Shown: positions 1-53,237 of the stretch, piece by piece
How the letters are laid out: each line of letters starts with the position of its first letter
Position numbering within the stretch: the first letter of the stretch is position 1
Source of the DNA: Ignavibacteria bacterium
GTDB taxonomy: Bacteria; Bacteroidota; Ignavibacteria; Kapaibacteriales; Kapaibacteriaceae
Length of the DNA stretch: 53,237 nucleotides
Direction: 5' to 3'
Assembly: GCA_947459875.1 (NCBI GenBank)
Contig: CANHFG010000005.1
Span: 1-53,237, forward strand
Position numbers and translations under genes: made by a program
The notes under the pieces: model-generated
Databases searched by the model: none
What the model saw: only the letters and a program-made list of their open reading frames with translations
Told to the model about the DNA's origin: nothing

Positions 1-1211
<1,211 letters not shown>

Positions 1212-1237
1212 GCAATCGCATGTAAATGTCAGTGTTT

Positions 1238-1270
1238 CGGGGCCGTTGGATTGCATTTCCGGCGGCCCCG
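1238..1270. terminator. hairpin between convergent katG and cassette gene A1
   Basis: An inverted repeat (CGGGGCCG ... CGGCCCCG) gives an 8-bp GC stem with a 17-nt loop, 27 nt after the katG stop and about 60 nt after the end of the convergent gene. There is only a short T-rich stretch after it on the plus strand. It probably serves both directions. A positionally equivalent but sequence-diverged hairpin lies at 4984-5018 after the katG remnant. Confidence 0.6.
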
Positions 1271-1332
1271 TACATTTTCGAAGAAGTATGGACGCTGGTT
1301 CTTTAGTCAGCTTTTATGATCTGTCGCCTGTA

Positions 1333-3900
1333 TCATTCTACCACCATGACCTTTCTGGTTGTCACGGTACCGTTCTGGTCTGTAAGCCGTGCTATGTAGA
1401 CGCCGGGCGATGGAGCAATCATGGGACTCAGCGGTTCGCCCGACAGCCCCGTCAGTGCCGTGCACGTGTACCCGGCATTTAACCATGCCCTGATGTGACT
1501 GTTCCAGGTTCTTGCTTCCGCTGGTTGGACTATTGATGTTGTGAGTTGCTGACCCTGAACGCTCGACGTCACGAGACGATTCTTGAACACACCGGTCGTA
1601 GTGCAATAGTAAATGTCTTCGGCCGCATCGTCGGTGAAGAAGGTGATGACGTCTGTCGCTTCGTTGATTCCGGGGTCATGCACGGCCCACGACAAGCCGT
1701 CGTCGAAACTCTCCAGTGGTCCATCAATTCCATTGATAATTAGCCGGCCATCGGCAAGACGCACACCAGAGTTGCCGATAAATCGGAAGCCCCTACTGGC
1801 AGACTGAGAGTATACCTTCGTCCACGTTTCGCCGTTATCAGTAGAGAGAACAACATGGCAGTCCTGCATCGTCGTGAATAGTGTCTCATTGAGTTGTTCC
1901 TCTCGACGGTTAAAGCTGCGTTGCTTCGCAGTATCTCGAACTACCGTTGAGTACGATGCTACTAAGATATCGGGACTAACTTGAATCATGCCAAGAAAGT
2001 ACGGATCCTGGTCCGGCAGGGTAGATGCCTTCCACGATAGACCCTTATCTGTGCTGCGAACGATACCACCGCAGAGATAAGGACGCGCCACGAGATTCAC
2101 GTTGTCGTATAGATGAACTCCGCTAACGAGTGCCATGACGGTCGTATCATTCAGAGCAAGCAGGGTCCCGACAAATCCTGAACCAATGCTGTCCGATGCG
2201 GCAAGCAGTGGTCGCACATCTGTGCTGTCAACGATGCTTCCATTTGCCCACCGACTCACTATCGTGCCATTACCAATAAGAATGGTACTGCTGTCAGTTC
2301 TCAAAGCCGACGATGAGTTCCGATCACTAAGCACACTCAAGAACGTTCCATCACGATCGAACTGCAGTAGCCTGACTCCCGGAACAAGAATCTCCGATGT
2401 GCTCACAGAAGGAATGCACATGCCGACCGTCGTTAGATAAGCTGGCGATGCCTTCCATTGTCCGTCGTTAAAAGTGACATACTGTCCACTTGTTGTTGCC
2501 GTGATCAGTCGCCCCACACCGGAGCGCTCAGCCCGAACCATGTGGCCGCTGTAAGACACAATAAATGGATCGTTCCCAGCTGCACCACAAAATCCATAGA
2601 GCATTGGTGTAGGCTCTACGTCAGATATGTTCCGCATGGTAGAACTGAGCAAGTAGCCCCGCCCCGACTTCATCGTGAGTACCATTTGGCCGTTCCAGCT
2701 GAGGTTAGAAGGGGTTAAAGCAGGATGCACGTTGGGTAACGGCCGAACATTGTTGTACCGATCATCGTACTCGTTCACCCGCAATTCTTGCTCGATTGAA
2801 TCCTTGAGATGAAGGAATACCTTTCCCAAGCGGCCATCCGACAGTTTCGCATAGTAGTAGGCAGTTTCAGAACTAAATATTGGCACCGGGTAAAACGGGT
2901 GTTTATGCCGAACAGTATCTACGGTATGCCATAAACCCTTACGGTATTCATGAATTGCTCCCGCGGAGTCTACAAGGAACGCTCGTCGTGTCGCAGAATA
3001 CATCAGGTGGCACCGTTGATTGACTATCCTTATGCTCCGTCCATCAGCGGTTTTTAACGACGAAGCAAGAAAGGACGCAACGGTGTCGCCCAGCGCCCCA
3101 ATGCCGAGTACCATCTTCCCCTTAACTTCGTCTATCCAGATGATCGTGTCACGCTCGTAGAACGCTACGGTAAAGTATTCACTTGTTTCGCTTGCCGTTA
3201 CATTCGGTGCAGCATTGATCGGGGTATTAACCGGTGTCCTACTACCCACTTGTTGAGTGAACGGATGTAAGATCGCGTAGTGACCCGATCCATTAGACCT
3301 ACTCAGGTAACCGCCATGTCCATCAACATTTAGGAACACAACGCCCTGATCTTGTGGCAGATCGACCCATGTGTCGCAACCGTCAAATGTCAGGAGTCGT
3401 CTGCTCACTATCGGGGGAGTTAGGATATTGATTGGCAGCCAGAGAGTGCTTGACTTTGAGTACTTGTTTCCAAAATAGAAACCACTTACGGTATCAATTC
3501 TCGCAGGCAGTGTATCACTCACGACGTTGAGCGATTCGTCGAACTTCCACAAACGGATACCAGCATTTCCGGACTGCAAACAGCTCAAGCCCCCCGTGGG
3601 GCGTCGCAGAATGACACTATATTGATAATTGCTCATGTTGTCGATTTCCGAGATGTGGCGCGCATTCCACGTTACCGTATCGACTACATAGATGCCGCGT
3701 CCACTTACATCAAACATCAGCGAACCACTACCGTTAAGCATCGTTGGTGTAGTGTTTACAGAGATTGGATATCCCCGTTCGCGGTAGATGACCTCGGGAC
3801 CTGTTCTTTGGGCAAGAGCTGACCTGGGATCTGCGGCACTCAGCGAGAGAATAACGATAGCTCCCAATACAAAGCATTTACGATTCCGAATGATGTTCAC
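1333..3900 (-). CDS. large secreted Asp-box (BNR) surface protein with T9SS-type C-terminus, copy 1
   Basis: I do not recognise a named family. About 855 aa from a GTG start at 3900, chosen because GGAGGAG sits just upstream and the next residues (NIIRNRKC, hydrophobic stretch, SALAQ) form a signal peptide; the ORF-track start adds 17 residues. Three Asp-box motifs (STDKGLSW, STDNGETW, SFDDGLSW) lie at about residues 617, 685 and 730, as in sialidase or photosystem-assembly-type beta-propellers. The last ~40 residues (SPGVYIARL ... TTRKVMVV) look like a type A T9SS sorting domain, so the protein is probably exported and held on the cell surface. No catalytic sialidase signature is visible. 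It lies 80 nt after the Cys-rich gene on the same strand, likely in one transcript. A close paralogue is at 5080-7632. The gene is more AT-rich than the housekeeping genes. Confidence 0.8.
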   Translation of the reverse strand: MNIIRNRKCFVLGAIVILSLSAADPRSALAQRTGPEVIYRERGYPISVNTTPTMLNGSGSLMFDVSGRGIYVVDTVTWNARHISEIDNMSNYQYSVILRRPTGGLSCLQSGNAGIRLWKFDESLNVVSDTLPARIDTVSGFYFGNKYSKSSTLWLPINILTPPIVSRRLLTFDGCDTWVDLPQDQGVVFLNVDGHGGYLSRSNGSGHYAILHPFTQQVGSRTPVNTPINAAPNVTASETSEYFTVAFYERDTIIWIDEVKGKMVLGIGALGDTVASFLASSLKTADGRSIRIVNQRCHLMYSATRRAFLVDSAGAIHEYRKGLWHTVDTVRHKHPFYPVPIFSSETAYYYAKLSDGRLGKVFLHLKDSIEQELRVNEYDDRYNNVRPLPNVHPALTPSNLSWNGQMVLTMKSGRGYLLSSTMRNISDVEPTPMLYGFCGAAGNDPFIVSYSGHMVRAERSGVGRLITATTSGQYVTFNDGQWKASPAYLTTVGMCIPSVSTSEILVPGVRLLQFDRDGTFLSVLSDRNSSSALRTDSSTILIGNGTIVSRWANGSIVDSTDVRPLLAASDSIGSGFVGTLLALNDTTVMALVSGVHLYDNVNLVARPYLCGGIVRSTDKGLSWKASTLPDQDPYFLGMIQVSPDILVASYSTVVRDTAKQRSFNRREEQLNETLFTTMQDCHVVLSTDNGETWTKVYSQSASRGFRFIGNSGVRLADGRLIINGIDGPLESFDDGLSWAVHDPGINEATDVITFFTDDAAEDIYYCTTTGVFKNRLVTSSVQGQQLTTSIVQPAEARTWNSHIRAWLNAGYTCTALTGLSGEPLSPMIAPSPGVYIARLTDQNGTVTTRKVMVVE

Positions 3901-3979
3901 GTTCACTCCTCCAAAGATCATATTGTTTTCAGCACCAACTGTTAGAAACACATTTTGCTACGCGGTGCTCTTTGCTCCT

Positions 3980-4678
3980 CTATCTTGTGCAGCAGTTTTC
4001 GTTTTTCGGACAACCAACGAGTGCACAGGGACCCTGCCCGCAGTCGGCTCCGGCATCTGAACAATATCTCTCAAACCCTCCACTCGCTTCAGAAGTTGAA
4101 GGACCGTTCGCCGTCTGAACCCAGCGCATTTCATACCTGCAGCACAAGTCGCTACAGGCATATATACAGCCATCTGCCTGATTGACGATTGCACACTTCG
4201 GGCTAAACACCGTCCAACACCAGACACTGCCAATCGCAGGGGGAATGATTCCGTTGTTCCAGGAGCTGTCGCCGATCACGGGCTTCATTGTACACAGTAT
4301 TGCCGATAGTGTTCTCAATGGATTGATCGGCAGAGGCCGGGCTCCATTGAAACACACACGTCGAATCACCGTGTACTGGTTCTGCAGAAGTCCGGGGGTG
4401 CAGGTTGCTGGCAGATACGGCGGCGCGTTTTGTACAACGCTACAGCCATAGGCTGTAACGTTATACGTTTGGTTATCAATGCAGATATCCAGTGTTTTGA
4501 GTTCCACCGGGTTATCGCATGAACATCCCTGGGCGGTTAGATCCACATGCACTGACATCATCGCAACAAGTGCAACGGTGAACATAACAAGATGCGAGAG
4601 CACAGATACTCTCCAGTCGTCTCGCTTCGGCACACCATAAAACCTTGCGACACCGACCTGGTCATTGCACAGATGCAT
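3980..4678 (-). CDS. secreted cysteine-rich protein, copy 1 (unknown function)
   Basis: 232 aa. GAGG eight bases upstream supports the ATG at 4678. An N-terminal hydrophobic stretch (MFTVALVAMMSVHVDLTAQ) ends in a signal-peptidase-like site, leaving about 180 residues with 19 cysteines, including two CC pairs (LCCRYEMRW and the terminal NCCTR). All 19 are kept in the paralogue at 7715-8392, as are the blocks RRVCFNG and MKPVIGDSSWNNGIIPPAIG. This suggests a disulfide-stabilised or metal-binding extracellular fold. It is directly upstream of the large Asp-box protein in both copies, so the two products may act together (inference). I recognise no family. Confidence 0.75.
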   Translation of the reverse strand: MHLCNDQVGVARFYGVPKRDDWRVSVLSHLVMFTVALVAMMSVHVDLTAQGCSCDNPVELKTLDICIDNQTYNVTAYGCSVVQNAPPYLPATCTPGLLQNQYTVIRRVCFNGARPLPINPLRTLSAILCTMKPVIGDSSWNNGIIPPAIGSVWCWTVFSPKCAIVNQADGCIYACSDLCCRYEMRWVQTANGPSTSEASGGFERYCSDAGADCGQGPCALVGCPKNENCCTR

Positions 4679-4786
4679 AATCGAGTCCTCGATACTAATG
4701 GTTACAAATTCATTGGGTCAATCATCGCGACGTATGATAATTGTGTTCTGCCTCAGGTAAAACAGGACTTGTACTACCGCAGCTAA

Positions 4787-4957
<171 letters not shown>

Positions 4958-4983
4958 GTAACAACCACCATCGAATGAATGAT

Positions 4984-5018
4984 ACAGGGCCCCCGGATTG
5001 CCGATCTGGTGGCCCTGT
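4984..5018. terminator. hairpin between katG remnant and cassette gene A2
   Basis: ACAGGGCC ... GGCCCTGT forms an 8-bp stem, followed by TCTTGTT on the plus strand. It occupies the same position as the 1238-1270 hairpin relative to its katG tail. Its sequence has diverged but the fold is kept, which suggests a retained role in ending transcription of the minus-strand cassette. Confidence 0.55.
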
Positions 5019-5079
5019 TCTTGTTGGACGACATTATGACGCTGGTTCGTAATTCAGCCTTAGCGATCTGGCGCCTGTA

Positions 5080-7632
5080 TCATTCTACCACCACCATTAC
5101 CTTTCGGGTTGTCACAGTGCCGTTCTGGTGTATAAGCCGTGCTATGTAGACACCGGGCGATGGGGCAGTGAGGGGGCTAAGTGATTCGCCCGACAGCGCC
5201 GTCAGCGCCATGCACGTGTACCCGGCATTTGTCCATGTCCTGAGGTGATTGTTCCATGTTCCTGCTAATGCTGGCAGATTATTACCTGTTGCCGTTTCTT
5301 TATCTCGAACACTCGATGCAACCATTCGTTGTTTGAACACACCTGTGGTAGTGCAGTAGTATATGTCGTGGGCTACATCATCGGTAAAGAATGTTATCAC
5401 GTCCGTTGGTTCGTCAAACACTGGGTCGTGGAAGTCCCACGACAAACCGTCGTCGAAACTCTCCAGTGGTCCATCGATGCCATTGATGACCAGCCTACCA
5501 TCAGCAAAGCGCACGCCAGAGCTGCCGATGAATCGAAAACCCTTACTGGCAGATCGCGAGTACACCTTTGTCCATGTTACGCCGTTATCTGTTGAGCGAA
5601 TCACATGACAATCCTCCATGGTCGTGAACAACGTCTCGTTGCGTCGCTCTTCTTCGAAAAGCAGATTGTTTCGTTTCAGAGTGTCTTGCACCACCTTTGT
5701 GTAGGATGCCACCAGTACGTTTGAGTCCACACGGACAAACCCAAGAAAGTAGGGATCTTGGTCAGGAAGTTCCGATGCATTCCATGATTGGCCACTGTCC
5801 GTGCTCCTTACGATGCCACCGCAGCGGTATGGACGTGACACGAGTTTTTCGTTGTCTTGGAGAAGCAGACCACTCACAAATGCCAGCACAGTGGTACTGT
5901 TGAGAGCTGACATAGATCCTATGAAGCCTGACTCAAGAGTATCTGTCGATACAAGGAGCGGCCGTACATCTGTAGTGTCGGTGATACTTCCGTTGGTCCA
6001 GCGGTAGACTACTGTGCCATTCCCGATGAGAATATTACTCGAGTCTATCCGAAGGGCTGATGTAGATGCTTGCTCAGTGATAATGCTCAAGAACCTGCCA
6101 TCCCGATCGAACTGCATTAACCGCACTCCCGGAGCAAGGATGTCAGATGAACTGACGGATGCCATGCGCAAGCCAACTATAGAAAGTTTTGAGGGGGCTG
6201 GCTTGAAACCTCGACTAAGTTGGACGTAATCACCATTTGTCGTTACAGAGACCAAACGGCCGGCACCAGAGCTTTCTGGCTGAACCATATGGCCATGGTA
6301 GGATACCACAAACGGTTGTGTACCTGATTTCCCAGCGAAGCCATACAACATGGGATAGGTTCCAATGTCCTCAAAGTCGCGTAACGTAGAACTGAGCAGA
6401 TATCCATCGCCCGACTTCATTTTAAGAACCGTTGGACCATTCCAGTTGAAGGTAAAGGGAGTAACGTTGGGATGTACACTAGGGTATGATCGAATACTAT
6501 TGTACCCATCGTAGTACGATTTTATTCGCAACTCCTGCACCAACGAATCGCTGAGGTGAAGGAACACTTCGCCCGATGCGCCGCTTGATGTTTTCGCCGA
6601 ATAATAGACTTGTTCTGGGCTATAAATGGGAGAACTTGATGTTTTGAACCGGACAGTATCTATCGTGTGCCATTGCCCCTTTCGATATTCGTGTACGGCG
6701 CCAATAGCGTCGACTAAATACACTCGTCTCGTAGTAGAATTGAGTAGATGACACTTGTTCTTTATAATGCTCACTGTCATTCCCTCCGCAGTCTGGAACG
6801 ACGACCCGAGAAACGACGCTACCGTGTCACCTAACGCACCAATGCCGAGAACCATCTTACCCCGAACTTCGTCGATCCATATGATCGAGTCTTTACCAAG
6901 GATGGCCTTATGAAAAGCATCATCTGTTTCAAATCCGATGTTAGGCGTTGCAAAAATTGGCGTCAGCACCGGTTTGTTACTACTCATCTCATTGGTGTAG
7001 GGATGCAGTATGGAGTAATAATTGGCGCCATCTTTTTGTATCAAGGCGCCACCAATCCCGTCGTTGCGTAGTAGCTTCATTTTCTTCGTTGCTGGCAAGT
7101 CTACCCAAGAGTCGCATCCATCAAATGTCAGCAGCTGTCTACTTACTGGGGGTTTTGCCAAAGGCAACGAGATGACGAAGTACAGTGTCCTCGGTGTATG
7201 ATAATCAAAGTGAGCCAGCATGTTTATTGTGTCAATCCTTTCTGGCAACGTATCACTTACAACATTGAGCGACTCATCAAACTTCCATAGCCGTGTGCCC
7301 GCATTGCCAGTCTGCATGCATGCCATGCCACCAGACTTTCGCTGGTATAAAGAACTGAATTCATAAGATGAGTTGTTCTCGATCTCGGAAATGCGCCGCG
7401 CTCGCCAAGTAATGGTATCGACTACATATACTCCGCGGCCTGCCACCTCAAACATGATCGTGCCGCTTCCGTTAAACATTGTCGGCGTTGTATTCACCCA
7501 GAATGGGTCACCTCGTTCACGGTAGATGGCAACGGGTCTACTGTTCTGAGAAATAGCTGAGCAAATACAAACAAGGAGTAGAGTCGCGATACCGCCGAAT
7601 CGTTTCAATAGTCGTACATCGTACTGCATCAT
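5080..7632 (-). CDS. large secreted Asp-box (BNR) surface protein with T9SS-type C-terminus, copy 2
   Basis: 850 aa and clearly paralogous to 1333-3900 over its whole length (shared YRERG, VNTTPTM, LWKFDESLNVVSDTLP, IDEV.GKMVLGIGALGDTVASFL). The signal peptide is FGGIATLLLVCICSAISQ. The Asp-box motifs are STDSGQSW, STDNGVTW and SFDDGLSW. The end (SPGVYIARL ... TTRKVMVVVE) is again T9SS-like. The start at 7632 (MMQYDV) has AGGCGAG upstream. Divergence from copy 1 is spread over the middle of the protein, while the C-terminal third is the most conserved. It lies 82 nt after its Cys-rich partner. Function is unknown; a surface beta-propeller adhesin or binding protein is the simplest guess. Confidence 0.8.
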   Translation of the reverse strand: MMQYDVRLLKRFGGIATLLLVCICSAISQNSRPVAIYRERGDPFWVNTTPTMFNGSGTIMFEVAGRGVYVVDTITWRARRISEIENNSSYEFSSLYQRKSGGMACMQTGNAGTRLWKFDESLNVVSDTLPERIDTINMLAHFDYHTPRTLYFVISLPLAKPPVSRQLLTFDGCDSWVDLPATKKMKLLRNDGIGGALIQKDGANYYSILHPYTNEMSSNKPVLTPIFATPNIGFETDDAFHKAILGKDSIIWIDEVRGKMVLGIGALGDTVASFLGSSFQTAEGMTVSIIKNKCHLLNSTTRRVYLVDAIGAVHEYRKGQWHTIDTVRFKTSSSPIYSPEQVYYSAKTSSGASGEVFLHLSDSLVQELRIKSYYDGYNSIRSYPSVHPNVTPFTFNWNGPTVLKMKSGDGYLLSSTLRDFEDIGTYPMLYGFAGKSGTQPFVVSYHGHMVQPESSGAGRLVSVTTNGDYVQLSRGFKPAPSKLSIVGLRMASVSSSDILAPGVRLMQFDRDGRFLSIITEQASTSALRIDSSNILIGNGTVVYRWTNGSITDTTDVRPLLVSTDTLESGFIGSMSALNSTTVLAFVSGLLLQDNEKLVSRPYRCGGIVRSTDSGQSWNASELPDQDPYFLGFVRVDSNVLVASYTKVVQDTLKRNNLLFEEERRNETLFTTMEDCHVIRSTDNGVTWTKVYSRSASKGFRFIGSSGVRFADGRLVINGIDGPLESFDDGLSWDFHDPVFDEPTDVITFFTDDVAHDIYYCTTTGVFKQRMVASSVRDKETATGNNLPALAGTWNNHLRTWTNAGYTCMALTALSGESLSPLTAPSPGVYIARLIHQNGTVTTRKVMVVVE

Positions 7633-7714
7633 TGTCTCGCCTGATCGATATTGTTGAAAATGACAGCATAACGCAGTTTATCCGATCGATAGTTACATCA
7701 ATTGCGCACTCAGT

Positions 7715-8392
7715 CTATCTCGTGCAGCAAACATAACGACTGGGACAACCAATCAAAACACATGGACTTTGACCGCAGTCTTCGCTGGGATCAGAACAGT
7801 ATTTCTCAAAGCCACCGTCAAGGTAAGCTGTTGAAGGTCCACTTGCCGTCTGAACCCAGCGCATTTCATATCTGCAACACAAAGTGTTGCAAGCGCTGAT
7901 GCATCCGTCGACTTGATTTACAGTGGCGCATTTTGGAGTAAACACCGTCCAACACCACACACTCCCGATTGCTGGGGGAATGATTCCGTTGTTCCAAGAG
8001 CTGTCGCCGATCACGGGCTTCATTGTGCAAAAGATTGCCGATAATGTCTTCAATGGGTCAATCGGTACAGGCCGCACACCATTGAAGCATACCCGACGGA
8101 TAACTGTGTATTGATTCTGCTGATATGTTGGAGTACATGTCGGGTCCAACAGTGGAATGTTATAGCGCACAGCACTACAACCATAGACAGTAACATTGTA
8201 CGTATTGCTATCGATGCAAATGTCCAGCGTCTTGAGCGCTACTGGCGTATCACAGTTGCAGCCCTGAGCCAACAACCGTGGTTGTCCAATGTGCATGGCG
8301 ACAACGACAATGGCAAGAGATGCGAGAAGCTTGATAAACTGTGTTGTCGGCTTTGCGAGATCCTGACGGGCAGGCTTGAGGTCTGTTCTCAT
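7715..8392 (-). CDS. secreted cysteine-rich protein, copy 2 (unknown function)
   Basis: 225 aa and paralogous to 3980-4678, with all 19 mature-region cysteines retained and the same blocks (LKTLDICID, RRVCFNG, MKPVIGDSSWNNG, LCCRYEMRWVQT). The start at 8392 is supported by AGGAAA ten bases upstream. The signal peptide is a hydrophobic run (LLASLAIVVVAMHIG) ending near LLAQ. The N-terminal leader and the region between the fourth and fifth cysteines vary most between copies, while the cysteine framework does not, which implies selection on the fold. It lies between a 67-aa small protein and the large Asp-box gene on the same strand, probably one operon. Confidence 0.75.
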   Translation of the reverse strand: MRTDLKPARQDLAKPTTQFIKLLASLAIVVVAMHIGQPRLLAQGCNCDTPVALKTLDICIDSNTYNVTVYGCSAVRYNIPLLDPTCTPTYQQNQYTVIRRVCFNGVRPVPIDPLKTLSAIFCTMKPVIGDSSWNNGIIPPAIGSVWCWTVFTPKCATVNQVDGCISACNTLCCRYEMRWVQTASGPSTAYLDGGFEKYCSDPSEDCGQSPCVLIGCPSRYVCCTR

Positions 8393-8415
8393 GATGTTTA
8401 CGTTTCCTGCGGCTA

Positions 8416-8619
8416 TTACTGAAATAGTGGATCAATGATTACTACTTGGGGTGACTGCGTACTTCCTGTAACAGCCTGTTGGGATGCCAGAGTATCGCTC
8501 GTGACTTGTTGAATAGCTGTCGAGTTCAACTCAACAAGCTGAGTGTATTGCGATTTGGTGATCTGCTGTCCAGGTGAAAGCAGCCCCATCCATAAGAGAA
8601 TTGCTAAGATAAATTCCAT
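8416..8619 (-). CDS. small secreted or membrane-anchored protein, unknown
   Basis: About 67 aa if started at the ATG at 8619 (MEFILAILLWMGLLSPG); the ORF track's longer version uses a TTG with no good ribosome site. The N-terminal hydrophobic run is a signal peptide or membrane anchor. The rest is Gln/Ser/Thr-rich (QQITKSQYTQLVELNS, ending VVIIDPLFQ). It ends 23 nt before the start of the Cys-rich gene on the same strand and so may be the first gene of cassette copy 2. Copy 1 has no counterpart, as expected if the duplication breakpoint lay before it. No family recognised. Confidence 0.5.
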   Translation of the reverse strand: MEFILAILLWMGLLSPGQQITKSQYTQLVELNSTAIQQVTSDTLASQQAVTGSTQSPQVVIIDPLFQ

Positions 8620-8679
8620 GGCACGCCTATTTAGATGTGATTGATAGATTGGTTTCGCCAACTTCTGAAAACGCTCAAT

Positions 8680-8707
8680 TTGAGACTAAGCTTCTGGCAT
8701 ATATTTT
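8680..8707 (+). promoter_or_regulatory. possible promoter for the 486-aa gene
   Basis: TTGAGA followed after 16 nt by TATTTT (or after 14 nt by TATATT), 25 nt before the ATG at 8733, in the gap between divergently transcribed genes. It resembles a generic sigma-70-type box pair. FCB bacteria often use a different consensus, so this is tentative. Confidence 0.3.
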
Positions 8708-8732
8708 CCGACATTGTTAAACAGGGTTAATC

Positions 8733-10193
8733 ATGACGTTATACCATTATCTACAGTCACTTGCACGTACTGTATCGAAACGGCGTCCAAAGCGAATAGA
8801 GGTGTTCAATGAAAATGAACTCGATAAATCATCGAAAATCTATCAGCTCTATAAACTTGCCTTAGATCCGAATGTTTCGTCCCAACAGGCACATGCTGAA
8901 TTGTATTCAGGGAAAAGTGTAAGTGCACATGCGGATCTCGCTTTCGAGCGATTGCTACAGCGTGCGGCGGAACGGCTCGAGAATCTGCTGTTGTTGTCGG
9001 ACCCGAAGTTGATTTCAAGAGATGAGGCTACTAGAGCAAACATTCAAGCTATTCGTTGGCTTACGGCTGGATTATATCTTGCTCAACATGAGATCAAGGA
9101 CGGGGCTATCTACAACCTCAAGCGAGGCTTGAAAAGCAGTGATACAATTCCCGCACAATGGCAAGGTCTGTGTTCCGCAGCATTACGACAAATGGTGCTG
9201 CATCATTCGATGACGGGATCTAGATCTTCTGCCAATCATTATGCTAAACATTTGACCGAGCAAGTTGCAGCCGTTGCCGAAGAGTCAACTCTGCGCGCGC
9301 GGCATGACGTGCTCTTTGCAGATCTACGAAGAACACGCCTTCAAACTAGCATGTCAGAGAATTCATGGATGGAGCTTGATGAATCCCTTACCATACTATG
9401 CCAACGCTTCCCCCAGACGTGGATCAAGACATCTGCCTTTCGCATGAGACAAACTGTTCTGCAAGTGACAGGCCAACACAATCGGATGCTCTTGGAACTC
9501 AAGACGGCCCCTTTACCCCAGTCAGAAAGACATCTCATGACTGCTGTTAGCTCGCTAGCCGTAGGTAGAACATCGGATGCTATCAAGCATGCTTTATCAG
9601 CTCGCACATACTATCGCCAGGGCAGTCCTAACTGGTTAGTGTGTTCAGATATCGCTATTCGCGGGTATTTACTGAAAGGCATTCCAGATAGGGCCATCTC
9701 ACTTGGACAAGAAGTGCGCAGATACCACAAGTTGCTTGCACATGATTCTGTGCTGGATGCTAGACTTACATTACTAGAGGAATACAGCAAGTCGTTCCAG
9801 CAACTTATCAGCAACGCCCCGATTCGAAGAGGTAGGCCAACCGTCCAGAACAAACGGCTAAAGACACAGTTGAACAACGCCTCAATTGAACAACACCTCT
9901 ATATTTCACTCCACGTATGGCAGCTCATAGACAGGAAAGCGCAACAAGACGAAATTGAATATGACCGAATCCTTTTCAACATGTTGCAATACGTCCGTCG
10001 AAGACGCAGTCTAAGGAACAATCATCGATTCGGAGTATTCGTCGAATTTCTCCACCGTCACAGAGCATCACAACCAAACCAAAAGCATCTTCAAGCCTTT
10101 AAACGCGAACTACGATCACTTGGTACTAAATACTCGACGGGAGAGATCATTGCCTACGAGATTCTCGGAGATATACTGACGAAACGGTACTAG
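8733..10193 (+). CDS. 486-aa helical-repeat-like cytoplasmic protein, unknown
   Basis: Not recognised. The protein has no signal peptide or membrane segment, is rich in Arg, Leu and Gln, and reads as a long series of amphipathic helices (AFERLLQRAAERLENLLLL, LMTAVSSLAVGRTSDAIKHAL, LLEEYSKSFQQL), suggesting a TPR-like or other alpha-solenoid fold. A basic segment (IRRGRPTVQNKRLKTQ) near residue 370 could bind nucleic acid, but no helix-turn-helix is obvious. It is transcribed divergently from the Cys-rich/Asp-box cassette and shares its AT-rich composition. A link with the cassette (regulator or chaperone) is inference from position only. ATG at 8733 follows a weak AGG. Confidence 0.7.
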   Translation: MTLYHYLQSLARTVSKRRPKRIEVFNENELDKSSKIYQLYKLALDPNVSSQQAHAELYSGKSVSAHADLAFERLLQRAAERLENLLLLSDPKLISRDEATRANIQAIRWLTAGLYLAQHEIKDGAIYNLKRGLKSSDTIPAQWQGLCSAALRQMVLHHSMTGSRSSANHYAKHLTEQVAAVAEESTLRARHDVLFADLRRTRLQTSMSENSWMELDESLTILCQRFPQTWIKTSAFRMRQTVLQVTGQHNRMLLELKTAPLPQSERHLMTAVSSLAVGRTSDAIKHALSARTYYRQGSPNWLVCSDIAIRGYLLKGIPDRAISLGQEVRRYHKLLAHDSVLDARLTLLEEYSKSFQQLISNAPIRRGRPTVQNKRLKTQLNNASIEQHLYISLHVWQLIDRKAQQDEIEYDRILFNMLQYVRRRRSLRNNHRFGVFVEFLHRHRASQPNQKHLQAFKRELRSLGTKYSTGEIIAYEILGDILTKRY

Positions 10194-10234
10194 ATTCTCG
10201 CCCAGATCCTCAATGCGCACGTAAAGGAGAAGTT

Positions 10235-10999
10235 ATGTGGATGTTGTTTGCCCTCTTGCTGACGTGTGTTTACTGCACGCCGCTTTGCTCGCAAACCCAT
10301 GTGTCAGTTGGCTTGGCAGGGGCCTCGGGGGTAGGAACCGTTTCAACGGGAATGGTGCGTGTTCCAAATTGCACGACCTGCGGAACGTACGGTCGCGGTT
10401 CCGGCTCATCTGAAACAATTAATCTGGAAGCTTACCTCAGGTCGGGCGCATCCACCGGAATGCACTTCATCTCACTGCTGAGCGTATCTCGGAATGCGGC
10501 CCGCTCAGGATGGAGGCAGCTTGCAGACCGACTGCCTTTGATCGATAGCGCCGGAAACATCGGTTATTTTCAGACTGGCTATGACCTTTCGTTCAGTTCT
10601 GCATCGACCGGAGTCATGCTTGGCGCTGGTGTGGAATGGGGATCGCTCAGTCTCCTGCCCATCATGCGGGTTTCGTTTGTGTCTGAGGCCTCTACCATCA
10701 ACCGGCTTCAGATCATACATCCTGCTAGTGCCGTCTTTGAACAAGTGCCGGGTGTTGAGTATGAAGACGGCGGCCGGACTCTCGTCACGGAGCGAATCTC
10801 AACGTCCGGACACTCATCAACACTGCTTGATGCCGGACTTCTCTTAGGATACACCTTGACATTCAGCCTTGCCGGTGTGGACGTCGAGACAGCACTGCAG
10901 GTATACGCTATGCGCGGCCTTACCTCTCTTCACAGGAACTCCGATAGCAAGCTTTCCTACGAGGCCGGTGGTCGTCTCTTTCTTGGTATTCGACTATGA
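10235..10999 (+). CDS. predicted outer-membrane beta-barrel protein, unknown
   Basis: 254 aa. The AAGGAGA just before the ATG at 10235 is one of the clearest ribosome sites here. A signal peptide (MLFALLLTCVYCTPLCSQ) is followed by alternating hydrophobic/polar strands rich in Gly, Ser and aromatic residues (GVMLGAGVEWGSLSLLPIMRVSF) and a C-terminal strand ending RLFLGIRL, as in small FCB outer-membrane barrels. A short CTTCGTYG pair of cysteines near residue 47 may form a loop disulfide. It starts 41 nt after the 486-aa gene and may be co-transcribed. It is convergent with radA. Confidence 0.65.
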   Translation: MWMLFALLLTCVYCTPLCSQTHVSVGLAGASGVGTVSTGMVRVPNCTTCGTYGRGSGSSETINLEAYLRSGASTGMHFISLLSVSRNAARSGWRQLADRLPLIDSAGNIGYFQTGYDLSFSSASTGVMLGAGVEWGSLSLLPIMRVSFVSEASTINRLQIIHPASAVFEQVPGVEYEDGGRTLVTERISTSGHSSTLLDAGLLLGYTLTFSLAGVDVETALQVYAMRGLTSLHRNSDSKLSYEAGGRLFLGIRL

Positions 11000-11045
11000 C
11001 GCTGTACGACGGTGCGTGTCAACCGAAACGGATATTGGCCACCGC

Positions 11046-12401
11046 CTACCCAAACACCAACCGTAGCGCCTCTGAGAGTCGGTCAACTGACACAACAGCG
11101 GATGATGCAAGCCCCTTTGCAGGAGCGTAGATCCTCTCGAGGCCAAGACGCGTTGCCTCCGCTACCCGCTGGTCCAAATGCGATACGCGGCGCACCTCGC
11201 CCGTAAGACCAAGCTCGCCCACAAAGACGATTCCTCCGGCAAGGGGCTCATCGGTCACACTGCTCGCAATGGCCATGGCAATACCGAGGTCCAGCGCGGG
11301 GTCCTGCACGGCAATGCCGCCGGCAACGTTCACAAACACGTCTGCCTGGCGGACCTGGATGCCCCCTCGCTTTTCAAGCACGGCAAGGATCATCTGCAGT
11401 CGACGATTGTCGTATCCGGTGCACACGCGCTGTGGTACGCTGTAGCCCGAGGGCGACACCAGCGCCTGTACTTCCACGAGGAGCGGACGCGTTCCTTCCA
11501 TCACGGCTACGATGGCCGTGCCGGGCTCATTGGCGCTGCGCTGCGAAAGCAGAACCTCGCTCGGGTTGGCCACCTCACGCAGGCCGGTCGACGTCATGTC
11601 GAACACACCGATCTCATTCGTCGAACCATACCGGTTCTTCAGCGCACGGAGAACACGATACGAGTACGTTCCGTCGCCCTCAAACTGCAACACCGCATCG
11701 ACCATGTGCTCCAGGACCTTGGGTCCGGCGATCATACCGTCCTTGGTAACGTGGCCGATGATGACCATCGGCAGGCCGGTCGACTTGGCGATGCGCGTCA
11801 GCAGCGATGTACACTCGCGCACCTGTGCAACGCTTCCGGCCGATGACTCCAGCGCATCGGTGGTGATCGTCTGTACAGAGTCGATGATGACCAGGCTTGG
11901 GTTCTCGTTACTGACCAGATGCGCAATGCGCTCGACGTTTGTTTCAGACGCAACGACAATGCCCGTTGGGTCAACACCCAGCCGCTCGGCGCGCTGTTTG
12001 ATCTGGTGCAGACTCTCTTCGCCCGTTACGTATAGGCATGGACGCTCCTGCACGGCTCCGCCGACGTATGACGCAAGCTGCAGCATCAGCGTGCTCTTCC
12101 CCATACCGGGGTCGCCCCCTACCAGCACCATGCTTCCCGGGACGATGCCACCGCCGAGCACGCGATTCAGCTCCTGCATGCCGGTAGGAATTCGGGGGGT
12201 GCGCTCCACATCCACAGTGCCCAGTCGCGCAGCAGAACCGGCAGCAACGGCGGCAAGGCGACTCTTGGAACCCTTCGAGGATGATGGTGCATCAACCTCT
12301 TCGATCATGCTTTCCCAGGAGCCACATCCCGGACAGCGTCCAACCCACTTGGGCGTGGAGTGTCCACAACTGGAACAGCGATAGAGCGTGCGTATTTTCA
12401 T
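11046..12401 (-). CDS. radA: DNA repair protein RadA (Sms)
   Basis: RecA-like ATPase that promotes branch migration in recombination repair. From the ATG at 12401 it is 451 aa, the normal length; the ORF track's extra 138 residues read through the divergent synthase gene and are spurious. In order: C4 zinc finger (CSSCG ... CPGCG) at the N-terminus, Walker A GGDPGMGKST near residue 100, the RadA-specific KNRYG motif near 260, and a C-terminal Lon-protease-like domain (ALDLGIAMAIASS). It is divergent from the isoprenoid synthase gene with a 57-nt gap. Confidence 0.97.
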   Translation of the reverse strand: MKIRTLYRCSSCGHSTPKWVGRCPGCGSWESMIEEVDAPSSSKGSKSRLAAVAAGSAARLGTVDVERTPRIPTGMQELNRVLGGGIVPGSMVLVGGDPGMGKSTLMLQLASYVGGAVQERPCLYVTGEESLHQIKQRAERLGVDPTGIVVASETNVERIAHLVSNENPSLVIIDSVQTITTDALESSAGSVAQVRECTSLLTRIAKSTGLPMVIIGHVTKDGMIAGPKVLEHMVDAVLQFEGDGTYSYRVLRALKNRYGSTNEIGVFDMTSTGLREVANPSEVLLSQRSANEPGTAIVAVMEGTRPLLVEVQALVSPSGYSVPQRVCTGYDNRRLQMILAVLEKRGGIQVRQADVFVNVAGGIAVQDPALDLGIAMAIASSVTDEPLAGGIVFVGELGLTGEVRRVSHLDQRVAEATRLGLERIYAPAKGLASSAVVSVDRLSEALRLVFG

Positions 12402-12458
12402 GCGTCGTAATGAAGGTGATGTGGCGGTTTCAAAGCTAGGAAATGTTGAACGCGGGAT

Positions 12459-13391
12459 ATGCACGAGTTGACCACAGACAGCGCCTATGAAGTATGCCGG
12501 AGGGTGACGAGCACCCACGCCAAGACCTTCTATGCGGCATCGCACTTCATTCCTTCCAATAAGCGCAACGCGTGCTATGCCGTCTATGCATTCTGTCGGT
12601 ACGTCGACGACATTGTCGATGTGGCGATGGAGTCCGGAAACGTGACACGTGAGGACGCGGTCCGCCTGGTTGAACAATGGAGAAGCGAGGTCGGTCAGGT
12701 CTATGCAGGAGATCGTGATCAGGGGGCTCATGCTCCCGACATGGCACATCAGGACCGCGCAGCCGTGCTCCTTGCCTGGGAAGACACACTGCAGACGTAT
12801 CACATTCCGCGTCATCTACCCGAAGAACTCATCGAGGGTGTGCTGATGGACACAACCATCACACGCTTTGCGACCTACGCCGAGCTTGAAGTCTATTGCT
12901 ACAAGGTCGCCTCCGTGGTGGGCCTCATGACGTCGGAGATCTTCGGCTACTCATCACCGGACGCATTGACGTATGCCGTCGATCTTGGCATCGCCATGCA
13001 GCTGACGAACATCATCCGTGATGTGAAAGAAGATGCGGTCAGGGGGCGGATCTATCTCGCCCAGGAAGACATGGAGCGCTATGGCGTAAGCGAAGACGAT
13101 GTTTTGGGCAGCCGCTTCACTCCAAATGTCCGTGCGCTGATCGCCGAATACATCCGTCGTGCCGACGTGCTGTATCGTCGGGCCGACACCGGCATCGCCA
13201 TACTCGAGCCCAGCAGTATGGTTACGGTGCTGCTGATGAGTCGCAACTACCAGAAGATCCTGCGCGTGGTTGAATCGATGGACTACAACGTTTTCACGCG
13301 ACGCGCAAGCATTGGCCTGCTCCAGAAGTTGCTGGCCGTTCCGTCGGCCTATCTTGAGGCGCGCCGCCTGCGCAACGCTCAGCTGAAGTAG
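12459..13391 (+). CDS. phytoene/squalene synthase family protein
   Basis: 310 aa. Head-to-head condensation of two prenyl diphosphates, the entry step to carotenoids or squalene/hopanoids. Both Asp-rich Mg-diphosphate binding motifs are present: YVDDIVD near residue 50 and QLTNIIRDVKEDA near 190, with the RGRIYLA block after it. The length matches bacterial CrtB or HpnC/HpnD. No desaturase or cyclase is next to it, so the product cannot be fixed; phytoene synthase is my preference. The stop overlaps the end of the convergent 13379-14221 gene by 13 nt. Confidence 0.9.
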   Translation: MHELTTDSAYEVCRRVTSTHAKTFYAASHFIPSNKRNACYAVYAFCRYVDDIVDVAMESGNVTREDAVRLVEQWRSEVGQVYAGDRDQGAHAPDMAHQDRAAVLLAWEDTLQTYHIPRHLPEELIEGVLMDTTITRFATYAELEVYCYKVASVVGLMTSEIFGYSSPDALTYAVDLGIAMQLTNIIRDVKEDAVRGRIYLAQEDMERYGVSEDDVLGSRFTPNVRALIAEYIRRADVLYRRADTGIAILEPSSMVTVLLMSRNYQKILRVVESMDYNVFTRRASIGLLQKLLAVPSAYLEARRLRNAQLK

Positions 13392-14221
13392 TATGCTGCG
13401 TCGGTGATCGTGAAGTGTCCGTAGTCGAAGTCACCGGATTCAAGATTCCAGACGAACTCTACCTCCGTCGGAATCTTTACACCATCCATCACTTTGTAGT
13501 TGCGGCAGTGCATCGTGAAGCGCGCCTGTTCAAACCCGCTCTTGTGGTCACGATACTTGTCTGATGTGACGATGCGCTCGATCTCATCAGCATCGTTAAA
13601 GTGAAACGTTGCGTTGACGCGAGTTGCACCATCACTGATCACAGCGCGTGCCGTACGATCATCGACAGACTCCCAGCGCAGCGTCTTCGTTGGCAGAAAC
13701 GCAGTCGGGATCCAGACCAATTCGCTCAGGAAGCGAAACAGCATAGAGGTATCCGTCTCCTTCCCGCCATACTCCTGCAACGTCATGGCACCATAGAGCT
13801 TGATATGTCCATGACCTTCGCCCCGCACATAGCTCAGCTTTGCTGTGCGCCACCATGCTGCATTGTGGCGCAGCACGGCATCCCAGACAAAACCCGGCTC
13901 CATGCCGGAAATAGTTTCCGTGGCCCTGACCGTGAACCACGGACTGCCGGGACGGTGACGGAAACGAGCACGCTGTGTTAGGATCGCATAGCGGAGGTTC
14001 TCCTGTCCGATGCGCACCACATTCAGCAGATATCTCTGTACAGGTGCGGGCAACCCAACCACAAGCTCTTTGGAAAATCGGGGAAGCTGCTGGTTTGAAA
14101 TGGTTCGGACAAGTCGGCGAATAGACCTTCTGACAAAGACCCGGGAGATCAGCGCACTACCTGTCATCAGCACCAGAAAGGTGCCAAGTCCTGCAAGAAG
14201 GATGAGCGCGATCTTGGGCAT
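13379..14221 (-). CDS. membrane-anchored DUF6544/DUF6920-like protein
   Basis: 280 aa. One N-terminal transmembrane helix (IALILLAGLGTFLVLMTG) precedes a soluble domain containing LPAPVQRYLLNVV, AWWRTAKLSYVRGEG and KIPTEVEFVWNLESGDF. I associate these blocks with a family of uncharacterised bacterial proteins; the DUF number is from memory and uncertain. It follows the membrane glycosyltransferase-like gene by 6 nt on the same strand, so it is probably the last gene of that transcript. Role unknown. Confidence 0.6.
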   Translation of the reverse strand: MPKIALILLAGLGTFLVLMTGSALISRVFVRRSIRRLVRTISNQQLPRFSKELVVGLPAPVQRYLLNVVRIGQENLRYAILTQRARFRHRPGSPWFTVRATETISGMEPGFVWDAVLRHNAAWWRTAKLSYVRGEGHGHIKLYGAMTLQEYGGKETDTSMLFRFLSELVWIPTAFLPTKTLRWESVDDRTARAVISDGATRVNATFHFNDADEIERIVTSDKYRDHKSGFEQARFTMHCRNYKVMDGVKIPTEVEFVWNLESGDFDYGHFTITDAAYYFS

Positions 14222-14227
14222 GTTCCG

Positions 14228-15604
14228 TCAGGACTTACGTCCGGCCTCCCATGAGTACAGAGCTGATGATGCCGAACTTACTATTCCAGAGGCAGCAATC
14301 GCAACAACCATGAGCGGAATGATCTTGAACATGCCACGTCGAAGGGTCTGTTCTACGACCGCTGCACTGAAGATCGTCCCCACAAGAAACAGTCCCAGGA
14401 ACGTTGCAACGATGAATCCGATCAGCAGCGGTTGTGCCAGCCGGCGGTTCACAAGCGCGTCAACAACAATCACAGCGAAGAAGAGCCAGATGATCCAGCC
14501 CCATAACTCGGTGCTTGAGATCACCGATGTCCAGCTCGTCGAAACAACCTCAACAAACCGTGATGAATCAAAACCCCTAAGCTGTTCGGCAGTTGAAGGA
14601 CGCACCGGAAGGTATGCGTTGAAGAAGACAATGTTCCACAGGGCAAACGTCAGCGTCGACACTCCAAGAGTCCCCAGCGCACCAGCAAGCCCCTTGACAG
14701 GTCCGAAAACACGCAGTAACTGGGGCAACGCCGCTGCACCGACGAGACTCACAAGAAGGGGCGTTTCAGTGCGCGACCAGCAAGTACCGGCAAAAGCGAT
14801 GGCGCTAACGACGATGCCGGCAAACTCCTTTTCATCGATCGAACGCATGAGCATCACACAGCCGACGGCAAAGAACGCGGCGTTGGCAAAGTCCGTCTGC
14901 AGGATATACGAATACCCAAGCATCTCGGGCGTAAGAATGAACAGCACCGTCAGCAGCCCTGCGATCAGCGGATGGGCAAGACTGCGCAGCGTTGCCCAGG
15001 TAAACCACCAGAAGCAGATCGCAACGATGCTTACCCAGATCTGCGTGTAGGGGTAACCGATCAGCTTCATCATCACCTGCATGAGCATGGCGAAGGGGGC
15101 ATAAAATGGCTGGTTCGATAGCTGGCCCTGGAGCGATGGATCCGTAAAGACCTGATTGGCTATCATCCCATCTCTGGCAGCGTATCGGGCCACAAGGTCA
15201 ATTCCGGCCATGGCATCGAATGGCGTAACCGGCCAGTACCAGCTGGCCCACACAACCATGTATGCCACGTAGCCGATGAAGCCGACAATGACGACATCGT
15301 AAAGGGTTGGCCTGATGCGAGGCATCGCCAAGAGTCCAGCGAGTGATTGGCGTATGGCATTCCATCGAAGTAGCGGTACAATCATTGCAGCGATGCCTGA
15401 GACCAGCATTGTCTGCAATGAAAGTGGCACACCTGCCAGATGCGCAATGAACATCGACAGAGAATGCAGGAACATGCCCAGCAGTAGTGACATCGGAAGC
15501 AGAACGGAGCGCTGCATCCGGTAGCCGGTTGCCCCAACGGCAAAGAGCCCCACCAGCCATTGCATGAACAGTGTCAGGACGAGCAACGGGACTTCGCTTT
15601 TCAT
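14228..15604 (-). CDS. multi-pass membrane protein, GT-C glycosyltransferase-like
   Basis: 458 aa from the ATG at 15604, which overlaps the stop of the preceding gene (ATGA); the ORF-track start is 56 codons too far upstream. About 11-12 hydrophobic segments. The large first periplasmic loop (WYWPVTPFDAMAGIDLVARYAARDG ... QPFYAPFAMLMQ) resembles the Asp-containing loop of polyprenyl-phosphate-dependent GT-C enzymes (dolichyl-mannosyltransferase/RgtA type). Such enzymes add sugars to lipids or proteins at the periplasmic face. No substrate can be inferred. It is translationally coupled to the 171-aa membrane protein, so they may form a pair. Confidence 0.6.
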   Translation of the reverse strand: MKSEVPLLVLTLFMQWLVGLFAVGATGYRMQRSVLLPMSLLLGMFLHSLSMFIAHLAGVPLSLQTMLVSGIAAMIVPLLRWNAIRQSLAGLLAMPRIRPTLYDVVIVGFIGYVAYMVVWASWYWPVTPFDAMAGIDLVARYAARDGMIANQVFTDPSLQGQLSNQPFYAPFAMLMQVMMKLIGYPYTQIWVSIVAICFWWFTWATLRSLAHPLIAGLLTVLFILTPEMLGYSYILQTDFANAAFFAVGCVMLMRSIDEKEFAGIVVSAIAFAGTCWSRTETPLLVSLVGAAALPQLLRVFGPVKGLAGALGTLGVSTLTFALWNIVFFNAYLPVRPSTAEQLRGFDSSRFVEVVSTSWTSVISSTELWGWIIWLFFAVIVVDALVNRRLAQPLLIGFIVATFLGLFLVGTIFSAAVVEQTLRRGMFKIIPLMVVAIAASGIVSSASSALYSWEAGRKS

Positions 15605-16116
15605 TGACGCGCTCCGAGTCGTTCGTAGACCTGCAGAAGAGAATCGATATTGGTGCTGCCGCCCGGCCTCGTAAGCCAGATCGTATTCTGCTCCAGTACA
15701 ACGTAGGCATTGGCCTTGTGGCGCCGGGCGGTATCCGACCACGCGACGATCGGCTGGAAGCCAACCATCCATGTGAAGATCCGCGGATCGGTCCAGAATG
15801 CCTTAGTGGCCATGAACTGATTGCCATACTCCATCGGAGGCAGCAGAAGCGTATCGTTTGGACGCAGTTTGCTGACGATGTATTCGGGGATCTCGAGGTT
15901 GGCCATGTGCCGCATGTAGATGCGATCCCGCCAGCCACGGATGCGATTCAACGAGTCGAGCTTCTCTCGATAGAGCTCAATGCGCGCCGCAAAGGATGAT
16001 GCATAGGGATTCCCCTCACCCAGATACGGTCCAACGAGTACCGTCAGCACAGCGATCACACCAATAGTGAGCGCTATGCCCCGGACGGTGAAAACTGGTC
16101 GCTCCTGCTCGGTCAC
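15601..16116 (-). CDS. membrane-anchored periplasmic protein of unknown function
   Basis: 171 aa. A single transmembrane helix (GIALTIGVIAVLTVLVGPYLG) lies near the N-terminus, then a soluble domain with LRPNDTLLLPPMEYGNQFM and ANAYVVLEQNTIWL. The latter resemble the C-terminal periplasmic parts of some GT-C membrane proteins. It starts 15 nt after atpG and overlaps the GT-C-like gene by 4 nt (ATGA), so its product may complete or regulate that enzyme. No family recognised. Confidence 0.65.
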   Translation of the reverse strand: MTEQERPVFTVRGIALTIGVIAVLTVLVGPYLGEGNPYASSFAARIELYREKLDSLNRIRGWRDRIYMRHMANLEIPEYIVSKLRPNDTLLLPPMEYGNQFMATKAFWTDPRIFTWMVGFQPIVAWSDTARRHKANAYVVLEQNTIWLTRPGGSTNIDSLLQVYERLGARQ

Positions 16117-16130
16117 GGGACAACTCCCGC

Positions 16131-17012
16131 TTATGCACTAGCCAGTGCTTCAGCGCCACCAACGATCTCAAGCATTTCCTTGGTGATCGCGGCCTGACGC
16201 TCACGGTTGTAGAGAAGCTGAAGGCTGCGCATCAGATCCCGCGCGTTCGTCGTTGCGTTTTCCATCGCCATTCGTCGGGCGGCATGCTCGGCCGCATTCG
16301 AATCCAGAAGCGACGTCCAGATCTGCAGCTTGACGTACATCGGAAGCAGCGTATCGAGAATCTCACCGCGTGAAGGTTCGTAGATATAGTCGATGCTTGC
16401 GTTCGACGTGCCTTCTGATGCCGCCGCCACGATCGGGAGCAACTGCGTTGTGCGCACAACCTGACGCATGACGTTGACGAACTGGTTGCCGAGGATCTCT
16501 ACATGGTCGATCTGCATGCCAAGGAATCCGTCCGAAACCAGATCGGCGATCTCTACGGCAGTGCTGTAATCAAGCTTGAAGAAGATGTCCGAGAACTCCT
16601 TCAGGATCGCATCCTTTTCCTTGCGGACGGCATTAACGGCACGCTTGCCCACGGGAATAATGTGGATCGTCGCCTTGGGATATGCGCTACGGAGCTCTGC
16701 AATACGCGTGGTGAGTGCACGCAGAACGTTTGCGTTGAACGCGCCGCACAGTCCGCGATCAGCCGTGATCGGAATGATCGCGATGTTGCTGACGTCCTTG
16801 CGCACTTCAAAGAATGGATGTACGAACTCGGAATCGGCCGATGAGAGATTACCGAGGATCTTCTGGACCTGATTGGCAAAGGGGCGAGCAGCCGTGATCG
16901 CATCCTGTGCACGGCGTAGCTTGGCCGTGGCGACCATGCTCATGGCCTGGGTGATCTTCGATGTGTTTCGGACCGATACGATCCGGTCCCGTGTCTCGCG
17001 GAGAGTTGCCAT
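16131..17012 (-). CDS. atpG: ATP synthase F1 subunit gamma
   Basis: 293 aa. Central rotor stalk that couples F0 rotation to catalysis in the alpha3beta3 head. Both signature ends are present: TRDRIVSVRNTSKITQAM at the N-terminus and the C-terminal coiled-coil block MENATTNARDLM ... LYNRERQAAITKEMLEIVGGAEA. ADRGLCGAFNANV is also typical. Separated from atpA by hldD, which is unusual. No atpD or atpC follows; downstream genes are membrane proteins. Confidence 0.98.
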   Translation of the reverse strand: MATLRETRDRIVSVRNTSKITQAMSMVATAKLRRAQDAITAARPFANQVQKILGNLSSADSEFVHPFFEVRKDVSNIAIIPITADRGLCGAFNANVLRALTTRIAELRSAYPKATIHIIPVGKRAVNAVRKEKDAILKEFSDIFFKLDYSTAVEIADLVSDGFLGMQIDHVEILGNQFVNVMRQVVRTTQLLPIVAAASEGTSNASIDYIYEPSRGEILDTLLPMYVKLQIWTSLLDSNAAEHAARRMAMENATTNARDLMRSLQLLYNRERQAAITKEMLEIVGGAEALASA

Positions 17013-17045
17013 AGGTTGCTTCTTCGATTACAAGTCGTCAGGGTT

Positions 17046-18008
17046 TCAAAGGTATGGCCACTCACGAGTGAGATGGCCGTTCACATAATCAGCAACGGAA
17101 TCTTCCAGCGACCCGAAGGTCACACCCGGAAGAACCCCGTGGAAGGTCGACATGTCAGCCTGCGTGTAGTTCTGATACTGCCGAGCAAGCTCTGCAGGCA
17201 TTTCGATGTACCTGATGTCGGTCTCTCGACCCATGGCCGCAAAAACCGCACCCATCAGATCGTTCCAAGACCGCGCAACCCCTGTCCCGAGGTTCAGGAT
17301 ACCGTTCACGTCGGGCTGGTTCAACAACCGCATCATCACCGCGCACACATCTTTGACGTAGATAAAATCGCGCATCTGTCCGCCATCCGAGTATGCAGAG
17401 TCAGTGCTCTTGAAAAGCTGAACGTAACCGTTCTGATTGATCTGCCCAACGGCCTTGGAGACCAGACTTGCCATCGAGCCCTTGTGGTACTCGTTCGGAC
17501 CGAAGACGTTGAAGAACTTCAGCCCCACACAAGCCCCTTCCATGCCCTGACGTCGGATCCACTGATCGAACAGATGCTTCGAGTAGCCATACATGTTCAG
17601 CGGACGCAGATCTGATGACCGATCAGAGTAACCCAAGCTGCCATCACCATAGGTCGCGGCCGAACTTGCATAGATCAACCGAAGATCATTCTCAAAGGCG
17701 AACTCGGCAACATCGACGCTGTAGCGGTAATTATTGTCATACAGGTAGTCGGCGTCGGTTTCAGTCGTAGAACTGCAGGCCCCAAGATGAACGATCGCCT
17801 CGACGTCCTCATCGAGTCCGCCAATGGCCATCATGTCTCGAAAATCTTCCTTGCTGACGATGTCAATGTACGTGTGACCTGCTAGGTTCTTCCATTTCTG
17901 GCCGCTGCCGAGCGAGTCAACGATCAACACATCCTCACGTCCGGCCGCATTCAGCGTTGCCAGAAAGCAGCTTCCGATGAAGCCGGCACCGCCCGTGAGA
18001 ATGATCAT
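17046..18008 (-). CDS. hldD: ADP-L-glycero-D-manno-heptose 6-epimerase
   Basis: 320 aa. An extended SDR enzyme that makes the L-glycero heptose donor for the LPS inner core. Rossmann motif GGAGFIGS at residues 5-12, the catalytic Y-x3-K as YGYSK near residue 135, and family blocks FFNVFGPNEYHKG and SWNDLMGAVFAAMG. It sits between atpA (12 nt) and atpG (33 nt) on the same strand, so it is transcribed with the ATP synthase. It implies a heptose-containing lipopolysaccharide and thus a true outer membrane. Confidence 0.95.
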   Translation of the reverse strand: MIILTGGAGFIGSCFLATLNAAGREDVLIVDSLGSGQKWKNLAGHTYIDIVSKEDFRDMMAIGGLDEDVEAIVHLGACSSTTETDADYLYDNNYRYSVDVAEFAFENDLRLIYASSAATYGDGSLGYSDRSSDLRPLNMYGYSKHLFDQWIRRQGMEGACVGLKFFNVFGPNEYHKGSMASLVSKAVGQINQNGYVQLFKSTDSAYSDGGQMRDFIYVKDVCAVMMRLLNQPDVNGILNLGTGVARSWNDLMGAVFAAMGRETDIRYIEMPAELARQYQNYTQADMSTFHGVLPGVTFGSLEDSVADYVNGHLTREWPYL

Positions 18009-18020
18009 CTGTGCTCCGAA

Positions 18021-19571
<1,551 letters not shown>

Positions 19572-19613
19572 TTCTGTAGTTCCTTAAGGATTTGTGTCGT
19601 TCGTTGGAATGAG

Positions 19614-20153
19614 TTACGCCTGGGCGAGCTTCTTGCCCAGCACGGCGAGTTGATGTCGAAGTGAACCGTCATGCACCTGATCGCCGACGCGAACCACGGC
19701 TCCGCCGATGATGGAGGCATCGGTAGCGTAGGTTGCGATCACGGAGCGCCCGAGAGACTTCGAAAGTGCGCCCTCAATGCGCTCGCGCTCGGCAGCGGAA
19801 AGCTCCGTTGCCGATGTCACGTCAACACGCTGGATGTTCCGGATCGTATCGACTTGCGCGCCCACCTCGCCGACGATTTCCCTCCAGACGTCCCCCCGCC
19901 CCTTGTCAACAACAAGGTGAAGAAACGACAGCGTCAGGGGGCTGACCCTGGAAGAAAAAAGCTCGTCGACAATGCTTTTCTTGAGTTCGAGGGTTACCAC
20001 CGGACTGCGAAGCACGGCCTGGAGCTCCTTCGAAGATTCGACCATTGCACGGACCGTAGCCATATCAGCGGCAATGGTATCAACCGAACCCGACGCAACG
20101 GCCGAGGACAGCAGTGCTTTGGCATAACGGCGGGCGATCTTGAGACTTGACAT
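19614..20153 (-). CDS. atpH: ATP synthase F1 subunit delta
   Basis: 179 aa. Peripheral-stalk subunit joining subunit b to the top of F1. Starts ARRYAKALLSSAV, as the family does, and has the C-terminal DGSLRHQLAVLGKKL block (usually D.S...RL..L). The start is 5 nt after the atpF stop, so the pair is tightly linked. Confidence 0.96.
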   Translation of the reverse strand: MSSLKIARRYAKALLSSAVASGSVDTIAADMATVRAMVESSKELQAVLRSPVVTLELKKSIVDELFSSRVSPLTLSFLHLVVDKGRGDVWREIVGEVGAQVDTIRNIQRVDVTSATELSAAERERIEGALSKSLGRSVIATYATDASIIGGAVVRVGDQVHDGSLRHQLAVLGKKLAQA

Positions 20154-20158
20154 GTGGA

Positions 20159-20653
20159 TCAGTTCTTCGAGAGTTCGTTGACGTAAGATTCGACGATGCG
20201 CTTGTGGTCTTCTCCGTCGAGCGAGCGTCCGATCAGCTTCTCTGTTGCTCCCACGACCAGCGACGCTACTTCGTTGCGCAGGACCTGAATTGCCTCGTCC
20301 TTCTGACGGTCGATCTCACGCTGTGCTTCGGCAAGCTTCTGCTGCTTGACGTGTTCCGCTTCCTCAGAGGCCCTGCGGATAATGTTCTCTGCCTGGTTGC
20401 GCCCTTCCTTGACGATATCCATTGTTTCGCGCTGGGCCTTTGCCAGGCGCTCCTGGTTTTCGCGGATCAGGTCCTGTGCCTCACGATTGGCACGCTCGGC
20501 CGCTGTGATCGCTTCACGGATCGATGTTTCCCGGGAAGCGATCGCATCGCGCATCGGCTTCCAGCCGAACTTCCCGATGATCAGGGCAAAGATGCTGAAG
20601 TTGATGAGGGTCCAGATGACCAGACCCGGGTCGAACGAAAGAAATGCTGGCAT
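20159..20653 (-). CDS. atpF: ATP synthase F0 subunit b
   Basis: 164 aa. One N-terminal membrane helix (GLVIWTLINFSIFALIIGKFGW) then a long charged coiled coil (REAITAAERANREAQDLIRENQERLAKAQ) forming the peripheral stalk. There is no Shine-Dalgarno before the ATG at 20653; instead the leader consists of a heptad repeat array ending 3 nt before the start. A possible hairpin lies further upstream, after atpE. Confidence 0.95.
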   Translation of the reverse strand: MPAFLSFDPGLVIWTLINFSIFALIIGKFGWKPMRDAIASRETSIREAITAAERANREAQDLIRENQERLAKAQRETMDIVKEGRNQAENIIRRASEEAEHVKQQKLAEAQREIDRQKDEAIQVLRNEVASLVVGATEKLIGRSLDGEDHKRIVESYVNELSKN

Positions 20654-20656
20654 GAC

Positions 20657-20698
20657 AGGTGTGAGGTTTCGGGTGTGATGTGTGAGGTTTCAAGTTTC
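20657..20698 (-). repeat. six-unit heptad array in the atpF leader
   Basis: On the minus strand the 42 nt ending 3 nt before the atpF ATG divide exactly into six 7-nt units: GAAACTT, GAAACCT, CACACAT, CACACCC, GAAACCT, CACACCT. All fit a (G/C)A(A/C)AC-pyrimidine/A-pyrimidine pattern. It replaces the usual ribosome site and is C/A-rich, so likely unstructured in RNA. It resembles the short tandem heptad repeats known between genes in some bacteria such as cyanobacteria, but I cannot assign a known family. Confidence 0.7.
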
Positions 20699-20744
20699 GA
20701 TTGCTGGCAGCGCCTGACCATCCGGCAATAGCGCTTCCGGCAAC

Positions 20745-20765
20745 CGACCCCGGCATGCGGGGTCG
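20745..20765 (-). other. intercistronic hairpin between atpE and atpF
   Basis: CGACCCCG and CGGGGTCG form an 8-bp perfect stem with a 5-nt loop, 15 nt after the atpE stop. There is no U-run after it on the minus strand, so it is unlikely to be a full terminator. A stem here could protect the 3' end of the atpE message or partly stop transcription, helping supply the many c subunits needed per enzyme. Confidence 0.5.
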
Positions 20766-20779
20766 TAGAAGTGTCAGAA

Positions 20780-21013
20780 TTACGGGTTCTTGACAGCCAG
20801 GAGGATACACACAACGCCGGCCAGAAGGGCAACGCCTTCGATAAGGGCGGCGCCGATGATCATCGTTGTGCGGATATCGCCCGCGTTTTCAGGCTGACGG
20901 CTGCTGGCTTCGAGAGCGGCTGCTGCGAGACGACCGATACCGGTGCCGACGCCGAAGACCGTGATGCCAAGACCGAGACCGGCTGACAACCAGGCAAATG
21001 CTACTGGATCCAT
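20780..21013 (-). CDS. atpE: ATP synthase F0 subunit c
   Basis: 77 aa from the ATG at 21013, preceded by GGAAGGA; the ORF-track start is an upstream TTG inside the ribosome site. Two membrane helices form a hairpin around the polar loop SSRQPE. The Gly-rich first helix (GLGLGITVFGVGTGIG) and the ion-carrying Glu in ALIEGVALLAGVV are clear. It forms the rotating c-ring. The residues near the Glu look like the proton type rather than the sodium type, but this is not decisive. Confidence 0.97.
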   Translation of the reverse strand: MDPVAFAWLSAGLGLGITVFGVGTGIGRLAAAALEASSRQPENAGDIRTTMIIGAALIEGVALLAGVVCILLAVKNP

Positions 21014-21078
21014 GAGACTTCCTTCCAAAGTGAGTTGAGGTAAAAATGTTGTTGTCTGTTTCGACGTTGCGTTTGGGA

Positions 21079-22176
21079 TCAGTGCGCCTCGGCGTGATGA
21101 TGGTCATCATGCTGGGCATGGTCGCCCAGAGCCAGACCGACAAAAACAGCCGAAAGCATCGTGAAAATGTATGCCTGCAGGAACGCCACCAGGAGTTCAA
21201 GCAGGTAGATGAACACCGAGAATAGAACGCTGATCGGGGCAACTCCCCATCCGACCGTTGGGCCCATCTCCTGCGCGAAGAAGAAGATCAAACCAACGAG
21301 CGACATCAGCACAATGTGTCCGGCCGTCATGTTCGCAAAAAGACGGATCATGAGCGCGAAGGGCTTGGTGATAATGCCGACCAGTTCGATCGGAACCATG
21401 ATCGGTGCGATGTATGCAGGTGCGCCTCCGAGCAGGTGGGCAAACCATGCTTTGACGCCGGCATCCTTGAAGGCGATGTAGTTCACCACGATCAGCGTGC
21501 AGGTTGCCAGTGCCATTGTCACCGGCAGTGCACCGGTTGCGGCATGCGCACCGGGGAGCAGCGAGATCAGATTCAAGGACAGAATGAAGAAGAAAAGCGA
21601 CAACATGAACGGCATCAGGCGCGACGCACGCTTTTCCGTTCCAACGTTCGGCTGCACGATCTGATCACGCACATAGACCACCAGCGACTCGAGTACATTC
21701 TGAATTCCGCGAGGAGCCGAAAGGGGCGACTTGCGATAGCGTGAACGGGCGATGCCAAACAGGATGGTCACAAGGATCATTGCGATCCACTGGTACGCCA
21801 CAAAGTTGGTGACCGACAGATCAAGCTTCGGTCCTACCGGAGCACCAGCAGCATCCTTGAGAGTTGTGCTGACAATCTTGTGCGGTGCCGCAGGATGATG
21901 CATGGTGAACTGACCGGACTCTTCCATCGCATGCAGATTGGCATAGGTGTGGAATGAGTTCGTTTCATCCATGAGGATGATCGGCAGAATCTCATAGTGG
22001 CCGAAAAAGATGTTCAGCTCATGGTGATCACCAAGCTGATCCAGCAGCTTGTTGAACGTGAACTTGCCGTCATCATGTCCGGCCGAGTGGCCGGACGCAT
22101 GCGTGCCCGGCGCTGCATGAAGACTGTCAGCACCGTGTCCGGTCGAATCGTGTTGTTGCACTTGTTCTTTACTCAT
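21079..22176 (-). CDS. atpB: ATP synthase F0 subunit a, with His-rich ends
   Basis: 365 aa. Stator subunit that forms the ion half-channels. The essential Arg lies in ALMIRLFANMTAGH near residue 275, and the C-terminal helix LLVAFLQAYIFTMLSAVFVG is typical. About 130 residues precede the first core helix; such extensions are common in FCB-group AtpB. Both ends are rich in histidine: several spaced His within the first 30 residues and HAQHDDHHHAEAH at the extreme C-terminus. It sits 27 nt after the atpI-like gene. Confidence 0.97.
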   Translation of the reverse strand: MSKEQVQQHDSTGHGADSLHAAPGTHASGHSAGHDDGKFTFNKLLDQLGDHHELNIFFGHYEILPIILMDETNSFHTYANLHAMEESGQFTMHHPAAPHKIVSTTLKDAAGAPVGPKLDLSVTNFVAYQWIAMILVTILFGIARSRYRKSPLSAPRGIQNVLESLVVYVRDQIVQPNVGTEKRASRLMPFMLSLFFFILSLNLISLLPGAHAATGALPVTMALATCTLIVVNYIAFKDAGVKAWFAHLLGGAPAYIAPIMVPIELVGIITKPFALMIRLFANMTAGHIVLMSLVGLIFFFAQEMGPTVGWGVAPISVLFSVFIYLLELLVAFLQAYIFTMLSAVFVGLALGDHAQHDDHHHAEAH

Positions 22177-22203
22177 AGTCTTGATCGTTCTCGTGCAGAA
22201 GCG

Positions 22204-22581
22204 CTATGCCAGAGCATAACAGCCCGTCAGTAGCTCATCCCCTTTTTTTTTAAAGGGGCGTTTCACGTTTGCCAGCTGCTGACGTTTTGTGCGCTCCATA
22301 GAGAAGTGAAAAAAAAAGACTTCGACCATCAGACCGGCAAATGCAGAGATCGAAAACGTAAGTGCAAATGCAACCTGATGCATCCGCAGAACTCCGAGGC
22401 ACAGGTAGGCAAGCGTCACAACGATGATGCCACGGATACCGAGGCTGCCGAACACAAGCCCCATGAAGCTGTTCAGCTCCTTGGTCTGCGCGCGCTTGGA
22501 CACAACGTATCCCGCCCACGAGTTGGCCACACTGATACCCAGCGCAGTGATGACGGCAACTAAAGGTCCCTTCGGATCCAC
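22204..22581 (-). CDS. ATP synthase-associated membrane protein (subunit I-like)
   Basis: About 125 aa with a proposed GTG start at 22581, 10 nt after the atpZ stop with GAGG upstream; the ORF track extends it to 22803 through atpZ in another frame, which is not credible. Four hydrophobic segments (LVAVITALGISVANSWAGYVV, GLVFGSLGIRGIIVVTL, LCLGVL, ALTFSISAFAGLMVEVFFF). The position between atpZ and atpB matches the small AtpI/subunit-I-type protein that helps c-ring assembly, but sequence similarity alone would not name it. A run of nine A lies near the 3' end. Confidence 0.7.
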   Translation of the reverse strand: MDPKGPLVAVITALGISVANSWAGYVVSKRAQTKELNSFMGLVFGSLGIRGIIVVTLAYLCLGVLRMHQVAFALTFSISAFAGLMVEVFFFHFSMERTKRQQLANVKRPFKKKGDELLTGCYALA

Positions 22582-22591
22582 CCCTCGTACT

Positions 22592-22834
22592 CTACCTTTC
22601 CCGTTTTGTTTCAGCCCCCTGATCACGCGACAAACGAATGACCATCCGCAGGAACTGCATGAGTCCAACAATCGATCCCAGCACGGCACCGGAAACGAGG
22701 CCGATCGGCTCCGATTCCAGCATGGTGTCGATCCACCAACCGAGCGCCGTACACACAAGCACCGTAGCTGCAAGCTGACCGCCAAGGGCCATGTACGGAG
22801 CAAGCTGTTGCATCGGCGATCGCGAGGTCGACAT
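22592..22834 (-). CDS. AtpZ/AtpI family protein
   Basis: 80 aa from the ATG at 22834 (a GTG at 22843 is also possible). Two membrane helices: YMALGGQLAATVLVCTALGWWID and GLVSGAVLGSIVGLMQFLRMVIRL. The G-WWID block between them is characteristic of the AtpZ/AtpI family that begins many bacterial atp operons and is linked to Mg/Ca transport or assembly of F0. It is the first gene of this atp cluster. Confidence 0.88.
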   Translation of the reverse strand: MSTSRSPMQQLAPYMALGGQLAATVLVCTALGWWIDTMLESEPIGLVSGAVLGSIVGLMQFLRMVIRLSRDQGAETKRER

Positions 22835-22882
22835 GATCACCACGTCTGTAGAAAATGCCGCGCAAAAATAGGTCGGCGGTCT

Positions 22883-24241
22883 CTAAAAGCCCAATTCCCG
22901 CAGGGCATTGAGTACGGCCTCACCGTAGATGTTCGACGACTCGCCGTACCAGACCCCTTCGGGAATGAAGCGCACGACCCCGTAGGTGGACGGATCAAGG
23001 TATTTCAGGGGGCTGGAAGCCACTACAGTGAATTCCTCCGCTCGGAACTCGTTATCCACATCGTGGACAGCGACGGTGCAGCCGAACTCGGTCGGACGGC
23101 GCTCGTCGATCGGTGCTTTCTGATAGCCGAGCAGCACGAATGGGATGCGGACCTTGACCACATAGCCGTCCTTGGTTCGGGCCGAAACGGCACGGATCTG
23201 ACGTCGTGCCTGGTTCTGCGTGGGATCAAGGTCATCGGTAGTCCGCACAATCACCCGCGGCAGCCGGTCGGCAAAGTCGCCCACTCGGACAACGATGGTG
23301 TACAGGCCGGAGTCGCTGGTGTGGCGGACGTTGACATCGGTCCGGTTGCTGATGCTGACGTTGCGTGAGACACCCGATTCGGCCTCTGGTGATACGTCGA
23401 GATAGAGTTCCAGGTGATCGGCTACGCATGTATCACACCAGCCGGTCACAACATTTGAATCACGGACATTCACCCTCAGATACAGGTAATCGTCGTCGTA
23501 CACCATCCGCGCCCGAAATGACGCGTCCTCCTCCCCGGTCCACCAGTACGAACCTTCGGTAACGTGGTCGATGCCCTGCACGGTAGCTTCAGGTACAAAT
23601 CCCGCAAAGACCTGCCTGCCCCTTGCATAACACGGAATGGTCATGTACTGACTCTCGTAGGCAGCCTCATCGTCCTTGCGGAGGAATCGTTCGCGTGTTG
23701 ATAGCGTCTGGAATGATCGGTAGGATTCGTGACCCAGGGACTCAACCCTGTTGGTGACGAACTGATCTACCAATACCACCGCCCCCTCCCGGAACCGGTA
23801 GCCAAGAATGGACCAGTCTTCGGACTTGCGTTTGACGGTGACGTAGCATGATGTATCACGGATAACCACGCCGACCTCAAGGGGAAGATCCACAAACGGG
23901 AAGGGCATCTTCGAGATGTTCACCAGAAAACCGTCAACATCCACGAACATGTACACGAGGCACTCACGCTTGCGCGAACCGCTGACGTGCAGGGACACAG
24001 CAAGATCGTACACACCGTCGCCACTGAAGTCTCCCACATCCCAACCCCAGATGCGGTAGCTCGCTCCCAGGGGCATTGCATTGCGAACATCAGACAAGAG
24101 CTCCTCGGCGAAGTACGGATCAGCCCTGCGCTTGAACTCTTCGAAATCCATGCCTGACTGCGACCACAACGCCACGGGCCAGCATGCGGCAATCAGCAAA
24201 AGGGGCATCAGAGCCCGGCGTATGGTTCCGCCGAAGGTCAC
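22883..24241 (-). CDS. secreted protein with CBM9-like/DOMON-type C-terminal domain
   Basis: 452 aa. Signal peptide MPLLLIAACWPVALWSQ. The N-terminal half contains GWDVGDFSGDGVYDLAVSL, an FG-GAP/VCBS-like calcium-binding strand motif. The second half (YDDDYLYLRVNVRDSN ... HLELYLDVSPE) matches the carbohydrate-binding family 9-like beta-sandwich of many secreted FCB proteins. No catalytic domain is seen and no T9SS tail. The GTG start at 24241 overlaps the kinase stop (GTGA); an ATG at 24208 is an alternative. Ligand unknown. Confidence 0.7.
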   Translation of the reverse strand: MTFGGTIRRALMPLLLIAACWPVALWSQSGMDFEEFKRRADPYFAEELLSDVRNAMPLGASYRIWGWDVGDFSGDGVYDLAVSLHVSGSRKRECLVYMFVDVDGFLVNISKMPFPFVDLPLEVGVVIRDTSCYVTVKRKSEDWSILGYRFREGAVVLVDQFVTNRVESLGHESYRSFQTLSTRERFLRKDDEAAYESQYMTIPCYARGRQVFAGFVPEATVQGIDHVTEGSYWWTGEEDASFRARMVYDDDYLYLRVNVRDSNVVTGWCDTCVADHLELYLDVSPEAESGVSRNVSISNRTDVNVRHTSDSGLYTIVVRVGDFADRLPRVIVRTTDDLDPTQNQARRQIRAVSARTKDGYVVKVRIPFVLLGYQKAPIDERRPTEFGCTVAVHDVDNEFRAEEFTVVASSPLKYLDPSTYGVVRFIPEGVWYGESSNIYGEAVLNALRELGF

Positions 24242-25236
24242 AGCGTACGCGCGCTCGACAGGATGGTATCACGAACCTCGATATGACTCGCCTTGAGGCG
24301 AGCTCCATACTGCGCCACGACCTGCGCCGATGCATACGAAGCCAGCCGAGCAGCATGTTCCGGGTGGTACCGATGCAGCACGCCGTAAAGAAATGCGCCG
24401 GCATACATGTCGCCGGCACCGGTCGCATCAACGGGCGTAACAGCGTAGGCAGGCGCATTGGCCGTGGTGCCATTCCAATGCACCCGGCTGCCCTCTGCCC
24501 CCTTGGTAACAACGACGTTGCGATAGCGGGAAGTAAGCGCTTCAAAGGCCTCTTCGGCCGTTTCCGTTCCTGCCAGGGCCGTTGCCTCACGTTCGTTGCA
24601 GAATACGAGGTCGCAATGCTGCAGGACGGAACGAAGCCGGTCGCCAAAGACGTCCACGATGAACCCGTCGGAGCAGCTCACGGCCACAGACGTTCCATGC
24701 TTGCGCGCATGATGCAGGGCCACATCAACGGCTTCGGCACCATTATCATCGGTAAGCTTGTACCCCTCAACATAGATCCATTCACTTGATCGGATGACAT
24801 CCTCACGGATATGCGTCCGGTCGAACATGGCATTCACGGCAAGTGTGGTATTGAGTGTGCGCTCGCTATCAGGGGTGATCATCACCAGGCAGCTGCCAGT
24901 GGTCTCACCGGCCACGGAGGCAGCGGAAAGCTCGATGCCGAGCTCTCGAAACTCCGAAGCGTAAAAATCCCCGTATTGATCACCACCGAGCACGGAACAG
25001 TAGGCCCCCTGACCTCCGAACTGGGCAAAGGCAATGATGGTGTTTGCGGCCGAACCGCCACTGCAGCGATGAACGTCACGATCGCCAAGCCGGGCGATGA
25101 TCTCTCGCTGCCGGTCGGCATCAGTGAGGGTCATGGAGCCCTTCTGGACGCCGAATGTCGAAAGCTCTTCCTCGGTCACGCGGTACTCGAGGTCAACGAG
25201 GGCATTACCGATGCCCGACAGCATAATGTTTTTCAC
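24238..25236 (-). CDS. adenosine kinase-like PfkB family sugar/nucleoside kinase
   Basis: 332 aa. Transfers phosphate from ATP to a ribosyl substrate. The Gly-Gly motif is in RCSGGSAANTI near residue 58 and the C-terminal PfkB signature with the catalytic Asp is DATGAGDMYAGAFLYG near residue 270. The N-terminus GIGNALVDLEYRV and the overall form are like the bacterial adenosine-kinase branch, so purine salvage is likely; a carbohydrate substrate is not excluded. The gap to ddl (64 nt) holds nothing convincing. Confidence 0.88.
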   Translation of the reverse strand: MKNIMLSGIGNALVDLEYRVTEEELSTFGVQKGSMTLTDADRQREIIARLGDRDVHRCSGGSAANTIIAFAQFGGQGAYCSVLGGDQYGDFYASEFRELGIELSAASVAGETTGSCLVMITPDSERTLNTTLAVNAMFDRTHIREDVIRSSEWIYVEGYKLTDDNGAEAVDVALHHARKHGTSVAVSCSDGFIVDVFGDRLRSVLQHCDLVFCNEREATALAGTETAEEAFEALTSRYRNVVVTKGAEGSRVHWNGTTANAPAYAVTPVDATGAGDMYAGAFLYGVLHRYHPEHAARLASYASAQVVAQYGARLKASHIEVRDTILSSARTL

Positions 25237-25300
25237 GGCGCAAATATAGAATCATGGCCCTCGATTGGCGGCCAGGCAGTTTGCCGATGAATGCGCCGCG

Positions 25301-26332
25301 CTATGCCGCGGATACGTCCACGCCAGAAAGGCGCACGATCTCCATGCACAGCTCCGGAAACTCCATACCGGCAGCACGAGCCGCCATGGGCACAAGACTT
25401 GTGGCCGTAAAGCCGGGGATCGTGTTGACCTCAAGGCAGAATGGCATGCCTTCCGGCGTCAGTCGGAAGTCCACACGACTGTATGCGCGGCATCCCAGAA
25501 TGCCATGAGCTGCCACGGCTAGGTTGCGGACGTGCTCGTCGATAACGTCCGAGATATCTGCCGGACAGTGATACTCGGTCTTGCCTTTGACGTACTTGTT
25601 CTCGAAGTCATAATACCCATCCTTCGGAACGATCTCAATCACCGGCAGGGCCTCATTACCAAGAACTGCCACAGTCAGCTCACGTCCCGGTACGTAGGCT
25701 TCGATCATCACCGAGCTGGTGAACGCCCCGGCCAGCCGGATGGCGGCTTCAAGCGCATCAAGATCGGGCTCGTGCAGAATCGTCATCCCAACGGTCGACC
25801 CCTGATCATTGGGCTTTACCACGAGCGGACCCGGAATCTCGCGCATAAGGCTCTCAAACAGACCGTCGTCATCGAACTGATCATGAGTGACGCTCACCCA
25901 CGGCGCAGTTGGAATACCGGCCGACTGAAACAGGAGCTTCGAAAGCCCCTTGTCCATGGCCGTCGCACTGGCCAGCATGGTACTGCCCGTGTAGGGGATG
26001 CCACGCAGGTCCAGCAGAGACTGCATGTATCCATCCTCGCCATAGCGTCCATGAAGCAGGTTAAACACCACGTCAACGCCATCAAGATGGGTCGACGTGA
26101 CACATTCAAGCAGCCGGCGAGAGTTGAACGCATCCAACTCCTGCATCGTCACTTCCCGCGCCGATGCCTCATGCAACTCCTGATCGGTAAGGGGCTCGGC
26201 GGCTCCCCGCATCGGGTCGATCGCAACAACTTCATGTCCAAGCTCCCGCAGGGCGAACACCGCCGCCCGTCCGCTGAGAAGAGAAATGTTTCGTTCGGTG
26301 CTGATACCACCGAGCATCACGGCAATCTTCAT
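25301..26332 (-). CDS. ddl: D-alanine--D-alanine ligase
   Basis: 343 aa from the ATG at 26332, overlapping the upstream gene's stop (ATGA); the ORF-track N-terminus is 22 residues too long. ATP-grasp enzyme making the D-Ala-D-Ala end of peptidoglycan precursors. Motifs: LGGISTERNISLLSG at the N-terminus, the Ser loop GSTVGMTI, and the metal-binding C-terminal block SRVDFRLTPEGMPFCLEVNTIPG. Translational coupling with the DNA glycosylase gene looks like compact packing, not a shared pathway. Confidence 0.96.
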   Translation of the reverse strand: MKIAVMLGGISTERNISLLSGRAAVFALRELGHEVVAIDPMRGAAEPLTDQELHEASAREVTMQELDAFNSRRLLECVTSTHLDGVDVVFNLLHGRYGEDGYMQSLLDLRGIPYTGSTMLASATAMDKGLSKLLFQSAGIPTAPWVSVTHDQFDDDGLFESLMREIPGPLVVKPNDQGSTVGMTILHEPDLDALEAAIRLAGAFTSSVMIEAYVPGRELTVAVLGNEALPVIEIVPKDGYYDFENKYVKGKTEYHCPADISDVIDEHVRNLAVAAHGILGCRAYSRVDFRLTPEGMPFCLEVNTIPGFTATSLVPMAARAAGMEFPELCMEIVRLSGVDVSAA

Positions 26333-27084
26333 GACCCTTTGGCTTCCTGATACAGTGAGCGGAGGAACTTGACATCTTCCCAGACGAGCTTCTTCCATTC
26401 CGGGTTGCGCAGCAATGCCGCCGGATGATAGGTCACAAGCGTCGGGATACCCTGGTAATCATGAACCGTTCCACGAAGTGCGGTCATGGTCTGGCTGGAC
26501 TTCAGCAGCGTGTGTGCCGCCGTCAGGCCCAGCGCAAGAATGAACTTCGGCTTGATGAGCTCGATCTGTTTCCACAGATATGGTTCGCATGAATCCGTCT
26601 CGCCCACAAGGGGCTTACGGTTATTTGGAGGACGGCACTTGAGAATGTTGCAGATATAGACGTCGTCGCGCTGCAACTCGATCGATTCAAGGATCTTCGT
26701 CAGCAGCTGACCGGCCCGACCCACAAACGGGAGGCCCTGAGCATCCTCATCGGCTCCGGGCGCCTCGCCAATGACCATGATGTCGGCATTGGGACTGCCC
26801 GATCCGAAAACAAAGCTCGTGCGAGTAGCGCCCAGCGGACACTTCATGCACCCGCTGATGTCGGCATGAAAACCATCGAGCGTGGTGGCACTCATGAGCG
26901 AGTCTACCGGCATTGCTGCGGCCTCGGAAAAATCGACCTCAGCAACAGCATCGATGGTTTCTGGAACGTTCGCATCAGCGATCGAGATCGTTGCCGGATC
27001 GACGTGGTCGACGTACAGCGTCGATCCATGCATCTGTTTCTGCTGCTGCAGGTATCGCTGCAATTCATCGGCTATCGTCGGCAT
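26329..27084 (-). CDS. uracil-DNA glycosylase, family 4 (Fe-S)
   Basis: 251 aa from the ATG at 27084, 7 nt after the clpC stop. Removes uracil from DNA. Family 4 motif [20 protein letters not shown] near residue 120 and HPAALLRNP near the C-terminus. Cysteines in GCMKCPL and CNILKC fit the four-Cys iron-sulfur site (two in each motif). The first ~80 residues are a low-conservation helical extension ([13 protein letters not shown]), seen in several bacterial homologues. The longer ORF-track start overlaps clpC and is less likely. Confidence 0.93.
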
Positions 27085-27091
27085 GCTGACA

Positions 27092-29620
<2,529 letters not shown>

Positions 29621-29664
29621 GACCTCTTTGTCCTTCGGAACGTTTGGTGTTCCGCCGAATGACG

Positions 29665-29683
29665 AACAGACGTCCGTTCTGTT
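29665..29683. promoter_or_regulatory. inverted repeat upstream of clpC
   Basis: AACAGA, 7 nt, TCTGTT lies about 45 nt upstream of the clpC start, overlapped by an imperfect ACGTCCGT/ACGGAACGT repeat just beyond it. It could be a repressor site for the stress-related clpC gene. It does not match the direct-repeat CtsR box I know. Short and tentative. Confidence 0.25.
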
Positions 29684-29749
29684 TCGACGGAACGTCCGAA
29701 ATATACTGCGTCAATGTTGCGACGGACTGCCGAGATTATGCACAGCCAC

Positions 29750-30661
29750 TCAGTCGAAGATGCTCTTGACCTTGCCGATGCTGACGATCAGATTCGGTTC
29801 TTTGGACACCGATGGAGCGGACGCCGCAGCAGGGGCAGGAGCCGCAGCGGTCTTCTTGCCTTTCTTGCCCTTCGGTGCTGCGGCCTCGGCCACGGGAGCA
29901 GAGGCAACCGGAGCTGCAGCGACGGTCTTCACCTCGAAGGTTACCCGAACGTCAGCCAGCTTCACGTCGCGAAGTGCCTGGCGGATGGTCTCAAAGCGCG
30001 ACTGCACCAGCGCCTCATTGGGGTCGACGGGAGCAGGCGGCATCACAGGTTCTTCGGGAAGGGGCTGACCCTTCTTGACCTTCTTTACGGCCTTTGCCCA
30101 GGCGTCATGCAGCTTGTTGTACTCTGAAAGCTGCTTTGCCCTAAGGGGCGCTAAAAGGTCCTCATCGCCGGAAATCTTCACCACAACGTTCAGGTGCTGA
30201 TTAGCACGCAATACTTCAGCCAGATCCGCAACTGCCGTGCGCCCCGATTCCGACAGGGTGGCGGCATTGCGGTCGAAGGCGGACATGGTTGAGCTCAGAA
30301 GTCGACCCTCGACAAAGGCCCGAACGGTAAAGTCACGCTTGATCACCATGAACTTCTCCGACTTCGGGATGTCAAGGATGAACTCCTTGCGGTACACGTT
30401 ATGTCCGGCCGCAACGATCTTGTGAGGTCCGGCCTCCGAAAGCGTCTGCAGATACGAGCCATCCTTGGAGTTCGAGGAGATCGTCACGCGCTTACCGGAC
30501 GGAGAATAGATGTGCAGCTTGCACCCGACCGGTTCACCGGTCACCGAGTCCTTGATGAACCCCTCAACGTTCAAGATCGCCTGCTGTGCGGTCAGCGGAA
30601 CGAAGCAGGATAGAGAAACGAGCAAAGCGGCAAGCAGAGAGAAACGACGTGGTGTACGCAT
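29750..30661 (-). CDS. secreted protein with carboxypeptidase-regulatory-like domain and Ala/Pro/Lys-rich tail
   Basis: 303 aa from the ATG at 30661. Signal peptide RRFSLLAALLVSLSCFVPLTAQ. An N-terminal beta-sandwich (VEGFIKDSVTGEPVGCKLHIYSPSGKRV) looks like the carboxypeptidase-D regulatory/PEGA type. A segment (TLSESGRTAVADLAEVLRANQHLNVVVKISGDED) resembles the start of an OmpA-like peptidoglycan-binding domain, but the rest of that fold is degenerate. The C-terminal part is low complexity (PKGKKGKKTAAAPAPAAA). It follows the enoyl-CoA hydratase gene by only 4 nt. Likely periplasmic; role unknown. Confidence 0.65.
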   Translation of the reverse strand: MRTPRRFSLLAALLVSLSCFVPLTAQQAILNVEGFIKDSVTGEPVGCKLHIYSPSGKRVTISSNSKDGSYLQTLSEAGPHKIVAAGHNVYRKEFILDIPKSEKFMVIKRDFTVRAFVEGRLLSSTMSAFDRNAATLSESGRTAVADLAEVLRANQHLNVVVKISGDEDLLAPLRAKQLSEYNKLHDAWAKAVKKVKKGQPLPEEPVMPPAPVDPNEALVQSRFETIRQALRDVKLADVRVTFEVKTVAAAPVASAPVAEAAAPKGKKGKKTAAAPAPAAASAPSVSKEPNLIVSIGKVKSIFD

Positions 30662-30665
30662 ACGA

Positions 30666-31436
30666 TCAGGTATCCTTTGTTGACGAGAGAAATGAGGCGA
30701 TCCCGGCACGGAAGTCCTCCGTCTGCCGGGCCATGGCATTCATAACAGTTGCATAGTGAAGGCCGGCATCCAGAGACATTCCGTGGACGGCGTTGAGCAT
30801 CGACTTGGTCATACCCATTGCCGAAGCGCTGTTGCGGGCCATCTTTCCGGCAATGCGCATGGTCTCTTCCTCGAGGACCTCATCGTCGACCACGTACGAT
30901 ACCATGCCCAGACGTAGCGCTTCCTCGGCACCGATGTTCTCAGCGGTAAGCAGCAGTCGCCTGGCGCGCGTATCGCCTATCTTTCGCACGAGATAGACCA
31001 GGACGATGGCCGGTACGAAGCCGATACGGACCTCGGAGTATCCGAAAACAGAGCTCGATCGTGCGGCCACAACCACGTCACAGACGGTCGCCAGCCCGCA
31101 TCCGCCGGCAATGGCCGGACCATGCACCATGGCAACAACCGGCTTCGGACAGTCAACGATCGCCTGAAACATGTTCTTCAATGACGTCGAGTCATCAACG
31201 TTCTCCAGCGGCGACAGTTCGGAAATGCGCTGCAGGTATCCAAGATCGGCACCTGCGCAGAAGGCCGGACCCTCTGCGCGCAGAACGATCACCTTTACGG
31301 AAGAGTCGTCGCGCATCTGATCCACGGCACCATGCAGCGCCGCGATCAGCTCAGTGCTGAGCGCATTACGCTTTTCGCCTCGATTCATCGTGATCGTGCC
31401 GATGCCGTCACAGACAGACGTCAGGAGAATGCTCAT
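30666..31436 (-). CDS. enoyl-CoA hydratase/isomerase family protein
   Basis: 256 aa from the ATG at 31436. Crotonase fold: AEGPAFCAGADLGYLQ near residue 60 and the oxyanion-hole block HGPAIAGGCGLATVCDVVVAA near 110. SEVRIGFVPAIV, with a conserved Glu, is most like the methylglutaconyl-CoA hydratase branch (leucine breakdown), though general fatty-acid hydratase is possible. It stands alone, without other beta-oxidation genes. It precedes the periplasmic protein gene by 4 nt. Confidence 0.88.
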   Translation of the reverse strand: MSILLTSVCDGIGTITMNRGEKRNALSTELIAALHGAVDQMRDDSSVKVIVLRAEGPAFCAGADLGYLQRISELSPLENVDDSTSLKNMFQAIVDCPKPVVAMVHGPAIAGGCGLATVCDVVVAARSSSVFGYSEVRIGFVPAIVLVYLVRKIGDTRARRLLLTAENIGAEEALRLGMVSYVVDDEVLEEETMRIAGKMARNSASAMGMTKSMLNAVHGMSLDAGLHYATVMNAMARQTEDFRAGIASFLSSTKDT

Positions 31437-31496
31437 GGACCCAAAAATACGCCACGCATAGCCCCCTGCCATGCAGGATTGAGTACTGGGCAGCTG

Positions 31497-34343
31497 TTAT
31501 CGAGCGATCACCAGGGGCCAGGAGCGCGTCAGATCTCCGCTGACCATGCGGATGTAGTAAGCCCCGGAACCAAGAACGTCGATACTGATCGGATGCAGGA
31601 AGGGGGCTCGAAATGGGAGTCGACCCAGCTCCTCGGCTAGCAATCGACGTCCGGTCACGTCGCAGATCTCGAAAACAAGCGGCGACTGCGGATAATCGGC
31701 GTAAACGGGAACATACACCACACTGGACGCGGGATTCGGGAAAACGGCAGAGGGGCCCGCAGCTGAGAAAAGAGTGTCCGTCGGACGCTGACCCGATGCC
31801 CATGTGTTCTGTCCGAGGAGTGCTTCGATAGTGGACATCGCCGTGTCGATCACGATCACCTGTCGAAACGACCGTCGATGTCCCGGCGGAACAGGCATGG
31901 CAAACCGCATCCCTGTCACGGTTGCCACATCATTCACATCGGTATATCGGAAACGCTCCGGATCGCGCAGGATCTGGGTCTTCGTCTCGGTCGTAAATCC
32001 GCTATAGGTTGTCGTATTGTCGATACCTGCCAGCAGGGGGCGACTATCACTGTAGGGAGATTCACAGTACATGGCAACCATAGGCTGCTGCTGACCAAGC
32101 GCCACGACGTATTGAAATGGACTGCCATTGTCGCCACCATAGGTCCGGTTCTTGGCTGGCTGACGCCCCAGATCCCAGTCATAGAACCATGCAACAGCCA
32201 GATCATGCAGGGCAGTATCGCTCCGGTTGGTGATGGTCCCATCGATCCGCACGACGTTGCTCGCTGAGTCCAGCTCGACGCTGAGTTCTATCTCCACACC
32301 GATGCGAAGAGAGTCGGGCGCATCGGCATCGCTAACAATGCCCGACACGTTGCGATTTCCGGAGAACCTTCGCAAAGGACGGAAGTGATCGTTGTTGCGA
32401 CGGACCGATCGAACGGCATCGACGGTGCGTCCGTTGGCATGGACCATCAAGCCCCCTTCATAGAGCTGACCGCAGAAGTCCCGAAAACGCACTCCCTCGC
32501 CCTGGCCACGCTCGATATCGGTATTGCCGATACGCCCGCGATCACCGATGCTCACGCGCATGTCGTTGTTGGCAAGAGTTGTGAAGGCAGGAGAAGGAGT
32601 AATGGCATAACTGTATCGTCTGCTGATCGATGCACCCGAGCGATCCGTTCCAAGAAGGCGCATGTGGACGTATGCAGCGGTATCGGTTTCGGCCACCACA
32701 ACGAAGTCCTGCACGGGCATGAAGAATCTCTCCCCGATGCCGATCTCACGCTGGACGATCGTGCCTGCCATGGACTGCGCACGAAGCGCGTCACTGCCCG
32801 CTCCACTGATGCCCTCCACGCCGATGAGCTTCATCGTCCACGGAGCCAATCGGTTTATCAGACCGATGCGCGCCGAGAGCGTATCGCCCACCGTCCAGCG
32901 TTGCGCTCCACTCTTGGCAACGAGCTCGACCGTGTCGACCTCGATCGACACCAGCGTATCCGGATGTGCAGTGACAGCCTTGAGGGCGTTCACTCGACCA
33001 CGCGGAAGCTGAAGGGGGCTGATCCCTGCCGGAATGTCCTTCCAGGGTTCTTCGTCCACCGCATCCCTAACCATCGCGCAGGCCTCAAGCGGCCCGATAC
33101 GCGGGTATCGCGAGCGGACAAGTCCCACCAGAGCAGATGCGATCGGCGCCGATCCCGACGTACAGCAGAAACTTGCATACGCGCCATCGTTGGACGTGCT
33201 CCAGCTGGAATGTCCGGGTGCCATGACGTCAACAGTCGGTCCGCGACCGGTCATGGCTATGACATTATCGGAGGCATCGACCACGCCAACTCCGAGAACG
33301 CCTTTGTAGCTGGCCGGGTAGAAGGGCGATGCCGAGTAGTGGTTCCCGGCAGCGGCCACAACGGCCGTGCCCCGCGCAATGGCATATGAGACAACATCCT
33401 GGTCGATGCATGACGGAGACTGGCTACCCCAGGAACAATTGACAACGTCGAAGCCATTGACCGCACAGTACATGATGGACTCGTATCCAAAGACGATGCC
33501 GGTTGTTCCGTTGGGCATCGTGCGTAGGGGAAACAACTTGCACCTGCCGCCTACCCCGGCAATGCCCTTGGCGTTATTGGCCGTAGCCCCACATGTACCA
33601 GCTACGCTGGTTCCGTGACCATTATTCGGGTTGAAGGCATCTCCCGGCGATGAGGCATCTTCCTTCCACGAGAAATTATATCCACGATGGTCATCGATGA
33701 ATCCGTTGCCGTCATCATCGATGGAATTGCCGGGGATCTCTGCTGTGCGCGTGAAGATCGACTCGACGAGATCCTCATGCTCGGTGCGAACGCCGCTGTC
33801 ACTGATACCGATGATCACCGTGTCACTTCCCGGCTCGATATCCCACGCTGCGTAGACCTCAATAGTTCGCAGAAGGTCCTGACGCAGTCGTTCAGGGTCG
33901 TTGGGTTCTCCACACAGCTCCATCACGCACCACGGGGCGGCGCATTCAATGGGTCCGCAACCCATCAGCAGTCGCGCAATGATCTGCTCCGGTGGAAGCT
34001 CCGGGCGATCATAGCGAACTACGTACGAACGCAGCAGACGTTCCTCTATGACAAGAGCATCATTCAACGTCATGGGTCGATCTCTGTTCGGCCCAGTTCC
34101 ACTTCGCTGCTGAAACGCCAGCGACTGCTCGAACGGCAGTACTGGACGTTCGACAGTAAGACCCAGCTCGGCCAGAACGGCTTCGGCGCGTGATGCATAC
34201 TCGGGCGCGACCCTGATCTTGAGCATTCCCTTCAACACCGGATCAGGCCGATGCGGCAATTCGGCAGGCCAGACATCATACTGTGCCGAAGAGGTGGTGA
34301 CGACCAGCGCAAGCAGCACTGGCAGCAAGACGAAACTGTTCAT
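31497..34343 (-). CDS. secreted subtilisin-like serine protease with T9SS sorting domain (1)
   Basis: 948 aa. Signal peptide SFVLLPVLLALVVTTSSAQ, a ~130-residue propeptide-like region, then an S8 peptidase domain: catalytic Asp in IIGISDSGVRTEHEDL near residue 180, His in NGHGTSVAGTCG near 245, Ser in TSGSAPIASALVG near 395. A long Ig-like/beta region follows, and the last ~80 residues (VFPNPASS ... VTGRRLL ... GSGAYYIRMVSG) are a type A T9SS signal. So it is exported through the outer membrane. It begins at an ATGA overlap with the second protease. Substrates unknown; nutrient proteolysis or maturation of surface proteins are both possible. Confidence 0.93.
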   Translation of the reverse strand: MNSFVLLPVLLALVVTTSSAQYDVWPAELPHRPDPVLKGMLKIRVAPEYASRAEAVLAELGLTVERPVLPFEQSLAFQQRSGTGPNRDRPMTLNDALVIEERLLRSYVVRYDRPELPPEQIIARLLMGCGPIECAAPWCVMELCGEPNDPERLRQDLLRTIEVYAAWDIEPGSDTVIIGISDSGVRTEHEDLVESIFTRTAEIPGNSIDDDGNGFIDDHRGYNFSWKEDASSPGDAFNPNNGHGTSVAGTCGATANNAKGIAGVGGRCKLFPLRTMPNGTTGIVFGYESIMYCAVNGFDVVNCSWGSQSPSCIDQDVVSYAIARGTAVVAAAGNHYSASPFYPASYKGVLGVGVVDASDNVIAMTGRGPTVDVMAPGHSSWSTSNDGAYASFCCTSGSAPIASALVGLVRSRYPRIGPLEACAMVRDAVDEEPWKDIPAGISPLQLPRGRVNALKAVTAHPDTLVSIEVDTVELVAKSGAQRWTVGDTLSARIGLINRLAPWTMKLIGVEGISGAGSDALRAQSMAGTIVQREIGIGERFFMPVQDFVVVAETDTAAYVHMRLLGTDRSGASISRRYSYAITPSPAFTTLANNDMRVSIGDRGRIGNTDIERGQGEGVRFRDFCGQLYEGGLMVHANGRTVDAVRSVRRNNDHFRPLRRFSGNRNVSGIVSDADAPDSLRIGVEIELSVELDSASNVVRIDGTITNRSDTALHDLAVAWFYDWDLGRQPAKNRTYGGDNGSPFQYVVALGQQQPMVAMYCESPYSDSRPLLAGIDNTTTYSGFTTETKTQILRDPERFRYTDVNDVATVTGMRFAMPVPPGHRRSFRQVIVIDTAMSTIEALLGQNTWASGQRPTDTLFSAAGPSAVFPNPASSVVYVPVYADYPQSPLVFEICDVTGRRLLAEELGRLPFRAPFLHPISIDVLGSGAYYIRMVSGDLTRSWPLVIAR

Positions 34344-37219
34344 CGAACAAACCGTAGATGTCGGAATTGACGGGATCGTGCGTCCTCGATACGGAGCGTG
34401 TAGGCCCCCTTCTCGAGTGTTGACGCATCAAAGGTCACCTGGCCTTCACCGGAATGAAACCACGAGATTCGCTCACGGCCAAAGACGTCGAACACCGTGC
34501 ATCGTCCCTCCGTGCCCGAGGCACGAACCGTGGCGATGTCCGTGACGGGGTTGGGAATCACAAGTGCTTCGATCTGTACCACATTCTCCTGGCTCACCGA
34601 TACGGGCGAGAGAAACTCACGCAGAAGATCGGACGCGGGCCCCCAATTCGATGCCGAGGCGATCACAACCTTGAATGACCATGTCTGCCCGACCTCAAGG
34701 GGCTTCGTGCGGCGCATGCCAACAACTCCGCAGATATCACCAACGGCCTCATTGAAGGATGCTCCGCCGGAGAGCAATTGAACGCGATCACGGTGTGTGA
34801 AGCCGTCGCTGTCATCGATGATCGTATTCAGGAGGACTCCAACCGACTGTGCACGATCCTCGGCGTCATCGCTGAGAACTGCGACGCAGATCCCACCTCT
34901 TGTGCTCTCCTTGTAGATCACCTGTGCCGCTGCATTCGGTGTCCGCATCGTGGCAGGCAGAGCCTCTGCCAGGGGCTTGATCGTGTTGTCCCTGCCGCCC
35001 GTGGTGATATCCCAGTCCAGCAGATATCCGGCAGCGACCGACGGCAACGGGGCTGATCGGGGCGTGATGCTCACGTTCCAAACCGTGATCGACTTGTCTT
35101 TGAAGGGAAAGCTGCACGTCTGCACCACTTCAACCCCGATCTGGGCAGCAGCTGCAGCGTCGACCATCCGGCACGAAGCCGGCTGCGGCTCAACCTCGAA
35201 CGGCTTTGACGCGATAAAGTCCGACGTATACGGTGGATCATTCCTGAACCCGGTCACGGAGCGGTCGCCACCGTCAACGAGGAAGAACCCGCCGGGCGAC
35301 ATCAATTGGTAGACCGGCTTGTTTACAAAACCACTTCCCTGCCGCGTACTTGCCACCGAATTGTATCCGACCATGCCGTCATCAGACATCGAATAGAGCA
35401 ACGAGTCATTCTCGAACCGCGAGATCGGCGCCGGCAGGTTGAGGTAATGAAAGGCGTAGTCTTGATACGTTTCTCCTAGGAACTCCACACGCATCAGGCA
35501 TGCCTCTGAGCCGATCGCCTTCACCACGAAGGGGAATTGCTTCGAGCGGGCAGTACCGGCCGTTGCGATCGTTCCGAGGTTGTCCCTCTCACGCAGGGCC
35601 TGCAGGTCCCATCCGTTCGCGGTCAGGATACGGGGCTCGATCTCCACCCATGCCGGACCAAGGTCGTTGGCGATCTCAAACTCCAAATAAAGTGTGTCTC
35701 CAACCCGGAAGCGCGTTGGCAGCGGTCCGGATGAAACGGTCTGACGAACCGATGCAATGCGCATCGAGGGCTGGGAAAGGGGCTCAATGGTGACCGCGCG
35801 GAACATGCTCAGGCGCGGAGCAACGTACTGCGAAACGCCCGGATTCACCGATGTGATGTCAATGGCCGTGCGTCGCAGATGGGCTGCCACCTGACGTGCC
35901 GTCAACTGCGGCCATCGCGCACGAACAACCCCCGCAGCACCCGCTACGATGGGCGCGGCAAACGACGTGCCGGCTGTGCCTGTTGATGTGTAGTCGCCTT
36001 CGGGTCGGTCCCCACTGTAGGTGGAGATCGCAAGATTTCCGGGCGCCATCACATAGGAATTCCCGGCCAGTCCGCTGCTACCGATCACAAAGTCATCCGG
36101 CGTAGTCTCGCCTACACCAAGCACACCTTCATAGGACGACGGATAATTGCGCCGGTTATAGGCCGCGCCGGGTACATCGCTTCCATGATTCCCGGCCGAG
36201 GCGACAACAAGAACATTTTTTGCTAGACAGAAGTCGATGACGGACTGATCAATAGCCGACGCTGGCTTGACCACACCCCACGATGCATTCACAACGGGAA
36301 AACCTCGTTCGGCCGCATATATGAGAGACAGATATCCGAACTGGATGCCTCCGGTTGCGCCGGCAGCACCAATCGGGAAGAAACGGGATTTCATGCCCGC
36401 CGAAGCGATACCCTTGCCATTGTCCGTGGAAGCCGCCGCGAGTCCAGCAACCCGAGTACCGTGATCGAATGCCGTTCTCGGCGGTGTTGAGCCCCCTGAA
36501 AAAGCAAAGTCGTACCCACGGAAATCATCAACGTAGCCGTTTGCGTCGTCATCGATCTTGTTATCGGGTACTTCTGCCCTGTTGGCAGCAATGTTGTCCT
36601 TCAGGTCCTCATGGTCCTGATAGCAGCCGTCATCGCTAATGCCGATGACAACCGAGTCCGAACCCTTGAAGATCTCCCACGTCGCATTGAAACCTATGGT
36701 CTGCAGATAGTCCTGCTGTGAAAGGGCCGGGTCGTTCGCTCTGGCATGCAGCTGATCGATCGTCCAGGGTTCGACGATCTCGATCTCCTCCGGGATCACC
36801 TTGCGCAGATAGGCGATCGCCGAGGGCACGTTGCGCGGACCCGTAAACGCGATCGTAAATGTCCGTGTCAGCCGGTCTTCGGCATCACGCAGTTCGTTTC
36901 GCTGAGCCACCCGGGCTGCATTCATCGTCATGCCGGGCTCCGGCGCGATGATCGCCCTTGAGGAGAAGAATTCCGTGCGCTCCGGGGGCAGAAACTGCTG
37001 TGCCACCGTAAATCCATCAGGAAGAACGCGGTTAACCTCGTCGGCCGTGCGTTTTGAGACCATGCGGACATGAAGTCTTCCGGCAACGATCTGAAGCGGG
37101 CGACCACCAAATGAAATCGTTTCGCTCGCTTCCTGCTGCGCGTGAGCGGTGTGCGACAACAAACAAAGCAGTACGATCGGCAGAACGTGGACAACGTTTA
37201 GAGCGAGAAGTTTGGGCAT
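34340..37219 (-). CDS. secreted subtilisin-like serine protease with T9SS sorting domain (2)
   Basis: 959 aa. Signal peptide VLPIVLLCLLSHTAHAQ. S8 triad: Asp in VIGISDDGCYQDHEDL near residue 190, His in FDHGTRVAGLAAAS near 250, Ser in GTAGTSFAAPIVAG near 410. The C-terminus has VIPNPVTDIATV, CTVFDVFGRERI and EKGAYTLRIED, a type A T9SS sorting domain. Paralogous to the next gene in domain order and in motifs such as NKIDDDANGYVDDFRGYDF, but well diverged. Divergent from dnaX with a very short gap (about 40 nt), which must hold both promoters. Confidence 0.93.
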   Translation of the reverse strand: MPKLLALNVVHVLPIVLLCLLSHTAHAQQEASETISFGGRPLQIVAGRLHVRMVSKRTADEVNRVLPDGFTVAQQFLPPERTEFFSSRAIIAPEPGMTMNAARVAQRNELRDAEDRLTRTFTIAFTGPRNVPSAIAYLRKVIPEEIEIVEPWTIDQLHARANDPALSQQDYLQTIGFNATWEIFKGSDSVVIGISDDGCYQDHEDLKDNIAANRAEVPDNKIDDDANGYVDDFRGYDFAFSGGSTPPRTAFDHGTRVAGLAAASTDNGKGIASAGMKSRFFPIGAAGATGGIQFGYLSLIYAAERGFPVVNASWGVVKPASAIDQSVIDFCLAKNVLVVASAGNHGSDVPGAAYNRRNYPSSYEGVLGVGETTPDDFVIGSSGLAGNSYVMAPGNLAISTYSGDRPEGDYTSTGTAGTSFAAPIVAGAAGVVRARWPQLTARQVAAHLRRTAIDITSVNPGVSQYVAPRLSMFRAVTIEPLSQPSMRIASVRQTVSSGPLPTRFRVGDTLYLEFEIANDLGPAWVEIEPRILTANGWDLQALRERDNLGTIATAGTARSKQFPFVVKAIGSEACLMRVEFLGETYQDYAFHYLNLPAPISRFENDSLLYSMSDDGMVGYNSVASTRQGSGFVNKPVYQLMSPGGFFLVDGGDRSVTGFRNDPPYTSDFIASKPFEVEPQPASCRMVDAAAAAQIGVEVVQTCSFPFKDKSITVWNVSITPRSAPLPSVAAGYLLDWDITTGGRDNTIKPLAEALPATMRTPNAAAQVIYKESTRGGICVAVLSDDAEDRAQSVGVLLNTIIDDSDGFTHRDRVQLLSGGASFNEAVGDICGVVGMRRTKPLEVGQTWSFKVVIASASNWGPASDLLREFLSPVSVSQENVVQIEALVIPNPVTDIATVRASGTEGRCTVFDVFGRERISWFHSGEGQVTFDASTLEKGAYTLRIEDARSRQFRHLRFVR

Positions 37220-37260
37220 GGCCGGTGGTTTTAGCAGATTGAGTTTTTGTGCACTCCAAC

Positions 37261-38991
37261 ATGTCAGACCAGCAACAGTACATCGTCACGGCCCGAAAAT
37301 GGCGTCCCCTCCGCTTTCATGACGTTGTGGGGCAGGAGCATATTACAACAACCCTGAAAAACGCCATTGCCATGAAGAGGGTGCACCATGCCTACCTCTT
37401 CACCGGCCCGCGCGGCGTTGGAAAGACCACGTGCGCACGAATCCTCGCAAGGGCTTTGAACTGCACGAATCCGACCGATCAGGAGCCATGTAACGCGTGC
37501 GAGAACTGCACGAACATGCTCGAGGGTCGCAACATGGACATCGTCGAGATCGACGGAGCGTCCAACAACAGTATCGATGACATTCGCAAGCTCCGCGACA
37601 ACGTCAAGTACGCTCCAGTATCGGGCGCTTACAAGATGTACATCATCGATGAAGTGCACATGCTTTCAACGGCGGCTTTCAATGCGCTGCTCAAGACGCT
37701 GGAAGAGCCCCCTGCCCATCTGATATTCGTTTTTGCGACCACCGAGATCAACAAGGTTCCGGCTACGATCCTGAGCCGCTGTCAGCGTTTCGACTTCCGT
37801 CGCATGGAGATCGACACCATTGCTCAGCATCTGGCCCACATCGCTGCGGCTGAGAAGATCAGCATCGACGAAGAGTCCCTCATCGCCGTTGCCAAAAAGG
37901 CTGACGGGTCCATGCGCGACTCACAGTCGATCTTTGACATGGTCGTGTCGTTCTGCGGCACGTCGATCACAATTGCCGACCTGGGCCGGGCACTGCAGTT
38001 CATTGATGCCGACTTCTACTTCACACTCAGTGATGCGATCTTGAAGCACGACATTCCGACGATGTTCGAGCAGGCGCGCGTGGTGGTTCAGCGCGGTTAC
38101 GATCTTCAGGAATGTCTCATCGGACTGCTTGAGCACTTCCGCAACATTCTCTCGGTGATCACCACAGGCGGTACGGGGCTTATCGAGGCCTCAAAGGCCG
38201 ATCTGGAGCGCTACAACGATGCCGCGTCGCGGTTCACCAAAGCCGACGTTCTGAGGATCATGACGCTGATCTCCCAGGGAGAAGCGGCCCTTCGTCAGCA
38301 TCCCCCGCAGCCTCGTGTGCGCTTCGAATTCACTCTTGTCCAGCTAGCCGGCATGGACTCGACCGTCGACCTCGGAACGGTGCTGGCGGCGCTGGCCAAT
38401 CCAGCCACCGCGCAACGAAGTGCACCGACCCTTCCGGCATCAATCCCTTCCTCGGCCAATCAGTCAGTGGTGGGCGGTGTGGCCTCGGCCCAACACATGC
38501 CGGTGCGTCTGGGCAATCCCGTTGTTATGCGTGCGTCGCCAACGCCTGTGAGTTCACTTTCGCAATCGAACATCGCCCGACGCTGGTCACAATGGGTCGA
38601 CACGCTCCCCGAGAGTCTGGTCTTCGTTCAGCAATCGGTCCAAAAGAGCCTTGTGCGGGCCGACGTTACCGATGTGGGCATAGTCCTTCACACCACCTCC
38701 ACGGTGTTGCAGCAGCGTCTGAGCGACTCGCTCCCGGCACTCAAGGAGCACCTCGCCGGCACCTACGGCGTAGCTATCGGAGTGAGTGTCGTTCTCAATA
38801 ACCGCCAGCAGGGAGCTCAGCAGGCACAGACGAGTGCTACCCCTGCCACGGCAGCTCGGGCGAACTCCGAGGACCCTACAGGCGTTGAGGCCGTCACAGT
38901 GTCGGTGCAGGGCGGTGAACAGCTGCTTCCGATCGAAGAAAAACTTGTTGAACTGTTTGGCGCGCGCCGCTCAACCGCGCCGAGGAGATAA
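37261..38991 (+). CDS. dnaX: DNA polymerase III subunit gamma/tau
   Basis: 576 aa from the ATG at 37261 (a GTG 12 nt upstream is less likely). Clamp-loader ATPase. ARKWRPLRFHDVVGQEH, Walker A GPRGVGKTT near residue 45, the four-Cys zinc module (LNCTNPTDQEPCNACENC), DEVHMLS, and the sensor region ATTEINKVPATILSRCQRF. After residue ~370 the sequence is a Ser/Ala/Thr/Pro-rich linker and a weakly conserved tail, as in many non-enteric tau proteins. No convincing slippery site for a gamma product. Confidence 0.96.
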   Translation: MSDQQQYIVTARKWRPLRFHDVVGQEHITTTLKNAIAMKRVHHAYLFTGPRGVGKTTCARILARALNCTNPTDQEPCNACENCTNMLEGRNMDIVEIDGASNNSIDDIRKLRDNVKYAPVSGAYKMYIIDEVHMLSTAAFNALLKTLEEPPAHLIFVFATTEINKVPATILSRCQRFDFRRMEIDTIAQHLAHIAAAEKISIDEESLIAVAKKADGSMRDSQSIFDMVVSFCGTSITIADLGRALQFIDADFYFTLSDAILKHDIPTMFEQARVVVQRGYDLQECLIGLLEHFRNILSVITTGGTGLIEASKADLERYNDAASRFTKADVLRIMTLISQGEAALRQHPPQPRVRFEFTLVQLAGMDSTVDLGTVLAALANPATAQRSAPTLPASIPSSANQSVVGGVASAQHMPVRLGNPVVMRASPTPVSSLSQSNIARRWSQWVDTLPESLVFVQQSVQKSLVRADVTDVGIVLHTTSTVLQQRLSDSLPALKEHLAGTYGVAIGVSVVLNNRQQGAQQAQTSATPATAARANSEDPTGVEAVTVSVQGGEQLLPIEEKLVELFGARRSTAPRR

Positions 38992-38996
38992 CGAAC

Positions 38997-39467
38997 ATGG
39001 CATTACAACCCGGCACCAAGGCTCCGGCAGTAAAGGCACTCACCGACGGAGGGGGCAAGTTTGCTCTGTCTTCGCTGAAAGGATCGTGGGTGGTGCTGTA
39101 CTTCTATCCAAAAGACGACACGTCCGGCTGCACGGCTGAGGCCTGTGATTTCCGCGACTCGATGGCAGACCTGACAAAGCGCGGCGTTTCGGTCGTTGGT
39201 GTCAGTCCCGACAGTCCAGCTTCGCACGACAAGTTCAAAGCCAAATACGACCTGAACTTCACACTCGTTTCCGACGAAGATCATAAGGTCTGTGAGTCCT
39301 ACGACACCTGGAAGCAGAAGTCCATGTACGGTCGCACGTACATGGGGGTAGAACGAACGACCTACGTTATCGATCCGGCCGGGAAGATCGCAGCGACCTT
39401 CGAAAAGGTAAAGGTCAACGGACACGTCGATCAGGTCCGCGCGACTCTTGCTGAGCTGGGTGCGTGA
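38997..39467 (+). CDS. bcp: peroxiredoxin, thioredoxin-dependent thiol peroxidase (Bcp/PrxQ)
   Basis: 156 aa. Reduces hydrogen and lipid peroxides. Peroxidatic Cys in YPKDDTSGCTAEACDFRD near residue 45, with the second Cys five residues later as in atypical two-Cys PrxQ. The C-terminal RTTYVIDPAGKIAATFEKVKV block is typical. It begins 5 nt after dnaX, so co-transcribed; there is no obvious functional link beyond general housekeeping. Confidence 0.96.
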   Translation: MALQPGTKAPAVKALTDGGGKFALSSLKGSWVVLYFYPKDDTSGCTAEACDFRDSMADLTKRGVSVVGVSPDSPASHDKFKAKYDLNFTLVSDEDHKVCESYDTWKQKSMYGRTYMGVERTTYVIDPAGKIAATFEKVKVNGHVDQVRATLAELGA

Positions 39468-39470
39468 TCG

Positions 39471-41087
39471 ATGATCGACACGCATGCGCACATTGACACG
39501 AAAGCGTTCGATGAAGATCGTCCGTCAGTCTTGGAGCGTGCCTTCGATTCAGGAATCGAATACATCATCGTTCCTGATATCAAGCCCCCTGCCCGCCCAC
39601 ATTTGAAGAGTGTTGTTGATGCCGACCCGCGGCTGTTTCGCGGAGTTGGTATTCATCCGCATCATGCCGGCGAGGTCGGCCCCGGCGATCTTGACGACGT
39701 ATTGGAGCAGAGCTTTGAGGAAAAGGTCGTAGCCATCGGCGAGATCGGGCTGGATTACTACTATGACTTCTGCCCTCCTGAGACGCAGAAGTCGTACTTT
39801 CGTGAGCAATTGAAGATCGCAAAGTCGCGATCGCTGCCGGTGATCGTCCACAACCGGGAAGCCGACGAGGACGTTCTGCAGATCATCGAAGAGGAGCAGG
39901 ACGGCAGCCTGCGTGGCGTGCTGCACTGCTTTTCCAGCGGCGTGGACGTTCTTGAACGGGCTATCGACCTCGGTTTTCATGTGTCGTTCACGGGCAACAT
40001 CACTTTTGCGCGCTTCACACTACACGATGTTCTGCATCGTGTTCCCCGCGACCGATTCATGTTCGAAACAGACTCACCATACATGACCCCCGTACCACAC
40101 CGAGGCAAGCGTAACGAGCCTGCCTACGTGAGACTGGTAGCGGAAAAATTCTCGGAGATCACAGGAATGACATTATCGGATGTCCTTGATACGACTACCG
40201 CCACTGCCAAGCGCCTTTTTGGTCTGGCGATGGCCCTCATCGTTGTTACGATATCTGCCGTGGCCCAGCCGGTGGCCCCAGATCCGGATAATTACGACGT
40301 CGACTCCGACTATGATGTTGCCTATGAGAACTACCAAGTTGACTCATTGACCTGGGCACGTCTTGTCGCCCCGCGGTCGTTCGGTTTTGGCATCAGCGTC
40401 GGATCGAACACCATCACCGAGCGCCGGGTGTACCAGCAGATTTACCAGCGTGACCTGGCAAAAGGTCCTTTTTGGAGAGACTCCTCTGACTTCGGTGACT
40501 CTGTCACGTCGTTCTCGTATCCATCGATCCTCAGCTTCGGTGGCACCTTTGCATTTCAGGCCAGTGACCGGCTGATGCTGGAAGCCACCTACGTGAACAC
40601 CCGAAACGATAGCAAGCAGCGCCTCTACAATCTGCCGGTCATCACGACGCATATCGCAGAGGCTACGATGCTCTATGCGCTCAATCCCTACAACAAGGTG
40701 AACTTCATTCCACAGATCGGCATGGCATACGCCTACACGGACGACGGCGTGCAGACCATCTCCAAGCTGGGAATCGTTGGCGGGATAGGCGCCGGTGTGG
40801 CCATTCCGACCTCGTTCGGTACGTTCTACCCGATGTTCAATGTGCGGTTCAACTTCATGCTTGGACAGGACCTGAGGCAGGTCGTGCGCACCGAGTTTGT
40901 TGATGAAGAGGATAAGTCGAAGTCGTGGTTTGACCCTTCCATGACGCGGCCCGACCCGCTTGCTCCGAACTCCGGAACGCAGGTGTATTACGATCAGGCA
41001 ACGAACAGGTATTCGCAGGATCTGGCTGACATCACGACGATCTACTCGATCCCACGGCTGACGATCCTGTTCTATCCTAACTTCTGA
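39471..41087 (+). CDS. TatD-family nuclease fused in frame to an outer-membrane beta-barrel
   Basis: 538 aa. Residues 1-253 are a complete TatD hydrolase: metal ligands in DTHAHID, GEIGLDYYYD, VIVHNREA, LHCFSS and ETDSPYMTP, and the family's usual end TATAKRLFGL. There is no stop there. The same residues (AKRLFGLAMALIVVTISAVAQ) read as a good signal peptide, and the remaining ~270 residues look like an outer-membrane barrel (FGFGISVGSN, LSFGGTFAFQASDRLMLEATYVN, final LTILFYPNF). An ATG at 40167 with GGAG nine bases upstream lies in frame inside the TatD part and could start the barrel separately (MTLSDVLD). So this is either one fusion or two overlapping in-frame products; the nuclease and barrel belong in different compartments. 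Confidence 0.85.
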   Translation: MIDTHAHIDTKAFDEDRPSVLERAFDSGIEYIIVPDIKPPARPHLKSVVDADPRLFRGVGIHPHHAGEVGPGDLDDVLEQSFEEKVVAIGEIGLDYYYDFCPPETQKSYFREQLKIAKSRSLPVIVHNREADEDVLQIIEEEQDGSLRGVLHCFSSGVDVLERAIDLGFHVSFTGNITFARFTLHDVLHRVPRDRFMFETDSPYMTPVPHRGKRNEPAYVRLVAEKFSEITGMTLSDVLDTTTATAKRLFGLAMALIVVTISAVAQPVAPDPDNYDVDSDYDVAYENYQVDSLTWARLVAPRSFGFGISVGSNTITERRVYQQIYQRDLAKGPFWRDSSDFGDSVTSFSYPSILSFGGTFAFQASDRLMLEATYVNTRNDSKQRLYNLPVITTHIAEATMLYALNPYNKVNFIPQIGMAYAYTDDGVQTISKLGIVGGIGAGVAIPTSFGTFYPMFNVRFNFMLGQDLRQVVRTEFVDEEDKSKSWFDPSMTRPDPLAPNSGTQVYYDQATNRYSQDLADITTIYSIPRLTILFYPNF

Positions 41088-41089
41088 CC

Positions 41090-41710
41090 ATGGCCTACAT
41101 CCTTACCGGCACTGCACTGTCGACGGATCTGGCGACCATTCGCGCAAAGGATGCTCCGATCGACGTGTTCCGCACAGCTGTGCACCGCATTGGTCTGCAT
41201 CTGGCCTCGGCAACACTGAATGCTTTGCCATCTCGCTCGGTAAATGTTGCCACACCTCTCGAGACCACGACCTGCTCGGTCATCGATGGACATGTCGTAC
41301 TTGTGCCTATCCTTCGGGCCGGCATGGGCATCCTCGATCCGTTCATCGCCCTGTGTCCGCAGGCATCGGTAGGATTCATCGGGCTGAAGCGCAACGAAGA
41401 GACCCTCGAGCCGCACGAATACTATCGTAACCTGCCTCCATCGGATCCGGCAACGACGTTTATCGTGCTCGACCCTATGCTTGCAACCGGCGGAAGCATG
41501 AGCGCAACTCTTTCAATGCTTCGCCCCCTACCACACCAGCGCCTGATGGCGGCCTGCCTGATCGCTGCTCCCGAAGGTATCGAGATCATCGAGCGGGAGC
41601 ACCCGGATGTGGCCCTCTTCTGCGCTGCGCAGGATCGCGAACTCAATTCACTTGGCTACATTGTTCCAGGTCTTGGCGATGCCGGTGATCGTCTGTTCGG
41701 AACGCTATAA
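41090..41710 (+). CDS. upp: uracil phosphoribosyltransferase
   Basis: 206 aa. Makes UMP from uracil and PRPP in pyrimidine salvage. PRPP-binding motif VLDPMLATGGSMSAT near residue 128, the PILRAGMGILDPF block near 70, and the C-terminal uracil-binding YIVPGLGDAGDRLFGT. Length is normal. It starts 2 nt after the stop of the TatD-barrel gene, without its own clear ribosome site, so it probably depends on translation from upstream. Confidence 0.96.
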   Translation: MAYILTGTALSTDLATIRAKDAPIDVFRTAVHRIGLHLASATLNALPSRSVNVATPLETTTCSVIDGHVVLVPILRAGMGILDPFIALCPQASVGFIGLKRNEETLEPHEYYRNLPPSDPATTFIVLDPMLATGGSMSATLSMLRPLPHQRLMAACLIAAPEGIEIIEREHPDVALFCAAQDRELNSLGYIVPGLGDAGDRLFGTL

Positions 41711-41735
41711 TCATTCACCCTGAAAGGAACCCAGC

Positions 41736-41942
41736 ATGACCATTCTTCACTTCGGCGATCACAGCATCCCCTATGCCGATATCCTCAACGCCCGCGTCAA
41801 CTGCAGCTTTAATACGGCAGAAATCTACGTCGACATTGAAGTGCAGGGAGGGGGCGTCATGAGCCTCAATCTGCCTGATTCACTGAGCTTTATGGATGCG
41901 TTCATCGACCACATCCGCAGCGAGAAGAACATTACGAAGTGA
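41736..41942 (+). CDS. small conserved-looking protein, unknown
   Basis: 68 aa. AAAGGA eight bases before the ATG supports it as a real gene. Short, acidic, without signal peptide or membrane helix (FGDHSIPYADILNARVNC, DIEVQGGGVMSLNLPDSLSF). It follows upp by 25 nt on the same strand and overlaps the end of the convergent aminotransferase gene by 11 nt. No family recognised. Confidence 0.6.
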   Translation: MTILHFGDHSIPYADILNARVNCSFNTAEIYVDIEVQGGGVMSLNLPDSLSFMDAFIDHIRSEKNITK

Positions 41943-43092
41943 TGGCTGCCAGGTACTCGCGCACCGATGCGACGAGCCTCTGAAGGTCGTTCTCCGACGT
42001 GTGGAGATGGACGCTGAATCTCAGGATCGGCGCATTATTCCACCGGTGAACAACCACCTCAATACCGCGCTGGTCGTAGAGCCAGTCTTTCATTGCGGCA
42101 ACATCGACATCATCCGGAAGGAGCACGGTCCCGAGCTGAAGCAAAGGGTCTGCTCCTTCCGCTAGTATTGAGCGCACCCCAGCGAGGTTCACCAGCTGCT
42201 GTTCGGTGTGGCTCGTTAGTTCTCGGCATCGACGCTGCACAGCATGCCAGTCAGATCGGTGCATCCATTCCAGCGCAAACGGAAGCGTGAGAAAGGGGCT
42301 GTGATCGCGCGTGCCGAGAAACTCATTCTCGTCAACAAACGCCCCATCCCCAACCGTCGGAATATCGGCTCCCCAGCTTACCACCAGTGGAGGGAGAACG
42401 TGCCGGTATTGCTCAGATGCCCACATGAACGCCGAGCCCTTCGGCGTGCACATCCACTTGTGACAATTGCCGGTATAGAAGTCTGCTTGAAGTGTTGATA
42501 GGTCCAACGGGATGTGACCCGGTATGTGCGACCCATCAATAACGGTAATGATGCCGGCCTGCCTTGCACGCTTGCAGAGCTCTTCGACGGGCATGCGTAG
42601 TGCCGTGGGACTGGTGATGTGACTGATAAACAGCAGTCGTGTTCGCTCGTTCACGCCCGACCAGATAAGCTCCAACAGGTCTGCCTGTGAAGGGGCTGGC
42701 ATGGGTATGCTCACGCGGTTCCACACAGCCCCCTTGCTGATGGCGTACTGCTTCCATGCGCGGTCGCAGGCCCCATACTCATGATCGGTCGTAAGGATCT
42801 CGTCGCCGGGCTTAAGCATTGCCCCGAAGGCATGAGCGGCGATGTTTACGCCATAGGTCGAGTTTGTGACGTACACGAGGTTGCTGGCATCAGCCCCCAG
42901 GTAACCGGCAAGGGCCTCACGTGCAGTGCGCATGTGAAACATGAGCTCACGGAAGTACAGCACCGGCTGACGTTCAAGCCGCTCTATCCAGCGACGTTGC
43001 TCCTCAAGAATCACTCGCGGGCAAGCCCCGAAAGAGCCGTGATTGAGAAAGGTCACATTCTCGTCAAGAAGAAAATCACTTCGGTCGGGCAT
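41932..43092 (-). CDS. class V PLP-dependent aminotransferase (isopenicillin-N epimerase/cysteine desulfurase-like)
   Basis: 386 aa from the ATG at 43092 (a GTG at 43098 overlapping the ompA stop is possible). LNHGSFGACPRVILEEQ at the N-terminus and ANAAH-type PLP region VYVTNSTYGVNIAAHA near 80; the Asp of VIDGSHIPGHIP and the Schiff-base Lys in FYTGNCHKWMCTPKG near 220. This pattern is that of the CefD/isopenicillin-N-epimerase-like branch, whose members are mostly of unknown substrate and include cysteine-sulfur lyases. Not next to any sulfur or antibiotic genes. Confidence 0.9.
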   Translation of the reverse strand: MPDRSDFLLDENVTFLNHGSFGACPRVILEEQRRWIERLERQPVLYFRELMFHMRTAREALAGYLGADASNLVYVTNSTYGVNIAAHAFGAMLKPGDEILTTDHEYGACDRAWKQYAISKGAVWNRVSIPMPAPSQADLLELIWSGVNERTRLLFISHITSPTALRMPVEELCKRARQAGIITVIDGSHIPGHIPLDLSTLQADFYTGNCHKWMCTPKGSAFMWASEQYRHVLPPLVVSWGADIPTVGDGAFVDENEFLGTRDHSPFLTLPFALEWMHRSDWHAVQRRCRELTSHTEQQLVNLAGVRSILAEGADPLLQLGTVLLPDDVDVAAMKDWLYDQRGIEVVVHRWNNAPILRFSVHLHTSENDLQRLVASVREYLAAITS

Positions 43093-43097
43093 GTTCA

Positions 43098-44981
43098 CTA
43101 TCGTGCTATCGATGCGCGTACGCTGCGGTTGGAAACTCGGCCCATCGGGGTTCGATTCGCATCGTCTTCCGTCACGTCGATGCGAACGTTCAAGCGCTCA
43201 GACCGGACCCCTATCAGAGCCACTATTGCCTGCGCACGTTTCTGTGCCAACTGTCTGTTTGACTCTATGGTGCCGATATTATCGGTCGAGGCCACAAGGG
43301 TCACACTCGCTCCGCTTCGCAGAGCATTGCGGACAACATCCAGTTGCGACTGGCTGACCATCCTGGGCGTTGAACTGTTAAAGTCGAAATAGCTCAAGGT
43401 GACAAGCTCCTCACCCTGACGTCCGTCCAGTCGACGTACGTCAATTGATTCGTCGGCAATGCCCTCAACAATTGCGCGAAGGGTCGCATCACTCGAGCGC
43501 ACATCACCGACGGCGGCAGACGAACGCAACTCAAGTGTTGCCGCTGCTGTCGAGAGCATCGTCGTATCGATGATAACACTATAGGCCGGCCCCGTTCCAA
43601 CGATGGGAAGGGGCTTGCCATTGAGCGATGCCGTGACCGACTCAGTGCAGGTCGTGTCACACGTAAGAACGTGGGCAAAGCTCACCGTACCGGCAACGCG
43701 CGACACCTGTACCGTGGCGTCTCCCGCTGTTAGCAGGGCGGGTTGATCGTTGATCAGAAAGCTAACGTTCCGCTGCTCATCTAATCGTTCAGTCTCCTCC
43801 GGTTGCGGAGGATTTTCAGTCTTGACCGAGATGCGTGAGTTATCGATCCCGAGCTTGCGTATTGCCCACGCATAGCGCTCACGTGCAAGAACCGCCGGCT
43901 CATCGGCTGCGGCCGAGCCGATGATCGTCAGTCGCGCCGACGGATCATCATTCATCGCCGTCCGCACGGCGTCAATCACCCGCTGTTGAATCTGCTCGCG
44001 CTCTGACTCGCCGGCAAGAGGCGAGGTAGAGTTTCGCTCGAAAAACATCACTGACGGTACCGAAAAGAGACGCCGAATTTCCTTGCGCTTGAGCATCGGC
44101 AGCACGATCGTGTCGGATGTATTCGGCAGCTCAAGACGCGAGATCACCGTTGGCACACGAACAACAGCCGGTGGCGGTGGCGGCGGTGGCGGTGGTGGCG
44201 GTGGAGTAGGGTTTTGCTTCCGAATACCATAGCGCACCGATGCACCGAACTGGATGGAAGCAGCAGACCAGCTCAAACTCGAAGTCAGGTCCGTCAGTCC
44301 GTACAGCACACTCAACTGTGGCGATACTTCTAGTCCACCCGTGGTGGCCATCGGCCACGATACCGCAAGCGTTGCGAGCATCTGCACGGATGTGTTGGGA
44401 AGATCACCGCTGTAGATATTCCTGGTCCGTGCGCCATCAACGAACGTCACACCCGCATCGGTAGGCTCGATCAGTTCCTCCTGCTGCGAGAAGGTTGCGC
44501 TCATCGGCAGTCCTATCATTCCGCCGATTCGAACACGAAGCGGAAGAGACGACAATGGCCGGGCACTGACGAATGGCTCTATGCCAAACACAGCGTAGGA
44601 TGCATCAACCGTGTGGCGGGATACGCCATCCGAGACCGTGTTGCCCTGAATGACGAAGGAAGTGAACTCATCTTCGACAAGTGAAGCAGACAGATCAGTC
44701 CAGGAAAGACGAGCTCCTATGCGCACCGGCTCGCCTCCGATGAACGTGCCCAGATCGTATGTCACAGCAGCGCCGATTGCCGGTCCAATACCATTGCCGC
44801 TCGTGAAGGTTGCACAGCACGACGGGAACCGAGGATCCAGAAGGCGAAAACCGGCCGAGTGAACGTTATAGCCCGCTGCAACATCGGCCTGCAAGCCGAG
44901 GCGCGTCAGCGACGTGTCTCGCTGCGCCACTGCAGCGTGCATTCCAACCAGAGCAATCAGACAGGCAAGTCGTAGTATCAT
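43098..44981 (-). CDS. outer-membrane barrel protein with polyproline linker and two OmpA-like domains
   Basis: 627 aa. Signal peptide MILRLACLIALVGMHAAVAQ. Residues ~20-255 read as an outer-membrane beta-barrel. A run of 12 prolines follows, then two OmpA/MotB-type peptidoglycan-binding-like segments: VMFFERNSTSPLAGESEREQIQQ ... RERYAWAIRKLGI near residue 315, and SYFDFNSSTPRMVSQSQLDVVRNAL ... NRQLAQKRAQAIVALI near 530. The first lacks the usual NxxLSxxRA block. It starts at an ATGA overlap with the 1224-aa surface protein, so the two are made together; the barrel may anchor or assemble that protein (inference). Confidence 0.85.
   Translation of the reverse strand: MILRLACLIALVGMHAAVAQRDTSLTRLGLQADVAAGYNVHSAGFRLLDPRFPSCCATFTSGNGIGPAIGAAVTYDLGTFIGGEPVRIGARLSWTDLSASLVEDEFTSFVIQGNTVSDGVSRHTVDASYAVFGIEPFVSARPLSSLPLRVRIGGMIGLPMSATFSQQEELIEPTDAGVTFVDGARTRNIYSGDLPNTSVQMLATLAVSWPMATTGGLEVSPQLSVLYGLTDLTSSLSWSAASIQFGASVRYGIRKQNPTPPPPPPPPPPPPAVVRVPTVISRLELPNTSDTIVLPMLKRKEIRRLFSVPSVMFFERNSTSPLAGESEREQIQQRVIDAVRTAMNDDPSARLTIIGSAAADEPAVLARERYAWAIRKLGIDNSRISVKTENPPQPEETERLDEQRNVSFLINDQPALLTAGDATVQVSRVAGTVSFAHVLTCDTTCTESVTASLNGKPLPIVGTGPAYSVIIDTTMLSTAAATLELRSSAAVGDVRSSDATLRAIVEGIADESIDVRRLDGRQGEELVTLSYFDFNSSTPRMVSQSQLDVVRNALRSGASVTLVASTDNIGTIESNRQLAQKRAQAIVALIGVRSERLNVRIDVTEDDANRTPMGRVSNRSVRASIAR
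44169..44204 (-). repeat. (CCR)12 proline-codon repeat in the OmpA-like gene
   Basis: Twelve consecutive CCA/CCG codons encode the polyproline linker between barrel and OmpA-like domains. Triplet slippage would change linker length without breaking the frame. The mix of CCA and CCG lowers the slippage rate compared with a pure repeat. Confidence 0.9.
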
Positions 44982-47900
44982 CGCACGATCAGTAATGACG
45001 ACGATGAAACATACCCCTGTGCATCGAGCAGGACCCTGTAAGCGCCTACTTGGAGAGAACGAACGTCAACGTTACGGTTGTTCGCGCCATCGACCAGCTC
45101 AAACGATTCGTCCACGATGACCATGCCCTGTGGATCCACGATTCGAAGTCGTGCAGGAGTGTTGCGATCAGACCTGATTCCGACCGTGACATCATCAGAA
45201 GTCGGATTCGGGAACACCCCACCGATGCTTGGGCCGGTACGGAATCTGAAGTGTCGGGTTGGGTCGGGGTTTGCGATCCTCAGCAGTGCTGCAGCATACG
45301 TTGTGGAGACGGCCTTCCCGAAGGCAGTTGCCGACGTGTCCATGATCATCACCGAGGAGTCCTGCCGACCGATACCGGCAGGCCCAACAAGCCAGATGGC
45401 CGTATCCTGCCTACTGAAGGAACGCTCCACTCGGAACCGTATACGACGCCTGCCAGCGGAGAACTCCTGCGAGATGATCTCGCCCGAGCCCCCTCTCACA
45501 TCGACACTCTGCGCAAGGAAATGATGTTCATCCATCTCAATGATCGCTTCGAAGGGGCGGATGCCATCGTAACGCACGTTCTCGGTGATAGTCGTGATGA
45601 TGGGTATGCGGACGATGCTTCTCGGGTCGACCGTTACACTCTGCGGCCTCACCACAGCCGTGCCGGTGTAGGCAAGGAGCCGCACCTGCGTGATGGCAGC
45701 ACACGGGGTAAAGCGGAACGACAGCACATCGTTGCCACTGATCGGAGCCCCGGTATGCGTGACCGTAAAGACAACCGAATCGCCCGGAGCGATCACCGTC
45801 GGCACCGTCAGATCGGTGGTAAACGGAGCTCCAGAAGTGAGCGTCAGCTCTGCAAGCGAAGCAGGCGTTGCCGAACGGTTCCACAGGGTGACCGTGCGCT
45901 GGGGCCGCTCGGGGATGAATGCCAGTGCCGGATGAGACACCGAGATCTCGTCACCCGCGCCACGACCTGAAACACGGATAGACCGGTAAAGAATGTTCTG
46001 TCCGGCGTAGGCAATGACAACTTCGTCGGTGTCGCTACCGCGTCGGCGGGGAACGAAGAGAACTTCGATCTCCAGGCTTGCGCCTGATGCCAGCTGCTGG
46101 CCCGGGGTGAAACCACGGACTCTGAATTGAGAGTTCGTTCCGCCGCGCATGAACAATCCGTCGATCACCACCGGCACGGGATCATTGTTGCGGAGAACAA
46201 TGAATGTTCGGCGCGTCGTGTCACCAACGCAGACATCACCGAAGTTCGTCAGATCCCCGAACGTGGTGAGATTTCTGTCGACCGACCTAATCCTGAGAGG
46301 AACCTTGATCGTGCGGTCACATGCACGAAGTTCAAACGTATCTGTCAGCAGTCCGGTATCGCGTGGTACCGCCCTGAACCTGATCGGCAGACAATCGCCG
46401 GGTGCGATCGTATCGGCGCGGAATGCCTCGGGCATCGTGACCCATAGTGAGTCCTTGAGTCCACCGGAGTTGAAGATCGCTGCTACCGAGCCACGATTGC
46501 ATACTTCGCCGGAGATCACCGTATCGATTCGCGATCCGATCAGCTGATCGCCGAACGAGATCGTCGGAGTCGACATATCCGGAGGCATGATCGCGAATGC
46601 TCCGTCGCTGAGATCAGTTTCGGGATTGATGATGCGCCGCACAAGAAGATTCTCACGCAGGTCATCGGAACATGAGGCAAGCGTGGAGCCATCAGGACCG
46701 TATTCGATGTCATTCATGAGCAGACTATGCCCCGGCATACCTGGTATGCCGCCGAGAATCCGACGTCGTTGCACATCGTATTGCTGGATCTGAGGCTGTC
46801 CGAGCGCACCAAGCGTCACGAATGTCTCGCTTGGATTGATGGTCACACCGACGATGTTCGAGCCCTCGCGGTAGATCACCCGGATCAGCGCCGATGTGCG
46901 CGTATCGTAGAGAAACGTCCGCTGCTCCTGCGGTGTATTGCTGCGTCCGGCATCGGCAACACCAGCAAGGGCGATCAGGCCGTTGGAGCGCGATACGGAA
47001 AGCGTCTGCATCAGCGGAGCACCCATGCGCAGCAGGTCCGTCCGGTAGCGAATGACCTCTGCGCCGGTCTCCGGTGAGACCCTCACGACGTCGCCACTGA
47101 TGAGGGCGACGTTGATGAGACTATCGACAAACCGCACAGCCGAGATGGGCGCATCGAGCGTAATGGTCGACCGTGACGCCAGCGTCGCGCCGTCGAGCAC
47201 GCGAATGCTGGCCGTAAGCGGTCCGGCAACATAGACCGTCGTTCCTGCAGCGTTGGCACACACCTCGGTGACCTCGGGGATGTCTGCCTCGACAACTGCC
47301 CGGGCTGTGACGCTGCCCGAATCAAGGCGCACGATCTGGTCGCGTGCCGGTGACGGCCGATTGACAACAGCCAGAAGGTCACGCGTCGAACCGGCATAGC
47401 TCAGCGCCGAGACCTTCACTCCGGGAAGGGTAGTGCCATCGATCACATACCGCTGCTGCTCGACGGACGATACAACGTCCCATTCGATAACAGTTCCGTT
47501 CTGATACACGGCGCTGATGTAGCGTCCGTCGGCCGAGAACGCCAGATTCGTTGCCTTTGATGCTTCACCAAGAAGCCAGCGGGCATCCGACGCCCCCTGT
47601 TTCTGATACACCCTGATGCGAACGCTGTCGGAGTATGTCTGCGGCACATCCCACACGATCGACGAATCGGCCGTCGAGTCGATGAAATTCCACGTGCGAC
47701 CATTATTGGTCGAAAACTCCACGAACGAGGAAAAGCCCTGGATAGCCCCTTTCCATCGGATCGGTATCCGCTGGCAGGGGGCGAGTCGCTCACCGCCATT
47801 CGGACTTATGACCTGCAGCAATGTCGATGGATTATAGGTTGGCGTATTGGCGAACAGCATGACCGTAAAGCGCTGACCGCCCTCAAACACCACGGTCAGA

Positions 47901-48652
47901 ACATCGCTTACGGGGCCCGGCTTGGTGGGTCGGAAGACAAGGTCAAAGCGGTAGTCCGTGCCGACGTCGACCTCTACCGGCGGAGGCTTCGAGCCATACG
48001 TGCGCTTCCAGACGATCGAGATGTCGCCGGAGGTGGTGATCAGTGAATCGATGAACAGGCGACGTTCGTTACCGTTGGCGTCACGCGTTGCGGCGAACGT
48101 GCGCAGGTTGAGCTTCGTCAGCGATTCGCTCCCCACGGCAACATCTCCGAGATCGAGAAACAGCGGCAGTCGCCGAAACGAACTGTCGCAGATGAACACC
48201 GATCCGCCACGATTCGGGTTGACCGACCACGTCAGGGGGAGAATTCCGACTTCGCCGTTCGAGACGGCAAAGAGCGTGGCACCGCCCTCGTTCAGCGTCG
48301 GAAACACATTGATCTTGGGGGCGAATGTCGATGCCGTAAACACCGCGCGCCATATGCCAGCACCATCGGGAGAAAGCGATGTGATCCGCATGAAGCGGTT
48401 GCTCTCCTGCACGTACACATCCTGCGCCGTGAGCGCAGCCGGCTGTCCTGCGCGGGTTGCGCGAAAGCGCACGGTCACCTGCGGAAACGTCGAAGCATCG
48501 ATAAAAGACCCGACACCAGGAATGGCCACACCTGTGATCGTAACCTGAGCGCTGAGGCATGTCGGCCATACGATACAAAGAAGCAGCGCCAGAGAGAACC
48601 TGATGGAGAGACGCGGTAGCAGGGGGCTTTTCCTGTGGTGTAGTGATGACAT
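44978..48652 (-). CDS. large surface protein: Ig-like, WD40-type propeller, HYDIN-like domains and T9SS tail
   Basis: 1224 aa. Signal peptide FSLALLLCIVWPTCLSAQ. Order: Ig-like region with choice-of-anchor-D/HYDIN-type strands (FLDLGDVAVGSESLTKLNL), a SPNGGERLAPCQRIPIRW segment, a WD40-like propeller (NLAFSADGRYISAVYQNGTVIEWDV ... EYGPDGSTLASCSDD) at about 370-690, further HYDIN-like repeats (TISFGDQLIGSRIDTVISGEVCNRG, FGDVCVGDTTRRTFIV), and a T9SS type A end (GGVFPNPTSDDVTV ... LQVGAYRVLLDAQG). This build is common in FCB surface proteins of unknown ligand. Translationally coupled to the OmpA-like gene. Confidence 0.88.
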   Translation of the reverse strand: MSSLHHRKSPLLPRLSIRFSLALLLCIVWPTCLSAQVTITGVAIPGVGSFIDASTFPQVTVRFRATRAGQPAALTAQDVYVQESNRFMRITSLSPDGAGIWRAVFTASTFAPKINVFPTLNEGGATLFAVSNGEVGILPLTWSVNPNRGGSVFICDSSFRRLPLFLDLGDVAVGSESLTKLNLRTFAATRDANGNERRLFIDSLITTSGDISIVWKRTYGSKPPPVEVDVGTDYRFDLVFRPTKPGPVSDVLTVVFEGGQRFTVMLFANTPTYNPSTLLQVISPNGGERLAPCQRIPIRWKGAIQGFSSFVEFSTNNGRTWNFIDSTADSSIVWDVPQTYSDSVRIRVYQKQGASDARWLLGEASKATNLAFSADGRYISAVYQNGTVIEWDVVSSVEQQRYVIDGTTLPGVKVSALSYAGSTRDLLAVVNRPSPARDQIVRLDSGSVTARAVVEADIPEVTEVCANAAGTTVYVAGPLTASIRVLDGATLASRSTITLDAPISAVRFVDSLINVALISGDVVRVSPETGAEVIRYRTDLLRMGAPLMQTLSVSRSNGLIALAGVADAGRSNTPQEQRTFLYDTRTSALIRVIYREGSNIVGVTINPSETFVTLGALGQPQIQQYDVQRRRILGGIPGMPGHSLLMNDIEYGPDGSTLASCSDDLRENLLVRRIINPETDLSDGAFAIMPPDMSTPTISFGDQLIGSRIDTVISGEVCNRGSVAAIFNSGGLKDSLWVTMPEAFRADTIAPGDCLPIRFRAVPRDTGLLTDTFELRACDRTIKVPLRIRSVDRNLTTFGDLTNFGDVCVGDTTRRTFIVLRNNDPVPVVIDGLFMRGGTNSQFRVRGFTPGQQLASGASLEIEVLFVPRRRGSDTDEVVIAYAGQNILYRSIRVSGRGAGDEISVSHPALAFIPERPQRTVTLWNRSATPASLAELTLTSGAPFTTDLTVPTVIAPGDSVVFTVTHTGAPISGNDVLSFRFTPCAAITQVRLLAYTGTAVVRPQSVTVDPRSIVRIPIITTITENVRYDGIRPFEAIIEMDEHHFLAQSVDVRGGSGEIISQEFSAGRRRIRFRVERSFSRQDTAIWLVGPAGIGRQDSSVMIMDTSATAFGKAVSTTYAAALLRIANPDPTRHFRFRTGPSIGGVFPNPTSDDVTVGIRSDRNTPARLRIVDPQGMVIVDESFELVDGANNRNVDVRSLQVGAYRVLLDAQGYVSSSSLLIVR

Positions 48653-48682
48653 GTGTGGTAAACGCCGAAGCAGGCGAGATAG

Positions 48683-49474
48683 TTACACCGCAGGTGCTGG
48701 GGGGACAAAACGTGCAAGAAACTCGACAACTACGGGATCTGAAGATGCCTGGAGTTCGTCGACCGAGCCGGTAAAGCGCACCACGCCGTCATGAAGCATG
48801 ATCACGTGATCGGCAATGTTGTACACGCTGAACATATCATGCGTGATCACCACGGAGGTGGCTCGGTATTTGCCGGCCAGTTCATGCAGCAGATCGTCGA
48901 TCTGCTGGGACGTGACCGGGTCGAGACCGGTTGTGGGCTCGTCATAAAAAATGTAGTTCGGCTTGCCCACAAGAGCACGCGCCACACCGACACGCTTGCG
49001 CATGCCTCCCGAGAGGTCACTTGGCTTTTTTCCGGCAAGGATGGTGTACTCCCGCTCATACTCGGCACTGCCATTGCCATTGACCGGTGGAAGAAGCCCA
49101 ACGGCGCTCAGCACGCGACGTGCCTCGGCATCGATCAGCTTCTGGTCGGTCACACCGTGCTCAACCAGACTGATGATGACGTTCTCAAAGACGTTCAGCG
49201 AGTCGAAAAGGGCAGCCCCCTGAAAGACGTAACCGATGCTACGGCGCATGTCAAAAAGCTCCTGCTTGGAGAGCGTATTGACGTCACGTCCGTCAATGAG
49301 CACTGAGCCGGAATCAGCCTTGAGCATTCCCACGATGTGCTTCAGCAGAACGCTCTTTCCGCACCCTGACCGGCCGATGATGCACGTCGTCTTGCCCGCC
49401 GGAACAGTGCAGCTCACGCCATTGAGAACAACCTTGTTCCCGAATGTCTTCTTGATGTTACTAAGCTCAATCAT
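48683..49474 (-). CDS. MlaF-like ABC transporter ATP-binding protein
   Basis: 263 aa. Walker A GRSGCGKS near residue 34, signature [15 protein letters not shown] near 155, Walker [15 protein letters not shown]-loop VITHDM. The GGMRKRV signature and [16 protein letters not shown] are typical of the MlaF/Ttg2A ATPase that powers phospholipid transfer between the membranes. Its permease (mlaE) and MCE protein (mlaD) are not adjacent; on one side is the 1224-aa surface protein, on the other the fused Opp ATPase, whose stop overlaps this start (ATGA). Confidence 0.9.
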
Positions 49475-51264
49475 GCACCGGCCGGTAGAGACATCCGTGA
49501 GCGAATGACCTCGAGCGTCCCGGTCGGGATGGCATCAATGAGCTTTCTCGTGTAGGGATCGTGAGGCGCTTCATAAAGCTCGTTGGACGTATTCATCTCG
49601 ACAATCTTGCCGGCATTCATCACGGCGATGCGATCGCTGATAAACTTTACGACGCTCAGATCGTGCGAGATGAAGATGTAGGTGAGCTTGAACTCATCGC
49701 GGAGCGAAACGAGCAGATTCAGCACCTGTGCCTGCACTGACACATCAAGCGCACTGACGCTTTCGTCGCAGATCAGAAGCTTTGGTTTGAGTGCCAGCGC
49801 ACGGGCGATGCAGATCCGCTGTCGCTGTCCGCCGGAGAACTCATGCGGATAGTTCGAAAAGTGCCGCGGCAGCAGGTTTACCTTGTCGAGCAGGTACATC
49901 ACATGCTCTTTACGCTCCTTCTCATTGTCGCCGATCCCGTGCACCGTGAGCACTTCCATGATCGCACTGCCCACGCTCAGACGCGGGTTCAGCGATGAAT
50001 ACGGATCCTGGAAGATGATCTGGAAATCGCGGCGCATCTTCTTGAGGTCCGATGCGCCAAGCGCGCGCACATCCTTCCCGTCAAACATCACCTGTCCGCC
50101 GGTGGGCTCTACCAGACGCAGCACCGCACGCCCGGTGGTGGTTTTACCGCAACCGGATTCGCCTACAAGACCCAGCGTCTCGCCGGGTTTCACTGAAAAC
50201 GTGATATCATCAACGGCTTTGACCACGCCGCTGGTGCGGCCAAAGAAACCGGACTTGATCGGAAAGTGGACTTCGAGATTCTTGACATCAAGCAAGGGGG
50301 CTTCTGCGGCAAGCCGCGCATTGCGCTGAGTTATCTCGGTTGCAGAAAACGACACTTCGTCGATGCGCTCGTCCACAGACTCGCGTGTGCGGGCAGTGAT
50401 CTCACCACTCTCAGACTCTTCCATGAAATCCCGCACCGTGGGCAGGATCTTGAGCTTACGGTCCAATCGCGGGCGGCACGCCAGGAGCCCCTTGGTATAT
50501 GGGTGCTGAGGGTTCTCAAAGATCTGCAGAACCGGCCCCTGCTCCACGATGCGGCCTTTGTACATCACGATCACATCATCGGCGATCTCGGCGATCACGC
50601 CCAGATCGTGCGTGATGAACATCATGGCCATGTTATGCTCGCGCTGCAGCTGTCGCATGAGATCGAGGATCGTTGCCTGCACCGTTACATCGAGCGCTGT
50701 CGTCGGCTCATCGGCGATCAGCAGATCCGGATTGCACGACATCGCCATGGCGATCATCACGCGCTGTTTTTGTCCGCCCGAGAGCTGGTGCGGGTAGGAC
50801 GTCATCATCTGCTCCGGACGTGGCAGTTTGACCTCGTTGAGCAGCTGGAGAGTTCGGGAGCGGGCCTCTTCGACCGATACCTTCTGATGCAGCTTGATGG
50901 CCTCAATGATCTGGTCGCCACACGTGAAGACCGGATTGAGCGAGGTCATCGGCTCCTGAAAGATCATCGCCAGGCGATTACCGCGGTAGGAGCGCATCTG
51001 CTCCTCGGAGATCTTCAGAAGATCCGTCGTGGTTCCGTCGGCTTCGTGAAAGATGATCTCACCGCCCGTGATCCGTCCAGGGGGCGAGGGTATCAGCCGC
51101 ATGGCGCTGAGACTCGTCACGGACTTCCCCGAGCCGGACTCGCCCACAATACCCAGGGTGCGACCCTTGTGCACGGTAAAAGAGACATTGTTCACGGCCT
51201 TGACGTCGTAGACGTCCGACCTGAACTCCGTAACGAGGTTTCGGACTTCAAGCAACGGTTGCAT
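49471..51264 (-). CDS. fused dipeptide/oligopeptide ABC transporter ATPase (OppD-OppF type)
   Basis: 597 aa from the ATG at 51264; the ORF track begins at a TTG 11 codons upstream. Two complete ABC domains: first Walker A GESGSGKS, signature LSGGQKQR, Walker [17 protein letters not shown]; second [33 protein letters not shown]. This DF fusion is like GsiA/YejF. Peptide-binding and permease subunits are not adjacent, so it serves proteins coded elsewhere. A linker around residues 290-335 joins the halves. Confidence 0.94.
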
Positions 51265-51338
51265 AGGCGTCAAAGATACCCAACTGGCTGGCCTCAACCG
51301 CGCTCTGAGAGTGAATCCCGGCGAGGCCGAAATGAGCT

Positions 51339-52706
51339 TTATGAGCGCATGCTCACCACCAGCCGACGGGCATTCCAGCGCAGGTAGAGCGTAGAAAAAC
51401 TCCGTCCGGCAGCCATCGATAGCGCCGCAGCCAGAGCCCCGTTCAGCTCGGTCATACCTACCAGGATGATCATCGTGCCGGCAATGCCCCCTACCTCCAT
51501 CATCGTGGAGATGGTCACTTTAACGTTCTGACGGGCCGTGATAAGGGCCGATCGATACAGCGAGTAGGCCACTGCAATAAACGGAAGACTCATCAGCACG
51601 TATGTGGGCACGCGGGCAAACTCTGCCAGGTCCGGACGCAGGCCATAGATGTGCACGTAGATCATCGTCAGAAGGGGCGTGGTGGCGATCAAGGCAAGAA
51701 CCGCCGTAGTAACGATCACGATGCGCACGCCGACGCGTCGCACCACTTCGTAGTTCTGGAAACGGTCGCCGATGAGGGCCACGCCAACTTCCTGATAGGA
51801 AAAGCCAAAGCTGCGGAAGATGAAGACCAGCGAATCCACCACCGGCAGGACTGCCAGAGAGGTGAGTGTTAGCGGCGCCCGACCCATGAAGAACGTCAGC
51901 ATTGGCGTTACCACAAAGCCAATAAGCGACGTCAGCGCAAGGGGCATCCAGAACTGTCGGATGTCGTCATTGGTAAGCACAACATCGCTATCAGGCATCT
52001 CCTCGTATGTCTTTAGAACGTCACGGCACATTATGCGTGTTGCGATGGCCTCGCAGATCACACCAACGGTGAGGCCGGCTGCGCCGATCACCACACCATT
52101 GAGACCACTGTACGCCACGAGCATCCATGCCGCGCCCATCATCGTCAGCAGGCGCACCACCGTGCCGTATGCTACCAGGCGCGTGTTGCCATTGCGGATC
52201 ATCAGTCCCTGATAGAACCGACGGTAGCCGATGGCCGCCGGCCAGGGGATGAGAACGACCAGGGCATCGCGCATCAGAGCGCTTACCTCTTTCGGTAGCT
52301 GAAGAATGCCGTTGGCCACAACATCATACACCCACGGAAGGGTCACAACGACCATGCCGATCGTAACGGCGATGTTGACGCGACGCGTAAAGCGTCGCAG
52401 CGTGTGCATTGAGCGCCGGTCGCGGGCCAGCGCCACAGACGTGCTCAGCAGCTGGATCACCGGCGACTCTATGAGCATCGCCAGGGCAAGGGCCACACCA
52501 TACGCCGCAAGGTTCACCTCCGCATTCGTCATGCGGGCGATCACCGACGTCAGGATGGGCCCCTCGATGGCCATCATCAGCCATGTGAGACTCAATGGAA
52601 CCCAGAATTTGACAACGTCGCGTGTGGTAAGCATGGTAAGGGGCGAAACTGCGGGTGAAAGTGGTTGATATGTCCGGAAGATCTGAGTCTCGAACGTGAG
52701 ATTCAT
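51339..52706 (-). CDS. MATE/MOP-superfamily-like multi-pass membrane transporter
   Basis: 455 aa with about 12 hydrophobic segments in two similar halves; both halves open with a matching motif, [16 protein letters not shown] near residue 30 and [17 protein letters not shown] near 260, which is the internal repeat expected of MATE/flippase-type exporters. The pattern also recalls the ANK (progressive ankylosis) branch. Substrate unknown. The start at 52706 has CGAGAAG upstream; an ATG at 52634 would give a normal short N-terminus. It follows the repeat cluster and precedes the Opp ATPase by 74 nt. Confidence 0.75.
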
Positions 52707-52740
52707 CGGTCTTCTCGTTGTGCGCTTCTGGAGCGGCTAT

Positions 52741-52863
52741 GCTCCACAAAACGTTTTGCGGAGCCTAAATGCGGTTTCACGCTCCACAAACTCGTGTTTT
52801 GTGGAGCCTAATTCCCGTTTCACGCTCCACAAACGGACTTGTTGCTGATGGACGCTCCACAAA
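52741..52863. repeat. palindromic repeat array (GCTCCACAAA/TTTGTGGAGC)
   Basis: GCTCCACAAA occurs four times (52741, 52781, 52824, 52854). The first two are each followed by an inverted partner, making hairpins GCTCCACAAAACGTTTTGCGGAGC (one G-T) and GCTCCACAAA-CTCGTGT-TTTGTGGAGC (10-bp perfect stem). The units are joined by a conserved spacer (CTAAwkssCGTTTCAC-like, about 16 nt), so the period is about 40 bp. The last two are half sites. It lies upstream of the transporter gene and between it and hsdM. Could be a multi-site operator or a REP-type element. Confidence 0.8.
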
Positions 52864-53013
52864 CCGACCGAAAGCGCATCCCGAAAAAGCCCCAAGTTCT
52901 CCTCGACGTTAATCCTGACGTCGCTGTGCATGAGGCCTCTCGACTGATGTTCCCAACTGAGCAACATCATGCAAATTTGTGCCATGGACCTCTATGAACG
53001 ACAACCGTAGAGA

Positions 53014-53065
53014 TTCCGGAGCATACTGCCCCCCCCCGTTCCGGAGCATACTGCCCCCCGTTCCG
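53014..53065. mobile_element. direct repeats resembling an IS21-family end
   Basis: TTCCGGAGCATACTGCC followed by a C run and G occurs twice in a row (53014-53038 with nine C, 53039-53060 with six C), then TTCCG begins a third copy. On the minus strand this is GGGGGGCAGTATGCTCCGGAA repeated. Multiple direct repeats with G-run-GCA and CCGGAA parts are what I know from IS21-type transposon ends. No istA or istB gene is in the window, so this would be a remnant or solo end. Family assignment is uncertain. Confidence 0.4.
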
Positions 53066-53104
53066 ACGTCAAATAAGCCAGTAGACAGTTTCCGTCGGAT
53101 AGAA

Positions 53105-53237
53105 CTACAACAACTCCGGCAGTCCGAGCTCGCGAAGGTAGGCGTTGTGCTTGGCCTTGGCTTCGCTGACGGCGGAGTCGATCTCTACGAGCTTGCGATG
53201 AGTAGCTTCAAGATCAATTTCTTCTTCGGTTGACGCA
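53105..53237 (-). CDS. hsdM: type I restriction-modification DNA methylase, C-terminal end (partial)
   Basis: Not in the ORF track. The minus strand is open from the right edge to TAG at 53107-53105 and codes 43 residues: STEEEIDLEATHRKLVEID ... AKAKHNAYLRELGLPELL. The ending KHN-(A/F)-(Y/F)-L-ELGLP is the usual C-terminus of N-6 adenine methylase HsdM subunits. The rest of the gene lies outside. The IS-end-like repeats begin 40 nt downstream of its stop, and no hsdS or hsdR is on this side. Confidence 0.75.
   Translation of the reverse strand, partial: ASTEEEIDLEATHRKLVEIDSAVSEAKAKHNAYLRELGLPELL

Follow-up and report, generated by a model that had tools for sequence, protein, structure and literature searches.

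A predicted nested gene pair in one reading frame: a TatD nuclease and an exported beta-barrel in Kapabacteria

The window analysed here is a 53,237-nucleotide stretch of DNA from an Ignavibacteria bacterium (contig CANHFG010000005.1 of assembly GCA_947459875.1). One of its reading frames, at 39471-41087 on the + strand, is read from the sequence as 538 codons and a stop, is open throughout, and carries a TatD-type nuclease followed by a signal peptide and a beta-barrel. The TatD-barrel arrangement raises the question of where in the cell a conserved nuclease is located. Comparison with related genomes makes it very probable that the locus is a nested same-frame gene pair, in which a TatD-signal-barrel protein would be made from 39471 and an exported barrel from 40167.

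The two halves of the frame and their junction

The Pfam family TatD_DNase (PF01026) matches residues 2-251 of the encoded protein over profile positions 1-253 (E 1.7e-74), and the score against TIGR00010, a TatD subfamily model, exceeds the cutoff of that model. The metal-binding and catalytic residues H5, H7, E91, H127, H152 and D201 are invariant in 115 of 115 aligned loci, and the TatD half is predicted to be an intact TatD-family metal-dependent DNase. The TatD C-terminal motif AKRLFGL runs directly into AMALIVVTISAVA/QPV (the slash marks the expected cut), with no stop between. The original prediction that a full TatD domain, a signal-peptide-like run and a barrel follow one another uninterrupted by a stop is confirmed by the Pfam match, the open frame and the barrel model. 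Its proposal that AKRLFGL has a dual use is also borne out, as AKRLF is the ordinary TatD C-terminal motif and also provides the positively charged n-region for export.

The signal peptide of the putative short product has a positive n-region, a hydrophobic core and an AVA/Q cut site, with cleavage expected after A265. At the expected cut position, [AS]Q is present in 104 of the 115 aligned loci, and the best 12-residue hydropathy at the junction is at least 1.74 in all of them. The net charge of the n-region is mostly +1 to +3 and is zero or lower in 15 of 107 loci. Glutamine commonly stands directly after the signal-peptidase cut in Bacteroidetes (PMC5837995). The junction peptide is predicted to be a suitable substrate for Sec and signal peptidase I.

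Modelled with AlphaFold2 from 12 sequences, the mature 273 residues form an all-beta barrel with a pLDDT of 86.7, and Foldseek places this model with OmpT, OmpA, OprG and OmpW at a probability of 1.00 and modest TM-scores of 0.3-0.6. In a structure model of the full-length protein, junction residues 242-266 have pLDDT values below 50 and are of low confidence. No Pfam family matched the last 285 residues of the window frame alone, and PDB sequences searched with a profile of the barrel gave no significant match. OMP_b-brl is matched by 10 of 25 relatives' barrels (best E 1.5e-5), the window's own protein being without a match. The C-terminal half is predicted to be an outer-membrane-type beta-barrel, both in fold and in location.

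Table 1. Features of the TatD-barrel frame and of the split gene pair; negative codon positions are measured backwards from the LF at the junction.
Feature	Coordinates	Strand	Remarks
TatD nuclease domain, residues 1-253 (predicted)	39471..40229	+	begins at ATG 39471; no terminal stop; PF01026
Putative internal Shine-Dalgarno GGAG in TatD codons TCG GAG	40154..40157	+	9 bases before ATG 40167
Putative internal in-frame start ATG, codon 233, position -18	40167..40169	+	conserved ATG in relatives
Predicted signal peptide of the short product, 33 aa, MTLSDVLDTTTATAKRLFGLAMALIVVTISAVA	40167..40265	+	overlaps TatD C-terminus
Other in-frame ATG, codon 254	40230..40232	+	judged not a start
Predicted mature outer-membrane beta-barrel, 273 aa, and shared stop	40266..41087	+	AlphaFold2; Foldseek; OMP_b-brl in relatives
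Standalone tatD of genome G331	L284:2183-2971	-	
Standalone barrel gene of genome G331	L307:1381-2136	+	

Fused, stop-less loci number 117 and comprise those of the order Kapabacteria and of one neighbouring family, f13, a different family of the same class with five fused loci; 115 of the 117 are in the aligned set. Among 123 genomes of the order that were searched, 114 had TatD matches scoring above the cutoff, and these lie in long frames, except for frames cut by contig ends and the genome G331. The matches of G294 and G295 fall below the cutoff and are also fused. All 60 of the relatives searched gave a match, and the named relatives are mostly Candidatus Kapaibacterium. The TatD motif stands closely before the hydrophobic run at the junction and directly adjoins it in most loci. 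On a tree of the TatD domain, the fused loci, including those of f13 and of the family f19, all lie on one side of a single branch, consistent with a single origin of the fusion. The check for separate tatD and barrel genes with a stop between them, proposed along with the original prediction, found the joint frame throughout the relatives and one split genome, G331. Judged by gene structure, the arrangement is conserved across the entire order, which extends beyond the original prediction.

In G331, tatD ends in HFFDVK and a stop, is followed by a uracil phosphoribosyltransferase gene, and has no ATG at either -18 or -10. A different contig carries the barrel as a gene of its own, of 251 aa and with a separate signal peptide. 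This is a single split case in a genome that is 70% complete. Because the pair is split naturally in G331, neither protein needs the other in cis and their functions are separable.

A further variant is found in f19 (L139-L141, L146 and L298-L304), where TatD and a signal peptide share one frame with a charged segment and with a longer barrel-like protein of another kind. An ATG is present at -12 in 9 of these 11 loci, and the Shine-Dalgarno sequence is weak and not clear. Profile comparison of the f19 barrel with the order's barrel gave a probability of 95.7 (E 8.5e-9), a similarity that may be general to barrels.

The internal start codon and its ribosome-binding site

An in-frame ATG occurs within the last 20 tatD codons in 107 of the 115 fused loci, and an ATG or GTG in 112, whereas the controls have an ATG in this region in 17 of 61 standalone tatD genes and in 1 of 23 fusions of TatD to a radical SAM domain (Fisher p about 1e-13 and 2e-14, respectively, for the first 56 fused loci). 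The ATG is at -10 in 62 loci and at -18 in 33, and in others it is at -16, -15, -14, -13, -12, -11, -7, -4 or -3. Exactly one ATG is present in the last 20 codons in 97 of 115 loci. A simulation in which columns evolve independently on the tree gave a mean of 50 such loci (s.d. 17) and reached 97 in none of 2000 runs; in the same simulation, the number of loci without any ATG was not significantly low (P 0.098). On the tree, the ATG position class changes at least 21 times and the presence of any ATG changes 3 times. The loci are related by descent, and tree-based independent pairs mostly point in the expected direction but are too few for significance. A start at ATG 40230 was also considered and was rejected, as this codon is not conserved in relatives.

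The Shine-Dalgarno sequence lies in codons of the nuclease, and its position can be followed through synonymous choices. Loci with an ATG at -18 are enriched for GCG or TCG followed by GAG at codons -23/-22 in a synonymous-column test. At codon -14, the ratio of GAG to GAA is 39:2 in ATG(-10) loci, where GAG forms GAGGT 7 bases before the ATG, but 5:7 in ATG(-18) loci; at codon -22 it is 23:7 in ATG(-18) loci but 7:45 in ATG(-10) loci (Fisher p 1.5e-4 for codon -14 and 2.5e-8 for codon -22, with loci treated as independent). The column-wise tests draw their control from the other columns within these genes, and they replaced a first synonymous-shuffle test that used a coarse score, took loci as independent and gave a p of 0.049. 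By this measure, column -14 is the most GAG-enriched of 20 glutamate columns in ATG(-10) loci (z 10.9, the next 3.0), and column -22 is the most GAG-enriched glutamate column in ATG(-18) loci (z 3.8, the next 2.3). Within the ATG(-18) loci of f1, the family of the window genome, alanine codon -23 is the most GCG-enriched alanine column, giving gcGGAG. Codon-context bias was rejected as the source of the GAG and GCG excess, as neighbouring codons do not explain it. In the same f1 loci, alanine codon -27 is GCG in 16 of 18, close behind -23, and is not accounted for by the internal ribosome-binding site.

A match of at least 5 bases to the Shine-Dalgarno consensus precedes 73% of ATG(-10) sites, whereas among 479 other in-frame ATGs in these genes 6% have such a match; as a baseline, TatD's own start has at least 4 matched bases in 43%. 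At rarer positions, AAAGGA or AAAGG precedes the ATG in the ATG(-16) loci L013, L019 and L286, and AGGAG precedes the GTG of L014. Of 13 genomes tested, 4 contain the 16S rRNA 3'-end sequence GGATCACCTCCTTT, with two copies in G014, whose genome is a single contig; the others are drafts, which often lack rRNA. Around the internal start, predicted mRNA structure is weaker than that of synonymously shuffled sequences, by +0.94 and +0.81 kcal/mol (SE 0.18 and 0.32).

The relocation of a Shine-Dalgarno sequence at synonymous sites together with the ATG is strongly supported by these comparisons. ATG 40167 and the GGAG 9 bases upstream of it are present in the window as first described, and the proposal of a nested same-frame start at this codon gains strong comparative support from the wandering ATG, the Shine-Dalgarno sequence that tracks it and the weaker mRNA structure. 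A hidden second start appears to have been kept by evolution, so that a single frame appears to yield two proteins destined for different compartments. The frame would join two unrelated proteins, and the conserved end of the first would also hold the start codon, the ribosome-binding site and the signal-peptide n-region that belong to the second. Across more than 100 genomes, the joint relocation of start codon and Shine-Dalgarno sequence would provide a natural record of start movement under protein-coding constraint, and an annotated fusion protein can conceal a separate gene.

Fate of the full-length chain and alternative readings

In the proposed mechanism, ribosomes that start at ATG 39471 would make TatD and then, with no stop between, the signal peptide and barrel, while ribosomes that bind the internal Shine-Dalgarno sequence would initiate at ATG 40167, and their product would be just the barrel, carrying a signal peptide at its N-terminus. 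The short product would be exported by Sec, cut by signal peptidase I before Gln266 and placed in the outer membrane. The full-length chain would insert with TatD on the cytoplasmic side, and cleavage would free the barrel and leave TatD on the inner membrane. From the features described above, we infer that internal initiation takes place in living cells, that the short product is exported, and that the full-length chain is inserted and cleaved. TatD is always followed by the signal peptide and barrel because there is no stop, and so the chain would be cut at the membrane, stay fused or be degraded. A nuclease free of a signal peptide is not made unless the full-length chain is cut, a point that goes beyond the original prediction. 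Cutting by signal peptidase I is the favoured outcome, with about an even chance, because the loci keep the cut site and the positive charges ahead of the hydrophobic core predict a cytoplasmic TatD. Slightly short of an even chance is the combined state in which the locus is a nested gene and a polyprotein at once, the cut chain yielding an inner-membrane TatD and the internal start yielding extra barrel, kept across the order and related families.

A true polyprotein with no internal initiation, whose internal signal peptide would insert with TatD inside and be cut by signal peptidase I, freeing the barrel and keeping TatD attached to the inner membrane, would fit the 117 loci without a stop and the conservation of a hydrophobic core and a cut site preceded by positive residues. 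It would also fit the loci that retain the joint frame without a conserved internal ATG. These are the six genomes of family f5 (L076, L080, L268, L272, L278 and L281), which have no ATG and an inconsistent GTG, and the locus L074; neither ATG nor GTG precedes the junction in L272, L278 and L074, and Shine-Dalgarno matches are mostly absent from f5 and L074. In these loci the barrel may come from the full-length chain only, and f5 possibly represents a pure polyprotein state or uses a non-ATG start. As an account of the order as a whole, however, a polyprotein alone is improbable, leaving unexplained both the wandering but retained ATG with its co-moving synonymous-site Shine-Dalgarno sequence and the lack of this ATG in the TatD-radical SAM fusions.

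Less probable still is that methionine at -18 or -10 is kept for protein reasons, such as packing of the TatD C-terminal helix near the membrane, with no internal initiation. ATG is the sole methionine codon, so that a start and a residue are indistinguishable at that codon alone, and a methionine at -18 is also present in 8 of 61 standalone TatD proteins. A required residue, however, does not account for a position that wanders over 11 codons, usually in exactly one copy, for upstream synonymous codons that follow the ATG, or for mRNA structure that is weakened around it. A stop or frameshift missed between two ordinary genes in the window assembly, of which a stop hidden by a sequencing error had been named with the original prediction and which the draft state of the genome (150 contigs) might allow, has a negligible probability and is ruled out by the identical open junction at 117 loci, in separately assembled genomes, some of them single-contig.

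Relation to known systems and other genes of the window

The preferred reading, a nested same-frame gene pair, has partial parallels in other systems. The Bradyrhizobium fbcH gene encodes a cytochrome b/c1 precursor in which one frame with an internal signal peptide is cut into two proteins. We know of no internal start in fbcH, and a literature search on this precursor found no paper. The first protein of fbcH is a membrane protein, whereas that of the TatD-barrel frame is a soluble nuclease and is accompanied by a conserved internal start. In infB, cheA, ccmM and ssaQ, in-frame internal initiation yields two forms of one protein (PMC11005335). These genes resemble the TatD-barrel locus in having a second same-frame start inside the gene and a shared stop, but their short form is part of the same protein, whereas here it would be an unrelated barrel with its own signal peptide and another compartment. 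The lysA gene of mycobacteriophage Ms6 contains the embedded Lysin241 (PMC3111421), likewise a second gene wholly embedded in frame with a consensus ribosome-binding site; unlike in the TatD-barrel pair, both products are endolysins, and neither a signal peptide at the internal start nor a second compartment is involved.

Fusions of TatD to a radical SAM-like domain (approximately 450-470 aa; L131-L138, L142-L145, L148-L156 and L158) occur in families elsewhere in the class and phylum. They resemble the TatD-barrel genes in joining TatD to a C-terminal partner in one frame, but they lack a signal peptide, and an ATG within the final 20 tatD codons is rare among them (1 of 23). No prior report of a Kapabacteria TatD fusion or of an internally cut polyprotein of this kind was found in the literature searched, most subscription journals lying outside its scope. 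In-frame internal starts are already known, and the conserved two-compartment version appears to be new.

Elsewhere in the window, two genes on the - strand encode proteins with a candidate sorting domain. The first, at 34340-37219, encodes a subtilase-family protease with a C-terminal Por_Secre_tail match just below the cutoff, and the second, at 44978-48652, encodes a secreted protein of 1224 aa with a match to the Por_Secre_tail C-terminal sorting domain; both matches point to putative type IX secretion.
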